Shown: piece after piece, positions 1 to 64,000 of the stretch | Layout of the letters: every line of letters starts with the position of its first letter | Numbering within the stretch: the stretch's first letter is position 1 | Source: an uncultured Polaribacter sp. | GTDB taxonomy: Bacteria > Bacteroidota > Bacteroidia > Flavobacteriales > Flavobacteriaceae | Length of the DNA stretch: 64,000 nt | Direction of reading: 5' to 3' | Assembly: GCA_947497755.1 (NCBI GenBank) | Contig: CANMHT010000012.1 | Location: forward strand, 1 to 64,000 | Made by a program: the position numbers and the translations under genes | Notes under the pieces: generated by a model | The model's input: only the letters and a program-made list of their open reading frames with translations | Databases searched by the model: none | Told to the model about the DNA's origin: nothing

Positions 1-475
1 CATCAGATACTGAACCTGTTATCTGAACTGATGTCCCATCTTTTCCATCTTTTCCTTGTATACCTTGAATCCCTTGAACTCCTTGAACTCCTTGCTCTCC
101 TTGAACTCCTTGTTCTCCTTTAAGACCTTGAGGTCCTTCTGGACCAATCAACACACCTGAAGAAATTAAATTCTGAAGATAGGTCTCATTAATTATTCTT
201 TCCCATTTCCCAGACTTCCAATAATAATAACCTCTATCAATTCCTGAAAGTTTACTTGTATTATAAACAAGTAAACTTTCAATGTTACCATTTTTTATAG
301 TTGTTTTATCTGTTTTACTATTTAATTGCACACGAGGTATTAACAACCCTCTATCCGAAGCTAACAATTCTAATTGTGCTGACTTATTTGGATTAGTTGT
401 CCCAATTCCAACTTGAGAAAAAACTTTACCAAAACCAATCAATAAAAGAACTGAAAAAAGTAACTTTCTATCCAT
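1..475 (-). CDS. Collagen-like secreted surface protein, N-terminal part (cut by window edge)
   Basis: The frame reads from an ATG at 475 to the window edge without a stop, so only about 158 N-terminal residues are visible. It begins with a typical signal peptide (MDRKLLFSVLLLIGFGKVFSQ) followed by the VGIGTTNPNKSAQLEL block that often opens flavobacterial surface or tail-fibre-like proteins. A region ending in a YYYWKSGKWERI motif follows. From about residue 115 there is a run of Gly-X-Y triplets (GPEGPQGLKGEQGVQGEQG), a collagen-like stalk. The likely role is an exported stalk or adhesin-type surface protein; the C-terminal domain that would define its function is outside the window. The signal peptide and triplets are read directly; the role is inferred. 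Confidence 0.85.
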   Translation of the reverse strand, partial: MDRKLLFSVLLLIGFGKVFSQVGIGTTNPNKSAQLELLASDRGLLIPRVQLNSKTDKTTIKNGNIESLLVYNTSKLSGIDRGYYYWKSGKWERIINETYLQNLISSGVLIGPEGPQGLKGEQGVQGEQGVQGVQGIQGIQGKDGKDGTSVQITGSVSD

Positions 476-779
476 TACGTATTTTATTATTTGTTTAACA
501 ACACAAAATTAGACAGCAATAGAATCGAAAAATTTTAAATGAAAAAATATACCCTAAATTAAACACAAACTTCTGTTTTAGAGTACTTTAAAATACTTAT
601 CACTAATATTAATTTTTATGAATAAAGCTATTTTCATGACAAAACCTTGATAACAAAATCAACGTTACTTAGTATACATCTTAAATATTTAATGAAACTC
701 TACTTGTCTGACATAGAAAGACAAGCGTACTAACACCAAAGAAAACCGCGATTACAAATATTTATAAAAATAATAACAC

Positions 780-1240
780 ATGAAAAACAAAGACATAAAC
801 AAGGAAATATATAAAGATACTCGAGGAGGATATACTAAACAAAATCTAAATCACATCTCCAGCTGCGATAGAAAAAAGAAAAAAGATTTAGAAGTAGAGT
901 TAATAATAGGCAAAGACCATAAATCAACATTATTAACACTTACAAATAAAACCACTTTTATATCATGCTTAAAAAAAAACTAAAAGGGAAAGACAACTAA
1001 AGATTCTAGGCATGTGAAAATTTTATCTATTGATAAGAGCAAAGAATTTGATTGACATCAAGGGATAACAAAACAGCTTGATATAAAAAATCTTATGACA
1101 CTTTATATCTCTCAAGAAAATATAGAAAATAGAATTGGAGTTATTTGAAGGTTTCTCTGAGAGAAATCTCTAAAAAAAGAATTACACCAGTAGAATTACT
1201 AATCAATAACAAATATTTATTAAAAATTAATTATCTTTAT
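780..1240 (+). pseudogene. Degenerate IS30-family transposase remnant
   Basis: A 67-codon frame (780-983) contains ISSCDRKKKKDLEVELIIGK followed by DHKSTLLTLTNKTTF. This matches the conserved IS30 core around the first catalytic Asp, whose usual form is 'I..R...E.GDWE.DT.IGK.H..ALVTL.DR.S'. Past its stop, another frame reads DKSKEFD-stop-HQGITKQLDI, which matches the IS30 'DNGKEFA.H..IAK.L.' segment, and then SQENIENRIGVI, matching 'W.RG.NEN.NGLIRQ'. Several stops, frame changes and substitutions of catalytic residues show it is dead. No clear terminal inverted repeats were found. The 5' part upstream of 780 is too eroded to follow. The 476-779 stretch before it holds nothing else recognisable. 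Confidence 0.6.
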
Positions 1241-1320
1241 CCTATTAAAATTCTAAATAACAAGCTTACTACACTTATCAGTTAAACAGAGTGATTAGTT
1301 ATTTAGCCTTTTTTTATAGA

Positions 1321-2334
1321 CTAATAAATAGTCACATTAGATTTTGAAGACTTTTCAAAATATTCATTTACTTTACTTATACCAACTCTACCTACAGGTA
1401 TAGACATTTCAACTATCATTAGTTTTAAAACCCCTCCCTGCCTGTAAGCATAATTTTTTAAAGATTTAACGTAGTTTAAGTTAACGAAATAACTCCTATG
1501 GACTCTAAAAATATAATCAAACTTAAAGAAAACCTTATTTTGCAATAAGGTCATGGAACTCCTAATAAGAATCGATTTTACAACTTTATTTTTATCATTT
1601 GTTAAACTAGATAAATAAAATATTTTTATATAATGGCCTTCTGATTTAGCGTAAAAAAAATTATTTGCACTAAAGTGAACCACCTCTCCTTTATTTAAAC
1701 CAGTTATCGTCACCTCTTCATATTTGGATGGATGCACATTATCAATATTAGTTAGATTTTCTCCACTATCTTCAACATCTAATACTTCGTTATTTTGTTT
1801 TTCCTCCCTAAAAACACCCAAAATATTATCATCCCCACCCCCCATTAAAACTTCTTGAATATCATTTTGATCATTTAATCCCTTATTATTCTTTTCAATA
1901 AAATTTAACTTATTTTTTTTATCTTCAAAATAAATAGATTTTAAAATTAAAACTAAAAATCGGTAAAAAACAACCAATATCGCAACCCTTATAATTGAGT
2001 TTTGAAAATGCATAATTGTCATTACTTTATCAGATAAACTCTTATCTTCATTGTCAAAATAGTATTTTAGAATAACATCAATAAGAAATATTACAATATT
2101 GGTAACAATTATCTGACCAACAGCAAAGATAAAATCCCCAACTAAATTTATCTCTTTTAAAATTTTTGCAACTAAAAGGAAAGAAATACTAACTCCTAAT
2201 GAATATAACACCCCATAAAGAAGTTTAAAAACCAATATTAGATTATCAAATGAAAATGGCTGTACCAAAATTAAAAAAAAGAAAGTCATAAAAAACAACA
2301 ACTTACTTTCATGATTCAAACTTATCTTTCTCAT
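1321..2334 (-). CDS. Membrane-anchored LytTR-family transcriptional regulator
   Basis: 337 aa. The first ~135 residues contain about four hydrophobic segments (around 12-32, 38-58, 70-92 and 108-130). A polar, Asp/Asn-rich linker follows. The C-terminal ~130 residues form a LytTR DNA-binding domain: FFYAKSEGHYIKIFY, then SILIRSSMTLLQNK, then FRVHRSYFVNLNYVKSL with the conserved 'RVHRSYFVNL' motif. Proteins of this kind sense at the membrane and bind DNA directly. No partner histidine kinase is adjacent. Two TTTACATGTAAA palindromes lie 170-290 bp upstream and could be operators. The target genes are not evident from the sequence. Confidence 0.85.
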   Translation of the reverse strand: MRKISLNHESKLLFFMTFFFLILVQPFSFDNLILVFKLLYGVLYSLGVSISFLLVAKILKEINLVGDFIFAVGQIIVTNIVIFLIDVILKYYFDNEDKSLSDKVMTIMHFQNSIIRVAILVVFYRFLVLILKSIYFEDKKNKLNFIEKNNKGLNDQNDIQEVLMGGGDDNILGVFREEKQNNEVLDVEDSGENLTNIDNVHPSKYEEVTITGLNKGEVVHFSANNFFYAKSEGHYIKIFYLSSLTNDKNKVVKSILIRSSMTLLQNKVFFKFDYIFRVHRSYFVNLNYVKSLKNYAYRQGGVLKLMIVEMSIPVGRVGISKVNEYFEKSSKSNVTIY

Positions 2335-2504
2335 AAAGTACCTAAAACAACTACATATAACTTAAAATCATTTGAAATACAAAACAAAAGGAAGTAACTG
2401 TGTATTTAAATCTAATCTTTATCTTAGATTTAAATTATGTAAAACTATTTTAATCACTTCCCCCAAAATGATTTTACATCAAAAATAAAAATCAAAAGCC
2501 TTAT

Positions 2505-2620
2505 TTTTACATGTAAAACAGGTATTTTCACCTATGTTTTCATATCTAACTGTTTTTCAGTGATTTAAAAATGTTTATTAATTTTAAAAAAACAACTAAA
2601 ATTGTACTTTTACATGTAAA
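2505..2620. promoter_or_regulatory. Pair of TTTACATGTAAA palindromes
   Basis: A perfect 14-bp palindrome TTTTACATGTAAAA (2505-2518) and a second copy TTTACATGTAAA (2609-2620) lie about 104 bp apart, centre to centre, upstream of the LytTR gene. The repeated exact palindrome in a non-coding region suggests a dimeric regulator's operator. Which protein binds it cannot be told from the sequence. Confidence 0.35.
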
Positions 2621-3004
2621 TTATTGTTAACATTAAATCCCCACCACTCTTTTAATTGTTTTTAACCCTATAAATATACAGTTACCCCATCTTTTACTTA
2701 TTTCCTTAAAAATCAACTATTATTATTATTTCCTATCATTTTTACCACCATCATATTAATTATATTTTAGTACTATTATTAATTCTTTTTAATATTCTCA
2801 ACATTTATTAATGGTTATTGTATTTGTAAAAAAGTTAGGATGTAAATTCTAATTTAATTGTTAATAATCAGCATCGAAAATTAAATTATATCTTATTCTT
2901 AATTACCACTGAATAAGCAAATAAGCATAGTTTGTTTATTACAAATCAAAAGAAGTAAAAGCTCACATTACTCTTAAAATTACGAATTTGTTATAGGTAC
3001 ATTT

Positions 3005-3058
3005 CTAGGAAAGAAAATAAAAAAGCTTCATATTTTTGTGAAGCCTTGTCTTTCCTAG
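3005..3058 (-). terminator. Two-tier hairpin terminator downstream of the metal operon
   Basis: Outer arms CTAGGAAAG (3005-3013) and CTTTCCTAG (3050-3058) enclose an inner GCTTCA/TGAAGC stem. On the minus strand the inner stem is followed by a T-run (CTTTTTTATTTT). It lies downstream of the efflux operon and could be its second terminator after the one at 3200-3223. Confidence 0.5.
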
Positions 3059-3187
3059 TAGTGAAATCAGTATTCATTACTACATTTCATTTCTTAATGG
3101 GCCTAAAAAAAACAGCCCAACGAAACTCATTTACTGAGCAAATTATTCTTTTATTTTGTGTTTGAATTTTGATATAAACAACAACTA

Positions 3188-3256
3188 ATTCCAAAAGAAA
3201 AGCTCCTTGATTTCTCAAGGAGCTTCTTCGTAGCGGGAACAGGATTCAAACCTTAC
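3188..3256 (-). repeat. att-like repeat, copy 1: tRNA-Met 3' end remnant plus terminator
   Basis: The segment ATTCCAAAAGAAAAGCTCCT through GGAGCTTC, then GTAGCGGGAACAGGA, matches 11866-11922 almost base for base. On the minus strand it reads as a decayed tRNA acceptor/T-arm end followed by a Rho-independent terminator (stem AGCTCCTTGA/TCAAGGAGCT at 3201-3223, then TTTTCTTTT). Downstream of 3245 the tRNA part has decayed (ATTCAAACC instead of CTCGAACC). It marks the left edge of the metal-efflux island. The hairpin also sits 57 bp past the last gene of that operon and can end its transcript. Confidence 0.7.
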
Positions 3257-3279
3257 CCTTTGAATTATAAGGTTAATAA

Positions 3280-3717
3280 CTAGTGCATTGAATGATTTTT
3301 ATCTTTCATTTCGCCTTTCAAACTCATTTTCATTGAATGGTCATATTTACAACAACCAGGTAAATTATTATAAGCATCAATACTACCGTTTAATTTATCT
3401 GTATCATAACCAGAATTGGCAATAGCCTTATGAATTTCATCTAGATTAGTTTTTGATGCATCAAAAGAAACATCAATCTTTTTTCTTTGCCTATCCCAGT
3501 TAGCCTTAGATATACCTTCTAAACCGTTAACAGCTTTTTCAATGGTATTTTTACACATTCCACAATTACCTCTTACTCCAAAACTTACATCAGTATAAGC
3601 AATATCTTTTTTTACCTCTACTGCTTCTGGTTTCTTTTCATTGTTTTTAGTTTCACTTTTACAACTTGTAAAACTTATAGCAGCAAGTACTGCTATGCTT
3701 AAAATTACTTTTTTCAT
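3280..3717 (-). CDS. HMA-domain periplasmic metal-binding lipoprotein
   Basis: 145 aa. A lipoprotein signal peptide ends at SFTSC (Cys at about residue 19). A Lys/Glu linker follows, then a heavy-metal-associated domain with GNCGMCKNTIEKA, the MerP/Atx1-type metal loop with Cys-x-x-Cys spacing, and the ferredoxin-like fold pattern. The C-terminus is rich in Cys, His and Met (GCCKYDHSMKMS, NHSMH), which suits Cu(I) or Ag(I). It is the last gene of the efflux operon, 19 bp after the CusB-like gene. It probably acts as a membrane-tethered periplasmic metallochaperone feeding the pump. Metal specificity is inferred from the neighbours. Confidence 0.85.
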   Translation of the reverse strand: MKKVILSIAVLAAISFTSCKSETKNNEKKPEAVEVKKDIAYTDVSFGVRGNCGMCKNTIEKAVNGLEGISKANWDRQRKKIDVSFDASKTNLDEIHKAIANSGYDTDKLNGSIDAYNNLPGCCKYDHSMKMSLKGEMKDKNHSMH

Positions 3718-3736
3718 TTGATAAAAATTTAAATTA

Positions 3737-5482
3737 TTATTTGATTGTTTTTGTTATTTCTCCACATTTTAACATAGCATCTCCGAAATACGGATTTAAT
3801 ACTTTATCTTCTAAACTAAGCCAGTGTCCTCCTGAATTATTATCTGCCATTGGACAAAATTGACTATAGACTTCCTTATTAATTCCAAATTTTTCAATTG
3901 CAACAATTAGGTTTGAAGAAAGGGGTTTAAAATATCCCCTTTGAGCTTTTAAATCTTTTGAATCGCTTAATGATTGGGTATATGTCTTTAATTTTTTAGA
4001 TAATTCCATCCATACATTATGGGAATTACCTTTAAGTAGTTTCATATCAACTTTAGTTAAACTCTTTAACATCATAGACGATGCTTGAATTGATTTTTGG
4101 GTATCACCTTTTATTAGAGCATCTTTTAAAACAATGTATTCATCAAAAACTTTTCTTAGCTGTTCTTGGAATTTTGAATCTACTTTAACCCTTTTATTAA
4201 TCATTGTCATGTTTTTACTATTCATACCTAGATGAGCTTCATGCCCAGTAGTTATTACCCCACCATTTTTGTTCATCATAGATTTCTTTCCTTGTAACTG
4301 TGCAGCTGCATCTACAGTAAAAGCACCGTTAGCAACAACTTCTTCACCACCTTTTAATCCCTCTAGAACTTGATAAGATTCTCCTATTTTAGAACCAATT
4401 TTCACCTCTTTCATTTCAAACACAGCTTTATCCTGCTTTGTTTTCACATAAACGACTGAACGTTTTCCTGTCCATAATACTGCCGAAGCTGGAACTAAAA
4501 CAGAACTGCTTCTATTTATTGCTTCTAACTTTCCTTTGACAAACATTCCAGGTTTTAATTCACTCTTTGGGTTATTTAGATTAACTCTTAAAGTAACTGT
4601 TCTAGTCTTTGTATTTAATATTGGGTCTATAAACGAGACCTTAGACGAAATTGTTTTATCTGGTTGAGCATTAGTACTCACATCAATGTCTTGCCCAATT
4701 TTAACCAACTCAACTTGTTTTTCATATACATCAAATTCTCCCCATACTGATTGTAAGTTTGCTATTTTAAATAAGCCCTGTCCTTGCTTAACAGTTTGAC
4801 CTACATCTACCATCTTTTCTGTAACAGTTCCTGACACAGTAGCGTATACAATAAAATTTTCGATCACCTTCCCTGTAGATTCTATTCTATTAATCTGAGC
4901 TTCTGATAACTTCCAAAGCTTCAACTTATTTCTAACAGCCTTATACAGTTGAGGTTGGGATTTTTTTAACTTTAATGTTGTTAATAATTCTTGCTGAGTA
5001 GAAAACAATTCTGGAGAATAAATAAGAGCTAATTGTTGCCCTTTTCTAATTCTCTCTCCCGTAAAATTGATAAATAATTTTTCTATTCTACCAGAGAAAT
5101 AAGTTACTTGAACAGCATTTTTCTTTTCATTCTCTACTATCTTACCAGACAATGCAATTGAGTTGTCAGATTTATTTTCATCGTTAATTACTACTGTATG
5201 AATATTTGCTAATTTCATAGCATTCTCAGAAAGTTTAAATTCATTTGCAGCCAACCCATCAGCTCCAGCCTCTGCTGGAATTAAATCCATACCGCAAATT
5301 GGACAATCGCCAGCTTCTGGTTGCATGATTTGGGGATGCATAGAGCAGGTCCACATTTGGTTTGATGTTATCTCTTTAGAATGATCATGCGCTTTTGCTT
5401 TTGAACTATTACTGCCAAACAATACCCAACCTAATAAAAGACCAATAGCTAATAGTCCAAGATATATACTATATTTTTTCAT
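3737..5482 (-). CDS. cusB: CusB-type RND efflux periplasmic adaptor
   Basis: 581 aa, long for the family (about 400). It has an N-terminal membrane anchor/signal (IYLGLLAIGLLLGWVLFG). A heavy-metal-binding domain with WTCSMHPQIMQPEAGDCPIC follows at about residues 43-65, the Cys/Met/His motif of copper CusB adaptors. The membrane-fusion core then contains the barrel-sandwich and beta-barrel segments (VSGTVTEKMVDVGQTVKQGQ; LKPGMFVKGKLEA). A C-terminal ~170-residue extension resembles DUF3347 (FDEYIVLKDALIKGD, FCPMADNNSGGHWLS). The protein bridges the inner-membrane pump and outer-membrane channel and delivers metal to CusA. It lies between the HMA membrane protein and the HMA lipoprotein. Confidence 0.9.
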   Translation of the reverse strand: MKKYSIYLGLLAIGLLLGWVLFGSNSSKAKAHDHSKEITSNQMWTCSMHPQIMQPEAGDCPICGMDLIPAEAGADGLAANEFKLSENAMKLANIHTVVINDENKSDNSIALSGKIVENEKKNAVQVTYFSGRIEKLFINFTGERIRKGQQLALIYSPELFSTQQELLTTLKLKKSQPQLYKAVRNKLKLWKLSEAQINRIESTGKVIENFIVYATVSGTVTEKMVDVGQTVKQGQGLFKIANLQSVWGEFDVYEKQVELVKIGQDIDVSTNAQPDKTISSKVSFIDPILNTKTRTVTLRVNLNNPKSELKPGMFVKGKLEAINRSSSVLVPASAVLWTGKRSVVYVKTKQDKAVFEMKEVKIGSKIGESYQVLEGLKGGEEVVANGAFTVDAAAQLQGKKSMMNKNGGVITTGHEAHLGMNSKNMTMINKRVKVDSKFQEQLRKVFDEYIVLKDALIKGDTQKSIQASSMMLKSLTKVDMKLLKGNSHNVWMELSKKLKTYTQSLSDSKDLKAQRGYFKPLSSNLIVAIEKFGINKEVYSQFCPMADNNSGGHWLSLEDKVLNPYFGDAMLKCGEITKTIK

Positions 5483-5496
5483 TTTTCTAAATTCTA

Positions 5497-6225
5497 TTAT
5501 GTTAACATTAATATGGCCATTACAATCATAATGGCATTTTCAATAAAAGTAGCTTCTGTCATAGGGAGTTTTAATGCTGTTCCTAAACAAGCACATCTAA
5601 TAGATTTTTTATCTAATAGCGTTTTTATAACTCCAATGGTAGTAATTCCTAAAACGACCAAAGTAATCCATAAAGCCAAGGTTGTTTCGTATCGCATCAA
5701 GAACATTAACCCTAGTGCAGTTTCTATAAAAGGATACATTTTTGCATAGAAAGGAATCTTTTTAGCTAGTGGGTCATACATTTTAAAAGAATCTGGAAAC
5801 CCTTTTAAATCTAGCATTTTAAAAAAACTAAAAACGATATAAAAAAGCCCCATAAAGTCAAACATGAAGTCACCCCAACTCCAATTTTTATAATGTAGCA
5901 ATATGCTTGCTGTGGTAATATAGAAGATAATCAGAAAAAGAGGTTTTAACTGTTGAAACTTCGATTTAGGCTCTTCAATTATAAAATCTGTAGTACTAAA
6001 TTCTGTGACTTTCTTCTCTTTTGCTTTTTCAGTAATAGTATATTTTTCTGGAAGTGCTTTTTGAAGTATTTCTGTTGACATATGCATATTCATCTCAACC
6101 TCAACTTCTCCTTTATCTAAATCGACTATTACACTAGTTACATTTTTTAATGCTAATAAATGTTTTTCTACAGAGGCTTTACAGCTTCCGCAGGTCATTC
6201 CTGTAATGTTATATGCGTGCTTCAT
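5497..6225 (-). CDS. HMA domain fused to a MauE/DoxX-like membrane protein
   Basis: 242 aa. Residues 1-70 form a heavy-metal-associated domain with the GMTCGSCKASVEKHL metal loop. After a charged linker come about four membrane helices (LFLIIFYITTASILL; GDFMFDFMGLFYIVFSFF; ALGLMFLMRYETTLALWITLV; FIENAIMIVMAILML) arranged as in MauE/DoxX proteins. A conserved SIRCACLG motif supplies two further cysteines. Such fusions are common in Bacteroidota copper-efflux operons and are thought to move or reduce/handle metal at the inner membrane, though their exact role is not settled. It sits 3 bp after the TolC-like gene, clearly co-transcribed. Confidence 0.85.
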   Translation of the reverse strand: MKHAYNITGMTCGSCKASVEKHLLALKNVTSVIVDLDKGEVEVEMNMHMSTEILQKALPEKYTITEKAKEKKVTEFSTTDFIIEEPKSKFQQLKPLFLIIFYITTASILLHYKNWSWGDFMFDFMGLFYIVFSFFKMLDLKGFPDSFKMYDPLAKKIPFYAKMYPFIETALGLMFLMRYETTLALWITLVVLGITTIGVIKTLLDKKSIRCACLGTALKLPMTEATFIENAIMIVMAILMLT

Positions 6226-6228
6226 TGT

Positions 6229-7443
6229 TTAATTACTTAGATAGTTAATGATTGTACTTTGTATATAAAAACTTTTAATAGCTTCTATTTGCTTCATTTG
6301 AAACTTCAATTTTAGTTCTTGTATGTCTAAAACATCGTTAAAATTGATCGTTCCAGACTCATAAGATTTTAGAAGTATTTGCTCTGCATTATTTGCCTTC
6401 TCTAGGTTTTTTGCATGAGTATCAAAACTTATTTTAGCTGCTATTCTTTCGTTAATTGTAGCATCTAGCATTGATGTTAATTTATTTTTACGGATTTGTT
6501 TATCAAACAAAAGCTCTTCTTGTTTCAACTTATTTTGTTTTGTTTTTGAAGAATACTTTTTGCTAAAAATGGGAATAGATAAAGAAACCATTGGCATAAC
6601 AATATCTTTTCCATTATCAGAAAAACTCATGTTAGGTCGTTCAGAAACTGCTATATAATCCAACCCAAAACCAAGCAAAGGTTGTTGTTCTTTTTGATTG
6701 AGTAATTCTGATTTTTCAACCGATTGATATAACTTATCATATTTTAAAAGTTCTGGATGTAGAGATAAGTTATCAGCTTTTATTACATCAAAAGAATTAG
6801 GTATTACTAAAGACTCTAACACTTCTATTTTAATGCCTTTTTTTCTATTTAGTAAAGTGTTCATTTTAGTCTGCTCTGATAAGAATTGATGATTCAACAC
6901 TTCTATCAATTGCTCTAAATCATTTTGTCTTATTTGTAATTTTAAAACATCTACTGCAGTTGCTTTTCCTGTTTCAATAGAGGTTAATGCCATCTTTTCA
7001 TAGGTCTTCAATAAAGCAATATTCTTTTTAAGAACATTCTGCTTTTCCCTAATTGTAAAAAGGTTATAATACGTTTGTGATAGAGAGGCTATAAGCCTTC
7101 TTTTAGCGATTGCTATATCCTCAAACTTAGTCTCTGCCATGGAGCCTATATAGTTCTGTCTAGCTGTAATAGAACCAAACCAAGGAATCATTTGCTTTAC
7201 AGAAAGTTTGAATCGTTGAGCCCCTGTTCTGGTTTCTGGCTCACTAGCAAAGTAACCAAAACCAAATTGGGTATTAGGAATAGCATCAACTTCATTTTTC
7301 TTTTCTAAAACTCCTCTATAAGCTGTTTCGAATTTTTGAATCTCTGGATTATTCTCCAACCCAATCTTAATTAGGTTTTCAAGTCTTTGTCCATAAGAAA
7401 AAGTGCTTATCAAAAGAATAACATGTATGATTATTTTTCTCAT
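6229..7443 (-). CDS. TolC-family outer-membrane channel of the efflux system
   Basis: 404 aa. A signal peptide (IIIHVILLISTFSYGQ) precedes two repeats of the outer-membrane efflux protein fold: long amphipathic helices such as LENLIKIGLENNPEIQKFET, plus the conserved segments GKATAVDVLKLQIRQNDLE and ESGTINFNDVLDIQELKLKF, the two equivalent 'G...DVL..Q' turns. It would form the outer-membrane exit duct (CusC role). Its start overlaps the end of the RND pump by 4 bp (ATGA), showing translational coupling. Confidence 0.88.
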   Translation of the reverse strand: MRKIIIHVILLISTFSYGQRLENLIKIGLENNPEIQKFETAYRGVLEKKNEVDAIPNTQFGFGYFASEPETRTGAQRFKLSVKQMIPWFGSITARQNYIGSMAETKFEDIAIAKRRLIASLSQTYYNLFTIREKQNVLKKNIALLKTYEKMALTSIETGKATAVDVLKLQIRQNDLEQLIEVLNHQFLSEQTKMNTLLNRKKGIKIEVLESLVIPNSFDVIKADNLSLHPELLKYDKLYQSVEKSELLNQKEQQPLLGFGLDYIAVSERPNMSFSDNGKDIVMPMVSLSIPIFSKKYSSKTKQNKLKQEELLFDKQIRKNKLTSMLDATINERIAAKISFDTHAKNLEKANNAEQILLKSYESGTINFNDVLDIQELKLKFQMKQIEAIKSFYIQSTIINYLSN

Positions 7444-10400
7444 TTTATTGTTTTTTTAAGTTGTCTTTCTGCTCTCCAACTATATAAAACTGGAACAACA
7501 AATAGTGTAATTAAAGCAATCAGCATTCCTCCAAAACTTGGGATTGCCATTGGAATCATGATATCGCTTCCTCTTCCTGTAGATGTTAAAACAGGTAGCA
7601 ACGCTAAGATGGTGGTAGCTGTAGTCATCAAACAAGGACGGATTCGCTTTTCTCCTGCTTCTAATACTGATGCTCTTACACTCTTTTTATCTTTAGGTTG
7701 ATTTCTTTCAAATACTTGGGTTAAATAAGTAGCCATTACTACGCCATCATCAGTAGCAATACCAAATAAGGCAATGAAACCTACCCAAACAGCGACACTT
7801 AAATTAATAGGATGCATTTGGAATAAATCACGAAGGTTTTCTCCAAAGAAATTGAAATTAAAGAACCAATCTTGACCATAAAGCCAAATCATAACAAAAC
7901 CTCCAGCAAATGCTACAGCAATACCTGTAAAAACCATTAAAGAAGTAGCTACAGATTTAAATTGAAAATATAAAATCAAGAAAATGATTAATAAAGCTAG
8001 AGGAACTACAATACTTAGCGTTTTTTCTGCTCTAATTTGGTTTTCATAAGTTCCAGTAAATTGATAACTAATTCCTTTTGGGACAATCAACTCACCTGTC
8101 TCTATTTTATCTTCAATTAATTTTTGAGCATTTTCAACTACAGATACTTCTGCAAACCCATCTAGTTTATCAAACAATACATAGCCAACTAAAAATGTAT
8201 CTTCACTTTTTATTACCTGAGGACCTTGTTCATAACGAATTTCAACTAACTCTTTTAGAGGTATTGGAATTCCTTTTTCCACAGGAATATATATGTTACT
8301 TAAGTCTGTTGGGTTATCCCTAAGTTCTCTAGGATATCTAACTCGGACACCATAACGTTCTCTACCTTCTACTGTCTGTGTTAAAACCATTCCCCCTAAC
8401 GCTACTTTTAAAACATCTTGTACTTGTTGAATCGAAATGCCATACCTACCAATCTTGGCTCTATCAATGTCTATTAGTAAATAAGGTTTTCCAACAATTC
8501 TATCTGCAAACACAGCTTCAGTTTTCACTCCTTCAACTTGCTTTAACAGGTTTTCTAATTGAATTCCAAAAGTTTCAATTTCTTTTAAATCTTGCCCTTT
8601 TACTTTTACCCCCATCGGAGCTCTCATACCTGTTTGTAACATTACAAGCCTAGTCTCAATTGGCTGTAGTTTAGGGGCAGATGTTACACCAGGCAATTTT
8701 GTTACTCTAACAATTTCTTTCCAAATATCATCTGGATTTTTAATCTCAGGCCTCCAATTTCTATAAAACTCACCATCATTATCTGGAATAAGTTGTAAGC
8801 TGCTAACCTTGCTAAAAGCTGCATTTTTACTATTATTAGGGTTTGCAATATGTTTACCATTCTTTAACTCAAACAGACCTTCTTCATTAATTTTATATCG
8901 TTGACGTTCTCCATTCTCATTCAACATATACTCTGGCTTGTACAGAATTACATTTTCATACATAGATAGTGGTGCTGGATCTAAAGCTGACTCCGTTCTC
9001 CCTGCTTTTCCTACAACAGTTTGAATTTCTGGAATACTTGCTACAGCCATATCTAGTTGTTGTAAAACCCTCTTATTTTCTACTATTCCAGAATGCGGCA
9101 TGGAAGTTGGCATTAATAAAAAAGACCCTTCATTTAATGAAGGCATAAACTCTTTGCCCGTATTTTTCATAATAAAAAAACCAAAAACAACAATAGTGGT
9201 TGGGATAGCTAAGAATGCCAACTTATTGTTTAGTGCCCATAATAATATCTTAGAGTAGAATTTTCTAAAGAGAGTAAAAACACTTAGCAACCCTAAACTA
9301 ATGATGGTCACAAAAAGAAGATTTATAAAAAAGCTACGATCAACTCCAAGAGGTTGCCAATATTCAGCAAGTAAGAAAAGAATAGTACTCGCAACTATTA
9401 TTACATTAAGCCAATTAGATTTTTGTTCAGTTAAGTAACTTCTATTTTTTAATAATTGACTTATTGAAAAAGCAATAAACACAAATCCTATCCAATACCC
9501 TAATACAATGGTAGAGACTCCTAAAAGAAGTAAAACTAAAATATTTATATATCCATACCATTTTTTTGGGACTCTGTTTTTAAATAGATAGGCTGCAAAT
9601 GGCGGAATAATAAATAGAGCTACTATTATAGAAGCAATTAATGCAAACGTTTTTGTAAAAGCTAAAGGTCTAAATAATTTTCCTTCTGCACCAATCATAG
9701 TAAAAACAGGAATGAAACTAATGATAGTTGTTAAAACCGCTGTGAGTATAGCACCTGATACTTCTGATGTTGCATTGTAAACAACTACATTTGCTGACAA
9801 TCTACCTTTGTTGTCTTGAAAATGTCGAATGATATTTTCTGATAAAATGACTCCAACATCTACCATTGTACCTATGGCAATAGCAATTCCTGATAGTGCA
9901 ACAATATTAGCATCTACTCCAAATGCTTTCATAGCGATAAATACCATAAGTACAGCTACAGGTAATAACCCAGAAATTAAAACCGAAGCCCTCAAATTAA
10001 ATACCATAATTATGATGACTAAAATGGTAATAAGAACTTCTAAAGTAAGTGCCTCGTTTAATGTACCTAAAGTTTCTTTGATTAAATCAGTTCTATCATA
10101 AAATGGAACTACAGTTATTTGTGATATTCGACCATCTTTTAATGTTTTACTCGGTAATCCTGCACTTAGTTCTTTAAGTTTCTCTTTAACATTATTAATC
10201 ACTTCTAAAGGATTTGCGCCATGTCTGGCAACAACAACACCTCCTACAACTTCTGCACCTTCTTTATCAAGTATTCCTCTTCTAGCAGCTGGACCTAATG
10301 AGACGTTTGCAATATCTTTTATTTTGATAGAAGTAAATTCTTCTGAACTAACAACGGCATCTTCAATATCTTTGATTGATTTAATATAACCAAGTCCACG

Positions 10401-11147
10401 AACTAAGTATTCAACTTGATTGATTTCTAAAGTTTGAGCTCCAATATCTTTATTGCTTTGTTTTACTGCTTTTACCACGTGATGCAAACCAATATTATAT
10501 TGCTTCATCAATTCTGGATTAATGTCAATTTGATATTCTTGGACATAACCTCCAATAGAAGCAACTTCAGAAACACCATTTGCAGAAGAAAGAGCATACT
10601 TTACATAATAATCTTGAATACTTCGTAATTCATGTAAATCCCAACCACCAGTTACATTTCCTTCTTCATCTCTTCCTTCTAATGTATACCAAAAAATTTG
10701 TCCTAACCCTGTAGCATCTGGCCCCAATGTTGGACTCACACCTTCAGGTAATAAATTACTTGGTAAAGAGTTTAACTTTTCTAAAATTCTACTTCTGCTC
10801 CAGTAAAATTCGACATCTTCTTCAAATATGATGTAAATACTTGAAAACCCAAACATAGAAGAACTACGCACTGTTTTAACTCCTGGAATTCCTAAGAGTG
10901 AAGTTGTGAGTGGATAGGTAATTTGATCTTCAATATCTTGTGGTGACCTCCCATCCCACTTTGTGAAAACAATTTGTTGATTTTCTCCAATATCTGGAAT
11001 GGCATCAACCGCCACTGGATCATTTGGCAAGAATCCTGTTTTCCAATTAAACGGAGCATTAACAATTCCCCACCCTAAAAAGAGTAGCAATAATAATACA
11101 GCTACAAGTTTATTTTCTATTAAAAATTTGATGCTTTTATTCAGCAT
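7440..11147 (-). CDS. cusA: CusA-type heavy-metal RND efflux pump
   Basis: About 1235 aa. The frame is open to 11210, but the start at 11147 (MLNKSIKFLIENK) gives the usual N-terminal cytoplasmic helix and first membrane segment. The TM4 motif GIAIAIGTMVDVGVILSENI has the CusA-like (Cu/Ag) 'AIAIG.MVD' form, not the DFG form of Czc pumps. Methionine-bearing periplasmic segments (LLMPTSMPHSG; ESALDPAPLSMYENVIL; VMLQTGMRAPMGVKVKG) match CusA. The C-terminal half repeats the fold with FGIATDDGVVMATYL. An extra ~100-residue membrane insertion (about 540-640) is typical of Bacteroidota CusA. It exports Cu(I)/Ag(I) by proton antiport. A four-base overlap couples it to the TolC-like gene. Confidence 0.92.
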   Translation of the reverse strand: MLNKSIKFLIENKLVAVLLLLLFLGWGIVNAPFNWKTGFLPNDPVAVDAIPDIGENQQIVFTKWDGRSPQDIEDQITYPLTTSLLGIPGVKTVRSSSMFGFSSIYIIFEEDVEFYWSRSRILEKLNSLPSNLLPEGVSPTLGPDATGLGQIFWYTLEGRDEEGNVTGGWDLHELRSIQDYYVKYALSSANGVSEVASIGGYVQEYQIDINPELMKQYNIGLHHVVKAVKQSNKDIGAQTLEINQVEYLVRGLGYIKSIKDIEDAVVSSEEFTSIKIKDIANVSLGPAARRGILDKEGAEVVGGVVVARHGANPLEVINNVKEKLKELSAGLPSKTLKDGRISQITVVPFYDRTDLIKETLGTLNEALTLEVLITILVIIIMVFNLRASVLISGLLPVAVLMVFIAMKAFGVDANIVALSGIAIAIGTMVDVGVILSENIIRHFQDNKGRLSANVVVYNATSEVSGAILTAVLTTIISFIPVFTMIGAEGKLFRPLAFTKTFALIASIIVALFIIPPFAAYLFKNRVPKKWYGYINILVLLLLGVSTIVLGYWIGFVFIAFSISQLLKNRSYLTEQKSNWLNVIIVASTILFLLAEYWQPLGVDRSFFINLLFVTIISLGLLSVFTLFRKFYSKILLWALNNKLAFLAIPTTIVVFGFFIMKNTGKEFMPSLNEGSFLLMPTSMPHSGIVENKRVLQQLDMAVASIPEIQTVVGKAGRTESALDPAPLSMYENVILYKPEYMLNENGERQRYKINEEGLFELKNGKHIANPNNSKNAAFSKVSSLQLIPDNDGEFYRNWRPEIKNPDDIWKEIVRVTKLPGVTSAPKLQPIETRLVMLQTGMRAPMGVKVKGQDLKEIETFGIQLENLLKQVEGVKTEAVFADRIVGKPYLLIDIDRAKIGRYGISIQQVQDVLKVALGGMVLTQTVEGRERYGVRVRYPRELRDNPTDLSNIYIPVEKGIPIPLKELVEIRYEQGPQVIKSEDTFLVGYVLFDKLDGFAEVSVVENAQKLIEDKIETGELIVPKGISYQFTGTYENQIRAEKTLSIVVPLALLIIFLILYFQFKSVATSLMVFTGIAVAFAGGFVMIWLYGQDWFFNFNFFGENLRDLFQMHPINLSVAVWVGFIALFGIATDDGVVMATYLTQVFERNQPKDKKSVRASVLEAGEKRIRPCLMTTATTILALLPVLTSTGRGSDIMIPMAIPSFGGMLIALITLFVVPVLYSWRAERQLKKTIK

Positions 11148-11248
11148 AATATTGATAATTAAATAGTTTAACATTTGGCATTTAAGTAAATACCAGATAA
11201 CACAAATCACCCTAAAGAAATTCTTTAGGTGAACAAACTATTTAAAAA

Positions 11249-11635
11249 TCAAATTAGATAGGTTTCGTCTAGCTTAAATATTTGCTTGACAATAAGTGGA
11301 GGAGGATAATTAGAAAAGCTTTCTTTTCTTTCTTTAGAAGCTTCAAATAATTTAATATAAGAATGTAAAAAAGAAATTACAAAAACCTGTTGATCTAAGT
11401 TTAAATCTGCGACAGGTAGTTTTAACTCGTCTTGTCCTTCTATTTTTATTTCTTTATCATCACAACAATTATCCTTATCACTCATTTCCATTCCACAATC
11501 ATGAGCTTTTTGGAAAACTGCTGTATCTACTAATTCACCTTGACAATAATGCATGCTTACCGTGAATGACAATGTTGACATAAGAACTGTCAATGCCATA
11601 AAAAATGCAAGTATTTTGTGAATTATTTTCTTCAT
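11249..11635 (-). CDS. HYC_CC_PP-type small secreted protein heading the metal operon
   Basis: 128 aa. It has a signal peptide/TM (ILAFFMALTVLMSTLSFTVS) and then exactly the three hallmarks of the HYC_CC_PP family: HYC at 29-31, CC at 57-58 and PPP at 111-113. The cysteines and His/Met in between (HDCGMEMSDKDNCCDD) could hold metal. These small proteins commonly lead copper or heavy-metal efflux operons in Bacteroidota; their molecular role is not established. It is separated from cusA by about 100 bp on the same strand. The family assignment is by motif recall. Confidence 0.8.
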   Translation of the reverse strand: MKKIIHKILAFFMALTVLMSTLSFTVSMHYCQGELVDTAVFQKAHDCGMEMSDKDNCCDDKEIKIEGQDELKLPVADLNLDQQVFVISFLHSYIKLFEASKERKESFSNYPPPLIVKQIFKLDETYLI

Positions 11636-11642
11636 CTTGGGG

Positions 11643-11650
11643 CAAAGTTA
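11643..11650 (-). promoter_or_regulatory. Candidate -7 box (TAACTTTG) of the metal operon
   Basis: On the minus strand TAACTTTG fits the Bacteroidota TAnnTTTG element exactly and lies 7 bp before the ATG of the HYC_CC_PP gene. That predicts a transcript with almost no leader. No clear -33 TTTG was found at the expected distance, so the call is tentative. Confidence 0.35.
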
Positions 11651-11716
11651 CAAAAAATTACTACTCATAAATAGTTAAAAAAATTTAAATGTTTAAAACA
11701 AGTTCGCATTCAAGCA

Positions 11717-11773
11717 TAAAAAGCTCTTGAGAAATCAAGAGGTTTTGTTGTATCGGAAACAGGATTAAATCGC
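11717..11773 (-). repeat. Degenerate third copy of the att-like terminator/tRNA-end repeat
   Basis: AAAAAGCTCTTGAGAAATCA, AGAGGTTTTGTTGTATCGG and AAACAGGATTAAATCG follow the same order as the 11866-11922 repeat (hairpin, then 'GTAGCGGGAACAGGACTCGA') with about one base in four changed. It lies 150 bp left of the best copy and looks like an older version of the same integration scar. Confidence 0.5.
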
Positions 11774-11865
11774 TGTGCTCGTTGGTCTTGAATAGAGGTT
11801 GCTATACAAATAAGCTCTGATTGCCTTGCATCTTTTGACCTCAAAAAAGATACAAGTATCAATTG

Positions 11866-11950
11866 ATTCCAAAAGAAAAGCTCCTTGATTTCTCAAGGAG
11901 CTTCGTTGTAGCGGGAACAGGACTCGAACCTGTGACCTTCGGGTTATGAG
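11866..11950 (-). repeat. att-like repeat, copy 2 (best preserved), next to the integrase
   Basis: It shares ATTCCAAAAGAAAAGCTCCT... with copy 1 at 3188-3256 and continues into a clean 3' half of tRNA-Met. It is the sequence between the efflux island and the integrase gene, which begins 166 bp to the right. This is the classic arrangement of a chromosomal attachment scar beside an int gene. The stem AGCTCCTTGA/TCAAGGAGCT (11879-11902) is the natural terminator of the tRNA on the minus strand. Confidence 0.75.
11909..11950 (-). pseudogene. 3' half of tRNA-Met (CAT), truncated at the anticodon loop
   Basis: On the minus strand it reads CTCATAA (anticodon loop, CAT at 11946-11948), the 3' anticodon-stem strand, then a perfect T arm (ACAGG-TTCGAGT-CCTGT) and an acceptor strand TCCCGCT with discriminator A. 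The sequence before the anticodon loop (CTGAAG) cannot pair with CCCGA and no D arm follows, so only the 3' half is present. This is the part of a tRNA gene normally used as a tyrosine-integrase crossover site. Confidence 0.75.
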
Positions 11951-12116
11951 CTTCAGATTCCAAACACCAATAAACACTAAAATAACTGATTAACAACGTT
12001 TTACATTATTTTGAAATTCAAAAAAAACCATATAAAACCATATAAAAACACCATTTGTTTTAGGTATGTTTTAGGTAAAACTATTAAAATCTCTTATCTT
12101 TATATCTAAAAAAACT

Positions 12117-13457
12117 ATGGGATCAGTAAAAATAATACTTTGGAAACATGATAAAAAAAGTGACGGATCACATCCTTTAGCTCTAAGAATAACTAAAAAT
12201 AGAAAAACTAAATACATTTTTACTGGAAAGTACATTTTTGAGAATGATTGGGATGAAAAATCTAACAGAATTAAGAAATCTCACCCAAACTCTACTCGCC
12301 TAAATAACCTTCTTTTAAAAAAACTAAGTCAAGCTCAAGCCACTCTATTAGAAGCTGAAACAAGTAATGAAAACTTCACTTCTTTACAAATAAAAGCTAA
12401 AGTTAAAAGTAAAGGATCAAATATATCCTTCTTCCAACTAGCGTCTGAAAGAATTAAAGATAAATATACCAAAGGTACATTCTCTGTTGTCAAATCTGAA
12501 TTATCTATACTTCATAACATTCAAGAATTTATTAACCATAATCCTAATTCTCCTCAGTTATTAATTATTGAACAAATAAAAATAAATCGTAAAAAACGAG
12601 TTTCTCAAGGACGTAAATATGAAAGTTCTATTAATCATGAAATAAAAACTTTTTCTAAAAACACAAACCTACCTTTTCAAGAAATAAATACAACCTTTAT
12701 CAATAAATATAAAACGTTTTGCACATGTTATTTAGGACATAAAACTAGAACTATAACTAATCAATTGATCTTTATTCGCACCCTTTACAACCTTGCAATA
12801 AAAGAAGGGATCATAGATAATAAAAATTATCCTTTTGCTGGAGAAAATGAAAAAATTCGAATTAAATCTGGCTATAAAATTGGCTTAACCAAACAAGAAG
12901 TTGAAAAAATTGAAAACCTTCAATTAGAACCTAATACTTCTATTTGGCATACAAAAAACATCTTTCTTTTTTCATATTACTTTGCAGGAGTACGTATTTC
13001 CGATGTATTAGAATTAAAATGGTTTAATTTCATTGATGGAAGATTATATTACGAAATGAATAAAAATGAAAAACCTGTTAGCTTAAAAGTTCCCGAAAAA
13101 GCAATTACTATTTTGAAACGTTATGAGGTTAATAAAGAAACAAGTACTGATTATGTTTTCCCCTTCCTAAAGAAAGCCAATCAAAAAAGTAAAGAAGATA
13201 TTTTCATAAAGACTCGTAATGCCACTAAATTATTTAATAAGTATTTGAAGAGAATTGCAAAAACATGTGCTATTCAAAAAAATCTATCTAATCATATTGC
13301 TCGACATACTTTTGGTAATATTGCAGGAGATCGCATTAATCCATTAATGCTTCAAAAACTATACAGACATAGTAGTTTAAAAACTACCATAGGTTATCAA
13401 GCAAATTTTATTCATAAAGAAGCTGATGATGCTTTAGACATGGTTTTAAACTCCTAA
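12117..13457 (+). CDS. Tyrosine recombinase (Bacteroidota element-type integrase)
   Basis: 446 aa, full length. The N-terminal arm-binding domain (SVKIILWKHDKKSDGSHPLA) is followed by a SAM-like core-binding domain (about 105-235). The catalytic domain carries Arg293 (AGVRISDVLELKW), His393-x-x-Arg396 (HIARHTF), His418 (LYRHSS) and the nucleophile Tyr427 (TTIGYQ). All catalytic residues are present, so it is probably active. It starts 166 bp from the tRNA-Met 3' fragment and points away from it, as expected for an integrase beside its att site. A TATCTTTA sequence at 12095-12102 is a possible weak -7 element. It most likely integrated the element extending to the right. Confidence 0.93.
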   Translation: MGSVKIILWKHDKKSDGSHPLALRITKNRKTKYIFTGKYIFENDWDEKSNRIKKSHPNSTRLNNLLLKKLSQAQATLLEAETSNENFTSLQIKAKVKSKGSNISFFQLASERIKDKYTKGTFSVVKSELSILHNIQEFINHNPNSPQLLIIEQIKINRKKRVSQGRKYESSINHEIKTFSKNTNLPFQEINTTFINKYKTFCTCYLGHKTRTITNQLIFIRTLYNLAIKEGIIDNKNYPFAGENEKIRIKSGYKIGLTKQEVEKIENLQLEPNTSIWHTKNIFLFSYYFAGVRISDVLELKWFNFIDGRLYYEMNKNEKPVSLKVPEKAITILKRYEVNKETSTDYVFPFLKKANQKSKEDIFIKTRNATKLFNKYLKRIAKTCAIQKNLSNHIARHTFGNIAGDRINPLMLQKLYRHSSLKTTIGYQANFIHKEADDALDMVLNS

Positions 13458-13780
13458 CTCACTCTATTAAAACATTTACATTATTTAATCTGGATCAGTT
13501 GTGTTTATTTTAATACAATTCTAATTTCTTGATACAATCGCGTTCTGAACCTTTAGTGCTTCAATAGCTTTTCTTTTTTATAACCCTACTATACTAGATC
13601 AGCGATTCAAATCTACTTCTCTACAAAAAAGTGAAAACCTTTTTTTATTTTACCGACAAAACATAGGTGCAACGTTCATCTATTAAGATACTCCCTTATT
13701 AACACCAACTATAACTGACATATCTCACTTATAATAAACAATTAAATTTTTTACTAAAATTAATTGTCAGAGTTTTTATA
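13458..13780. other. Intergenic stretch with no recognised feature
   Basis: This is an AT-rich region between the convergent integrase and Fic genes. I see no strong hairpin terminator, repeat or coding frame in it. Confidence 0.5.
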
Positions 13781-14905
13781 TTAACTCTTGTTCTGCTTAA
13801 TATTTAAAAAGTAACGAGTACTTTTTAGAGTACCAGTTTTTAGAAGAACTTTTTTATCTACCAAGTCTTTTAAATCTCTTGTAGCTGTTGAAGCGGAAGT
13901 TTTAGCAATTCGCACGTAATTTTCAGCACTTAGTCCTCCTATAAAGCCAGTATGTCCCGCTTGAAAAAGTCGTTGTACTACTTTCAGCTGTCGCTCATTT
14001 AATTCCATTTTATGAGTGTCATAAAACTTCGTTTTATTGATAAGAAAATCTAGTTGTTGCATCGTATTCTCTTGAGCTTGTATGATAGTTTCACCGAAAT
14101 ATACTAGCCAATCGGTAATATCTAAATCTTTATTGTTTTTTTCCAAAGCATCATAATAATACTTTTTTGCATCTTGAATAGTTTGAGAAAGAGACATTAA
14201 AGCAGGTCTTCCTGTACTTATCGCCAAAGACTTTTCAGCTATAGCTCTCCCTACTCTTCCATTTCCATCTTCAAAAGGGTGTATACATACAAAATACAAA
14301 TGAGCTATTCCAGCTTTAGCTAAAGGCATAAGAGTTTCTTTTTCATCAAAATGATGTTGCTGAAACCAGTTAATAAACTGCTCCATTTCTTCTTGTATAG
14401 TTTCAGAAGGTGGAGCTTCAAAGTGTACTGTAGGCCTATCCATTCTTCCCGAAACTACTTGCATAGGCTCTTTATGCGTTCTATATTTACCTATATCTAA
14501 TAAATCTCTTCTACCATTAGTAATCATTTTGTGCCATTCGAAAAGTTGTTCGTGATTAAGAGGTTTTTCGTAGTTAAGATATAAATCCACCATCATTTCA
14601 GAGATACCATACTCAGCCGGTGGAACTTTTCTCTTTTCGGTAGTAAGTCCCAAATTCTGTTTAATAGAGGACTGAACGCTATCTCGATTAAGATATTCAC
14701 CCTCTATCTCTGAAGTATTCATAGCTTCGTTACTTAAAACCTCTACCAAGAAATCTTCTTTTTCATCATCTTTTACATGCTTTAATATTCCTACAACCGT
14801 ACCTGTATTCTTTAAGAACTCTATTTCTAGAGTCTTTAATGTATTAACATCAAAGGTAAATTGAGGCCATTTTTTTTGATTCCAATTCCAGTTTCTGTAA
14901 GCCAT
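13781..14905 (-). CDS. Fic-family AMPylase-type protein with autoinhibitory motif (DUF4172 N-terminus)
   Basis: 374 aa. The Fic core motif HPFEDGNGRVGR at 209-220 is intact, so transfer of AMP (or a related group) from a nucleotide to a target hydroxyl is plausible. An N-terminal TSEIEG at 64-69 fits the (S/T)xxxE(G/N) inhibitory motif, making this a class II, self-inhibited Fic protein. The first ~100 residues resemble DUF4172 (NWNWNQKKWPQFTFD). The C-terminus ends in a winged-helix-like segment (YVRIAKTSASTATRDLKDLV), which suggests it may bind DNA and regulate itself. The promoter upstream contains repeated GAGCTATA boxes. It lies in the accessory region after the integrase. Confidence 0.9.
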   Translation of the reverse strand: MAYRNWNWNQKKWPQFTFDVNTLKTLEIEFLKNTGTVVGILKHVKDDEKEDFLVEVLSNEAMNTSEIEGEYLNRDSVQSSIKQNLGLTTEKRKVPPAEYGISEMMVDLYLNYEKPLNHEQLFEWHKMITNGRRDLLDIGKYRTHKEPMQVVSGRMDRPTVHFEAPPSETIQEEMEQFINWFQQHHFDEKETLMPLAKAGIAHLYFVCIHPFEDGNGRVGRAIAEKSLAISTGRPALMSLSQTIQDAKKYYYDALEKNNKDLDITDWLVYFGETIIQAQENTMQQLDFLINKTKFYDTHKMELNERQLKVVQRLFQAGHTGFIGGLSAENYVRIAKTSASTATRDLKDLVDKKVLLKTGTLKSTRYFLNIKQNKS

Positions 14906-14980
14906 GAGCTATATTAGCATTATTTATAGCTCAAATATACATCAATATTGAGCTATAAACAAGTTTTATTTAGCTCAAAT
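14906..14980 (-). promoter_or_regulatory. Promoter of fic with overlapping TATAGCTC/GAGCTATA operator boxes
   Basis: On the minus strand, CTTG (14960-14963), a 20-bp spacer and a perfect Bacteroidota -7 box TATATTTG (14932-14939) precede the fic ATG by 26 bp. Inverted 8-bp boxes GAGCTATA (14906-14913, 14950-14957) and TATAGCTC (14925-14932), plus a partial TAGCTCAAA (14971-14979), surround and overlap the promoter. This arrangement suits a dimeric repressor, possibly the Fic protein itself through its C-terminal winged helix. The boxes are observed; the regulator is inferred. Confidence 0.6.
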
Positions 14981-15262
14981 ACCTTAATGACATTTAAATA
15001 TTAGGATAATTTCTTACTTAATTGGAGGTAATTCATTTTTTTCTTGATATAAAACATCAATTTATGTAACTTTTTCTGAACACTAAAAACCTATACGTTT
15101 CATTAGATTTTATCAGGCTATTTTTTCTAATTACGTAGCAAAAGTAATCTTCAAAAAAAATTCAAAAAAATATTTCTCGGCATAAAATTATTCCAATTGC
15201 TTTTTGTGAATATTTTTTCTTCGATATAGAAAGGCGCTTATAATTTTTAAAATATTAAGACC

Positions 15263-15724
15263 ATGAAAAATCAAGAACTTACTAAGTTTTCATTTGGAGA
15301 AGTACAACTTTCTTACAAACGAAAGAATCAATTTATCTTTCATAAGATTATAAGTTCACAATCTGCTAATGAATGTATTCGTAAAATCTTCCCAATAGAA
15401 CAAATATGTTATAGAGAACATATGTATACTTTATACTTAGATAACTCTAACTGTATTATTGGTTATCACTTACTAAGCGTTGGAGGTATTACAGGAACCT
15501 TAGTAGATATTAGAATACTTATGCAAGGAGCATTGCTTACAAACGCTGTTGGCCTTTTACTATTCCATAACCATCCGTCAAATAAACTGAAGCCTTCAAC
15601 TACAGATAAAAGCCTTACTGATAAGATTATCCGTTCAGCAGAAGTACTAGATTTAAAAGTATTAGATCATCTTATCATCACCGAAGATGATTATTATAGT
15701 TTTGCTGATAATGGAGATTTATAA
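15263..15724 (+). CDS. RadC-like JAB/MPN-domain protein of mobile elements
   Basis: 153 aa. The central motif LLFHNHPSNKLKPSTTDKSL has the JAB metalloprotease-fold signature (HxHP...S....D) of RadC-type proteins. It lacks the N-terminal helix-hairpin-helix of chromosomal RadC. Short forms like this are typical passengers of conjugative and integrative elements in Bacteroidota. Metal-dependent activity is possible because the His, His and Asp ligands are present; the function is unproven. A strong hairpin terminator follows the stop. Confidence 0.88.
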   Translation: MKNQELTKFSFGEVQLSYKRKNQFIFHKIISSQSANECIRKIFPIEQICYREHMYTLYLDNSNCIIGYHLLSVGGITGTLVDIRILMQGALLTNAVGLLLFHNHPSNKLKPSTTDKSLTDKIIRSAEVLDLKVLDHLIITEDDYYSFADNGDL

Positions 15725-15737
15725 TCTTCATTAAAAA

Positions 15738-15772
15738 AAGAACCAAAAAGGTTGTCTTTTTGGTTCTTTTTC
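15738..15772. terminator. Bidirectional Rho-independent terminator
   Basis: The stem AGAACCAAAAAG/CTTTTTGGTTCT has a five-base loop, with an A-run before and a T-run after. It lies between the stops of the convergent RadC-like gene and the 15777 gene and can serve both. Confidence 0.85.
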
Positions 15773-15776
15773 ACAG

Positions 15777-16271
15777 CTAGACAGTAACCTTTTTCACTTT
15801 CTTCTTTCTAAATGACTTTTGCTTTCTTAATATATTACGTAATGAAAGCATACGTTTCGTTTTGGTTTTAAAACTATGATGACTATTCTGAATAATCTTT
15901 TTTATTTCTCTTTTACCATTTTCATGAATCAACTTATAAAATGTCTCTACATCTCCAATAAATCCTTTTGGGTTTTCAAAAGACCATTCAAATATTATAT
16001 TTAATAAAAAAGGTGTTGCTTGATATAGATTAAGAACAGCTCCTTTTCCCCAATGAACAGATTCTGTTTCATAACTTTTCATCATAAATATTTTTCCAAA
16101 TGTATCCCCATTAATAAAATTAAAATACAAAGTATTGAAATCTGTCCCTCCGTAAAATGTAGTCATATATAAATTATAATTAAAAAGTAATACCTCATCT
16201 ATACCATAAATTAAAATATAAACAGAATTTATTTTCTTTTGGTAGATTTCAAATATTAAGCTATAAATCAA
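15777..16271 (-). CDS. Uncharacterised basic protein downstream of the serine recombinase
   Basis: 164 aa; I do not recognise the family. The first half is rich in aromatic residues (YGGTDFNTLYFNFINGDTFG), and the last 50 residues are strongly basic (KTKTKRMLSLRNILRKQKSF, RKKKVKKVTV), suggesting nucleic-acid contact. It begins 6 bp after the stop of the serine recombinase and must be co-transcribed. It may be an accessory factor of that recombinase, but nothing in the sequence proves it. A shorter start at 16166 (MTTFYGG) is possible. Confidence 0.6.
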   Translation of the reverse strand: MIYSLIFEIYQKKINSVYILIYGIDEVLLFNYNLYMTTFYGGTDFNTLYFNFINGDTFGKIFMMKSYETESVHWGKGAVLNLYQATPFLLNIIFEWSFENPKGFIGDVETFYKLIHENGKREIKKIIQNSHHSFKTKTKRMLSLRNILRKQKSFRKKKVKKVTV

Positions 16272-16277
16272 TTCTCT

Positions 16278-17888
16278 TCATGAAATAATTAGGTCACAAT
16301 TCAATATAGAAGTTCGTAATCTTTCAATGACACAGCACCATGTTTCAAATTCATTACTAAGATCAGCTTTTAAGCCTTTCTCATAACGGTTATTATCTAG
16401 TTCGATTTGCTCATTTCTAATTCTGAAATGTTTTCGGTGTTTCTGAAGAACGACAAACGGTTTATGTAAGTCTACAAAAAGCTTTCCTTCTTTTAAAACA
16501 AAGTTCGATCCAATCGTTGTTAACACTTTCTTTTTTTCATGAAGTGTACCATTTATAAATTTTTCTTTTGCTCTCTTTAAAAACAAAAAAAACGTATTGA
16601 TTTTTTGAAAATTATCTCCTGAATCCAAATCAACTACTTGTTTTCTTAAGTCAGATTGTTCTTTTTCAATTCTACGATTCATTGTTACAAATAAATCATC
16701 TTTAATAATTCCTTTTGATAATTTTTTAGCCAGAGTTTCTAATTCGGTTTCTAACTCTGTATGCTTTTTTCGCAATTGTCTTTTTTTATATTCTATTTCT
16801 TTTTTTTCTTGTTTATTCTTTTTACAAAAAGCCTTAATCAAAAAAGAAGTAATTTCTTTTGATAATTCAATAGAATTTAAAAGTTCTATGAATTGATTAT
16901 CTATATACTTTCTCCCTATATTTTTTTCATTACATGGATTCTTTTTTGAACGCGTACACTTTAAATAATGATATACCGTTTCCCCTTTTACCTTTGTTTT
17001 TTTAACCTTACTATAACCTGTTATAGTACTTTGACAATCTCCACAAGTAATACATCCAGAATAATGGTTTTTATATTTATTAACGGATGTTTTCAATGGT
17101 TTTCCTAATAATACTTGAATTCGTTCAAACTCAACTACACTTATCATAGGCTTATGCTTTCCTTGTCTTATTTTTCCATTATAAACGAATTCTCCACAGT
17201 AAAAACGATTTTCAAGAAGTTTATAGAGCGTTCCTAACGCAAATGGCTTCCCTCCTTTACTTTTTATCCCCCAATCATTCGTCATCATTTTTTGAAGCTC
17301 AGGAACACTATAAATTCCTTTTAGATACTCTTTCAAAAAACGTTGAATCAGCTTAAAATAAACAGGGTCAGGGAAAATTTTACGTCTTCCTTTCTCCCCA
17401 TATTTATCATTCAAATATCCATAAGGAGCTCTGTTAGGCATATACCCTTTTTCTATTTTTTTATGAAGACCATCTTTAACGTCTTTTGAAAGATTGATTG
17501 AATATTGAGTAGCTTGCCCAAAATCTACTCCCATAATTATCTGACTTTCTCCCTCTTTATATTCTCTATCTCTGGAGATAATATGTCTTATTTTACCTCT
17601 CATAAAAGCATATTTAATAATACCTTCATCAATAGGGTTTCTAGATAAACGAGAAATTTTCCATGTAATAATTCCAATAGGAACTTTAGATTCTTCTACA
17701 GCTTTAACCATTTTCTCAAACCCTTCTCTTCCTAATTTGTGTCCTGATTTACTATCTTCGAAAAAAAGAGATATTTTTACCCCTCTTCTCTCTGCTTCTT
17801 TTTTAACCCATTCATACTGTTTGGGAATAGATTGAACTTGACGATTTTTACCCTCTGTAGATTTTCGAATATAAGCAACGTATTTCAT
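16278..17888 (-). CDS. Large serine recombinase
   Basis: 536 aa. The N-terminal resolvase/invertase catalytic domain has the nucleophile Ser10 in YIRKSTEGKNRQ and the arginine-bearing segment ITWKISRLSRNPIDEG. The recombinase domain follows (APYGYLNDKYGEKGRRKIFP), then the zinc ribbon (CITCGDCQSTITGYSK with a later CTRSKKNPCNEK) and a coiled-coil (KKRQLRKKHTELETELETLA). This is the architecture of large serine integrases that insert elements between short att sites. It is a second recombinase 3 kb from the tyrosine integrase, so two elements may be nested or one may carry both. The last ~20 residues (FETWCCVIERLRTS) may be read-through into an att-like end. Confidence 0.9.
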   Translation of the reverse strand: MKYVAYIRKSTEGKNRQVQSIPKQYEWVKKEAERRGVKISLFFEDSKSGHKLGREGFEKMVKAVEESKVPIGIITWKISRLSRNPIDEGIIKYAFMRGKIRHIISRDREYKEGESQIIMGVDFGQATQYSINLSKDVKDGLHKKIEKGYMPNRAPYGYLNDKYGEKGRRKIFPDPVYFKLIQRFLKEYLKGIYSVPELQKMMTNDWGIKSKGGKPFALGTLYKLLENRFYCGEFVYNGKIRQGKHKPMISVVEFERIQVLLGKPLKTSVNKYKNHYSGCITCGDCQSTITGYSKVKKTKVKGETVYHYLKCTRSKKNPCNEKNIGRKYIDNQFIELLNSIELSKEITSFLIKAFCKKNKQEKKEIEYKKRQLRKKHTELETELETLAKKLSKGIIKDDLFVTMNRRIEKEQSDLRKQVVDLDSGDNFQKINTFFLFLKRAKEKFINGTLHEKKKVLTTIGSNFVLKEGKLFVDLHKPFVVLQKHRKHFRIRNEQIELDNNRYEKGLKADLSNEFETWCCVIERLRTSILNCDLIIS

Positions 17889-17948
17889 AAGATGATACTG
17901 ATATAAATCTCTTACATTATACCATAGCTTTATCCATTTTATAAATTA

Positions 17949-18110
17949 TTAATTGACTAGCATCATAAAGCAATTATATAACCTGGTTAAAATATCTTCC
18001 GTCTCTTCTAAACAAATATCTGAAGAAACTTCACGATGTAATATTTCTTGGAACTCCAATAACTCTTTATTGGTCCATTCTGTTATACTTGTTGTGTTAG
18101 GGATACTCAA
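17949..18110 (-). CDS. Possible small acidic protein (53 aa, TTG start)
   Basis: The reading frame TTG...TAA encodes SIPNTTSITEWTNKELLEFQ, then EILHREVSSDICLEETEDIL, then TRLYNCFMMLVN. It is amphipathic and helix-like with sensible composition, but there is no ATG and only weak upstream signals. It lies just upstream of the serine recombinase on the same strand. It could be a small accessory gene or a decayed remnant. The rest of 17889-18332 holds no other feature I can support. Confidence 0.3.
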   Translation of the reverse strand: MSIPNTTSITEWTNKELLEFQEILHREVSSDICLEETEDILTRLYNCFMMLVN

Positions 18111-18359
18111 TCATGGTATTTGATAATTAGAAAGAACTCAAAATATAACACCCATTTAAAAAAAGAGTAAATTTTATTTTGTTAGTTTTTTGAAGGTTAC
18201 TTTCTGATTTCAGAATAAAGAATCGGTGCATACATTTCAAAGCTACCCCCTACTGCTTTTAAAAGTTCAAATGTTTGCCTCTTTTTCAAAGAGTGTCCTT
18301 TTGACTTTTAAGCCCTCAGGGTTTGTTAATGAATGTATTTAACCTTAATTCTTTTTATT

Positions 18360-18713
18360 ATGAATGCATCACAAAATAACAGTTTCATTAAACAACTTCA
18401 AAAAATCATCTCTAGCAACCCAACATCTATAAAAGCTTATGTAGCCAAAGAAGCCCTAAGTTATTATCAGAATGATATAAAAACATTCTTTAACGACTTA
18501 CTATCTAATGGTTGTGCTTCTGGTATGATAAACTCCCTCATCTATTACTCCGACACACATAAATTCTACAATAAATACTATAATCAAATTGAAGACCTTA
18601 GACATGATTATGAAGATTCTACAGGATTACCTTTAACAATCAAAGGTGATTTAAAAAACTTTATGGCTTGGTTTGCTTTTGAAGAAACTGCTTATTATCT
18701 AGAAATGAATTAG
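18360..18713 (+). CDS. Small conserved mobile-element protein (DUF7222-like)
   Basis: 117 aa from the ATG at 18360 (MNASQNNSFIKQLQKII); an in-frame ATG at 18333 adds only a hydrophobic leader and is less likely. It is globular and helical, with KAYVAKEALSYYQNDIKTFF, NGCASGMINSLIYYSDTHKF and GDLKNFMAWFAFEETAYYLE. From memory this resembles small proteins carried by Bacteroidota conjugative elements (DUF7222 type). No function is known, and there are no catalytic motifs or membrane segments. It marks the accessory character of this stretch. Confidence 0.7.
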   Translation: MNASQNNSFIKQLQKIISSNPTSIKAYVAKEALSYYQNDIKTFFNDLLSNGCASGMINSLIYYSDTHKFYNKYYNQIEDLRHDYEDSTGLPLTIKGDLKNFMAWFAFEETAYYLEMN

Positions 18714-18780
18714 ATATAATAATATAACTTAAAAATTATCTTCCAATATAAATTAGCGACTCTAATTTTAATAATACCCC

Positions 18781-18895
18781 CTAATTCAACACCCTAACTT
18801 CTGTTAATTAAATTTACAATAGTACTGTTTTTTTAATCCGTACAAATACCGGTAATACCATACAAGTTTAACGCTGAATCACCCAACTCATCCTA
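18781..18895 (+). repeat. Imperfect ~115-bp direct repeat, copy 1
   Basis: This segment reads CTAATTCAACACCCTAACTT ... ATAGTACTGTTTTT ... TACAAATACCGGTAATACCA ... GAATCACCCAACTC. It recurs in diverged form at 20652-20765. The copies lie on either side of the hydrolase and zinc-ribbon genes. This copy fills most of the gene-free 18714-19017 stretch. Confidence 0.45.
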
Positions 18896-19017
18896 CTACC
18901 TTTACAAAAAAAACTCCCAGCAACTATTTAAAGTAGTTCATTTTATCGCACCTATCATCCCATCTGTAATGGACTTAAAATCCAATTATAAATAAAGCTG
19001 AAATCTAAAAGCAAGTT

Positions 19018-20223
19018 ATGAATAAAATAGCAATAAAAATTTCAATAATATTAAACATTATCTTTTTATCCGCAACATTGTTTATTGGATACCTATTTTA
19101 TTCTAATATCAAATTAAAGATCTTTCCTAAAGAAATAATAACAACACAAGAAGCAAAATTAAAAAACAAAAATTCTACAACTGTTTATTATGAGGCCTCT
19201 AAATTTAAAATTATCGGCCAACTCCCTAATACAGAAAGTTACAACAGACTTCCTTTAAACTCAAAAAATAAAGTAAGAAAACCCGTTTGGAACCTTTCAA
19301 AAAACTCTGCAGGAATTTCCATTCGATTTTCCTCAAACTCTTCCACAATAAAAATCCGTTGGAAATTAAAACATAATAACACTCCTTCAAACATGACACC
19401 TATTGCAGCAAAAGGATTAGATCTATATACATACAATGATAACAAATGGCAATTTGTAGGAGCTGCAAAACCAACTGACACTTTCAATGAAACCACTATA
19501 ATTCAAGATATGGATACAATAATGAATCGAGAATACCTATTAAACCTTCCCTTATACAATGGGGTTGACCTACTTGAAATTGGAATTAATAAAAACGCCT
19601 CTATTCGTAAACCTGCTCAAAAAATAATCAACACTACGCATCCAATAATTTTTTATGGCACATCTATCACACAAGGAGCATCTGCTTCACGCCCTGGACT
19701 AACATATGCTGCTCTTTTAGAAAGACACTTCAATAAAGAAGTTATCAATTTAGGATTTAGTGGACATGGAAGATTTGAAAAAGAAATTGCTAAATACATT
19801 ATGACAGCAAAACCTTCAATTATTGTTTTAGACTGCACCCCCAATTCATCCAGTAATGTTATTCGCAACAACATTCCTGAAACTATTGAATACATAAACT
19901 CAATTAACAATACAATCCCAATCGTACTTATAGAAAGTATCATAAGAGACACTGCCTTCTTTAAAAAAGATAACAAAAATATTTTTGGCACAATATCATT
20001 TATAAACGAACAAAATAAAGCTCTAAAAGACATCTATAAAAAAACAAGAGAAACAAAGAAAAACATTTTTTACATCAATAATAAAAACTTAATCGGACAA
20101 GACCATGAAGCAACAATAGATGGTACGCATTTTAACGATTTAAGGCATTACAGAACCTATAAAACACTGAAACAAAAAATAGAGGAAATTCTCCCACAAC
20201 AAGAAAACAACTTAATACAGTAA
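19018..20223 (+). CDS. Membrane-anchored SGNH/GDSL hydrolase of the GxDLY type
   Basis: 401 aa. An N-terminal membrane anchor (IIFLSATLFIGYLFYSN) precedes a beta-sandwich N-domain with the signature GLDLY (the GxDLY motif) at about residues 134-138. The SGNH esterase domain follows: nucleophile Ser216 in YGTSITQGAS, the Gly block NLGFSGHG, the Asn block LDCTPNSSS and the Asp368-x-x-His371 dyad in DGTHFND. All catalytic blocks are present. It probably acts outside the cytoplasmic membrane as a carbohydrate or lipid ester hydrolase; the substrate is unknown. The gene is followed after 30 bp by a zinc-ribbon membrane protein. Confidence 0.88.
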   Translation: MNKIAIKISIILNIIFLSATLFIGYLFYSNIKLKIFPKEIITTQEAKLKNKNSTTVYYEASKFKIIGQLPNTESYNRLPLNSKNKVRKPVWNLSKNSAGISIRFSSNSSTIKIRWKLKHNNTPSNMTPIAAKGLDLYTYNDNKWQFVGAAKPTDTFNETTIIQDMDTIMNREYLLNLPLYNGVDLLEIGINKNASIRKPAQKIINTTHPIIFYGTSITQGASASRPGLTYAALLERHFNKEVINLGFSGHGRFEKEIAKYIMTAKPSIIVLDCTPNSSSNVIRNNIPETIEYINSINNTIPIVLIESIIRDTAFFKKDNKNIFGTISFINEQNKALKDIYKKTRETKKNIFYINNKNLIGQDHEATIDGTHFNDLRHYRTYKTLKQKIEEILPQQENNLIQ

Positions 20224-20253
20224 CATATACCAAACTCAAAAAAAAATGGAAAA

Positions 20254-20613
20254 ATGAAATGTACCCAATGTAACACCTACAGTTCTAACAATGGAAAATT
20301 TTGTGTTAGTTGCGGAAAAAAATTGATTAATCGTTTGAATAAAGAAAAACACAATATCAACTCAAAAAATACAAATTTACTTCTGCTAGCTTTTGTAAGC
20401 ATAACCATGTTATATAATATTTCTAAAATTACACTTCATTTTGTAGACATTTATTATAGCACATCACAAATAATTGATTATTCCATAGGTATAGCAAGCA
20501 TTTTAATGTACTCAACTATCGCAATGGTTATTCAACATAAACTATCTAAAATACTATTATTTACTCTATCTTTTTTCGAACTTGTTTTCCTAGTATTAAA
20601 CATATTAGATTAG
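20254..20613 (+). CDS. Zinc-ribbon membrane protein
   Basis: 119 aa. An N-terminal zinc ribbon (CTQCNTYSSNNGKFCVSCGKKL, two CxxC pairs) is followed by three hydrophobic segments: LLLLAFVSITMLYNISKI, IIDYSIGIASILMYSTIAM and ILLFTLSFFELVFLVLNIL. It is probably an inner-membrane protein with the ribbon facing the cytoplasm. It is 30 bp after the hydrolase and likely co-transcribed. The function is unknown. Confidence 0.75.
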   Translation: MKCTQCNTYSSNNGKFCVSCGKKLINRLNKEKHNINSKNTNLLLLAFVSITMLYNISKITLHFVDIYYSTSQIIDYSIGIASILMYSTIAMVIQHKLSKILLFTLSFFELVFLVLNILD

Positions 20614-20651
20614 AGAATAATCATAATTGAAAAATATCATGAAGACAACAT

Positions 20652-20765
20652 CTAATACCTAACACCTCTATTCAATAAGTCAACAGTAGTTCTGTTTTTC
20701 GAAGTCTATACAAATACTAATAATATCATACATGTTTTCTATTGAATTCACCATCCCTATACATT
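20652..20765 (+). repeat. Imperfect ~115-bp direct repeat, copy 2
   Basis: CTAATACCTAACACCTCTAT ... CAGTAGTTCTGTTTTT ... TACAAATACTAATAATATCA ... GAATTCACCATCCC parallels 18781-18895 in order and spacing. No coding frame is evident in either copy. Confidence 0.45.
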
Positions 20766-20935
20766 ACTTTAGCGAATAACAAGATATATTAAAATAGTAT
20801 TAATGTTTTATATATAAAATTTTTAAACTTAAAACAATAAATATAAACCTGAGACTAACAACTGTTATTATATTGGAGGATACCGAAAAACCAATTAAAA
20901 AATGAGTGTAGGTTAAATAAACAAATTTCATTATT

Positions 20936-21031
20936 ATGACATGTAAATGTAATTGGTGCGGAAGAACTTATCAAGGTTCTTTATTTTCTGCTTATTGTTC
21001 AGAAAAATGCAAGAAACAAGTTTATAAATAA
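20936..21031 (+). CDS. Very small zinc-ribbon protein (31 aa)
   Basis: ATG at 20936 to TAA at 21031 encodes MTCKCNWCGRTYQGSLFSAY followed by CSEKCKKQVYK. The two Cys pairs (CNWC and CSEKC) form a complete zinc knuckle, and short proteins of this pattern occur widely in Flavobacteriaceae. A clear terminator begins 7 bp after the stop, supporting a real transcript. The function is unknown. Confidence 0.6.
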   Translation: MTCKCNWCGRTYQGSLFSAYCSEKCKKQVYK

Positions 21032-21037
21032 ACTTTT

Positions 21038-21072
21038 AAAAGCGGTAGAAATCAAACTCTACCGCTTCTTTT
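21038..21072 (+). terminator. Rho-independent terminator after the mini zinc-ribbon gene
   Basis: Nine-bp stem AGCGGTAGA/TCTACCGCT (21041-21049 with 21058-21066), eight-base loop, then TCTTTTGATC. Confidence 0.75.
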
Positions 21073-21205
21073 GATCTTAAAATAGTAATACAGTATCAAT
21101 TAATTTCTGGTTTAACATACTTACAAAATTAGGTGCTAAATCAATCCAAAATAAATAACATATATAAAACTTGCTTTTAAAAATCTATTAGATATACTAA
21201 AACTA

Positions 21206-21301
21206 CACAATACCATAAGTAACCCTTTTCGAAGAAAGACATGAATTCTTCAAAGAGAAATAATTTTCACCTTGCTTTTAAGCAACGCTTATGGTATTGT
21301 G
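21206..21301. repeat. Long-loop inverted repeat CACAATACCATAAG / CTTATGGTATTGTG
   Basis: Perfect 14-bp arms (21206-21219 and 21288-21301) are separated by 68 bp that itself can fold (GAAGAA...TTCTTC). It lies in the otherwise gene-free 21032-21474 stretch upstream of the lipoprotein gene. A structured RNA leader, a small mobile repeat or an operator are all possible. Confidence 0.5.
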
Positions 21302-21474
21302 TTTTTAGTTAGTGATTTCTTTCACTAATCCTGATGTTCTTTATTTCTTCAAATGAAGAAATAAACAGCTCTTTCACAAAACATATTTAATTACAAACAT
21401 GACCATTTCACATAATGCTTGCATTATGACACCCAAGTATAACAACAGTTTTAAACAAAAAAATATTTTATTTT

Positions 21475-22851
21475 ATGAAACACAATTTAAATACCATAAA
21501 GAGCGTATGGAATACGAGCTTTATATTCGTACTTATTATTTTTATTGGGTGCACACCAGACCCTATTAAAGAATTCAATCAATCACCAACAGTTACACTA
21601 AGTGTTACTGTTAACACTAACAAGACATTATCTGGAAATTTAATTGGAACAGATAGTGATGGAACAATTTCTTTAAAAGAAATAATCATTAAAAATGGGG
21701 ATACGAGTATTGAGTCACTTGAAGTTTCAGGCACTAATTGGACGAGTCAAAACTCTTTAGCTGCGGGAAACTACACAATTACAGGAACAGTAACCGACAA
21801 TGATGGAGCTACAGCTTCTAAGTCAAGTACAAAGACAATTCTTGGATTAGAAATTACCATTACAGATGGAACGATTTCTTTTGAAGAAAACGAAACTACA
21901 AATCAAGAAACTATTGCAACAATTAATAACGTAAACAATATTTCTGGAGTAAGCTATAGTTTAGATACTGATTCTCAAAATTACTTTGAAATTACCAATA
22001 ATAAAATCAAGGTAAAATCAGGGATTGTTTTTGATTTTGAAAACGCTCCAAATGCAATTACCATAACAGCTTCTGCAACTGGTGAAAATGATGCACAGCA
22101 AAACATCAATCTTACTATTATTGATAAAAATGATAGATTAGAGGATATTGTAATCAAAGCCACTCATTGTAAAGCTGGTTTTGCTAAAGTTGATGTAGCG
22201 GATAATGACCCTAATACTGAAAACATTATAGAATATGCTTTAGATCACAATGGAAAGCTTACCGATCGTACTTTTGAAGATGTAAAAGCACTTATTGATG
22301 GCAACACTTCTTATCCACATCCTGGAGGGAATTTTTTAGATATAATTACTCGAATGGAATTTTCTCTTACAAAAAATGATGATGGAAATACTGTATTTGA
22401 CTATACTGATGCCACTACTACAGATCCTGCAATATTACATCGTACCAGTTTTAGCTTCACCAATCTTAATGATGACACAACCTTTACACAAACAGCCGAT
22501 CAAATCACTCGTCCAAAATTAAAAGAAGTTTATGGGTTTGCTTACGATGAACTTCAAGCTGCAGGGTATGATGATAATGACCCCAATATTGGAAGTGCAG
22601 ATGCTTGGCTAGCTTTAAATGGAACAACAGGAGATTCATGGTTTTATAGTGGTTTTACCGTAACATTTTCAGAAATAATTGCACGCGAACAGGACTCTAG
22701 AAGTTTAAATGAACTGTATGTTTATGCCGCTATACAGGCTTTAAACATAGTGAAATCAAAAACTTCAGTAACTGAAATGAAAACATTGGTCCGTCAATAT
22801 ATGGATTATGGACGTATTACCAATAAGTCTTTATTACAAGATTGTAATTAA
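21475..22851 (+). CDS. Surface lipoprotein with cadherin/Ig-like repeats and a DUF4856-like C-terminus
   Basis: 458 aa. The lipoprotein signal ends at FIGC (about residue 26). Two Ig- or cadherin-like beta modules follow: VTLSVTVNTNKTLSGNLIGT ... NYTITGTVTDNDGATASKS, then an EENETTNQETIATINNVNN cadherin-type segment. The C-terminal half (after about residue 220) is globular and acidic (ATHCKAGFAKVDVADNDPNT; KLKEVYGFAYDELQAAGYDD). It does not match a family I can name firmly; DUF4856-like is only a guess. A hairpin terminator follows the stop, so the Cys-rich gene downstream has its own transcript. Confidence 0.75.
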   Translation: MKHNLNTIKSVWNTSFIFVLIIFIGCTPDPIKEFNQSPTVTLSVTVNTNKTLSGNLIGTDSDGTISLKEIIIKNGDTSIESLEVSGTNWTSQNSLAAGNYTITGTVTDNDGATASKSSTKTILGLEITITDGTISFEENETTNQETIATINNVNNISGVSYSLDTDSQNYFEITNNKIKVKSGIVFDFENAPNAITITASATGENDAQQNINLTIIDKNDRLEDIVIKATHCKAGFAKVDVADNDPNTENIIEYALDHNGKLTDRTFEDVKALIDGNTSYPHPGGNFLDIITRMEFSLTKNDDGNTVFDYTDATTTDPAILHRTSFSFTNLNDDTTFTQTADQITRPKLKEVYGFAYDELQAAGYDDNDPNIGSADAWLALNGTTGDSWFYSGFTVTFSEIIAREQDSRSLNELYVYAAIQALNIVKSKTSVTEMKTLVRQYMDYGRITNKSLLQDCN

Positions 22852-22866
22852 ATATATGTTTTATCA

Positions 22867-22898
22867 AGAAGCTCTTTTTCACAAAGAGCTTCTTTTTT
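22867..22898 (+). terminator. Rho-independent terminator after the lipoprotein gene
   Basis: Eleven-bp stem AGAAGCTCTTT/AAAGAGCTTCT (22867-22877 with 22883-22893), five-base loop, then TTTTTAT. Confidence 0.85.
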
Positions 22899-22968
22899 AT
22901 GAAAAAATAAAAATTCATTTGTCTTTTTATATAGATAAGATAAAGTGTGTACATATAGTCTTTTTCTC

Positions 22969-24639
22969 ATGAAACTCCGCCCTCAATTAAAATCTATCTT
23001 AAAAAGAACATTTTTGCTACTACTACCTATAACTTGTTTAGGTTTAGGAGTAGTTGTTATGGCTCAAAGTGTAAGTGACAACTCAGCTTTGAATAATTTA
23101 TGTAATGTAAACAACAACTTCATTTGCAGATATCTTGGAATAAGTGGAGAAGATGCAGTAAAAAGAGTTCATGACAGTGATAGAGGAAAAAATTTAAAAC
23201 TAACCAATACTAGTAACAAAAAACTATTTGTTCCTAATAAAACAAGGGCTGAACTAGATGCCTTTTTAGCTCAAAAAAACCGATTAGGCGTTACAGCTTG
23301 TGAAGAAGGACTTAGAGATAATGTAAATAGTGTTTTTGGTGGTGGCATAAAAGGTTGTGATCAACAATGTGTAATCACGCCTGTTTATGGGCGACGATGT
23401 AGAGTGAAATCAGGATTTACAGGAAAACGATTAGCAAATACTAAAATATGGATAGATGGTACTGCTTTTGACTGGAGTTCTTCGAATTTAAATGGTAGTG
23501 GTTCTTGGAATGTATTAGATGGTTCTACTAATTACCTCTACAGAGGTAAAAGCAATACTATAGGAGACGGAAATAATCAACGTGATAATTGTGGGCCTTC
23601 TAATGGGCATAATCATAAAGCCGAAATGTATCGTCCAGATAGAGATGGTAAATGGCGTAAATATTGGTGTAGTAAAAGAGGATGTTTTAATGGTTGTGAC
23701 TATAGATGGAGACCTGTATATGGGTTCTCTCCTGTAGCATCTTCAGAACAACGAGTTGTAAATGCTAGTTACAATCCAAATTCTTATGGATACACCTGTA
23801 ATCATACCGAGTATAGGTATTCAGGAACGTATACTACAAGAGATTGTAGCGAAAGTGATACTGAAAACCGACCTCCATTCTTACAGGATGGTAGAACTGA
23901 TGATACCTGCACCACTACTTCACGAAGTTGTTCTGATTATAACTATTGGGCAAAATCAGGAGAATCACACAGAAGTGTTCCTCAAGGTTGTTCTACAGCA
24001 GGAACAAGTGGCTCTAAAACAGGAATTTGTTATAAAAACTGCGGAAGTCAAGATGTAGCAAGTTGCACTTCTTATGATTCAAAATGTGAAGTATACAACG
24101 ATAATTCTGTGACTTACGAGTACTCTTCAAGCTGTACATTTGATTGGAAAATAGCAGCTTCTGGCTGGGGCACATGTAGCACTTACTCTGGAACACAATA
24201 TCGGTCAGTTACATGTAAGGACGAAGCTAACAACAACGCTACTTCAGAAAAGTGTAATGCCAACACTAGGCCTGCTTCAAGACAAGCCTGTACAGCATAT
24301 AAATGGGTAAATGATCGTAATTACTCAGGCTGCACTGCTAGGTGTAATAATTTCAATCCAAATTTCATGAAAAATGACCTAGATGAAACAAATCCATTTG
24401 CCTTTATTCTTGTGAGTGGTGTTGCCAATGCTGAAGATGTATACAACAAAATGATAGCACCTATTGGAGGTACGTATACCGCATACGGTAAAGAATACAG
24501 AAAAGCAAGATGTAAAAAAGTATACGATGGTACAACAACAGCAGCCAACAATAGTTTTTGTACTAATCTAAATAAAAATGAACCTTCAAGAACATGTAGT
24601 ATAACCTGTCAAGGTTCAGGAAATCCAAACCCTTTCTAA
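22969..24639 (+). CDS. Cys-rich secreted protein with ADAMTS-like thrombospondin type 1 repeats
   Basis: 556 aa from the ATG at 22969 (MKLRPQLKSILKRTF); the frame opens at 22945, but this start gives a clean signal peptide (FLLLLPITCLGLGVVVMAQ). It has more than 40 cysteines, very unusual for its neighbours. Near residue 400 the pattern ASGWGTCSTYSGTQYRSVTC, then KDEANNN...SEKCNANTRPASRQAC, follows the ADAMTS subgroup of thrombospondin type 1 repeats (W.GTCS...Q.R.V.C.D......C....RP...QAC). A second, weaker repeat closes the protein (YRKARCKKVYDGTTTAANNS ... EPSRTCSITC). The middle holds further Cys-paired segments without a known family. It is secreted and probably disulfide-bonded. No T9SS tail is visible. 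Confidence 0.7.
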   Translation: MKLRPQLKSILKRTFLLLLPITCLGLGVVVMAQSVSDNSALNNLCNVNNNFICRYLGISGEDAVKRVHDSDRGKNLKLTNTSNKKLFVPNKTRAELDAFLAQKNRLGVTACEEGLRDNVNSVFGGGIKGCDQQCVITPVYGRRCRVKSGFTGKRLANTKIWIDGTAFDWSSSNLNGSGSWNVLDGSTNYLYRGKSNTIGDGNNQRDNCGPSNGHNHKAEMYRPDRDGKWRKYWCSKRGCFNGCDYRWRPVYGFSPVASSEQRVVNASYNPNSYGYTCNHTEYRYSGTYTTRDCSESDTENRPPFLQDGRTDDTCTTTSRSCSDYNYWAKSGESHRSVPQGCSTAGTSGSKTGICYKNCGSQDVASCTSYDSKCEVYNDNSVTYEYSSSCTFDWKIAASGWGTCSTYSGTQYRSVTCKDEANNNATSEKCNANTRPASRQACTAYKWVNDRNYSGCTARCNNFNPNFMKNDLDETNPFAFILVSGVANAEDVYNKMIAPIGGTYTAYGKEYRKARCKKVYDGTTTAANNSFCTNLNKNEPSRTCSITCQGSGNPNPF

Positions 24640-24980
24640 AATAACTTCAATGGTCTTTATAATATACTTTTCTTCAGATACATTGTAAAATGAGAAAATC
24701 CCTATTGACACCCTTTAAAAATTTCCTTATCTTGTCAGAAAAAAATAGCACATTACTCGTTACATTCTAAAATAAGTAATAATTTAAAAAAAATCACTCC
24801 AAATAAATTGAAAATATAAAACAGTTAATTTTCAACAAGATCTTGGATAAGAATTTTATTTAAACAACATATTAAAAGCTTATTTTACATGGGCGTAGCA
24901 ACATTATAACATTAATGAAATAAACACCCTTCATCTAGCGAGAAGTTAGCCACAAGCAAGACTAAACTAATGAAAATCGA
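24640..24980. other. Intergenic stretch ahead of the PHP-ATPase module
   Basis: AT-rich, with no coding frame I can support. Its last 50 bp contain CGAGAAGTTAGCCACAAGCA, just before the start codon at 24981, a sequence resembling the 3' end of palindromic cassette-like repeats seen beside horizontally acquired genes in flavobacteria (see 27683-27700 and 29056-29200). Confidence 0.4.
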
Positions 24981-27296
24981 ATGAATCCAGTATTTCTTGA
25001 CCTACATATCCATACTTCTGATAACCCAAACAATCTGAACCCAAATTACGACATACAATTGTTAGTGGACAATATCAATAAATATACTAATAATTCTACA
25101 TTTTTAATTTCAATTACCGACCACAACACCATTAACAAAACGGTATATCTCAAAGCAAAAGATTTAGGGATAAATATATTGGTTGGAGTTGAGCTTCATA
25201 TAAAAAATTATAGCACCTGTCCACCTTATCACTGCCATATTTATTTCAATTTAAATGAGATTACCGGTGAAATCATTGATGAATTGAACAGCAAATTAGA
25301 TAAGCTATACCCAAACAAAGTTGTTCAAAAAGACGATGAGAATATTCCATCAATAGAAACTGTTATAAACACCTTTGATTTGTATGAGTTTTTGCTTTTA
25401 CCACATGGAGGGCAATCGCATTCTACATTTGACAAATCAATTCCAAATGGTGTTAGATTTGACAGTACGATGGAAAGAAGCATTTATTATAACCAATTTG
25501 ATGGATTTACTGCAAGAGGAAATTCTGGATTGGAAAAAACACAAGACTATTTTAAAAAACTTGGTATTAATGAGTTTGTAAATTTAATGACTTGTACGGA
25601 TAATTATAACCCAATTCAATATCCAAACGCAAAATCCTCACAGGCTAAACCTTTCGTACCAACTTGGATGTTTTCACTTCCGACCTTTAACGGTTTAAGA
25701 TTGTCACTTTCAGAATCATCAAGATTAGCCTATTCAGAACAAAAACCAAAGAACTGGTCAGAAAACATAAGAGCAATAAAACTTTCCAAACCAAATATTG
25801 AAATAGATGTCGAATTAACATCAGGATTGAATGTGGTAATTGGAGGTTCTTCAAGTGGAAAAACCCTATTGGTAGATTCCATAAATAACAAAATCTATAA
25901 TGACTTTTCAAAAAGTAATTATGGACATTTTGAGGTGGAAAAAATAATTATTGAAAACCCTTCAGGTTTGCATCCTCATTATATATCTCAAAACTATATT
26001 ATGAGTATTGTCAACGAGACTACGGACGACAATCTTGGCAACATTGATATAATTAAAAAAGTATTCCCTGGTGATTATACGATACGTGAAAAAGTAGATG
26101 CAGGTCTTTTAAAATTAAAGTTAGACTTAAAAGATTTAGTCAAATACGTTAAAATAATTGAAGACGAAGATAAAAATTTAAAAAAAATACCAATCCTTTC
26201 AAGATTAGTTAACAAACAAGATGTTCAAAAAAATATCATATCGAATCTTTTACCTTCACAAGAAATAATAGACAAAACTGAATATCCGCAACATCAGTAT
26301 AAACAACACATATCAATCTTGGACGAGATTGAAACCCTTTTAATCACTAATCCATTTATTGAGCATAATGAAGATTTGGTTGCTAATCTAAAAGAAGAGC
26401 TTGAAAAGGCTTTCAATATTTCTAAATTCGAAAACAAAACAAGAAAATTAATTCAACTATCTAAATCAGCATATGACGAGCATTTAAAAGCATCAAACGA
26501 AGAAGAACAGTCTAAAAAACAACATTTTGACACACTAATTTCAAGTATTAAAAATTACTCTAAAGCCTATTCACAATTCAAGAGTATTATTGAGAAAATT
26601 TCTGAATATGCAATTCGCTGCGATTCAGAAGTAATCGAATCTATGGGACACAAACTATATATCCAAAATGATTTTAGTTTAACCAAAGAAAAATTTCTCG
26701 ATGTGATTAATTTTTATTTAAAAACTGATAAAAAAGTTATTGACTTTACACAATTAACACCTGAAAACTTATTTTTTGAAAATTTCAAGCAACAGTCGCC
26801 TAAAGTTTACAGTTATGATGATTTTGAAATTAAGGTTAATAAAAAATTTGAAGACTTGAACAAGAAAAAATATAAAATTGAAACGGCAGATGGAAGAGAT
26901 TTCGATAATTTAAGTGCTGGTTGGAAAACGTCTGTAATCCTCGATATCATTTTAGGTTACGATGGAGATATCGCACCAATTATAATCGACCAGCCAGAAG
27001 ATAATTTAGCTACAAATTACATTAATAAAGGGCTAGTAAAAGCGATAAAAAAGATTAAGCCCAAAAAGCAAGTTATTTTAGTATCTCATAATGCCACAAT
27101 TCCAATGTTAGCAGATGCTCAAAACATTGTTTTATGTCAGAATATAGATAATAAAATAAGTATTGTGTCCAGTCGATTAGAAGGTCAAATAGATAATAAA
27201 AACGTACTTGATTTCATTGCAGAAATTACTGATGGTGGTAAACCTTCAATTAAAAAACGAGTAAAAAAATACAACCTTAAACATTTTACAGAATAA
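24981..27296 (+). CDS. PHP-domain/ABC-type ATPase fusion (TrlF-like)
   Basis: 771 aa. The N-terminal PHP metal-dependent hydrolase domain has HIHTSD (His9, His11, Asp14), ITDHN (46-49), a GVELH segment, LPHGG and TCTDN, so a full phosphoesterase metal site is plausible. An SMC/ABC-type ATPase follows: Walker A GGSSSGKT at 288-295, a long coiled-coil middle, a signature-like NLSAGWKT, Walker B IIIDQPEDN at 667-675 and the H-loop VSHN near 702. It resembles TrlF-type PHP-ATPases, some of which are found in defence loci. A stop-start junction (TAA ATG) couples it to the next gene. A nucleotide- or DNA-directed hydrolase driven by the ATPase is the inferred role. Confidence 0.85.
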   Translation: MNPVFLDLHIHTSDNPNNLNPNYDIQLLVDNINKYTNNSTFLISITDHNTINKTVYLKAKDLGINILVGVELHIKNYSTCPPYHCHIYFNLNEITGEIIDELNSKLDKLYPNKVVQKDDENIPSIETVINTFDLYEFLLLPHGGQSHSTFDKSIPNGVRFDSTMERSIYYNQFDGFTARGNSGLEKTQDYFKKLGINEFVNLMTCTDNYNPIQYPNAKSSQAKPFVPTWMFSLPTFNGLRLSLSESSRLAYSEQKPKNWSENIRAIKLSKPNIEIDVELTSGLNVVIGGSSSGKTLLVDSINNKIYNDFSKSNYGHFEVEKIIIENPSGLHPHYISQNYIMSIVNETTDDNLGNIDIIKKVFPGDYTIREKVDAGLLKLKLDLKDLVKYVKIIEDEDKNLKKIPILSRLVNKQDVQKNIISNLLPSQEIIDKTEYPQHQYKQHISILDEIETLLITNPFIEHNEDLVANLKEELEKAFNISKFENKTRKLIQLSKSAYDEHLKASNEEEQSKKQHFDTLISSIKNYSKAYSQFKSIIEKISEYAIRCDSEVIESMGHKLYIQNDFSLTKEKFLDVINFYLKTDKKVIDFTQLTPENLFFENFKQQSPKVYSYDDFEIKVNKKFEDLNKKKYKIETADGRDFDNLSAGWKTSVILDIILGYDGDIAPIIIDQPEDNLATNYINKGLVKAIKKIKPKKQVILVSHNATIPMLADAQNIVLCQNIDNKISIVSSRLEGQIDNKNVLDFIAEITDGGKPSIKKRVKKYNLKHFTE

Positions 27297-27566
27297 ATGA
27301 AACTATATTTTTCAAAAGACGACCAAGATGAGATAGTTGTTAAAATGTCAACTTCTACTATTCAAGAAGATTTTTCGTATGTCGAAATGATTAAAAATCT
27401 ATTAAATAACAATGAATTTGATGAGACAGAATTCAGTAGCGACTTTTCAGATGATGAAAAATCAAGAATCGAAACAATGTTAAGTTCAATCAATGAATCT
27501 ATAGCATCTGAAAATGGAGAAGAAAGTGGAGAAGAAAGTGGAACATCAGAAAATACCAGCGGCTAA
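27297..27566 (+). CDS. Small acidic protein coupled to the PHP-ATPase
   Basis: 89 aa, strongly acidic (about 25 Asp/Glu) with a low-complexity tail (ENGEESGEESGTSENTSG). The ATG follows the stop of the PHP-ATPase directly, so the two are translated together. The first 60 residues look like a small folded domain (MKLYFSKDDQDEIVVKMSTS; VEMIKNLLNNNEFDETEFSS). Likely a regulatory or inhibitory partner, perhaps a DNA mimic, but that is only inference from charge and coupling. No family is recognised. Confidence 0.7.
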   Translation: MKLYFSKDDQDEIVVKMSTSTIQEDFSYVEMIKNLLNNNEFDETEFSSDFSDDEKSRIETMLSSINESIASENGEESGEESGTSENTSG

Positions 27567-27682
27567 AAATGTATAAAACAATAGTGGTTTAATCACTAAA
27601 ACTATAGTAAGTAAATTTAAAAAAGATCTGTACAAATCCGAAAAGTTAGTGTTTCAAAATCCGCTACTATTCTTATACTAGA

Positions 27683-27700
27683 CCGTTAGCAATAATTACA
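27683..27700 (+). repeat. Cassette-like junction sequence before the nuclease gene
   Basis: CCGTTAGCAATAATTACA precedes the start at 27718 and resembles the CGTTAGC-type ends seen ahead of single-gene cassettes in flavobacteria. It fits with 24942-24961 and 29056-29085 as junctions bounding separate gene units. Confidence 0.35.
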
Positions 27701-27717
27701 ATCAACCTAAAAAAGAA

Positions 27718-29052
27718 ATGAACCCAAACGAAAAAAAGGAAATTTTAAAAAATCTAACTGAAAAAGAGTTTAGACAAGATTTGATAATTCCGCTTTTGAG
27801 TAAAATGGAATACATCGCACCAATTGAATATCACGGAACTAACGAAAAAGGAAAAGACATAATCTGCTTTGAATATGATAAACTGAGTGAACAAAGATTT
27901 TTAGCTGTTGTTGCAAAATCAGGTAATTTAACTGGAAATGCCTCTACAAATACAGGACTAATGACAATCGTTAATCAAGTACAACAAGCTTTTGATGTTC
28001 CCTATGAAGACCTTTTTAATATGCGACAGCTTTTCATAAATGAAGTTTGGGTTATGACAACTGGAAAAATTGTTAGCGGAGCACAAGAAACTGTAATAAA
28101 TACTTTAAGAAAAAATAATCTTGATAAACAGATAAGGATAATTGGCGATGATAGATTGATTCAACTAATAGACAAGCATTTCAGTACTTATTGGAATTCA
28201 AATTCTGAAACTAAAGAAAGCGTAATAATTCAGAGAGATAGGCTGTTATCTTTCATAGAAAATTTACTTATTGCAAATAACATCGATAGATCAACAATTA
28301 AAGCTATAAAATCGTCAATATTATATTCTTCTTTCAATCCAAGAATTTCTAAAAATATTGATGGGCTTCATATTTCAAATGTCTCACCTTATTCCATTGA
28401 ATTAGCAAAAATAGATTCAGACTTTGATGATTTTATTGTTTCTAAAACCTATGGAGTAACGAGTGAAATATTTAAAGAAACTAAAAAGTACTTATCATAT
28501 AGTTTCTTTGATATTGAAGAAATAATAGACCATGCCAATAAGATTGCAAAAATGACTAATCCTTCAGAATTTGTTATAGAAACTCAATTGAATATTGCTC
28601 AAGAATACCCATTTCATAGACCTTATGGAAATGCTTCTGATTTTATTGATAATATTGCTTATATGGAAGAAGGTTTAAACGAACTTAAAATCTTTAAGGC
28701 ATTTTTAAAAAGTAAAAATAAATTAGAAGAAGTTAAGGAATTAGCAAAATCGATAACTATCCTGCTACCTGAAATTGAAAATATAATTGAGAATAACAAC
28801 GAGGACAAAATAATCATAAACTACGTTGTTGATAAAGAAGAAAATAAAGTTAAGATTGAATACAATTCAATTGAAGAAATATCTTTTTCTAATAGTTTTA
28901 CAAGAATAATCGAAAAAGGATTTGATAGAAATAAAGACGGAACATTAAAACCATCAAAAATAATCGAATTTGCTCTACATAAATTCCGAGAATACGTTGA
29001 ATCTGAATTAGAGTATGACGAAGATAAGTGGTTGAATGAATACGAAGGTTAA
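27718..29052 (+). CDS. PD-(D/E)xK-like nuclease-domain protein
   Basis: 444 aa. The N-terminus shows restriction-endonuclease-fold logic: an acidic helix (LTEKEFRQDLIIPLLSKM, Glu17), HGTNEKGKDIICFEYD with Asp47, and FLAVVAKSGNLTG with Lys67. This is an E...D...xxK arrangement, as in Mrr/REase-type domains that begin 'E..FR..LI.PLL.KMGY'. The rest (about 150-444) is helical and acidic, of unknown fold. It follows the PHP-ATPase and acidic protein by 151 bp on the same strand. A defence or DNA-surveillance role is inferred from domain type and context. The catalytic triad is read by eye only. Confidence 0.7.
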   Translation: MNPNEKKEILKNLTEKEFRQDLIIPLLSKMEYIAPIEYHGTNEKGKDIICFEYDKLSEQRFLAVVAKSGNLTGNASTNTGLMTIVNQVQQAFDVPYEDLFNMRQLFINEVWVMTTGKIVSGAQETVINTLRKNNLDKQIRIIGDDRLIQLIDKHFSTYWNSNSETKESVIIQRDRLLSFIENLLIANNIDRSTIKAIKSSILYSSFNPRISKNIDGLHISNVSPYSIELAKIDSDFDDFIVSKTYGVTSEIFKETKKYLSYSFFDIEEIIDHANKIAKMTNPSEFVIETQLNIAQEYPFHRPYGNASDFIDNIAYMEEGLNELKIFKAFLKSKNKLEEVKELAKSITILLPEIENIIENNNEDKIIINYVVDKEENKVKIEYNSIEEISFSNSFTRIIEKGFDRNKDGTLKPSKIIEFALHKFREYVESELEYDEDKWLNEYEG

Positions 29053-29055
29053 TAA

Positions 29056-29200
29056 ATATTGCCAACAATAGCTATAAGTAATTGCTTGTTTTCGCCTACT
29101 TCTGAAAATCTTCGCAGACTTTCAACTAAGTGTATACTTGCTAAGTTAAATGATAAACCCATTACTTGACAATTTCGACTTGGATATACAAAAGACTCCT
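29056..29200 (+). repeat. Cassette-like palindromic repeat downstream of the nuclease gene
   Basis: TTGCCAACAATAGCTATAAG, TAATTGCTTGTTTTCGCCTA and TCTGAAAATCTTCGCAGACT begin 4 bp after the stop. The sequence matches, from memory, a family of partly palindromic repeats that follow isolated accessory genes in Flavobacteriaceae. Internal pairing (TCTG...CAGA; AAGTAATTGC with ...ACTTGCTAAG) is visible. It may be a recombination or repeat-insertion junction. Confidence 0.4.
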
Positions 29201-29282
29201 TAGGTTTTACAAATTAGAAAATTGGCACGTAAAATTGACTCCAAAATACTTAATTCAATTGTACTCGGAACGATAACCTGTA

Positions 29283-29307
29283 AACAGGCTATGCAAGATA
29301 GCCTGTT
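29283..29307. repeat. Perfect palindrome AACAGGCTAT-GCAAG-ATAGCCTGTT
   Basis: A 10-bp perfect stem with a 5-base loop, preceded by a second small palindrome (CCTGTAAACAGG, 29277-29288) that overlaps it. It lies between the nuclease module and the mobilization operon. Possible roles are a site for DNA processing (oriT-like), an att site or a terminator-like structure; it is not followed by a T-run. Confidence 0.4.
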
Positions 29308-29484
29308 GAATTTAACAGTAGTAAAGCTACAGATAAATATCTAACAGGCATCTTGTAAGAAGGAGTTCCACTCCCTCTTAACTCCCTCGAAAAAGGAAGT
29401 CGAAAACACACACATTGTGTACATTCACAAAGAGTATTTTTTCGGCTAAAATTTATATCAACTTTTAAAAAAAGTTGAAGTCAA

Positions 29485-29516
29485 CAAAAAAAGCCTGCAA
29501 TCTGCAGGCCTTTTTT
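29485..29516 (-). terminator. Terminator of the mobilization operon
   Basis: Perfect stem AAAAAAGCCTGCA/TGCAGGCTTTTTT-type hairpin (GCCTGCA-atc-TGCAGGC) flanked by A- and T-runs, so it can work on both strands. It lies 15 bp past the last minus-strand operon gene. Confidence 0.85.
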
Positions 29517-29530
29517 CTTACTGAGGCTAT

Positions 29531-29854
29531 TTAATCTTCTGGGTCTTTTATTAAATCGAAAAGCTTCCTAAATACATCTGCTACAAAAATCACCAACCTT
29601 TCTAAAGCGAAAACAAGTAGTTTAAAAATAATTTTAAACAGTAATTGTAGTTTTTCTAATAACCATGACAATACTGGCTTTAAAGCTTTCTCTATCCCTT
29701 TAAAAAGCTTAGGAATCCAACCGAAAGGTAACACCTCGTTTTTGATGTTAAAACAAACGCATATGATCCAGACAATCACCACTGCTAATAAAAAGAACGT
29801 TACCAAATTTCCTATAAAATTTATAAAACTGTGTTTTAAGATTTCTAATTCCAT
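29531..29854 (-). CDS. Small membrane protein, last gene of the mobilization operon
   Basis: 107 aa. One N-terminal membrane helix (VTFFLLAVVIVWIICVCF) is followed by long amphipathic helices alternating Leu/Phe/Ile with Lys (KLFKGIEKALKPVLSWLLEK; KLQLLFKIIFKLLVFALERL). It lies 6 bp after the VirD4/TraG-like gene. Small membrane proteins in this place can help anchor the coupling protein, but no family is recognised. Confidence 0.7.
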   Translation of the reverse strand: MELEILKHSFINFIGNLVTFFLLAVVIVWIICVCFNIKNEVLPFGWIPKLFKGIEKALKPVLSWLLEKLQLLFKIIFKLLVFALERLVIFVADVFRKLFDLIKDPED

Positions 29855-29860
29855 AATTTC

Positions 29861-30955
29861 TTATTTTTTTAATTCAACTACTTTCTTACGCATTCTCACA
29901 GAGTTATACCATGGCAAAATTTTAAGCACGGTAAAATCTGTTCCATTCACATATAAACAGTGAAGTTTTTTAAGCCCCATAATCTCGTCTGCTCTCATAG
30001 CTGGCATAGGCCGTAGAACTCCATTTATTTCTTCCGTTCTCGTACCTAAGATCTTTTCTATACGCTCACATTCTTCTCTACTTAATTTCCCGAAATACAC
30101 TTGATTCAACATATTTCCAAGGATGGTTTTTAATCCATTCTTGCCATAGTTCTCCTCTATCTGAGATAGCTCTTGAACATAGATAAAAAGAGCAACTCTA
30201 CGCTTTCTTAGTACCGAAACCCACTGTGGAAATTGAGGTACTGTAAAGCTTGGAAACTCATCCCAAAACATCATAATAGAATTGTATTTCTGACCTTCAA
30301 TTGGCATTTTTAAAGCCATTTCTGAAAGCTGCGTAATAAAGATTGAAAGCAAGAAGCGATAGTACCTTTCCTTGCCCTCCTCTAACCTTAGAAATAACGC
30401 TCTCTTTTGAGTTCTAAGCGATGACAAATCTATTGTATCGGTTGATGTTAATTTTTGAATTGTTCTACTCTTAAGCTTACTAAGTGGAGCTTTTGCACTG
30501 GCTAGAATATTGGATTTTAATTTGGGTTCTAACCCCATAAAAGAAGCAAAATCCATATAGTGCTCTTCATCTAAATTTTGCTCCAAAAATTCTATGGCTT
30601 CATTGGGTTTTACTGCTATGAGATTTATTAGATTATACAATCCTAAAAGATTCTTTTTACTTTCATCCTTTTGGGTCTTTGAAAGCAATCCCATAAGCAA
30701 TGTTTCAATGAGTGAAATCGCTGATTGTTCCCAGAAATTTTTTGTTCCTTTGGACTCAGGACAAACAAGCAATTCCGCCAGTTCCTGTATTCCATTATCT
30801 GATTGTGTTGCTCGCTTTAATGGGTTGTATGTATCACTCTCATTTGGGTTTGAGAAATCAAGGCGAGATACAGTATATCCAACTTCCTTGAGATGTTTAC
30901 TTGTCATCATCTCAAGCTCACCAGAAACATCCAAAAAAAAAGAGGCTATATTCAT
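29861..30955 (-). CDS. VirD4/TraG-type coupling protein, C-terminal portion (frameshifted)
   Basis: 364 aa frame covering most of a type IV coupling ATPase: substrate/TraM-recognition-type segments (NFWEQSAISLIETLLMGLLS), Walker B IMMFWDEFPSFTVPQFPQWV, and the downstream RKRRVALFIYVQELSQIEEN and LGNMLNQVYFGKLS motifs. The protein would pump relaxase-bound DNA to a mating pore. The N-terminal part with Walker A lies in another frame at 30918-31199. The two join if one T is removed from a nine-T run (minus strand; A-run 30933-30941), restoring EYSLFFLDVSGEL. As written it is broken; a homopolymer error or slippage would rescue it. Confidence 0.8.
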   Translation of the reverse strand: MNIASFFLDVSGELEMMTSKHLKEVGYTVSRLDFSNPNESDTYNPLKRATQSDNGIQELAELLVCPESKGTKNFWEQSAISLIETLLMGLLSKTQKDESKKNLLGLYNLINLIAVKPNEAIEFLEQNLDEEHYMDFASFMGLEPKLKSNILASAKAPLSKLKSRTIQKLTSTDTIDLSSLRTQKRALFLRLEEGKERYYRFLLSIFITQLSEMALKMPIEGQKYNSIMMFWDEFPSFTVPQFPQWVSVLRKRRVALFIYVQELSQIEENYGKNGLKTILGNMLNQVYFGKLSREECERIEKILGTRTEEINGVLRPMPAMRADEIMGLKKLHCLYVNGTDFTVLKILPWYNSVRMRKKVVELKK

Positions 30956-31199
30956 CCCTTTTTTTAATGTTTACGACATGATTTACAATAGTTGTACTCT
31001 TACCACTTTCGGTTGGTGCAACATATACACAATGAGTAAATAAATGTTTTTCTTTTAAAAACTGTTTACCATCAATACAGTAGCCATTTTTAGTATTACG
31101 ACTAAAATAATGTCGCTTTCTCCACCAATCCATCGGTTTGGCATCCCCGAATTGAGTGTTTTTGTTTCTGTTATTTTTAAATATATAATCGTATATCAT
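30918..31199 (-). CDS. VirD4/TraG-type coupling protein, N-terminal portion (frameshifted)
   Basis: 93 aa frame with the conserved start of mobilization coupling proteins (NTQFGDAKPMDWWRKRHYFS) and Walker A APTESGKST at 61-69. After NIKKRDEYSLFF it runs into GCFW and a stop because of the nine-T homopolymer at 30933-30941. The rest continues one frame away in 29861-30955. The fused protein would be about 445 aa. It is 13 bp downstream of the relaxase gene. Confidence 0.75.
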   Translation of the reverse strand: MIYDYIFKNNRNKNTQFGDAKPMDWWRKRHYFSRNTKNGYCIDGKQFLKEKHLFTHCVYVAPTESGKSTTIVNHVVNIKKRDEYSLFFFGCFW

Positions 31200-31212
31200 T
31201 TTTGTTTGTTTT

Positions 31213-32025
31213 TTAACGTGTTAATGAATTTTCTTGCCCGTACTCTCGTTCGCTTCTTTCCATCACTTCTCGCATCAGCTCTAGACGTTCCAACGCTGAA
31301 TAACGTTCTGGAGAAATAAACTTTTTGATACGGTATTTTTCTTTCCCAAACCAAACCCCGTAATACCGAGTATTACCCCTAGAGTAAGCCTCTAGGTCGG
31401 AGTGCTGGTCGATTAGCTCGTGTAGATGCTTTAGAGATTTTGCTGTGTCAGCTAAACCGTTCAAAATATCAATGAGTTTGTTTACTCGATGCTTCTTATT
31501 GGTTTTCTTATATGGCTCTTGTTCTTTGGCTCTAGGCTTTATAAAAACAAGACTGTCATTCAGTTCTGGAAACTCTCGCTGTTGCATCTTTTCCAAAGCA
31601 ATATTCTGATCAATCAACTCCTTTTTAGAAATTCGTACAGATTTATCTTGTAAATACAAATTTTGACTTACTGCAAGATGGATATGTCCACATTTAGATT
31701 TTGAATCTGAATGATATTTCCCGAATACAACACAGGAATCCATACCACGCAGTCTTAAAAACTCATTAGTCAATTTCCAAAGAGCTTCTGAACTTGGGTT
31801 TGAATTATAATGCCAAGAAAGAACAATGTGCTGACAGCGAGTACGTACTCTTTTTCGATATTTATCATTTTCAATAAAAGATGTAACAACAGTATCTCTA
31901 TCTACTCCTTCAGATTTAGTATTTCGAAAAATGGTAAAATCCTCATCCTTAGATGCCCCTTTTAAAATGTAATCTATAAGAATCTCAAACCTCCCTTTAA
32001 ATGGTATCTGTTTAATTATTGGCAT
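31213..32025 (-). CDS. Relaxase/mobilization nuclease
   Basis: 270 aa from the ATG at 32025 (MPIIKQIPFKGRFEILIDYI); the frame opens at 32049. Features of Bacteroidota mobilization relaxases are present: the QHIVLSWHYNSNP segment (65-77) and the metal-binding GHIHLAVSQN with His114-x-His116. A Lys/Arg-rich C-terminus (RSEREYGQEN) follows. It would nick DNA at oriT and stay bound to it. It overlaps the MobC-like gene by 14 bp, so the two are translationally coupled, and it precedes the coupling protein. Confidence 0.85.
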   Translation of the reverse strand: MPIIKQIPFKGRFEILIDYILKGASKDEDFTIFRNTKSEGVDRDTVVTSFIENDKYRKRVRTRCQHIVLSWHYNSNPSSEALWKLTNEFLRLRGMDSCVVFGKYHSDSKSKCGHIHLAVSQNLYLQDKSVRISKKELIDQNIALEKMQQREFPELNDSLVFIKPRAKEQEPYKKTNKKHRVNKLIDILNGLADTAKSLKHLHELIDQHSDLEAYSRGNTRYYGVWFGKEKYRIKKFISPERYSALERLELMREVMERSEREYGQENSLTR

Positions 32026-32560
32026 ATCCAAGATGCTTAAAATCATCAATAATACGTTGAAGATGGTCTAAAAACCTTGAATTTTTCTTTACCTCTCCTC
32101 GGATATAATCCTCTAAATGTAGAGGACGAAAGTGAGCTATTGTAGCATTTTCCAATTTTACAAATAACTCCTGAACAACCTTTATATCACTGGAATCTGC
32201 GTATCGTTTAGAATTAACCTTGTATGCTACTTGATTGATTAAAGTTCCGATTCTTGTAAAGCTTACAATGAGATCGTAGATTACTTTCTCATCAGGCAAA
32301 ACATAGCTTTGATTGCGCTGTGCCTTAAGAATCTGTTTGATAAAATCTGTTACCTTTAAGTTTAACTTTTTCGCTTCTTCCAAAACAATGGAATATTCCG
32401 ATTTCTCAAACCATAATTGCACTAATTTTTGATGTTGTTTGCGCTGTTGATGTCTTTCCCGCATATACTCTTTGCGATACATCTTGAAAAGTTTATCCTT
32501 ATCTTCTTCGGTACCATTTAAGCCTCCTTGTTGCCTTAAAAAGTCTTGAAATTTTGACAT
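32012..32560 (-). CDS. MobC-like mobilization accessory protein
   Basis: 182 aa from the ATG at 32560 (MSKFQDFLRQQGGLNG); the frame extends to 32599. A basic N-terminal region (MYRKEYMRERHQQRKQHQKL) is followed by a ribbon-helix-helix-like pattern and the MobC-type segment LIVSFTRIGTLINQVAYKVN ('R..GNNLNQIA'-like). It probably binds oriT and recruits the relaxase. Its position just ahead of and overlapping the relaxase supports this. Confidence 0.8.
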   Translation of the reverse strand: MSKFQDFLRQQGGLNGTEEDKDKLFKMYRKEYMRERHQQRKQHQKLVQLWFEKSEYSIVLEEAKKLNLKVTDFIKQILKAQRNQSYVLPDEKVIYDLIVSFTRIGTLINQVAYKVNSKRYADSSDIKVVQELFVKLENATIAHFRPLHLEDYIRGEVKKNSRFLDHLQRIIDDFKHLGYANN

Positions 32561-32678
32561 ACGAATTTTGTTATGAGAGGGAGGTACCCTATCATGCATT
32601 TGAATATTGGTGAATTTTTTTTGATTATTCTAAAAAGAAGGGTAAAAGAACCTCCCTTCTTTCCACAATGTAAACATC

Positions 32679-33041
32679 TTAGATGTCCATATCTATTTCT
32701 ACTCCCTTTCTATCATTTCCAGTGGAAGGCATATTGTCAATCATCTGCTGAAGATTTGGTTTTTGTTTCAACTTCTCTTCCTGATCAATTAATGATTCAA
32801 CTTCTCGTTGTGCTCGATCAATTTCTTTAAGTCCTTTTTTAACGCCACCTATAATAAGCTTCAAATCCTGTATTCCATGCTGCTCTCCTAATCGAAAAGC
32901 ATCTACAACTTCTTGAGTAGAACAATAGTGTAAAATTTCATCGATAAGATTTCCAAAAACTTCTCTGTTATTATTACTAATAGTACCAAAACGATAGCCC
33001 ATAGTAAAAGCTTTTTTTGTGATTTCTTGTAAGTTTCTCAT
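32679..33041 (-). CDS. Uncharacterised mobilization-operon protein
   Basis: 120 aa, helical, with a coiled-coil-like middle (KEIDRAQREVESLIDQEEKL) and an acidic end (GVEIDMDI). Two bases separate it from the HTH gene upstream. No family is recognised. About 118 bp of gene-free sequence follow before the MobC-like gene, the usual place for an oriT in this kind of operon; I see no distinct nick motif there. Confidence 0.65.
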   Translation of the reverse strand: MRNLQEITKKAFTMGYRFGTISNNNREVFGNLIDEILHYCSTQEVVDAFRLGEQHGIQDLKLIIGGVKKGLKEIDRAQREVESLIDQEEKLKQKPNLQQMIDNMPSTGNDRKGVEIDMDI

Positions 33042-33043
33042 CT

Positions 33044-33304
33044 CTAAAAAGTTTTATGACTATGTTTTTCAAGATAAGCAAGTATAGAATCACGTTTATA
33101 CAAAATAACCTTTCTACTGGGTTGACTGTACTCTATAAGTCCCTGAGAACGAAGATTTAAAAGCGTTGTATCAGACTTGATCCCAAGAAGTTTTTTAGCC
33201 TCATCTGAATCTACCCAAACTTCTTTGTGTTTCTTTCCTTGTAACTTTTCTAAATGATTAATAGTTCTTTCTAATAGTTCAAAAAAGTTATCTTCGGAAA
33301 TCAT
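33044..33304 (-). CDS. HTH_17/excisionase-type DNA-binding protein
   Basis: About 86 aa from the ATG at 33304. A strong ribosome-binding sequence (AAAGGAGAAAG) lies ~9 bp upstream of this ATG, which favours it over the one at 33325. The C-terminal half is a winged HTH of the MerR/excisionase type: VWVDSDEAKKLLGIKSDTTL ... LIEYSQPSRKVILYKRDSIL. An N-terminal coiled-coil (LLERTINHLEKLQGKKHK) may dimerise it. Likely the regulator or directionality factor of the element. Confidence 0.8.
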   Translation of the reverse strand: MISEDNFFELLERTINHLEKLQGKKHKEVWVDSDEAKKLLGIKSDTTLLNLRSQGLIEYSQPSRKVILYKRDSILAYLEKHSHKTF

Positions 33305-33327
33305 AATTAAACTTTCTCCTTTCATAA

Positions 33328-34056
33328 TTACAAGGTTTGAAATTGAACATTCATAACACCAAAAGATTTAAAAACCTCTCTAAAATATACTTCTATAAAA
33401 GCACTTCCTTTTACTTTCTTATCCATCTGCATCGGAAGAATAAATTGTACTTTTTTAATTTCTTTAAGCTTTTCAGGAAGGCTATAAAGCGCATGTAATT
33501 TCTTTACATCTTTTCTCGCCAATTCAATCGCTTTTTTAGCTGTTTTGAAAGGGTATAAATCTAACATTCGAAACTCTCGACTACTTTCCACTCCATCTGT
33601 CAAGTAATAGACAAAAACATCTCTGGATTTCAATTTAGAAATTGGAATTAAAGAGCTTATAATGTTCGTAAACTTAGCTTCTGCCTTATATAGGTTTATA
33701 AACTTAATAATATGCTTTGCTACAGTATTTCGCTTTCTTTTAATCTTGTTCAGATGCAAAACTCTTTGTAATTCATCATCCTCAGAGCTTTTATAAACAG
33801 GCTCTTTGTAGATGATAATTTTAGAATTACTAGCCGAACTCGTATTACTATTTATGAAACGAATCTCGAAAACAACTATCTTCTTATCCTTTGTGTGCTC
33901 CTTAACGAGCTTAGTAAGGTACTTATCCTGCTTAACAGAATTTGAGGGCATAGATAAGCTCTTGTCGATATTAATAAAAACTTTCACCTGGTTCTGTGCT
34001 ACCCCCTTATTTATCGGTAACATAAACATTGATACTATGAATATGATTTTTTTCAT
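33328..34056 (-). CDS. Secreted von Willebrand factor A-like protein in the mobilization operon
   Basis: 242 aa. A signal peptide (IIFIVSMFMLPINKGVAQ) is followed by the MIDAS motif Asp31-x-Ser33-x-Ser35 (NIDKSLSMPS) and a later VYYLTDGVESS (MIDAS-associated TDG). This is a vWA-type metal-ion-dependent adhesion fold exported to the periplasm. Such a gene inside a mobilization operon is unusual; it may act at the cell envelope for mating or element maintenance. It lies 2 bp from the HTH gene and 20 bp from the coiled-coil gene. Confidence 0.75.
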   Translation of the reverse strand: MKKIIFIVSMFMLPINKGVAQNQVKVFINIDKSLSMPSNSVKQDKYLTKLVKEHTKDKKIVVFEIRFINSNTSSASNSKIIIYKEPVYKSSEDDELQRVLHLNKIKRKRNTVAKHIIKFINLYKAEAKFTNIISSLIPISKLKSRDVFVYYLTDGVESSREFRMLDLYPFKTAKKAIELARKDVKKLHALYSLPEKLKEIKKVQFILPMQMDKKVKGSAFIEVYFREVFKSFGVMNVQFQTL

Positions 34057-34076
34057 TATCTCTATATATTTAAAAA

Positions 34077-35510
34077 TTATTGGATACTATATGCCTTGTA
34101 ATATTCATTTGATTTTAGACTGCTTTCCTGAGCAATCATCATCTCCAGTACATGCTTTTTGCTTACATAGAATACAAGCTGATGTCTAAGGTCATAAGCA
34201 GTAAGTAACTTATGTACTTGATAGTCATATAACGGCTCAATTTTAGCAATACATCTACGCTTCTTTCTAATACTTCTTTCAAGTTTATATGCTTTCGCAT
34301 ACACTTCTCCCAAAACTTTAGCGAAAATGGTAAAAAAGAGTGTAAGAACTGACATAATTCCTACTACGACATAACCTGTATAGATTGTCCACACAGGAGG
34401 ACTATCAAGCATTTCTAATCGAACATTGATATTACTTTTTAAAACATCAATTTCCTGTTGTAGTTCCACGATTTCCTCTCTATCTTCATCTTCTTCAAAA
34501 TCAACTAACTCTCCCTGCTTGATTGCCAATTGCATTCGTTCAGATTTCACAAGCTCTAACTGGCTATGTCTTTGAAAATTATAGTTAGAAAGTATTCCAG
34601 CACTTATCAGCTGCAATAAAAAAAGAAATGTAAAAGCTCCAGTTACCCACCATTGCTCACGTACAGTCCTAAGCAGCCTTTCTGCACTGTTGAACCTATA
34701 TCTACTAATCACAAACGTAATCACTAAAAGAATGCTAGCAAACAGATAGCTTTCCTCAATAGTATAATTTAGATTATTAAACGCAATATTCTTTACAATA
34801 ACTCCTTCACTTACCAAACCGCAAATAATGGATACTTTGATAAAAAGAATTAAAAGCAAACTTGCATACACCAAAATATTTTTCTGCTTTGGCTCTATAG
34901 GTTCATATCCTGTTTTCGCTTTTTTTAAAGATTTTATTTTACCTCTTTTAAGCTGTCTTTGTTTCGCTCCAGCTTCTTTAACAATCAATCTATTTAACTC
35001 ATTTCCGAGTTTATTTACAAGTTCCATTTCTTTTGGTTTACACCTAAAAGGAACACTTGTCTTAAGCCCAACTTTTATATCATCTTCTATTAATTCAATC
35101 ACTTTACTAGTGTTGGTTTCTTCAAATTCCAATTTAGGTATATACGTTCTTTCTTTAATAGTATTACGCATTTCTTCTTTGGTTTTGAGTGTTACTAAGT
35201 CATAGTATTTATATTCATCTTTATGAAGCTCTTCTTGCAAGTTTCTATGTTCCGAATGGAGTAAAGTCAATTCTTTTTCCATATTAAAACAACCTTCATT
35301 CATGATTGAAAGTTCATTTTCCAAATTAATTATCCCTACCTTTTTAATAGAAGGTAAACCGGTTATTTTCCTAAATCCTTTAGCACAAGAGTAAATTTCC
35401 CCTACAGCTATATTGAGATAAGCTTTAAGAACTGTTAAAACAGTTTCTTCTTTCTTTTTAAAAGGATTTAATTTTTTAGGAATATTTGATAGATATTTTA
35501 AAATATTCAT
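34077..35510 (-). CDS. Large membrane/coiled-coil protein heading the mobilization operon
   Basis: 477 aa. About four membrane segments (LVYASLLLILFIKVSIICGL; YLFASILLVITFVISRY; VTGAFTFLFLLQLISAGIL; TGYVVVGIMSVLTLFFTIFA) lie among charged coiled-coil parts (ELSIMNEGCFNMEKELTLLH; VDFEEDEDREEIVELQQEID). No catalytic motif is seen. It is first in the operon with the vWA, HTH and mob genes. It may form an envelope scaffold with the vWA protein. No family is recognised. Confidence 0.7.
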   Translation of the reverse strand: MNILKYLSNIPKKLNPFKKKEETVLTVLKAYLNIAVGEIYSCAKGFRKITGLPSIKKVGIINLENELSIMNEGCFNMEKELTLLHSEHRNLQEELHKDEYKYYDLVTLKTKEEMRNTIKERTYIPKLEFEETNTSKVIELIEDDIKVGLKTSVPFRCKPKEMELVNKLGNELNRLIVKEAGAKQRQLKRGKIKSLKKAKTGYEPIEPKQKNILVYASLLLILFIKVSIICGLVSEGVIVKNIAFNNLNYTIEESYLFASILLVITFVISRYRFNSAERLLRTVREQWWVTGAFTFLFLLQLISAGILSNYNFQRHSQLELVKSERMQLAIKQGELVDFEEDEDREEIVELQQEIDVLKSNINVRLEMLDSPPVWTIYTGYVVVGIMSVLTLFFTIFAKVLGEVYAKAYKLERSIRKKRRCIAKIEPLYDYQVHKLLTAYDLRHQLVFYVSKKHVLEMMIAQESSLKSNEYYKAYSIQ

Positions 35511-35585
35511 GTTTGTACGTGTTTTTTAAAACCCCTGAAGGTCTTGTTCCGCCAGAGGATAGATTTTACATATTGATTTACCGAT

Positions 35586-35759
35586 CTAGCTATTCAAAAT
35601 CTCTATATTATCTCTATAAATTTTGTTAGCTGTAATTTGAGCATACGTTGAACATTGTGTCATCGTTCCATGTCTTTGAGGTGCTGGAATTCTTATACCT
35701 TGATAAGTTCCGCCCCCGTTTAGAATCATTGTTTTAATTTCATTTATTATTAAATTCAT
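35586..35759 (-). CDS. Possible small peptide with GGG segment
   Basis: 57 aa from the ATG at 35759 (MNLIINEIKTMILNGGGTYQ); the frame opens at 35798. A short leader-like helix is followed by GGG and a Gln/Thr/Pro-rich tail (GIRIPAPQRHGTMTQC). The layout resembles double-glycine leader peptides, but there is only one Cys and no maturation or export gene beside it, so this is not claimed. It may also be a decayed gene. It lies upstream of the mobilization operon on the same strand. Confidence 0.35.
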   Translation of the reverse strand: MNLIINEIKTMILNGGGTYQGIRIPAPQRHGTMTQCSTYAQITANKIYRDNIEILNS

Positions 35760-35949
35760 CTTTGAAATTTTATAACTTCTTAGCGCGCTTGAAATCAATT
35801 AATTAAACATTATTATATATCTGAATAACAATGCAAACATGAATAAGAAATCAAAGAAAAAAAGGAAATGATTTGAATGATTACTTATGATTGTATTTGA
35901 TTATATTTGATAGAATCAATCAATTCTAAACAGCAGATGTAACTTAATA

Positions 35950-38361
35950 ATGACAAGTAGCGAATACAGAAAAAACGTCATCGATTTTTATAAAAATGGA
36001 AATAGAAACCTCTTAAATATTAAAGGGGAATATCCTACAATTGCTGAAATTAGAGATGCCTGTTTAAAAGCTACACAGTCACAGTTAAACATATTGGATC
36101 AAGGAATACTGTGTAATTATTTTGATGTTAGAAAAATTGAAGAAGTTACTCCAAAGCTAATTAGAGAAAACATAAACACTTATAATACTATAATCAGATC
36201 AGTAAAAATGAAAGTAGACAAAGATAATATCTTTGCACTCGATTTATTTGCTTTATTAATTGACTTTCCTGAGAGACCACTTAGAAAACACAAACATCAA
36301 TACATTAAACCATTTAGAAAAAGAGTTAAGAAGAGAAAAACTATATTCATTTCTTCTATCACTTTTCTTTTTATTATCTCACTCTTTCTCTTTAAAGAGA
36401 ATATTTCAATAGCCTTAGAAAACATAAAAGCTGATAACTTAATAAAAAAAGGCGTTCAACTTAATAAGTATGGAGAATATGATAATGCCTTGTTACATTT
36501 TGAAAAAGCACTAGAAATAATAAAGAAAAATCAAGGATTAGAAAGTAATAATGTAGCTATTATATATTTAAATTCAGCAAATGCTTTATATGATAAAAGT
36601 GCATATGATGAAGCGTTATTAAAATATAAAAAAGCTGAAGGTATTTTTAAAAAGAATCATAGTACTAGCTACAAAAAACTATCTGCTATTTATTTAGGCT
36701 TAGGAAATATTTTTGGTAAAAAACAGGAACAAGAACAGGCTATCTGGTATTATAAAAAAGCACTTGAAATTGACACAAAAAATTATGGTCTAAAAAGTTT
36801 ACCAATAATTGAAAGTTATGGAAACATTGCTGTCGCATTAAATTATCTTGGAAAATATGAGGAAGCAATTTGGTATTATAATAAAGCTATAGAAATTTGT
36901 AATAATAATAAAGACAAGACTGATCCTTATAATTATGCGTTACTTTATGAAGGCTTAGGTATAAGTTATGGAGAATTAGGGAAATATACGATTTCTAAAA
37001 ACTACCATCAAAAAGGATTAGATATTTTGAACAAACATTCTGAAAAATATACTTCAGAAATAGCCGGGAGTTATATCAACTTAGGAACAAGTGAATATAC
37101 TTTAGGAAAGTATAAAAATTCCATTGATTATTATAAAAAAGCATTAAAACTTTATAAACCTATTATAGGACTTAAACATGATAAAATCGCTTCAGTGTAC
37201 AAAAGTTTGGGACAAGTATATGGTGATTTAGGAAAATTTGAAACTGGAATTCAGTACTTGGAAAAAGCTTTAAAAATTGAAAAAGAAATTTTCGGAGTGC
37301 AAAATCCTAATATAGCCAAAACATATTCATATTTAGGTAACATCTATGAAGAATTAGCAGATTATGAAAATGCCCTTTTTTACCATAACAAAGCATTAAA
37401 TATTGATAAAACAAGTTATGGAGTAAACTCGATAAGGGCTTCTACTTCTTATACTAATATTGGTATTGTTTATTCAAAATTAGGTAAAACTGACAAAGCA
37501 CTTTTTTATCTAAAAAAAGCATTAGAAATAGATAAAAAAATATTAGGATTTGACCATCCTAACGTCACTATAAACTCATCAAATATCAAGGTGATAGAAA
37601 GTAATAATGGTTATTACAATGAAAATATTAAATTTTACACTAAAAATTTATCTGTTCTATTACAAACAATTTCTGAATCTCACCCTTTAGTTGCTGAAAA
37701 CTATAATAATCTAGCAAATTCTCATTTTGAAATTGGAAATTTTCACAAAGCAAAAGAACTGTTTCTTAAGTCTGCAGTAATCACAAAGAAAATATTTGGA
37801 GAAAATCATGTAAAATTTGCTGACAAATTAAAGAACATTGCCATTACTGATAGTGAATTAAAGAAAAATGGCTTGGCATTATTAGGTTATAAAAAAGCAC
37901 TAGAAATATATCTATTAAATTATGGTCAAGATCATCCTAAAATTGGAGCTCTTTATAATAGTTTAGGAGTCTTATATTATAAACTAAAAGAATTCAATCA
38001 AGCCAAAATATGTTTTGACATGGCTATAGGTATCTATAAAAAATACTATACTGAAAATTATAGATATGGGGAGGTTTATATAAACTTGGGCAATTTGTAT
38101 TTTGAAAAAAAAGAGTACCAAAATACTCTGACATATGAAAAAAAGGCTTTAAATATTTTTAAAACTCAATTAGACAATAACCATCCATACATAGGAATTG
38201 CTTTAAGTAGCATAATAAAAACATATAATATTTTAGGAAAAGAAAAACAAGCTAAAAAATATCAACAACAGTACGAGAAATATAATTTGAAAGTTCGAGT
38301 ACCTCTAAATTCAAAAAAATTACACTCAATAATAAGTCAAAAATATAATGAGTTAAATTAA
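35950..38361 (+). CDS. Membrane-anchored tetratricopeptide-repeat protein
   Basis: 803 aa. The N-terminal ~130 residues form a polar cytoplasmic domain (MTSSEYRKNVIDFYKNGNRN). One membrane helix (TIFISSITFLFIISLFLF) follows, then about 15 TPR/kinesin-light-chain-like repeats (for example YDNALLHFEKALEIIKKNQG; FNQAKICFDMAIGIYKKYYT) to the end. It is a protein-protein interaction scaffold. No kinase, protease or cyclase domain is present, so the partner is unknown. The TPR block is periplasmic or cytoplasmic depending on topology, which the sequence alone does not settle. Confidence 0.85.
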   Translation: MTSSEYRKNVIDFYKNGNRNLLNIKGEYPTIAEIRDACLKATQSQLNILDQGILCNYFDVRKIEEVTPKLIRENINTYNTIIRSVKMKVDKDNIFALDLFALLIDFPERPLRKHKHQYIKPFRKRVKKRKTIFISSITFLFIISLFLFKENISIALENIKADNLIKKGVQLNKYGEYDNALLHFEKALEIIKKNQGLESNNVAIIYLNSANALYDKSAYDEALLKYKKAEGIFKKNHSTSYKKLSAIYLGLGNIFGKKQEQEQAIWYYKKALEIDTKNYGLKSLPIIESYGNIAVALNYLGKYEEAIWYYNKAIEICNNNKDKTDPYNYALLYEGLGISYGELGKYTISKNYHQKGLDILNKHSEKYTSEIAGSYINLGTSEYTLGKYKNSIDYYKKALKLYKPIIGLKHDKIASVYKSLGQVYGDLGKFETGIQYLEKALKIEKEIFGVQNPNIAKTYSYLGNIYEELADYENALFYHNKALNIDKTSYGVNSIRASTSYTNIGIVYSKLGKTDKALFYLKKALEIDKKILGFDHPNVTINSSNIKVIESNNGYYNENIKFYTKNLSVLLQTISESHPLVAENYNNLANSHFEIGNFHKAKELFLKSAVITKKIFGENHVKFADKLKNIAITDSELKKNGLALLGYKKALEIYLLNYGQDHPKIGALYNSLGVLYYKLKEFNQAKICFDMAIGIYKKYYTENYRYGEVYINLGNLYFEKKEYQNTLTYEKKALNIFKTQLDNNHPYIGIALSSIIKTYNILGKEKQAKKYQQQYEKYNLKVRVPLNSKKLHSIISQKYNELN

Positions 38362-38371
38362 AAATAAAAAA

Positions 38372-38680
38372 TCACAATTTCAATCTATGATAAATCTCAC
38401 TGCTTATAAGATTAATATTCTTTTCTTTAAAAATTAATTCTCTTAAAAAACCTATTCTAAGAAAAAGACATATCATCAATAAAATAAAAGAAGAGTAGAT
38501 TCCAATCCAAGCTAATTCTAAAATAAAATTAATGAAAAGAAAAAAAGAAAAAACCATAAAAACTACATTAATAATTTTCAAACCAGATTTCAATTTTTTA
38601 ACCCCCTTTTCTTCTTTCTTTAAAAGAGTATCCAGCTCTATCACATCAAACTCCTTAAAATATTCCCTGTTTAAGATCAT
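38372..38680 (-). CDS. Small two-helix membrane protein
   Basis: 102 aa. Two central hydrophobic segments (IINVVFMVFSFFLFINFILE; IYSSFILLMICLFLRIGF) are flanked by charged ends (DTLLKKEEKGVKKLKSGLK; LIFKEKNINLISSEIYHRLK). It is convergent with the TPR gene, with a gap of 10 bp. The function is unknown. Confidence 0.65.
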   Translation of the reverse strand: MILNREYFKEFDVIELDTLLKKEEKGVKKLKSGLKIINVVFMVFSFFLFINFILELAWIGIYSSFILLMICLFLRIGFLRELIFKEKNINLISSEIYHRLKL

Positions 38681-38841
38681 ATAAAATTCTTTTTCTAAAT
38701 TCTATATCAAATTTACTTGCACTCTAGCAATAAGAAGGTTAACCACAAAGGAAGTTAGTACGAATATTAGATTTTAAAACAAATTCGACACCACTCAACC
38801 TCAAAGAGAAGTCAAAATCAAAAAATTAAATTAAAATTCTC

Positions 38842-39255
38842 TTATCTTAATAGTTTTTCACTAAATAAACCGAAAAGAAATGCCCCTAACACTGCACCTG
38901 AAATAACAAAAAGAATACTAAAGACACCATGACCAACTAATACAAACATAGGTCCTGGACAAGCTCCAACTAATGCCCAGCCCAGTCCAAAGATTGTTCC
39001 ACCAAACAAAGCTCTAATCACTCCTTTTTTCTTCACTTTAATTATGATCTTTTGACCAAGATAATTTCTAATTTTTCCATTTTTAAACAACTGCATAAAA
39101 AGCATAGAAATAACAATTGCACTTCCAATAATTCCGAACATATGAAATGATTTGAATTTAAACATTTCATAAATTCTATACCAAGAAGCTACTTCTGATT
39201 TACTTAAAATTATTCCGAAAAATACTCCGATAATTAAAAATTTTATATTTTTCAT
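38842..39255 (-). CDS. YeeE/YedE-family half-transporter (DUF6691 type)
   Basis: 137 aa with about four membrane helices. The motif GWALVGACPGPMFVLVGHG contains the reactive Cys of the CPGP type seen in the small partner of split YeeE/YedE transporters. The pair imports thiosulfate or a related reduced sulfur compound. It lies 3 bp after the larger partner, in one transcript. Confidence 0.88.
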   Translation of the reverse strand: MKNIKFLIIGVFFGIILSKSEVASWYRIYEMFKFKSFHMFGIIGSAIVISMLFMQLFKNGKIRNYLGQKIIIKVKKKGVIRALFGGTIFGLGWALVGACPGPMFVLVGHGVFSILFVISGAVLGAFLFGLFSEKLLR

Positions 39256-39258
39256 AAA

Positions 39259-39846
39259 TTAAAATATTAAAGGAATAAAAAACCAAGTCATAATTAAACC
39301 TCCAGCAAAAAAACCAACCACTGCTAATAAGGAAGGTAATTGCAAACTACTTAAACCTGTAATTGCATGCCCTGAAGTACAACCTCCTGCATAACGAGCT
39401 CCAAACCCAATCATCATACCTGCCCCCACTAAAACAATAAATCCTTTAAGTGAAAAAATATTTTCAGTTGCAAATATTTCAGTCGGAACATAGGTTTGAC
39501 CAGCATCTGCAAACCCTAAATCTGCTAATTCTGAAACCACTTCTGGGTTAATTATTACAACCTCAGTAGACATTAAAAAAGTTGAAGATAAATACCCCCC
39601 TATTATAATACCTGACACAAATAACAAACTCCATGTTTGCTTTTTCCAATCTTTTTTAAAGTAATTCGACACTTTTCCTGCTCCAGCAAGGGTACAAAAA
39701 GTCTCTAAATTAGATGAGACTCCAAAACCATGTCCAAAATAATTTAACAAAAACAAGACTAATGCTATCATCGGGCCTGCAATATACCATGCCCAGGGTT
39801 GAAAGATAAATTCCATGTATTCTAATCTATTTAAAATTTCTGACAA
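39259..39846 (-). CDS. YeeE/YedE-family sulfur transporter, large subunit
   Basis: 195 aa with about five membrane helices. Cysteine-bearing motifs [12 protein letters not shown] and [20 protein letters not shown] match the YeeE/YedE (Sulf_transp) family, in which these cysteines relay thiosulfate across the membrane. The split form with a DUF6691 partner is common in Bacteroidota, often beside sulfur-oxidising or rhodanese genes, but none is beside it here. Confidence 0.9.
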
Positions 39847-40004
39847 AAATCATTAAATAAAGACTGTATTAAACAAAGCAACAAGGTTAATTAGTATGAC
39901 ATTTAAAAAAACAAACTAACTGAGTCAAAACACACTGAAAACATCTTTCAAAAAACGAAACTATTAAATAAATAATTCGAAATAAAAAAGTTGATTAAAA
40001 AACA

Positions 40005-40529
40005 TTAATCTAAGCCCTTAACAACCCCTTCAATAGCTTTTATATCCCTTAAGGTTTTCCTATAATCTATAAATGATAATTTAAGCGTAGGTTCACTAGA
40101 TATTTGATATAAAAATTCAGAATCATACTCTTCTTTCAAAAGAACCTTTATTATATTTCTGCAATATTTAGAACTCATATTAGTTTTAATTAAAATTGAA
40201 TCTTCAGCATCTACAACCTTCATTTCTCTTATAAAAGCTACCGCTTTAAGCTTTTTAGACAAATCATACAAGTTCAGAGAAGATCTGAATGTTATAACCT
40301 GCCTAACCCACAAATTTTCATCTACCACCTCATAAGGATTTAATTTTTTTAATCCATATCTGTGAAATTAAAATAAAGGATATAGAAAGACCAAATAAAA
40401 AAAAGGACAAAAGTATATCACTAAGAATTAATCCATTATTAAAAATAAAATCAAAACTAACGTCAAGAGTCCATACCAAAAACCTGCAAAAAAGAACATT
40501 TTAACATACAGTTTAATAAAAGGATTCAT
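40005..40529 (-). pseudogene. Small membrane protein gene with two frameshifts
   Basis: From the ATG at 40529, frame 1 reads MNPFIKLYVKMFFFAGFWYG then fails. A second frame continues DVSFDFIFNNGLILSDILLS and FFLFGLSISFILIS. A third (the open 40005-40328 frame) continues FHRYGLKKLNPYEVVDENLW and on to the stop. Put together, these give a ~170-aa flavobacterial protein with two membrane helices and a conserved 'FHRY.LKK....DENL.V.Q' junction. Two single-base indels, near 40445-40465 and 40358-40368, explain the breaks. The 107-aa frame starting at GTG 40328 alone would lack both membrane helices. Either a true pseudogene or sequence errors. Confidence 0.55.
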
Positions 40530-40562
40530 GATAAATGCACTGTTATAATTTTTACCGATAAA

Positions 40563-41030
40563 TTATCTTACTTTTTCCCAAACATCTTTAGAAGGTATAG
40601 CTGCATTTGTTCCATTATGAGTTATCTCATAAAGTTCTAATTTACTATAGTTGTTGGAAAACTTAACATTCATTTTAGTCACTTCAATTTCAACCTGTCC
40701 ATTATTAGTTATCTTATGAGTTATCTCTAAAACATCTCCAACTATCTTATAATCAACATTTTTCATACTTTCTGCTGAAACACAAACATTATGGACGTTT
40801 TCTTCAAAATGATTAAAATCTAAAGTATTATTGTTTTTAAAAGTAATAGTACTTTTCTGTACACATAAACTAATATTCTCATTCGCCCCACCTCTAGAAT
40901 ACTGAGCTTTCAAAGCCCACTTCCCTTGAATCAAAACATCATAGCTTTCAACAGGATTTTTATTAGAACATCCTACAATCGCATAAGATATAATCAAAAT
41001 TAGCAGCATTACTTTTACATTTCTTTTCAT
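40563..41030 (-). CDS. Lipocalin-like lipoprotein
   Basis: 155 aa. The lipoprotein signal ends at AIVGC. The rest follows the small lipocalin-like pattern of Bacteroidota (QGKWALKAQYSRGG ... TITFKNNNTLDFNHFEENVH ... VDYKIVGDVLEITHK). Probably envelope-anchored with a beta-barrel ligand fold; the ligand is unknown. It is 33 bp upstream of the frameshifted gene on the same strand. Confidence 0.75.
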   Translation of the reverse strand: MKRNVKVMLLILIISYAIVGCSNKNPVESYDVLIQGKWALKAQYSRGGANENISLCVQKSTITFKNNNTLDFNHFEENVHNVCVSAESMKNVDYKIVGDVLEITHKITNNGQVEIEVTKMNVKFSNNYSKLELYEITHNGTNAAIPSKDVWEKVR

Positions 41031-41390
41031 TGTTTACTTAAGTTTTTCGTTACAAATATTTAATTGTTTCTACCTATCATTTTTCTATATAAAAAACGAA
41101 GAAGAAACAAACTTACCAAACAAAAAAAACTAACCTCCCTTAATAGCCTACTTAGTTGTTCAGTTATTAAAAAAACATACAAATAGCAATCAAAAAATTC
41201 AACTCAACAATTCGGAAGAAAACCCCCATTCAACCAATCCCCTCAATAAAACATCGTATAACCAAGCAACTATGTATTAATTTTAAAAATACACACTTCA
41301 TTCCCTTTCTTTCATTAGTTAAACACAACACAATTAACCACTTTTACTATCTATCAACATTGAATTGACTAGATTAAAAAAAAAGAAACT
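41031..41390. other. Divergent intergenic region before the IbrA-like gene
   Basis: Gene-free, AT-rich. It must hold the promoters of both the lipoprotein gene and the IbrA/IbrB pair, but I see no clear TAnnTTTG box or repeat. Confidence 0.4.
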
Positions 41391-42563
41391 ATGCCAAAGC
41401 AATATTTAGAAGAAGAAGTACTCACATCTACAAGAAAAAGAATAAAAAAAACCTTTGAAATATTTCCTAAAACATATGTAGCTTTTAGTGGAGGAAAAGA
41501 CAGTACAGTTATGCTTCATCTAGCGCTAGAGGAAGCAAGAAAACAAAACAAACTTCCTTTAAATGTACTATTTATCGATTTAGAAGGACAATATAAAAAA
41601 ACAATTCAACATATTGAAGAAGTCACTCTTGATTCAGATGAAATAAAATTACATTGGATTTGTTTGCCGTTAAACTTAAGAAACTCTGTTAGTGTTTTTC
41701 AACCTCATTGGAGATGTTGGGACCCAGAACAATCAAATCTATGGATTAGGTCAATGCCAAAAAACATAAATGTTATTTCAAATATTGAACAATACCCTTT
41801 CTTTCGTTTCGGTATGGAATTCGAAGAATTTGTTTATAAGTGGGGGAATTGGTTTGCAGGAAAAGAATTATGCACATGTTTACTTGGAATTCGTGCTGAC
41901 GAAAGTTTAAATAGATTTTTTTCCGTCACTAGAAATGGCTGGAAAGGCATAAACTGGATGAGCAAAGCTTCAAATAAATTAATTTTCACATACCCAATTT
42001 ACGATTGGAGAACAGAGGATATTTGGCGATATGTTGGAAAAAGAAAAATACCGTACAATAAACTTTACGACTATTTTTATCTAATAGGAATGTCTATTCA
42101 TCAAATGAGAGTATGTCAACCTTATGGAGATGACCAAAGACAAGGACTTCAATATTTTCATTCAATAGAACCAGAAACTTGGGATCGTTTAATTAAAAGA
42201 GTAAGCGGTGTTAATTTCGGATCTATCTATAGCAGTACTGCTCTCCTAGGAAGAAGAAAAGTTATTCTTCCTGAAGGAATAACATGGAAAAAATACACAG
42301 GAATACTTTTAAACTCAATGCCAGAGATTACAAGAAAACATTATTCTAAAAAAATAATCAAATTTTTAGAATGGTGGGATCAAAATGGATACCCACTTGA
42401 GTTAGTTCCAGATGAAGCTAATTTAAAACTAGAAAATACTGGTAAAATACCTTCTTGGCGAAGAATATGTAAATGCATTATTAAAAATGATTGGTGGTGC
42501 AGAAGTTTAGGATTTTGCCAAACAAAAAACACTTACAAAAACCTATATCAAAAAAAATCATGA
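41391..42563 (+). CDS. IbrA-like PP-loop (PAPS-reductase family, DUF3440) protein
   Basis: 390 aa. The PP-loop SGGKDS at 33-38 (AFSGGKDSTVMLHLALEEAR) binds ATP. The DUF3440 signature CTCLLGIRADESLNRFFSVT, followed by YPIYDWRTEDIWRYV and RVCQPYGDDQRQGLQYF, matches E. coli YbdN/IbrA rather than CysH (no CysH-type C-terminal ECG(I)H motif). IbrA works with the ParB-like IbrB in regulating phage-linked genes; the biochemical reaction is not known. Its stop overlaps the next start by 4 bp (ATGA). Confidence 0.9.
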   Translation: MPKQYLEEEVLTSTRKRIKKTFEIFPKTYVAFSGGKDSTVMLHLALEEARKQNKLPLNVLFIDLEGQYKKTIQHIEEVTLDSDEIKLHWICLPLNLRNSVSVFQPHWRCWDPEQSNLWIRSMPKNINVISNIEQYPFFRFGMEFEEFVYKWGNWFAGKELCTCLLGIRADESLNRFFSVTRNGWKGINWMSKASNKLIFTYPIYDWRTEDIWRYVGKRKIPYNKLYDYFYLIGMSIHQMRVCQPYGDDQRQGLQYFHSIEPETWDRLIKRVSGVNFGSIYSSTALLGRRKVILPEGITWKKYTGILLNSMPEITRKHYSKKIIKFLEWWDQNGYPLELVPDEANLKLENTGKIPSWRRICKCIIKNDWWCRSLGFCQTKNTYKNLYQKKS

Positions 42564-43165
42564 ATTATACTTTCAAAAAAGAAATAATAGAAATCATCAA
42601 AGAAGCTAAAATTTCACCTGATAAAACTGAACAGTTAACAAAAAAAATTAATGAAGTTCTAGATCAATATAAAGAACCTATTTCTTCAATACTATGGATC
42701 CCCATTAGCAAAATAAAATCTAATAATTACAATCCTAATAAAATGGCTACTCCAGAAAAAAAAATATTAACTCGTTCTTTACTATATCATGGAATTACAT
42801 CTCCTTTAGTAGTCCTTCCTGAAAAAGATAAACAGTACTTACTTTTAGATGGATATCACCGCTTTAAAATAATAAAAAGGGAAAAAATACTTAAAGAACG
42901 TCTAAAAAACAAAATTCCAGTAGTTGTATTAAATATAAGTAATGAAGAAGGCATTGTTGCAACAATACGCCATAACAGAGCCAGAGGAAAACATCAAATT
43001 CAACAAATGAGTGAGGTAGTTAAAACCTTAACAGAAAATGGATGGTCAACTAAAAAAATAATGAATGAATTAGGTATGGAAAATGATGAAGTCTTAAGAC
43101 TTAAACAATTTAGTGGACTAGGTAATTTATTTAAAGATGAAGATTTTTCACTCTCTTGGAAATAA
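42560..43165 (+). CDS. IbrB-like ParB-domain protein
   Basis: 201 aa from the ATG at 42560, which overlaps the IbrA-like stop (ATGA). The ParB/sulfiredoxin fold is visible in WIPISKIKSNNYNPNKMATP, SLLYHGITSPLVVLPEKDKQ and LLLDGYHRFKIIKRE, with the phosphate-binding IRHNRARGKHQIQQMSEVV. A C-terminal HTH-like part (MNELGMENDEVLRLKQFSG) follows. Matches YbdM/IbrB; probably acts with its partner as a nucleotide-using regulator. Coupled translation fixes the stoichiometry. Confidence 0.88.
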   Translation: MNYTFKKEIIEIIKEAKISPDKTEQLTKKINEVLDQYKEPISSILWIPISKIKSNNYNPNKMATPEKKILTRSLLYHGITSPLVVLPEKDKQYLLLDGYHRFKIIKREKILKERLKNKIPVVVLNISNEEGIVATIRHNRARGKHQIQQMSEVVKTLTENGWSTKKIMNELGMENDEVLRLKQFSGLGNLFKDEDFSLSWK

Positions 43166-43190
43166 TAAATTAACACCTGTTTTTACTGGA

Positions 43191-43463
43191 TTATTTATAC
43201 CTAATTTTCTTAAGTAATTTACACCTTCTTAAGTAAAATATAATAGTATAACTACTTTTACAAGAAGAACACCAAAACTTTCTAGTAAAAATAGGTATTA
43301 ATTTATAAAGTTTAGTTCTTTTTACTCTTCTTGATGTTGAGGATCCACACATAAAGCACTCCTTACCTTGCTTTTTTATCAAATCCTTATACCCTCTACG
43401 ACTATACAATTCCAAAAGAACAACTATAACTATAAAAAAAGCAATTAAGAATATAAATTCCAT
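43191..43463 (-). CDS. Small membrane protein with a zinc-ribbon-like cysteine pair set
   Basis: 90 aa. One N-terminal membrane helix (FIFLIAFFIVIVVLLELYS) is followed by CFMCGSSTSRRVKRTKLYKL and WCSSCKSSY, four cysteines in two CxxC pairs that would bind zinc on the cytoplasmic side. The function is unknown. It is convergent with the IbrB-like gene. Confidence 0.65.
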   Translation of the reverse strand: MEFIFLIAFFIVIVVLLELYSRRGYKDLIKKQGKECFMCGSSTSRRVKRTKLYKLIPIFTRKFWCSSCKSSYTIIFYLRRCKLLKKIRYK

Positions 43464-43668
43464 TTTAAAAATATTAGTTAATGCTATAACAAAAAGTAAA
43501 AAGTGCTAGATAGAAAGTAGGAAGAGAAAAGTCTTAAACCTCTAATGACTTGTTTTGAAAGATTTAGAACTAACAAAACATCTCCTCCTACTTAACTAAA
43601 AAGGAGTAAATAGCTTGAGTTAATCTAGCCCCTAATCCAAATTAAAAACAAACTATAAACTCCTACCC

Positions 43669-43953
43669 CTATTTAGAAGCTCCCTCTTTCTTTCCCCTAT
43701 TATATTTATACCTTTCAAAAAATATATTAGAACAAACTTTTTTAAAACTCTTAAAAATTTTCAAAAAGTCATCTTTTTCTTTATCAAAGGAAATTTTATT
43801 AAACCTCTCATCCTTCTGTCCACCATATACATTTATCTTATGAACCCCATATATCGCTCCTAACAAAGTCACAAGCACCATAAACTCAGTTGCATCTATT
43901 GGTAAACCAGGAGGCATAGGTGGAGGAGGTGTTGGTGGTCCTTGAAATATCAT
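43669..43953 (-). CDS. Small PID-CTERM-like membrane protein
   Basis: 94 aa. It opens with QGPPTPPPPMPPGLPIDATE and a membrane helix (FMVLVTLLGAIYGVHKI), the Pro-rich 'PPGLPID' plus TM pattern of the flavobacterial PID-CTERM sorting tail. A charged C-terminal part follows (KEKDDFLKIFKSFKKVCSNI). It may be a stand-alone version of that tail. The name is from pattern recall. Confidence 0.65.
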   Translation of the reverse strand: MIFQGPPTPPPPMPPGLPIDATEFMVLVTLLGAIYGVHKINVYGGQKDERFNKISFDKEKDDFLKIFKSFKKVCSNIFFERYKYNRGKKEGASK

Positions 43954-44607
43954 AACTGTATTTAGTATTTATTCTGAAGCAAAAGTCATAATAAACACCA
44001 AATAAAACCTATGAATTACACCTGTATAATGTACAGTAATTAAATAATCAAACTAAAATAAAGATTTACTGAACTCAGGAACAATCTAAAAATTACAGGA
44101 TATACAAAAACAAAAGAAATCTATACCACTGTCATCACACTATATTTACTTCGATAAAGTATTTATAGATATAGTAAAAAAGTAAAATACAAGATTGTAA
44201 AAATTAATTTAACTAGGTAAAACAAACTTGATTTTAAATGAAAAAGAGAGGGTAGTATAAATAAAAAAGTTCGAAAACAAACTTACAACTATACTCCTTC
44301 TCTCTAAATTAAAAACAACTTAAATTTTCTTAAAACAAAAACTAAAATTCATCTATTGATTCGAAATTGACAATATCAATTCCGTTATCTATTAAAATAG
44401 CATTTAAAAAATACTGATGATATATAAAAGGCTCTCTATTATGAAAAAGATTTTCCATATCAATACTATTAACTAATTATACATACAACAAAACTCTATA
44501 TATAACCTGAAAAAACCTTAATTAAAAGGAGATTAAGTGTTCAATCATTTAATTTCTAAACCAATAAGTTATAAAGTAAACTCTTCTTCTTTATTTATAA
44601 AAATCAT
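43954..44607. other. Gene-poor stretch before the duplicated T9SS region
   Basis: AT-rich. The only frame with sensible composition is a 38-codon minus-strand ORF (44342-44458), listed separately with low confidence. No repeats or hairpins of note. Confidence 0.4.
44342..44458 (-). CDS. Very small ORF or gene remnant (38 aa)
   Basis: MENLFHNREPFIYHQYFLNA followed by ILIDNGIDIVNFESIDEF. It has plausible protein-like composition and is probably a fragment of a lost gene; no family or upstream signal. Confidence 0.2.
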   Translation of the reverse strand: MENLFHNREPFIYHQYFLNAILIDNGIDIVNFESIDEF

Positions 44608-44697
44608 CTACTCAAAAGAAACTCCTAACACAAAAATAAAACAAGCACCTAATAGTATCGTTGTAGTTTTGTACATCTTTTTATATACTTCACTCAT
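44608..44697 (-). pseudogene. Truncated copy of the 5' end of the coiled-coil lipoprotein gene
   Basis: The frame MSEVYKKMYKTTTILLGACF-IFVLG is identical to the start of the 48084-49088 gene, then diverges into VSFE and a stop. The DNA identity begins exactly at 44622 (pairing with 49013). It shows that the duplicated block ran through the T9SS gene into the downstream neighbour and stopped 76 bp into it. Confidence 0.8.
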
Positions 44698-46252
44698 TTT
44701 GATTGGATTTATTTTATTAGAATTTTCTTATTCAAAACACCTTTCTCTGTCTCTACCTTAATTAAATACATTCCTGAACTGATATTTACAGAGTTAAGGT
44801 TCCAATTGTATATTAACCTTTCACTCCTTAAACTCCAATATCTCAACCTTCTTCCTAGTAAATCAAATACACTTACATTATTTATCTTTTCTGAATAAGG
44901 GTTATGCAGTTTTAATTCTTGTGAACTACCATCATAATAAACTGTAATCGATCCTCTTGACGGAACTATGTCATCCACATTTAATACTAATCCTGATTGA
45001 AAAGCTAAATAAAAACGATCTTTATACACTCCTGGAGATAAAGACAATTTAATTCTAGAATCTTTACTTAATAATTCTCTTGTTCCTAACACCTTATCAT
45101 AAAGATAAACTTCCTTATCTGTATCTTTAACTTCATCCAACATGATGTATACTGGATTAGATGATTTTATTTGAATTACTAATGGCACCTCTGTATCCTT
45201 TTTTAATTCTTCTACTCCTGCAATCACATAATTCTTCTCTCCTCCAAAATTCCAATACATATCGCTATCATTGGTATTTAAATCAAAAATCTCACTATCA
45301 TACCCACTCTCAAACAGCCTTGTATTTCCTTCTTTAAAAGAAATTCCTATCTGCCTATGTAAACTCTCTCCTTCCGAATTCAAATAATCTAATCCTAACT
45401 TAACTATCGGTATACCTGAAGAACTTTGCTGTTTGTTTTTGAAAAAAACAGAATTATTACTGCCCTCTACTTGATAAGTACGCTGACTATTTAAAAACTT
45501 AACACTTCCACTTGCTTTTCCATAAACAAAAAAACCTTGACCTACTGGAATATATCTACCTGGAATCTTACTCGCTCCTCCTAAACCTCCTGAAGCTGCT
45601 GTGGCTGCTGTGGCTGCCAACCCCATTGTTAAATTTCTAACAGCATACCCTCCTTGATACCCTCCTTTATTATGCCCTAAAAGATTATTCGAATGTTCCC
45701 AAAAATATAAAGTACCATCAATCACTGAAGAATTATCATTTATAAACTTTACCGCATCAATAGCTGAAGGATAAGGATTGCCTACCAACTCATGCTTGCC
45801 CATTGTTACCCCTCCAATATTTATTTCTCCATTATTTGGAGCTCCTCGAAAAGTATATGATTGAATACGACCTGGACCTTTCATCGAATACCCTCTTCCC
45901 AAACCTATAGAGGCTGTTTCTCTACTAAATGACCAGTCCCCAGCTTTAAACAGATACAACCAACGTCGAGAAATAGTTATTGGATCCGTTAGATCTCCAT
46001 CATTTGCATCTGTAAAATTAATAACCTTACCCATAATATTTGATGGATCCTTTTCCCTCATTGCTCCTTTGATTGAATAATAATTTCGTGCAGGTGAACT
46101 ACTAACAAAAGTATAAGCATCTGTTACTGGAGAACTCCAGTAATTAAAACTATACTTACTTGCTGATGTACCCTTACCCCCTATTAAAAAAATACCTGTA
46201 CCTCGTATCTTTCTATCTGATGGTGAAGCTGGAGGGACTTGAATTAACTGAG
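44622..46252 (-). repeat. 1.63-kb near-identical duplicated block, copy A
   Basis: Pairs with 49013-50643 at a constant offset of 4391. By eye I find one difference, 46234 G versus 50625 A, which changes Pro to Leu. It covers the last ~515 codons of the T9SS gene, the intergenic region and the first 25 codons of the downstream lipoprotein gene. Confidence 0.85.
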
Positions 46253-47705
46253 CTGTACCTTTCAAATTAACCGTTCCATTCATAATTATATCTGCATTCA
46301 CCAAAAACAAACTATTAGAAATAGTTACTTTTTTTCCTGCATTAATAATTATATTGAAAGCTTTAAGTCCTATGCTTGAAGTTAAATCAGCGTCAATAAC
46401 TACATCTCTACTCTGATCAGGCTCTCCTTTATCCCATCCTGAGTCAGTAAAAGTGGTAGGTCCTAAATAATGAATACCTAATCTAGCATTAATTAGGGAA
46501 GTAGTACTAATAGTTTCTGAAATAACAGGTGCATGCATATGACGTTCACCTAAATCAGGATCCAAAGCATCATCAACATAAGTCATCCATTCATTGGGTT
46601 TATAAGTACTTGATTGAGTATATGTTTTTCTAACTTTTGATGTGTTATTTACTATTCCCTTTACAAGCTCATACCGATTGCTCCATGCAGTATTATCTAT
46701 GGTTCTTGATAAAATAATAATATCATCTCCTCCTTCAAAATCAGCAACATCAATTGAGCTAGGAACTGAAGAAAAATCTACAATTTGAGCACCAGAAAAT
46801 TCATTAGTAATCACAAGCTTATTTTTTTTCAATAAAATAGATTCACCTGGAGCCAAGGTGTAAATCAAAGGAACTGACCAAGCTGCAGTAGGAATAACTC
46901 CTGTTTGATCTCCATTTGCATCTTTATAGTACAATATTTTAACAACACCTCCTTCTACAGAATAAGTTTTATGAATATTTGTAATTTCTATCCATCGTTC
47001 ATTTCCAAAATGAAACACCTGAGTGATCATTGGAGTACCAGTTAGTGTAATATCTCTATAATCTAAATCTCCCCCCAAATATATATCTTGATCCGAATCT
47101 GTTAAGTCATCTTCTGGAATATCAATATTCCCATTAAAATCGACATATGAATCAGCAGACTCTATTGAATTATCCAATCCATTGACACCAATTGCACCAT
47201 CTGTCTTTCCATCATTATCAACATCATTTAAATTACTTCCAGATTCGACAATATCATAAGTACCATCCCCATCTGAATCTAAATCCAGATAATCTGCTTC
47301 TCCAGAAGCATCTGTATTTACCGGTGTTAAACCACCTAAATAGGCTGAATTCACCCCATTGTTTGAAGTGTAAGCCTCTAGATTATCAGTATTAAACGCT
47401 ATATACCCAGTAGTACTTTGCGCTTCTACATTATCAGGAATACCGTCATTATCAGAGTCTAAATCCAATCGGTTTACTAATCCATCTCCATCAAAATCAG
47501 CATTCCCTTCAACTGCATCCAAAATACCATCATTGTCATCATCTAAATCTGCTACATCTGGAACACCATCAATATCAGTATCAATAGTATATGTATAATT
47601 TAAATTCTCTGAAAATTTAAAACTACCTCCAACATCTTTTAATTTAATACTTGTAGAAAAAAATAGAACAACACACAATGCCTTAATCACTCCAAAGGCT
47701 TTCAT
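44709..47705 (-). CDS. T9SS-secreted TSP3-repeat surface protein (smaller paralogue)
   Basis: 998 aa from the ATG at 47705 ([17 protein letters not shown] signal peptide); the frame opens at 47735. Calcium-binding TSP3 repeats follow ([40 protein letters not shown]) to about residue 220, then a lamin-tail-like beta domain (about 230-400: [20 protein letters not shown]). Next comes a long beta region ending in the type A sorting domain ([20 protein letters not shown] ... [14 protein letters not shown]) that sends it through T9SS to the surface. From residue ~490 to the end it is identical, except one residue, to the 49100-55051 protein. Probably an adhesive or calcium-stiffened surface fibre. 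Confidence 0.85.
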
Positions 47706-47735
47706 TTTTATTAGCATATTAATATTTTTATACAC

Positions 47736-48083
47736 CTAAAAACAACTAAATAAAAAATACCCTTTTGAAAAGAAAAACACTATTCAATCTCAAAACAAGA
47801 CATAGGGGTACTTAATATATACTTAATAATAGGATTTTAGTTATACCAAATATCAATCAACATTTTACAAAAAGACATAAAAATCAAACAACACTTGTTT
47901 TGTTTTACAAAATCCATACTTAATTATGAAAATAACTACAAATATGCATTTGCTTGGGAGTAACTGTTTAGTTATAAAACATATTATATTGTAAGGTATG
48001 TGATTATATTAGTATTCAACATTTAATATAGATATATCTATTATAATGGTTATTACTTATTTTACTCTTCTGATTTTTCTTTT
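47736..48083. other. Intergenic stretch between lipoprotein and T9SS genes
   Basis: AT-rich, gene-free. It should hold the promoter of the smaller T9SS gene and the 3' end of the lipoprotein transcript. No clear hairpin, repeat or TAnnTTTG box. Confidence 0.4.
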
Positions 48084-49088
48084 TTACAAAATCCAACCAA
48101 ATTTTAAAAAGTTACTATTCACATATTTTGGGTCATTCCAAATCTTTAAATCTGCACGATAATCCCATGTTGTTCTTAATCCAATAAAAAGTCTATTATT
48201 TATTTTCATACTTAACCCTAATTCACTTCCAATTGTATGAAATAGTTTTTCTCTTCTATAAAGTCCCCCTCCTCTTAATCCTATATAAAATTCTTCTCCA
48301 ATATTTAAAAGAGAAAAATGAAATCCAGTAGCAAAAGAAATGTTAGTATATGAATAATTTTTCACAGTCTTTAAATAACCTAGCTCTCCTCTAAAGTAAA
48401 TTTTTCTATAAAGCTTTTCTACCTCTAAAGTTAAATTTTTATGATTGTTATTTCTTAAATTATCATTTACATCCAAAGAAAGCCCTAAAGACAAACTATT
48501 TTTATAAACATTCGGAGTTAAGATTTTTTTTCTATTAATATTATTATCTAATTCTCTTTTTCTCTCTATGAATTTAGAGGGTAATTTTTTCTTTGTTTTT
48601 CTTTGATTATCCAGGATTATACTATCCTTTAAAGCCAATAACTTAGAATTATAATCTTGTTGAATTTTTTTCTTATAAGAATTGATAGCTTCATTCAAAA
48701 AAAATTTCTTTTTTAATTTATACTCTTTCGTTATACTATCCCTTAATAGTATTATTTTTTCATGATGTATTTTAGAGTTTCTCTTCTTGTAAATACCAAT
48801 GGCTTTAGTTATTGCTTGCTTAATTAAGCTATCACTTTTCAAACTATATTCTTTTACAATACTATCTTTAAATTTCGTGAAATTTTCATGATATTTAGCC
48901 AAATCCTTCTGCTTATACTCATTCACTTTTTTGAGAACATCTATATTAAATAGGCTATCTTTAACTGACTCTAATACAATATTCTCTATTACTTCTTCTT
49001 TAGAATTACAAGCTCCTAACACAAAAATAAAACAAGCACCTAATAGTATCGTTGTAGTTTTGTACATCTTTTTATATACTTCACTCAT
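48084..49088 (-). CDS. Coiled-coil lipoprotein with C-terminal outer-membrane beta-barrel-like domain
   Basis: 334 aa. The lipoprotein signal ends at FVLGAC. A long Lys/Glu/Ser-rich coiled-coil follows with repeats of 'LKDSI..EY.LK' (FTKFKDSIVKEYSLKSDSL; IILLRDSITKEYKLKKKFF; LLALKDSIILDNQRK). The last ~145 residues are beta-rich (SLSLGLSLDVND; FYIGLRGGGLYRREK; IGSELGLSMKINNRLFIGLR) and end in Trp-Ile-Leu, like small porin-fold proteins. It begins 11 bp after the large T9SS gene and may be made with it as a partner. An alternative start is at 49067 (MYKTTT). Its 5' end is also present as a truncated copy at 44608-44697. Confidence 0.75.
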   Translation of the reverse strand: MSEVYKKMYKTTTILLGACFIFVLGACNSKEEVIENIVLESVKDSLFNIDVLKKVNEYKQKDLAKYHENFTKFKDSIVKEYSLKSDSLIKQAITKAIGIYKKRNSKIHHEKIILLRDSITKEYKLKKKFFLNEAINSYKKKIQQDYNSKLLALKDSIILDNQRKTKKKLPSKFIERKRELDNNINRKKILTPNVYKNSLSLGLSLDVNDNLRNNNHKNLTLEVEKLYRKIYFRGELGYLKTVKNYSYTNISFATGFHFSLLNIGEEFYIGLRGGGLYRREKLFHTIGSELGLSMKINNRLFIGLRTTWDYRADLKIWNDPKYVNSNFLKFGWIL

Positions 49089-50643
49089 TTTGATTGGATT
49101 TATTTTATTAGAATTTTCTTATTCAAAACACCTTTCTCTGTCTCTACCTTAATTAAATACATTCCTGAACTGATATTTACAGAGTTAAGGTTCCAATTGT
49201 ATATTAACCTTTCACTCCTTAAACTCCAATATCTCAACCTTCTTCCTAGTAAATCAAATACACTTACATTATTTATCTTTTCTGAATAAGGGTTATGCAG
49301 TTTTAATTCTTGTGAACTACCATCATAATAAACTGTAATCGATCCTCTTGACGGAACTATGTCATCCACATTTAATACTAATCCTGATTGAAAAGCTAAA
49401 TAAAAACGATCTTTATACACTCCTGGAGATAAAGACAATTTAATTCTAGAATCTTTACTTAATAATTCTCTTGTTCCTAACACCTTATCATAAAGATAAA
49501 CTTCCTTATCTGTATCTTTAACTTCATCCAACATGATGTATACTGGATTAGATGATTTTATTTGAATTACTAATGGCACCTCTGTATCCTTTTTTAATTC
49601 TTCTACTCCTGCAATCACATAATTCTTCTCTCCTCCAAAATTCCAATACATATCGCTATCATTGGTATTTAAATCAAAAATCTCACTATCATACCCACTC
49701 TCAAACAGCCTTGTATTTCCTTCTTTAAAAGAAATTCCTATCTGCCTATGTAAACTCTCTCCTTCCGAATTCAAATAATCTAATCCTAACTTAACTATCG
49801 GTATACCTGAAGAACTTTGCTGTTTGTTTTTGAAAAAAACAGAATTATTACTGCCCTCTACTTGATAAGTACGCTGACTATTTAAAAACTTAACACTTCC
49901 ACTTGCTTTTCCATAAACAAAAAAACCTTGACCTACTGGAATATATCTACCTGGAATCTTACTCGCTCCTCCTAAACCTCCTGAAGCTGCTGTGGCTGCT
50001 GTGGCTGCCAACCCCATTGTTAAATTTCTAACAGCATACCCTCCTTGATACCCTCCTTTATTATGCCCTAAAAGATTATTCGAATGTTCCCAAAAATATA
50101 AAGTACCATCAATCACTGAAGAATTATCATTTATAAACTTTACCGCATCAATAGCTGAAGGATAAGGATTGCCTACCAACTCATGCTTGCCCATTGTTAC
50201 CCCTCCAATATTTATTTCTCCATTATTTGGAGCTCCTCGAAAAGTATATGATTGAATACGACCTGGACCTTTCATCGAATACCCTCTTCCCAAACCTATA
50301 GAGGCTGTTTCTCTACTAAATGACCAGTCCCCAGCTTTAAACAGATACAACCAACGTCGAGAAATAGTTATTGGATCCGTTAGATCTCCATCATTTGCAT
50401 CTGTAAAATTAATAACCTTACCCATAATATTTGATGGATCCTTTTCCCTCATTGCTCCTTTGATTGAATAATAATTTCGTGCAGGTGAACTACTAACAAA
50501 AGTATAAGCATCTGTTACTGGAGAACTCCAGTAATTAAAACTATACTTACTTGCTGATGTACCCTTACCCCCTATTAAAAAAATACCTGTACCTCGTATC
50601 TTTCTATCTGATGGTGAAGCTGGAAGGACTTGAATTAACTGAG
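49013..50643 (-). repeat. 1.63-kb near-identical duplicated block, copy B
   Basis: Partner of 44622-46252 (offset 4391). Upstream of 50643 the two genes diverge abruptly, while downstream of 49013 only this copy continues into the full lipoprotein gene. This is likely the parental locus. Confidence 0.85.
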
Positions 50644-53600
50644 AACTTCTTTTTAAATTAATTGTCCCATTTAATACAACATTATCTATTACAATAAGTG
50701 AACCTCCATTCATTGTTAAAGTTTTACCTACATTTACTGTCAATTTTCGAGCCTTTAAATTTTGTGAACTACCATAGTTCTTATCATGGTTTATGATTAC
50801 ATGTCTGGAACGATCAACTTTCCCATTAGTCCAATTAGATCCATTGCCTGTTATAGTAGGTCCAGTCTGATGAAATCCAAGAAAAATATTAAAATCATTT
50901 CCTGTAGATTCAATATCTGAAATAAGCGGAGCATGTTCATGACGCTCTCCTGAATCAGAACTTAAAGCGTCATCAACATAGGTTACCCATTCTGCTTCTG
51001 TATAATTTTTATTTGGGACTATAATTTCATCTATACGAATTTTGGAACTAGTGTTTTTAATGTTTTCTACTACCTCATATCTATTTGCCCAGGCTGTGGT
51101 GTTAGTAGTAGTAGATAAAGTAATAATATCATTAGCACCTGTAAATGTTGCAACATTATTAGTTACTTCAGATGCCCCGGAATGTATATTCGTTAAGGTA
51201 GCCCCAGATTTTTTAATCAATAATGATTTACCTGATAGGAGGGAGGTATTATGGGTATAGCTAGCTGTAGGTATTACTCCTGTTTGCTCTCCACTTTTAT
51301 CTTCATACAATAAAACCTTAATAAACCCTGCCTCTATGGCATTACTTGAATGAATATTGGTAATTTCTATCCATTGATCACTTCCGGATTGATAGATTTG
51401 AGTAATCATTGGAGTTCCTGTTGCTGTTATATCTCTATAGTCAACATCTCCGCCAAACAATACATCTCCATCTGTATCCGTTAAATCTGTTTTCGGTGTA
51501 TTAATATTTCCATTCACATCGGTATAGGTGTCGGCCGTTTCCATCGTATTATCCAATCCATTACTTCCAATCGTTCCGTCAGTCTTTCCATCATTATTAG
51601 CATCGGTTAAACTACTTCCTGACTCTGCAATATCATAAGTTCCATCTCCATCGGAATCTAAATTCAAGTAATCTGCTTCTCCTGAGCTATCTGTATTTAC
51701 AGGTGTCAATCCCCCTGAATAAGCTGAGTTTACTCCACTATTTGTAGTATAAACTGAAGTGTTATCCGCAATAGGCGCTGTATACCCCGTAGTACTTTGC
51801 GCTTCTACATTGTCTGGAATTCCATCATTATCTGAATCCAAATCCAAACGATTCACAATTCCATCTCCATCAAAATCAATACTTCCTTCTACGGTATCCA
51901 AAATACCATCATTGTCATCATCTAAATCTGCTGCATCTTGCACACCATCTCCATCTTTATCTATATCTGTGGAAAGGTATTTTCCATTTAAACGTACATT
52001 ATCTATTCTAAAATCTCTAACAATATGCCCATTGTCTGTTCTTTTGAAAATTAATTCTAATCTATCTCCGGCATCAGTTGCAGTGGCTGTATAGTCCAAT
52101 GTAAACTCAAAAACATTTCCGTTATTTAAAGCTTTATTTACAGTACTTGCTAAAAATGTTCCGTCAGTGCTATTGTATAAATGAACTTTTAAACTAACGT
52201 AAGAAGCATTCGCATTATACACATAGGTTTTTATAGATAATTGTTCTCCTGAAATCATTGGAGTATCAAAAATGTATTTAGCCCCCAGTCCTTGAGTCCC
52301 ACTAAGGCCATCTACATTTATCCCACCATCATTCACTCCATCTCCATTATCAGCATCTCCACCAATATTTGAAAGTAATACATTTCCTTCTTTATCCCAA
52401 TACCCTGAAATGATTCTTCCTTCTCTATAATCAACATCGCCTCCAATGATGTCTACATCATCGTCTGTATCTGTTAAATTTGTTTTGGGAGTATTGATGA
52501 TTCCATTAACATCGGTATACGAATCGGCCGATTCCATCGTATTATCTAATCCATTCCTTCCAATCCTTCCGTCAGTCTTTCCATCATTATTAGCATCAGT
52601 CAAGTTACTTCCGGACTCTATTATATCATAAATACCATCTCCATCGGCGTCCAAATCTAAATAATCTCCTTCTCCAATTCTGTCTGTATTGACAGGAGTT
52701 AAACCTCCTGAGTAAGCGGAATTAACCCCATTATTTGTAATATAAGTTAAAGTGTTATCTGCATTTGGCACTGTATACCCCTTAGTACTTTGCGCTTCTA
52801 CATTGTCTGGAATTCCATCATTATCAGAGTCTAAATCCAAACGATTCACAATTCCATCTCCATCAAAATCGACATTTCCTTCAACTGTATCTAAAATACC
52901 ATCATTGTCATCGTCTAAATCCGTTGCGTCTACCACACCGTCTCCATCTTTATCCAAATCTGTAGAAAGATATTTTCCATTTAAACGTACATTATCTATT
53001 CTAAAATCTCTAACAATATGCCCATTATCTGTTCTTTTGAAAATTAATTCCAATTGATCTCCGGCATCAGTAGCGGCTGCTGTATAGCTTAATGTAAACT
53101 CAAAAACATCTCCGTTATTTAAAGCTTTATTTGCAGTACTTGCTAAGAATGTTCCATCTGTACTATTGTACAAATGAACTTCTAAACTAACAAAAGAACG
53201 ATTAACATTATAGACATAGGTTTTTATAGATAATTGTTCATTGGATACCATTGGAGCATCAAAGATGTATTTGGCTCCCTGACCTTGAACCATACTAAGA
53301 CCATCCACTTCTATTCCGCCATCATTCACTCCATCTCCATTATCAGCATCACCATCCGTATTTAGAAGTGAAACGTTTCCTTCTTTATCCCAATACCCTG
53401 AAATGATCCTTCCTTCTCTATAATCAACATCACCTCCTGTAATATCTACATCACCGTCTGTATCTGTAAAATAACTTTTTGGTATATTGATATTTCCATT
53501 CAAATCAGCATACGAATCAGCAGACTCCATGGAGTTATCCAATCCATTGATTCCGGTTGTACCTTCCGTCTTTCCATCATTGTTTGCATCGGTTAAGTTA

Positions 53601-55051
53601 CTTCCCGACTCGGCGATATCGTAAATTCCATCTCCATCTGCATCTAAATCCAGGTAATCTGCTTGTCCTATTGTTTCAGTATTAATAGGAGTTAAACCTC
53701 CTAAATAGGCTGAATTTACTCCGTTGCTTATAGCATAAGCTGCCAGATCATCGGGATTAAGCGCTTTATATCCCGTAGTGCTTTGGGCTTCTATATTATC
53801 CGGAATTCCATCGTTATCACTATCTAAATCCAAACGGTTTATTAATCCATCTCCATCAAAATCGGTATTTCCTTCGACTGTATCTAAAATACCATCATTG
53901 TCATCATCAATATCCGCTACATCTGGAACACCATCTCTATCTTTATCAGTTCCACTTGCTATATCTCTATAATCAACATCTCCCCCTCTTCGATTCACAT
54001 CACCATCTATATCTGTAAAATAACTTTTAGGGATATTAATATTTCCATTAACATCGGCATACGAATCTACGGACTCCATGGCATTATCCAATCCATTATT
54101 TCCTATGGCCCCATCGGTTCTTCCATCACCATTAGCATCTGTCAAACCACTTCCTGACTCAGCAATATCATCAATACGATCTCCATCTGAGTCCAAATCC
54201 AAATAATCCGGAGCGTCGTTAAATGTCAAATCATCTGTGTCTACAGGCGTCAATCCTTCTCCCGAACCAGGAGATGACTCGTAAGCATCATCTAACCCAT
54301 TATTGTCTGAATCTGTTCCCGAAGGTGTTATGTACCCCTTAGTAAATTGAGCTTCTACATTGTCAGGAATTCCATCGTTATCACTATCTAAATCCAAACG
54401 GTTATGAATTCCATCCTTATCAATATCCAAATCTATATTTTTCCATGTTTTACCTTTACTACCTAAAAATTCAGATATAATAGTTGCTCCTTTTAATCGA
54501 ACCTCCTTTACTCCGTATCCCCAATGACTATCATCTGTAGCACTTGGAATAACATCTAAATTCCAAGTGTAACCATAGTGATGTATTCTTGAAAAAGTAT
54601 GGATAAATTTAATACCATTAACACCATCATTTTCCAACTTAACAAACACCTCTTTCACCAATGTGAGTCCACTATACCTATTACCTGTACTTCTGTTTAC
54701 ACCAGTAACACGAAACACCAAATCATCTCCGCTATTATATGATAATGGAATTTTTAAAGGTTCAAAAATCCCAAAATGATCTGTACCTGGAGGAGATCCA
54801 TATCCCTTACCAGAAACAAAAATAGTAATCTCTTGCCCTCTTAAATCTTCTACTCTTGTTAAAGCAGCATCTTCTACTACATCTAATATACCATCGTTGT
54901 CATCATCAATATCTATTGCATCAATAACACCATCTCTATCGGTATCCATCAAAATCATATTATCACTTAAATTGTCGGTTTGAATAGGCTCTAAAAAAAA
55001 CAAAGCAACCGTAAATAATCTAGCCAAAAAGGGAAGTTTCAATCTCATCAT
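49100..55051 (-). CDS. Giant T9SS-secreted TSP3-repeat surface protein
   Basis: 1983 aa. Signal peptide ([20 protein letters not shown]), then five blocks of calcium-binding TSP3 repeats ([20 protein letters not shown] etc.). Two blocks are joined to a CBM-like beta module ([20 protein letters not shown] ... [20 protein letters not shown]). A lamin-tail-like domain (about 1290-1430) and the shared C-terminal half with a type A sorting domain follow. Two units of 331 residues (993 bp) are tandem copies. The long calcium-rich rod suggests a surface adhesin or fibre exported by T9SS. The lipoprotein gene starts 11 bp downstream and the AraC-type regulator lies upstream on the same strand. Confidence 0.88.
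51440..53425 (-). repeat. Two tandem 993-bp in-frame repeats inside the giant TSP3 gene
   Basis: The marker TTCTTTATCCCAATACCCTG occurs at 52388-52407 and 53381-53400, exactly 993 bp (331 codons) apart, and the flanks match throughout with scattered changes. Each unit encodes one CBM-like module plus one TSP3 block. This is a site for copy-number variation by recombination. Confidence 0.7.
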
Positions 55052-55182
55052 TTATTATATTTCTTAAATTCCTGAGAAACAAATTTCTGTAGAACTAAAA
55101 AAACAACTACAAAAAAACCCATCAACCTAGTTTAGATTTTTAAAAAACAACCAGATTATTAAAATAATCACACAAAGAAAAA

Positions 55183-56262
55183 CTACATCACCTCTTCATT
55201 ATTCGAAACCACCATACTTCTTCTATATTGCAAAGGAGTAACACCAACCTCCTTCTTAAAAGCTGCATAAAACACACTTTTCGATCGAAACCCCACCTCG
55301 GCCCCAATAGCATCCACAGTAAAATTAAAAAACTCCTCACTCCTTATATAACTTTTTGCTCTCTCAACTCTCAACATGTTTACATAAGAATTGAAATTTC
55401 TATTCATAACCCTATTTAACACAGCTGACAACTTATGAGCAGTTACCCCTAGAGCATTAGAAAGATCAGAGACTGAATAGTTCTTTTCTAAAAAAGCTTC
55501 GGTATCCCCCATATAACTCTCCACTCTTAAAGCAATAAACTCCATCTCCCTTAAACTTTCGGATGAATACTCGTCATTTTTTCTTAAAAAGCCAAGTTTA
55601 CCCTTACAGTAATACCCATAATGAATTACAGAAAACACAAAGAACAAATCAAAAACCAATACAAAAAAGGCAACTTCATTACCCCCTTCAAAAAACTCCA
55701 CAGCAAAACATAGAACAATATAGCTAATCATTAAAAAAATTATCCTTCTCACCAACTTCATTTGATCAACTCCCGACCTAGAATACCCCCCTTTATTCTC
55801 TTTATGATATCTAAAAAAACAAAAGCACAACCCTCCTATTAGCAATATAAGAACCAATAAATTACCGCCTACAAAAAAAACATTATTAAATAATCTAATT
55901 GAAAACGGAGTCCAAACAAAATAAGTTTGCACAAAATACCCACACACCCCAGTTAAAACAATTAAAAAATCATACCTCCTAACAACCACCCTTCTTTTTA
56001 ACTGCAAAAAAAACAAAGGAAAAGTCAAATATGTAAAGTTTGCCAAATGCAACTCATGCTGCCCCCCTTTAAAGAAATCAAAAAACCCTAGAGAAACAAG
56101 CAAAGTACTCGCTTTATAAGTCAACAAACCAATACCTATCAGCATCAGTTGCTCATTTTTTTTAGCTCCAAAATGCAAAAAAGCATAACCCGCTAAAACG
56201 CTTATCAATATCAAAAAAGCTTCAAAAAAAAACACTACCTTCTCTAAATCAATTACTTCCAT
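55183..56262 (-). CDS. 7TM-type AraC-family transcriptional regulator
   Basis: 359 aa. The first ~215 residues contain about seven membrane helices (FFEAFLILISVLAGYAFLHF; LVLILLIGGLCFCFFRY; FFVLVFDLFFVFSVIHYGYY). The last ~110 form an AraC HTH pair (YSVSDLSNALGVTAHKLSAV; VGFRSKSVFYAAFKKEVGVT PLQYR). Such membrane AraC proteins sense an envelope signal and bind DNA directly. It lies just upstream of the giant surface-protein gene on the same strand, 131 bp away, and may control it. The signal is unknown. Confidence 0.85.
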   Translation of the reverse strand: MEVIDLEKVVFFFEAFLILISVLAGYAFLHFGAKKNEQLMLIGIGLLTYKASTLLVSLGFFDFFKGGQHELHLANFTYLTFPLFFLQLKRRVVVRRYDFLIVLTGVCGYFVQTYFVWTPFSIRLFNNVFFVGGNLLVLILLIGGLCFCFFRYHKENKGGYSRSGVDQMKLVRRIIFLMISYIVLCFAVEFFEGGNEVAFFVLVFDLFFVFSVIHYGYYCKGKLGFLRKNDEYSSESLREMEFIALRVESYMGDTEAFLEKNYSVSDLSNALGVTAHKLSAVLNRVMNRNFNSYVNMLRVERAKSYIRSEEFFNFTVDAIGAEVGFRSKSVFYAAFKKEVGVTPLQYRRSMVVSNNEEVM

Positions 56263-56711
56263 AGTTGTTTACATATTTATTTTCCACACCATTAGTTTCC
56301 AGCTAAGATAAACCTCTAACCCTGCTAAATCCTTGGTTCTTTCAGTGTAATTAGTTTGCATTTTCAATACTCACACCAAAAAGCAACCTACAGAAAACAG
56401 GACTTTGCAAATGTTTATCATTCATGAAGTAATATATTTCAATTTAAACTGCAGTACAATTTCATACATGACTTGTCCAAAAAAAAACACACCCCTCTAA
56501 AACAAAAGGCTCCCAGAGCCAACAAACCTTTCTAAATGCCAAAAAAATTGAAATTAAATTTTAGTTCTATTTTTTATATTATTTGTTCACATATATTATT
56601 TTCATACATATTAACCGTTCATTACAACCTTCTAAAGATTACAGGGTTGTATTATTGAGTATTGAAACATGAGAGTGGTTTCAGTGATATTACGATGTAA
56701 AATATAATAAG
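56263..56711. other. Divergent intergenic region before the giant GEVED protein
   Basis: AT-rich, no coding frame. Must hold promoters for both the AraC-type gene and the 56712 gene, but no clear consensus box is visible. Confidence 0.4.
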
Positions 56712-59700
56712 ATGAAAAAAACACTAATATTAATATTAATAATACTTCATGTTTTTAATTCATGTAAAAAAAATAAAAGGCTTGTTTTCTTAGGAAAAAA
56801 CGCATACAAACATCAAGTATGGAAAGAAATGCTTATAAAAGATAAAATTAAAGTTAATGATGTTATTGCTGCATTTAACGCCTATTATTCGACAAATAAA
56901 CTTGATCAAAAAACACTATATGAATTCAAAAAAATAAAAAAAATAATCACTAAAAATGTCGACCAATATGGGTATTATATTTCCGAGTATGATAACTACA
57001 GAAAACTAATCTCTTTTAGAGAGGCTAAACCTAATAACTTAAAAAACAAGGCTAAAATTAATATAAACATACCTGTAAATTTAAGTCGCGAAACTCCAAA
57101 TCCAAATAGCAAAGGACAATGGACAAATATAGGTCCATTTGGGAACCCTGAAGTTCAATGGTCTGCAACCGGAAACGGTGCTGTCCAATATATAGAAATG
57201 CATCCTACAGATCCTGCTACCATGTATGCATGTACCAGAAATGGGGGGTTATGGAAAACTGCAAACTATGGTAAAAACTGGACTCCAGAAACAGATTATT
57301 TTCCTACAAACAATACTTCATGTTTAGAAATCAGCCCTGCAAACCCTTCTATTTTTTATTTAGGAGCTGCTGAAGATAAAAAAATTTGGTATTCTTCTGA
57401 CGGAGGAAACTCATGGGAAGATAGAAGTTCTGGCATTGATGGAGAGATTTACGATATACATTCATTTCCCTCAGATGAAACGAAAGTAATTACTGCAACA
57501 ACAAGTGGAATTTACCTCTCTACAAATTCTGGATTGACCTGGGAACAAAAAATAAGTGGAACTTATACAGACATTAACCTAACTGATAATTGGGATTTAA
57601 TTATTGTTGCCAATGACGATGGAGGGACTCCTGTTTTTCACTTTTCAAAAGATCAAGGCGAAAGCTTTATAGAACAACAAATTACTACAACTATAAGCGA
57701 TATTCATCGCTTTTATATGGGATTACATAAACCTACACAAGGAAAACCAACAATTTATGCTTATGGAGTTAAAAGTGGTGCAGGTCAACCCACCCTATAT
57801 ACTGGTCTTTGGAAATCTAATTACACTTCAAACCCTGCTAATGGGGAAACCCATTTTAATTTTACGGAAGTAAAACACCCAACATATACATACCCCAATG
57901 GAACAATTCCTTTACAAATTGCAGACAATGCTGATGGTTATGCAGAATTATATGATTTCTACGGAAGCCTAAACCCAACTACATCTGCACAATGGATTAG
58001 TGATTTTTATATAAGCCCAAATAACCCTGATTGGCTATTGATGTTTACTGTAAAATTTTGGGGAAGTAAAAATGGTGGAGTACTATGGGGGTGGAGGCCT
58101 AGTTATGGAGGAAGTAATTGGGCTGACAACCGATACGTAACAACCAACATTTCAAAAGATACTATCTATTGGTGTAATGATGGAGGTATATGGGCAATAA
58201 AAGAAGATGATTTATTTCCTTCTGAAGCTACAGTTGCTGCATCTGGTTTATCTGAGCGAGCATATATGGACTCCAAGGTTATTCCTAAAAATGGGGATAT
58301 CTGTCTAACAGAGGGAAGTGAAATGGACGTTAGCCTTATGAATAAAGGAGTGTTTATAACAGGAGGACAAGATATTGGTCAGGTTTTTGTTAGAAACGGA
58401 AGAGATTCTCATGTTGCTTCTTCAGATGTATATAGAGGAAGAATAAAACCTAACAATGATACTAGGTTTATTACAGGTGGGCTTGGTGTTAAGGATAAAA
58501 ATGGTACAAGCTACCATTTATATGATCATATTGAAACTGATCATTTTAACCCTAATAGAATATTTGGATATCACAGAGAAGAAGTCCCTCCTAAATCTCA
58601 ACGTTATATATATCGTTTTCTACGATCTCCTGAAGGAGTTGATGCATGGGATGTTCATGGTTTTAAAGGAGAACATGTAGCAAACGAAGGGGGAAATGGT
58701 TGGACCTCTTCTCATGAGGGTTGGGATGACATAACTCCACCAGAAGTTACTATCCCTAAACCAGCAACCTTTGAGCAATCCAGAGCTAAACAATCACTAG
58801 GCTTTTATGGAGATGAGGTTGGACGTAAATTGTTTATGACGGAAAATCTAATTGCTTCAACACCAGTCTGGACAGAACTAACCAATGCTCCAAAAGCTTC
58901 CAGATACAGAGTCGCATCTCATCAATACAATGAAAATATTATTGTTTTAGCTACTAATATTGGAGTCTATATCTCAAAAGATAAAGGAAAAACCTGGATC
59001 AAAAGAGGAAATTTTCCAGAAACTAATCCCTCTAGGGTTCTTATAGATAAAAATACACTTGAAGGGATTTATGTAATGACAGCTACTACTGTCTACTATA
59101 TTGATGAACATTTAACCGAGTGGGTTGAATTTAATAAGGGATTACCTCTACAACAGCATAGAGATATGCGTATAGCCTATTATGCTGATGGCGATGCCAG
59201 ACTTTATGTAACAAAATATGGAAGAGGTGTCTGGTCTTCAAGTTTACAATCTGTTCTAAGAGAAAAAGAAGATAAACCTATTATAGATTTTGCAATACAT
59301 GGAAACAGTAAAAAGAGGATTATATCTGGAGAATCAATAACTTTAATTGACCTCTCTTCCAATGCAACTGATTTAGAATGGAAATTAGAAAATGGAACAG
59401 AAGTAATTACCGTAACCAATGAAACTTCTCCTTCTATAAAATTAAATACTCCAGGGTATTATAAAGTAACCCTAACAGCAACTAATTCCAACGCAAAAAG
59501 CAAATCTAATAGTACAGACTCTAAAAGTAAAGATCAATTTATTCTTGTAGACCCAATGCCAGATGAAGCAAACTGTAATGAAAGTTCTTTATTTGATCCG
59601 TCTCTGTTGATTCCTTGGTATTTTAGATTACATGTTATTGCATTAGGGGCTGATTCATATACTGCACACACTATTGGCGAGTCTTATAAAGAACTAGATA

Positions 59701-62700
59701 AAGTATTCGAGATAAACCTAGGAGAAGAAATTACACTTTCTATAAAAGACAACCATGAGACTTCATATGTTTTATATATCAAAACTTGGATAGACTTTAA
59801 TAATGACGGAGATTTTGATGATGCAGGAGAAGAAATTGGAGATTCTAATGGAAAAGTAAATTCTTTTACAGATAACTTTATGGTTCCCAATTCTGCTGTA
59901 ACGGATAAACTTTTACGAATGAGAGTTGTCACATTAAACTCCAGTTCACCGCCTAGTTCTTGTCAAACTACTGGATGGGTACGTCAGACGCTTGATTCTT
60001 ATGTTAAAGTGCTTCCTCCAAAAATTATTTTTTCTAGCTCACATACCATAAACTCAGAAAATAGTGTTGCTTTACAAGCAACATTTTCCGGAGCTCAAAA
60101 CATTAGTGGTTCAGGTTTTGTCTACTCAAAATTTAATGGTGATTTAACGGTAGATAATTCTTCAATAGCAATAAACCCCTCTACACTTACCAATAACGAT
60201 AATTATACTTTATCAGTTAATAACCTAGAGTACAACACATCTTACTATTACAGACCTTACATACGTGATGAGAATGGAATTCATTATGGGAATAAACAAA
60301 CTCTTGAATTAACTCCATATACAATTCCCACATCGGAAGGGTTAGTTGCTCAAAATTTTGGTGAGAATCAATGGAAATTGAAAGGTCTGATTTTTCCTGA
60401 AAATCAACAGTTAGAAGAAATCTCTTTACAATATGGTATCGATAATTTTAATAATGAGATTCCCTTTGACCCCCTATCATACCCTACAACATCTCAATTT
60501 GAAATTGAGTCAGGAGTTATTCAAACGGATGTTGATAAGGTGTATCAATTCAGAGTAAAAATCAAATCAAAAGGGAAAACATATTATAGCAATGTCGTCT
60601 TATTTGCAGGAGAACAAAAACATTGTATTCCAACAGCTAATGATGTATGGTATCGAAAAATAAGTAATGTTACCTTTAACGGAGAATCCAACAACTCAAA
60701 TGGAGGTACAGGTTATCAAGATTTTACAAACTTGGTATACGAAGTAGAAGCCGGAAAATCATATCCTATTTCTATTACCGATTCCAATTCTCCGGGTCAA
60801 GATCTTTTTTATAGTGTATATATAGATTTTAATGATGATGGGGATTTTGCTGATTACCACGAAGTATTAGTAAAAGCTGAACCCAAAACCGACACTTTTA
60901 CTGGCTCCATAACCATTCCTGTGAGTGACATTTCGTATAACACGGATTTAAGAATGCGTGTTGTAGGAAGTTCTTTTGACATTCAATCTCCGTGCGATAT
61001 AGGAACAGGAGAAGCAGAAGATTATACCATAAGAATTATATCGAAAAACATCCCAAGAGCTGAAGAACTCCCGGCATTAAATTTAGGAAATAATCAATGG
61101 ACATTAAGAGGCCAAATCTTTCCTAAAACAGTGAATATAGATGCATTGGAATTAGAGTATGGTAGTGGCAACTTTAATAATGTAGTAACATTTGATCCGT
61201 CATCCTACTCTTCTACTTCTGAGTATGAGATCAAAAAAACAATCAATGTAATTGCAGGGCAAAATTATCAGTACAGGGTTAAACTGGAAGCAGACGGGAT
61301 AAAATATTATAGCAATATTTCATCTTTCACTCCAGATCAAATAATTTGTACACCAACAGGAAACACCCTTTGGTATAGACAAATCACAAATGTTACTTTT
61401 AATGAAGAATCTAATTCCAGCAGTGGAGGTGATGTTTATCAGGATTTTACAAATGTAATCTATAAGGTAGAAGCAGGGGAATCATACCCTATTTCTGTTA
61501 CTGATTCACATTCTCCCGGAGAGAACCTGCATTACAAAGTTTATATAGATTTTAATAATGACGGAGATTTTACGGGTATAGGGGAACTTGCTACAGAAGG
61601 GATACCAATGACAGATACCTTTACAAGTACCATTGCTATTCCGTCAGAAGGTGTGGTATATAATACCCCCTTAAGAATGCGGGTTATGGGAGATACTTTT
61701 TCGATTAATAATTCTTGTACAGTTCATACCGGACAGGTAGAAGACTATACCATCAAAATTGTATCTGAGAATATTCCCAGAATCGAAGGACTATCTGCAT
61801 TAAATTTAGGAAACAATGAGTGGAAATTAAGAGGGAAAGTTTTTCCAAAAACAGTAGCCATAGACGTACTAGAATTGGAATATGGTAATGGTAATTTTGA
61901 CAATGTAATTGCATTTGACCCTACATTATATCCTTCAACTTCTGAATATGAAATCGAAGAAATGATCAATGTTGTAGGGGGACAAAATTACCAATATAGG
62001 ACTAAGTTGGTTGCAGATGGGATTGTCTACTATAGTGATGTTTTATTTTTTGACCCCGATCAAATAATTTGTACACCTAGTGGAAGCACTGTCTGGTACA
62101 GGCAAATATCAAATGTTACTTTTAACGAGGAATCAAACTCCAGCGGAGGTGGTGGCGTTTATCAAGATTTTACGAATACTATATTTAATGTCATTGCCGG
62201 AGAAACATATCCTGTTTCTATTACTGATTCAAATTCTCCTGGACAAGATCTAAGTTATAGGGTATACATAGACTTTAATAACGATGGAGTTTTTACAGAC
62301 GTCATAGAGTCAACCGCTCAAGGAACTCCTAATACAGATACTTTTACAAGCTCAATTTCAATTCCTTCAGAAGGTATTGTTTATAACACACCATTAAGAA
62401 TGAGGATTATGGCTGATTCTTACCCTATTAACAACTCATGTTCAATAGTAACAGGTCAAATTGAGGATTATTCATTAACTATTTCCCCTCCGAATACATG
62501 GACTGGTAGCTCAAATACTAACTGGAATGACTCTTCAAATTGGTCAGACAACTCTGTTCCAACAAATAAATCATCTATTATAATTCCCCCTGCACAAAAT
62601 TCTCCCATTACAACATCCTCAGTAGAAATAAAAAAGATAATCATCAAACCAGGAGCTTCATTAACTGTTAATGGCTCAATATTAAATAATGAATCTCTCA

Positions 62701-64000
62701 CTATCCTTTCTGATGAAAACTCAATAGGATCACTAATAGTTACCGGAAACATTTCAGGAAACATTACTTATAAACATTACATAAAGGATAGTTCTATTTG
62801 GCATTTAATTTCTCCCCCTATTTCTGGACAAAGTATTTCGAATTTTGTAAACGATCCTCAAAACAAAATCAATACTAGCACTACAACAGGGAATTATGCA
62901 GTAGCTTACTATAACAATAGTAAAGACCCAGGGCTAAGATGGACTTACCACAATTCATCACCTACATTCTCAAATCAAGAAACTTTAGGTGATTTCTTTC
63001 TTGGAAAAGGATACAGTATCAACCGAATATCTCCTGGAATGTGCACTTTTACAGGCCCAATGACTACTTCTGATGTGACTCTAAATCTAACAACTCTTAA
63101 TGGAGAACACAACTGGAATGCTATTGGCAACCCTTACACTTCATATTTACCTGCCAATGCTAGTGCTGAAAATGTTAATATTTTATCTGAAAATATTAAT
63201 TCTCTTGATCCTAATTTTGCAGCACTATATATCTGGAATGGAAACACATATGACATTGTTAATCATGTAAGCAATTCATATTTCATATCTCCTAATCAAT
63301 CCTTTTTAGTGAAATCTAAAAGCAAAAATGAAACTTTTACTTTTTCAAAATCATTACAAAGCCATCTAAAAACTACCAACAACTTACCTAAAGCTTTAAA
63401 TCAAGTAAAAAAAATAATTCTGACCCTATCTAGCTCTAACAAAAACTACAAAAAAAAGACAACAGAAATTAGGTATTTAAAAAATACCACTACTGGACTT
63501 GATGTTGGTTATGATGCTGGTACTTACAGAAATGGTATACCCAATTTTTCAATCGACACACACCTAGTTACTCAAAGTCAAGGCCTTGACTTTACACTAC
63601 AATGTTTACCTGATTATGAATACGAAAACCTGATTGTCCCACTTTCTATTAGAGCTCCTAAAGGTTTACCAATAAAAATTGATGCTACCTCATTTAATCT
63701 ACCTGAAAATATAGATATATATATAGAAGATAAAGAATTAAAAACCTTGAACAAAATAAATAAAACCTCATATCAAATTACTCTTAAAAAGGAATTAAAA
63801 GGAATTGGTCGCTTTTATTTACATACTAAAAGGTCAAATGTTTTAAATAATGAAGAAGTAAACTCATCAACTAATAAAATTAAAATCTTCAAATCAAGTA
63901 AAAATGTTTTACGAGTCATGGGGCTAAAACAATATGGAAAAGTTAAAGTAACTCTCCTCAATTTATTAGGAGTTGAAGTAATTGAAAACTCATTTATAGG
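56712..64000 (+). CDS. Giant T9SS surface protein: sortilin-like propeller, PKD, GEVED repeats (cut by window edge)
   Basis: The frame is open from the ATG at 56712 to the end of the window (2429 codons and 2 bases). The signal MKKTLILILIILHVFNSC is lipoprotein-like. Residues ~130-830 hold BNR/VPS10-type propeller repeats (YSSDGGNSWEDRSSG; GIYLSTNSGLTWEQK; ISKDKGKTWIKRGNFPE). A PKD-like domain follows (LIDLSSNATDLEWKLENGTE), then four GEVED-type modules (YIDFNDDGDFADYHEVLVKA; GEAEDYTIRI), the last three in ~720-bp units with FN3-like linkers. The end begins a type A sorting domain (NVLRVMGLKQYGKVKVTLLN). It is exported and anchored by T9SS. The likely role is adhesion or glycan binding; no catalytic motif is visible. 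Confidence 0.88.
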   Translation, partial: MKKTLILILIILHVFNSCKKNKRLVFLGKNAYKHQVWKEMLIKDKIKVNDVIAAFNAYYSTNKLDQKTLYEFKKIKKIITKNVDQYGYYISEYDNYRKLISFREAKPNNLKNKAKININIPVNLSRETPNPNSKGQWTNIGPFGNPEVQWSATGNGAVQYIEMHPTDPATMYACTRNGGLWKTANYGKNWTPETDYFPTNNTSCLEISPANPSIFYLGAAEDKKIWYSSDGGNSWEDRSSGIDGEIYDIHSFPSDETKVITATTSGIYLSTNSGLTWEQKISGTYTDINLTDNWDLIIVANDDGGTPVFHFSKDQGESFIEQQITTTISDIHRFYMGLHKPTQGKPTIYAYGVKSGAGQPTLYTGLWKSNYTSNPANGETHFNFTEVKHPTYTYPNGTIPLQIADNADGYAELYDFYGSLNPTTSAQWISDFYISPNNPDWLLMFTVKFWGSKNGGVLWGWRPSYGGSNWADNRYVTTNISKDTIYWCNDGGIWAIKEDDLFPSEATVAASGLSERAYMDSKVIPKNGDICLTEGSEMDVSLMNKGVFITGGQDIGQVFVRNGRDSHVASSDVYRGRIKPNNDTRFITGGLGVKDKNGTSYHLYDHIETDHFNPNRIFGYHREEVPPKSQRYIYRFLRSPEGVDAWDVHGFKGEHVANEGGNGWTSSHEGWDDITPPEVTIPKPATFEQSRAKQSLGFYGDEVGRKLFMTENLIASTPVWTELTNAPKASRYRVASHQYNENIIVLATNIGVYISKDKGKTWIKRGNFPETNPSRVLIDKNTLEGIYVMTATTVYYIDEHLTEWVEFNKGLPLQQHRDMRIAYYADGDARLYVTKYGRGVWSSSLQSVLREKEDKPIIDFAIHGNSKKRIISGESITLIDLSSNATDLEWKLENGTEVITVTNETSPSIKLNTPGYYKVTLTATNSNAKSKSNSTDSKSKDQFILVDPMPDEANCNESSLFDPSLLIPWYFRLHVIALGADSYTAHTIGESYKELDKVFEINLGEEITLSIKDNHETSYVLYIKTWIDFNNDGDFDDAGEEIGDSNGKVNSFTDNFMVPNSAVTDKLLRMRVVTLNSSSPPSSCQTTGWVRQTLDSYVKVLPPKIIFSSSHTINSENSVALQATFSGAQNISGSGFVYSKFNGDLTVDNSSIAINPSTLTNNDNYTLSVNNLEYNTSYYYRPYIRDENGIHYGNKQTLELTPYTIPTSEGLVAQNFGENQWKLKGLIFPENQQLEEISLQYGIDNFNNEIPFDPLSYPTTSQFEIESGVIQTDVDKVYQFRVKIKSKGKTYYSNVVLFAGEQKHCIPTANDVWYRKISNVTFNGESNNSNGGTGYQDFTNLVYEVEAGKSYPISITDSNSPGQDLFYSVYIDFNDDGDFADYHEVLVKAEPKTDTFTGSITIPVSDISYNTDLRMRVVGSSFDIQSPCDIGTGEAEDYTIRIISKNIPRAEELPALNLGNNQWTLRGQIFPKTVNIDALELEYGSGNFNNVVTFDPSSYSSTSEYEIKKTINVIAGQNYQYRVKLEADGIKYYSNISSFTPDQIICTPTGNTLWYRQITNVTFNEESNSSSGGDVYQDFTNVIYKVEAGESYPISVTDSHSPGENLHYKVYIDFNNDGDFTGIGELATEGIPMTDTFTSTIAIPSEGVVYNTPLRMRVMGDTFSINNSCTVHTGQVEDYTIKIVSENIPRIEGLSALNLGNNEWKLRGKVFPKTVAIDVLELEYGNGNFDNVIAFDPTLYPSTSEYEIEEMINVVGGQNYQYRTKLVADGIVYYSDVLFFDPDQIICTPSGSTVWYRQISNVTFNEESNSSGGGGVYQDFTNTIFNVIAGETYPVSITDSNSPGQDLSYRVYIDFNNDGVFTDVIESTAQGTPNTDTFTSSISIPSEGIVYNTPLRMRIMADSYPINNSCSIVTGQIEDYSLTISPPNTWTGSSNTNWNDSSNWSDNSVPTNKSSIIIPPAQNSPITTSSVEIKKIIIKPGASLTVNGSILNNESLTILSDENSIGSLIVTGNISGNITYKHYIKDSSIWHLISPPISGQSISNFVNDPQNKINTSTTTGNYAVAYYNNSKDPGLRWTYHNSSPTFSNQETLGDFFLGKGYSINRISPGMCTFTGPMTTSDVTLNLTTLNGEHNWNAIGNPYTSYLPANASAENVNILSENINSLDPNFAALYIWNGNTYDIVNHVSNSYFISPNQSFLVKSKSKNETFTFSKSLQSHLKTTNNLPKALNQVKKIILTLSSSNKNYKKKTTEIRYLKNTTTGLDVGYDAGTYRNGIPNFSIDTHLVTQSQGLDFTLQCLPDYEYENLIVPLSIRAPKGLPIKIDATSFNLPENIDIYIEDKELKTLNKINKTSYQITLKKELKGIGRFYLHTKRSNVLNNEEVNSSTNKIKIFKSSKNVLRVMGLKQYGKVKVTLLNLLGVEVIENSFI

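What the first reader, a model, noticed from the sequence alone, without database searches (positions are those of the whole stretch)
24981..29052. PHP-ATPase, acidic partner and PD-(D/E)xK-like nuclease: candidate defence system
A TrlF-like fusion of a metal-dependent PHP phosphoesterase and an SMC/ABC-type ATPase is translationally coupled to an 89-aa highly acidic protein, and a protein with restriction-endonuclease-like motifs follows on the same strand. It sits between recombinases and mobilization genes, as defence modules often do. The acidic protein (possible DNA mimic or inhibitor) next to a nuclease-type pair is the part I do not recognise from described systems.
Basis: partly seen in the sequence, partly recalled or inferred. 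Interest (0 to 1): 0.7.

Follow-up and report, generated by a model that had tools for sequence, protein, structure and literature searches.

The report
PHP-ATPase nuclease with small acidic partner
Two neighbouring genes, a predicted ATP-driven DNA-cutting enzyme and a small acidic helper protein, travel together as a pair in many unrelated bacteria and probably form an undescribed anti-virus defence module; the third gene first grouped with them does not seem to belong.

Summary
The three ORFs are real, but the conserved unit is two genes. The 771-aa protein is a PHP-fold phosphoesterase fused to a Rad50/SMC/AriA-type ABC ATPase, related to TrlF and Ppl but far below their curated cut-offs. 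The 89-aa acidic protein belongs to a conserved family absent from the libraries searched. A small ORF abuts the ATPase gene in 63 of 63 full-length relatives with DNA beyond the stop; none of 64 other TrlF-like loci has one that matches. Groups A (with the window) and B form one clade, support 1.0. The third gene is in 0 of 73 loci; T. discolor carries the pair at 95% identity with another gene in that slot. In two other Tenacibaculum genomes the pair looks like one integron-type cassette; in a Sedimenticola MAG it lies beside a true IntI gene. Eight of 64 small proteins, not the window's, end in an SSB-like tip. Most likely: a two-component immune nuclease whose acidic subunit gates or targets it. 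Activity and defence are untested. New variant of a known kind; interest 0.62.

The parts
24981..27296 (+). TrlF-like PHP-ABC ATPase, 771 aa, group A
24981..25739 (+). PHP domain (aa 1-253) with metal-ligand motifs; the His of the last DxH motif is Tyr209 in group A, which has an extra invariant His86
   Evidence: endonuclease Q, Z 14.5 over 212 residues; RNase AM PHP domain, E 2.1e-5
25842..25865 (+). Walker A, aa 288-295
26076..26603 (+). helical, coiled-coil-like insertion between the two halves of the ABC head (aa 366-541)
   Evidence: secondary structure of the model
26985..27002 (+). Walker B IDQPED, aa 669-674
   Evidence: D670, Q671, E673, D674 in 65 of 65
27297..27566 (+). small acidic partner, 89 aa, conserved family; predicted core aa 1-73, disordered acidic tail
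24945..24951 (+). candidate 5' end of the two-gene cassette (GTTAGCC); similarity to T. discolor begins at 24943
27561..27567 (+). candidate 3' end of the two-gene cassette (GGCTAAA; the T. discolor copy has GGCTAAC, the exact complement of its start)
27568..27694 (+). degenerate attC-like spacer ending in GTTAGCAATA, the start of the next candidate cassette
   Evidence: against: its fold is no better than shuffles
27718..29052 (+). 444-aa protein with PD-(D/E)xK-like domain: separate candidate cassette, not part of the module
29057..29066 (+). 3' end of the third gene's candidate cassette (TATTGCCAAC), complementary at 9 of 10 bases to its start
29063..29108 (+). 46 bp shared with T. discolor after a different third gene

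Best explanation
A two-component immune-type nuclease module. Component 1 is a PHP-family metal-dependent phosphoesterase fused to a Rad50/AriA-like ABC ATPase (shown by motifs and predicted fold; nuclease and ATPase activity inferred). Component 2 is a dedicated small acidic subunit made from an abutting or overlapping reading frame (shown). The inferred working: the ATPase dimer with the small subunit bound stays inactive in healthy cells; a phage-made change (DNA ends, ssDNA bound by SSB, or nucleotide depletion as reported for Ppl) lets the ATPase release the PHP active site, which degrades nucleic acid. The small subunit sets where or when this happens. In part of the family its SSB-like C-terminus would dock the complex at SSB-handling sites or act as a plug that SSB can displace. 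In Tenacibaculum the pair appears to move as a single integron-type gene cassette.
For: Pair: small ORF at -26 to +14 bases from the ATPase stop in 63 of 63 loci with downstream DNA (L034 start set). Contrast: of 65 other TrlF-like loci with over 250 bases downstream, 4 have an abutting ORF of 40-150 aa; one (L136) is a group B member with a true partner, the other 64 loci have no match to the family. A plus B form one clade, support 1.0. Catalytic and ATPase residues constant in 65 of 65 (with the bait caveat of the observation check); PHP and ABC folds. Kin: 52 of 52 members scanned (52 of 65) match the TrlF, Spaf_1101 and Ppl profiles and PADLOC's Ppl at E<=1e-5. An ORF like HsdM, HsdS or HsdR in 5 of 41 A and 6 of 23 B loci (one of the 6 supplied the HsdM and HsdS queries). 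Ppl mechanism from passages of PMC12904381. SSB-like tips. Cassette.
Against: No activity, interaction or phage data. The three group A loci whose neighbours I read by eye (L021, L022, L025) show no obvious defence genes. The tip is absent from the window's own partner and from 56 of 64 members. The PHP metal site differs in group A (Tyr209 for His), so its chemistry could differ. No complex was modelled. The link between A-type and B-type small proteins is weak by profile (hhalign E-value 0.0011, probability 20%). The restriction-gene enrichment is modest.
Confidence: 0.6

Rival explanations
1. Toxin-antitoxin pair: the PHP-ATPase is a toxic nuclease and the acidic protein its antitoxin, kept because the pair stabilises a cassette array or mobile element; any phage protection is secondary.
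For: Abutting pair with a small acidic second protein and a disordered acidic tail; presence in a cassette array.
Against: The closest kin lack such a partner (0 of 64 other TrlF-like loci). The partner matches no antitoxin model in Pfam, NCBIfam or PADLOC and no solved fold clearly; this is absence in those libraries only.
Confidence: 0.25
2. A non-immune DNA repair or maintenance enzyme (Rad50/EndoQ-like) with its own accessory subunit.
For: Solved relatives include Rad50, SMC heads and endonuclease Q.
Against: Patchy spread (3 of 349 genomes of the family at E<=1e-20, the window's own counted), cassette carriage, restriction genes beside some relatives, TrlF/Ppl kinship.
Confidence: 0.12
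3. Three-gene system as first read, with the PD-(D/E)xK protein as effector.
For: Same strand, 151 bases downstream.
Against: 0 of 73 loci carry the third gene. T. discolor has another gene in the slot. The third gene has its own complementary ends, 9 of 10 bases.
Confidence: 0.02

Closest known systems
TrlF family AAA-like ATPase (NCBIfam NF045780)
   Same: PHP domain plus ABC ATPase; three annotated TrlF genes read on plasmids
   Different: 189 bits against a cut-off of 350; those three are 873-890 aa without abutting partner, here 771 aa with one; separate clades, support 1.0
Ppl anti-phage protein (NF042955, PADLOC PDLC02208)
   Same: matches in 52 of 52 members scanned; in the window the C-terminal ATPase part aligns
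   Different: 75 bits against a cut-off of 1000; Ppl is described as single-gene (passage)
Spaf_1101 family AAA-like ATPase (NF045781)
   Same: ATPase part aligns
   Different: 101.6 bits against 475
PADLOC candidate PDC-M49A
   Same: 28 of 52 members match; in the window at the PHP and Walker B regions
   Different: weak (window 8.9e-8); the name PDC-M49 is in no paper of the library searched
PARIS AriA (solved, 8v46)
   Same: ABC ATPase fold of a defence sensor
   Different: AriA has no PHP part (recalled); the small protein matches no AriB model among PADLOC's
Integron gene cassettes
   Same: own start complementary to own end and a one-strand array headed by a tyrosine recombinase; true IntI beside the pair in L026
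   Different: the Tenacibaculum recombinase is below the IntI cut-off (116.7 of 265 bits); the window's own ends are worn and its genome has no IntI over the cut-off

Membership tests
TrlF (NF045780) | whole-protein score at or above 350 bits | tested here: not met
   189.4 bits
TrlF (NF045780) | PHP domain followed by ABC ATPase | tested here: met
Ppl (NF042955) | score at or above 1000 bits | tested here: not met
   75.1 bits
Ppl (NF042955) | ssDNA 3'-5' exonuclease relieved by NTP depletion | not testable with these tools
   property reported in PMC12904381, passages seen
PARIS | AriA-type ATPase fold | tested here: inconclusive
   AriA ranks among the best Foldseek hits (E 7.1e-8, TM 0.18 and 0.33), but so do many SMC heads
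PARIS | AriB effector gene beside the ATPase | tested here: inconclusive
Integron gene cassette (pair in Tenacibaculum G760 and T. discolor) | start of the unit complementary to its end | tested here: met
   G760: 10 bases, GTTGCCAGTA; T. discolor: 9 bases
Integron gene cassette (window copy) | start of the unit complementary to its end | tested here: inconclusive
   pair: 6 of 7 bases by eye, and not among the hits; third gene: 9 of 10
Integron gene cassette (window copy) | IntI integrase in the genome | tested here: not met
   no match over the cut-off
SSB C-terminal tip mimic (window copy) | acidic run and hydrophobic-Pro-Phe as the last residues | tested here: not met
   window partner ends SENTSG; 8 carriers (6 strict) of 64 elsewhere
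Any named small-protein family | match to a curated family | tested here: inconclusive
   53 members (52 of the 64 plus L136) scanned on PADLOC, Pfam and NCBIfam at E<=0.01: each listed family matched by one member only; no profile-profile test against libraries

The most novel reading that the evidence does not exclude
The small acidic subunit of these PHP-ATPases is an SSB-tail mimic: in several lineages it has ended up with an SSB C-terminal tip like the host's own, which couples an immune nuclease to SSB-handling machinery (as docking tag or as a plug displaced by SSB), and the pair spreads as a two-gene integron cassette.
Probability: 0.33. Interest if true: 0.82.

Novelty: new variant of a known kind. 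Interest (0 to 1): 0.62.

Why it matters
It adds a conserved second subunit to a kind of enzyme (TrlF/Ppl-like) of which Ppl is described as a single gene, and that subunit matches no family in the Pfam, NCBIfam or PADLOC copies searched. If the SSB-like tip works as in SSB, it gives a direct, testable way to ask how immune nucleases find phage replication sites. Carriage as a two-gene integron cassette would help explain how such a pair crosses phyla.

Tried and rejected
Third gene as a member: rejected. DNA-mimic reading of the acidic protein: not supported, since a folded core with conserved hydrophobic positions is predicted; not excluded. Solved-structure relatives of the small protein: none by sequence (best E 0.16 for group A and 0.041 for group B) and no clear fold match (best E 1.0; best Z 5.4, TolR); that absence is no proof of a new fold. 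Group B small proteins were not folded. Fold of the window's attC-like spacer: no better than shuffles on either strand; the T. discolor spacer is better on the minus strand (3 of 200 shuffles reach it) and less so on the plus strand (15 of 200). Motif counts in the window's own genome show no array like that of G760 and no hit on the window's contig. TIGR02249 at the loose default E-value rings in 14 of 14 control genomes, so only matches over the curated cut-off are called IntI. In one search, 3 of 12 genomes had one; for L059 and L069 it lies on another contig. Viral contigs and phages: no relative of the third gene. Neighbour scan on PADLOC (lists capped at 25 of 243 and 25 of 110 families): REase_I 5, specificity 5 and MTase_I 4 among 106 nearest neighbours, MTase_I 2 among 100 distant ones, which also held single DrmD, BrxF and Cas6b matches; the sets are not matched for size. 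Literature: ten searches listed no paper on such a pair, judged by listings only and in open-licence PMC papers only; none of them named the small protein, for want of a name. I saw passages of PMC12904381, PMC11981726 and PMC10013915, and listings of the rest.

Rows dropped before counts: of 73 loci, 9 without a full-length ATPase ORF (L035, L039, L046, L054, L067, L079, L083, L087, L088) were left out; L058 ends 47 bases after the stop. Neighbour proteins over 700 aa were cut there, so some ends in the 206-protein tip control are not true ends; the uncut set of 817 ORFs in that call holds 5 loose and 6 strict ends, three of the strict ones being the small proteins themselves and two a duplicate (L033/L055).
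Full report
What is there. The three reading frames exist as described. The 771-aa protein has a PHP part and an ABC part. Pfam sees both only weakly, below its cut-offs. In an alignment of 65 full-length proteins (window included) the PHP ligands and the Walker A, Walker B and switch residues named in the observation check and parts are constant; the PHP motifs DLHIHT and TDHN served as bait in the scan, so their constancy is partly by construction, that of Glu71, His84, His142, Asp207 and the ATPase residues is not. The AlphaFold2 model (mean pLDDT 86.6) aligns at residues 2-253 with endonuclease Q (Z 14.5, 212 residues, rmsd 3.8), the one listed row for that part, and at 261-752 with SMC heads (Z 16.4, 227 residues, rmsd 3.3). 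Foldseek also lists AriA of PARIS, Rad50 and the RNase AM PHP domain. In group A the His of the last PHP DxH motif is Tyr (42 of 42) while His86 is constant; group B keeps the His (23 of 23).

The pair. One scan of the genome collection found 73 loci. Of 64 with a full-length ATPase ORF, 63 have enough DNA beyond the stop, and all 63 have a small ORF beginning between -26 and +14 bases of it (L034 corrected). For several loci the start was chosen as the ATG nearest the stop, because the longest ORF began further upstream. Group A partners are 69-101 aa (median pI 4.5), group B partners 91-128 aa (median pI 4.2). Of 65 other TrlF-like loci with over 250 bases downstream, 4 have any abutting ORF of 40-150 aa; one of these (L136, a viral contig) is itself a group B member with a true partner (41 bits), the other 3 do not match the family. 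A tree of 95 ATPases separates A plus B from 29 TrlF-like proteins with support 1.0; B is supported at 0.967, A alone only at 0.485. So the partner looks like a property of this clade.

The small protein. Its predicted core (residues 1-70, block means of pLDDT 85-94) is three strands and two helices, followed by a disordered acidic tail. In 53 members scanned, no Pfam, NCBIfam or PADLOC family matched more than one member. Group A and B proteins share place and length class but only weak profile similarity.

SSB-like tip. Eight of 64 small proteins end in [D/E][D/E/N][I/L/V][P/L]F, 6 of them in D[I/L/V]PF: seven of group B and one of group A (L038). Shuffling the last 20 residues within each protein gives 0.006 such ends per round on average and at most 2 in any of 20,000 rounds. 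Among 206 neighbour proteins, some with cut ends, 0 carry the loose and 1 the strict form; counts for 817 uncut ORFs are in Tried and rejected. On the ATPase tree the state changes 6 times. Host SSB tails, last six residues, SSB then partner: L061 NDDLPF, NDDLPF; L070 EDDLPF, NDDLPF; L080 IDDLPF, DDDLPF; L069 FDDIPF, GDDIPF; L038 IEDIPF, PDDIPF; L073 DEDVPF, DDDIPF; L065 EDEIPF, EDEILF; L082 DDEIPF, TDDILF; and L062, whose tip is outside the pattern, DEDLPF, DANLPF. The I/L/V position agrees in 8 of 9, but Bacteroidota and other hosts differ there as groups, so this is not independent evidence. Of 18 SSB-domain matches, 12 end in such a tip (at least one in each of 11 genomes), 5 paralogues do not, and for one no ORF was found; I quote the tipped one. 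Against the reading: 56 of 64 members, the window's among them (host SSB ENDDLPF, partner SENTSG), have no tip, and L072 has none although its host SSB does. DDDIPF as the SSB-Ct peptide is from a passage of PMC11981726.

Third gene. No relative of it (blastp E<=1e-3) lies in any of the 73 loci. Its first 160 or so residues align with 5 proteins: near the start in L008, L014 (annotated NACHT), L015 and L016, and at the end of a 286-aa ORF in L005; the GxD...K core is kept in all. The rest is unassigned. It looks like an independent gene.

Cassette. Between the window and Tenacibaculum discolor (L017) the DNA held matches only at 24943-27584 and at 46 bp, 29063-29108; the gene between differs. 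In T. discolor the two units each begin with the complement of their own end: GTTAGCCAC for the pair, GTTGTACGCA for the next gene. In a third genome of the genus (G760), 20 attC-like arms of one pattern lie on one strand within 245,171-273,744 and none on the other strand of the 42 kb read; for 16 of 20 the complement of the end (8 bases) lies within 6,000 bases upstream, 2,586 bases for the cassette that holds the ATPase and its partner. In nine units of that array 6 of 9 own pairs and 4 of 72 crossed pairs match at 8 or more bases, and permuting reaches the observed sum in 26 of 100,000 rounds. A tyrosine recombinase (274,302-275,486) heads the array but scores 116.7 bits against the IntI cut-off of 265. 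In Sedimenticola L026 a real IntI (492 bits) lies 177 bases from the ATPase start on the opposite strand. Across 64 units, 9 own-end matches of 7 or more bases compare with 91 of 4,032 crossed pairings; the window is not among the 9. The window's own ends are worn (6 of 7 for the pair, by eye; 9 of 10 for the third gene, where 15 of 4,290 crossed pairings do as well), its spacer does not fold better than shuffles, and its genome has no IntI over the cut-off. A published genome of a near relative, T. larymnensis, reports no integron by IntegronFinder (passage).

Host. G758 is the T. discolor genome by its coordinates and is listed as the same genus as the window's genome, so the window is from Tenacibaculum.

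How it probably works. By kinship with Ppl, summarised in PMC12904381 as a PHP exonuclease held off by nucleotides and switched on by nucleotide depletion and 3' ends (passage), I expect an ATP-gated PHP nuclease. Shown: gene pairing, predicted folds, conserved active-site residues, low dN/dS. Inferred: nuclease activity, gating, defence, and the role of the partner.

Novelty. The ATPase is a new variant next to TrlF and Ppl; the partner family is undescribed in the libraries searched. Ten literature searches listed no paper on such a pair, within open-licence papers only.

Noticed in passing
L196, L200, L201 (G760:C1:240000-282000): Integron-type array of many one- to two-gene cassettes in a Tenacibaculum chromosome, with an IntI-like tyrosine recombinase below the curated cut-off at its head.
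   Followed up: partly
window 29861-31199, - strand: The T4SS coupling-protein gene looks broken: a part with a Walker A-like stretch (by eye) lies in another frame (30918-31199) from the rest (29861-30955, which matches the profile only from position 76).
   Followed up: no
window 41391-43165, + strand: DUF3440/PAPS-reductase protein followed by a ParB_N protein, resembling (recalled) an IbrA/IbrB-type pair.
   Followed up: no
window 22945-24639, + strand: 564-aa Cys-rich protein with a thrombospondin type 1 domain (E 1.3e-6), just upstream of the module.
   Followed up: no
L080:4745-9479: A group B pair (Bacteroidia MAG) sits between hairpin-like spacers; its ends are complementary, GTTGTGCT.
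   Followed up: partly
L026:6858-10572: IntI gene divergent from the ATPase-partner pair in a Sedimenticola MAG: likely first cassette of a true integron.
   Followed up: partly
window 27718-28200; L005, L008, L014, L015, L016: The third protein's PD-(D/E)xK-like domain recurs in other proteins, three of them large and on plasmids, one annotated NACHT.
   Followed up: partly
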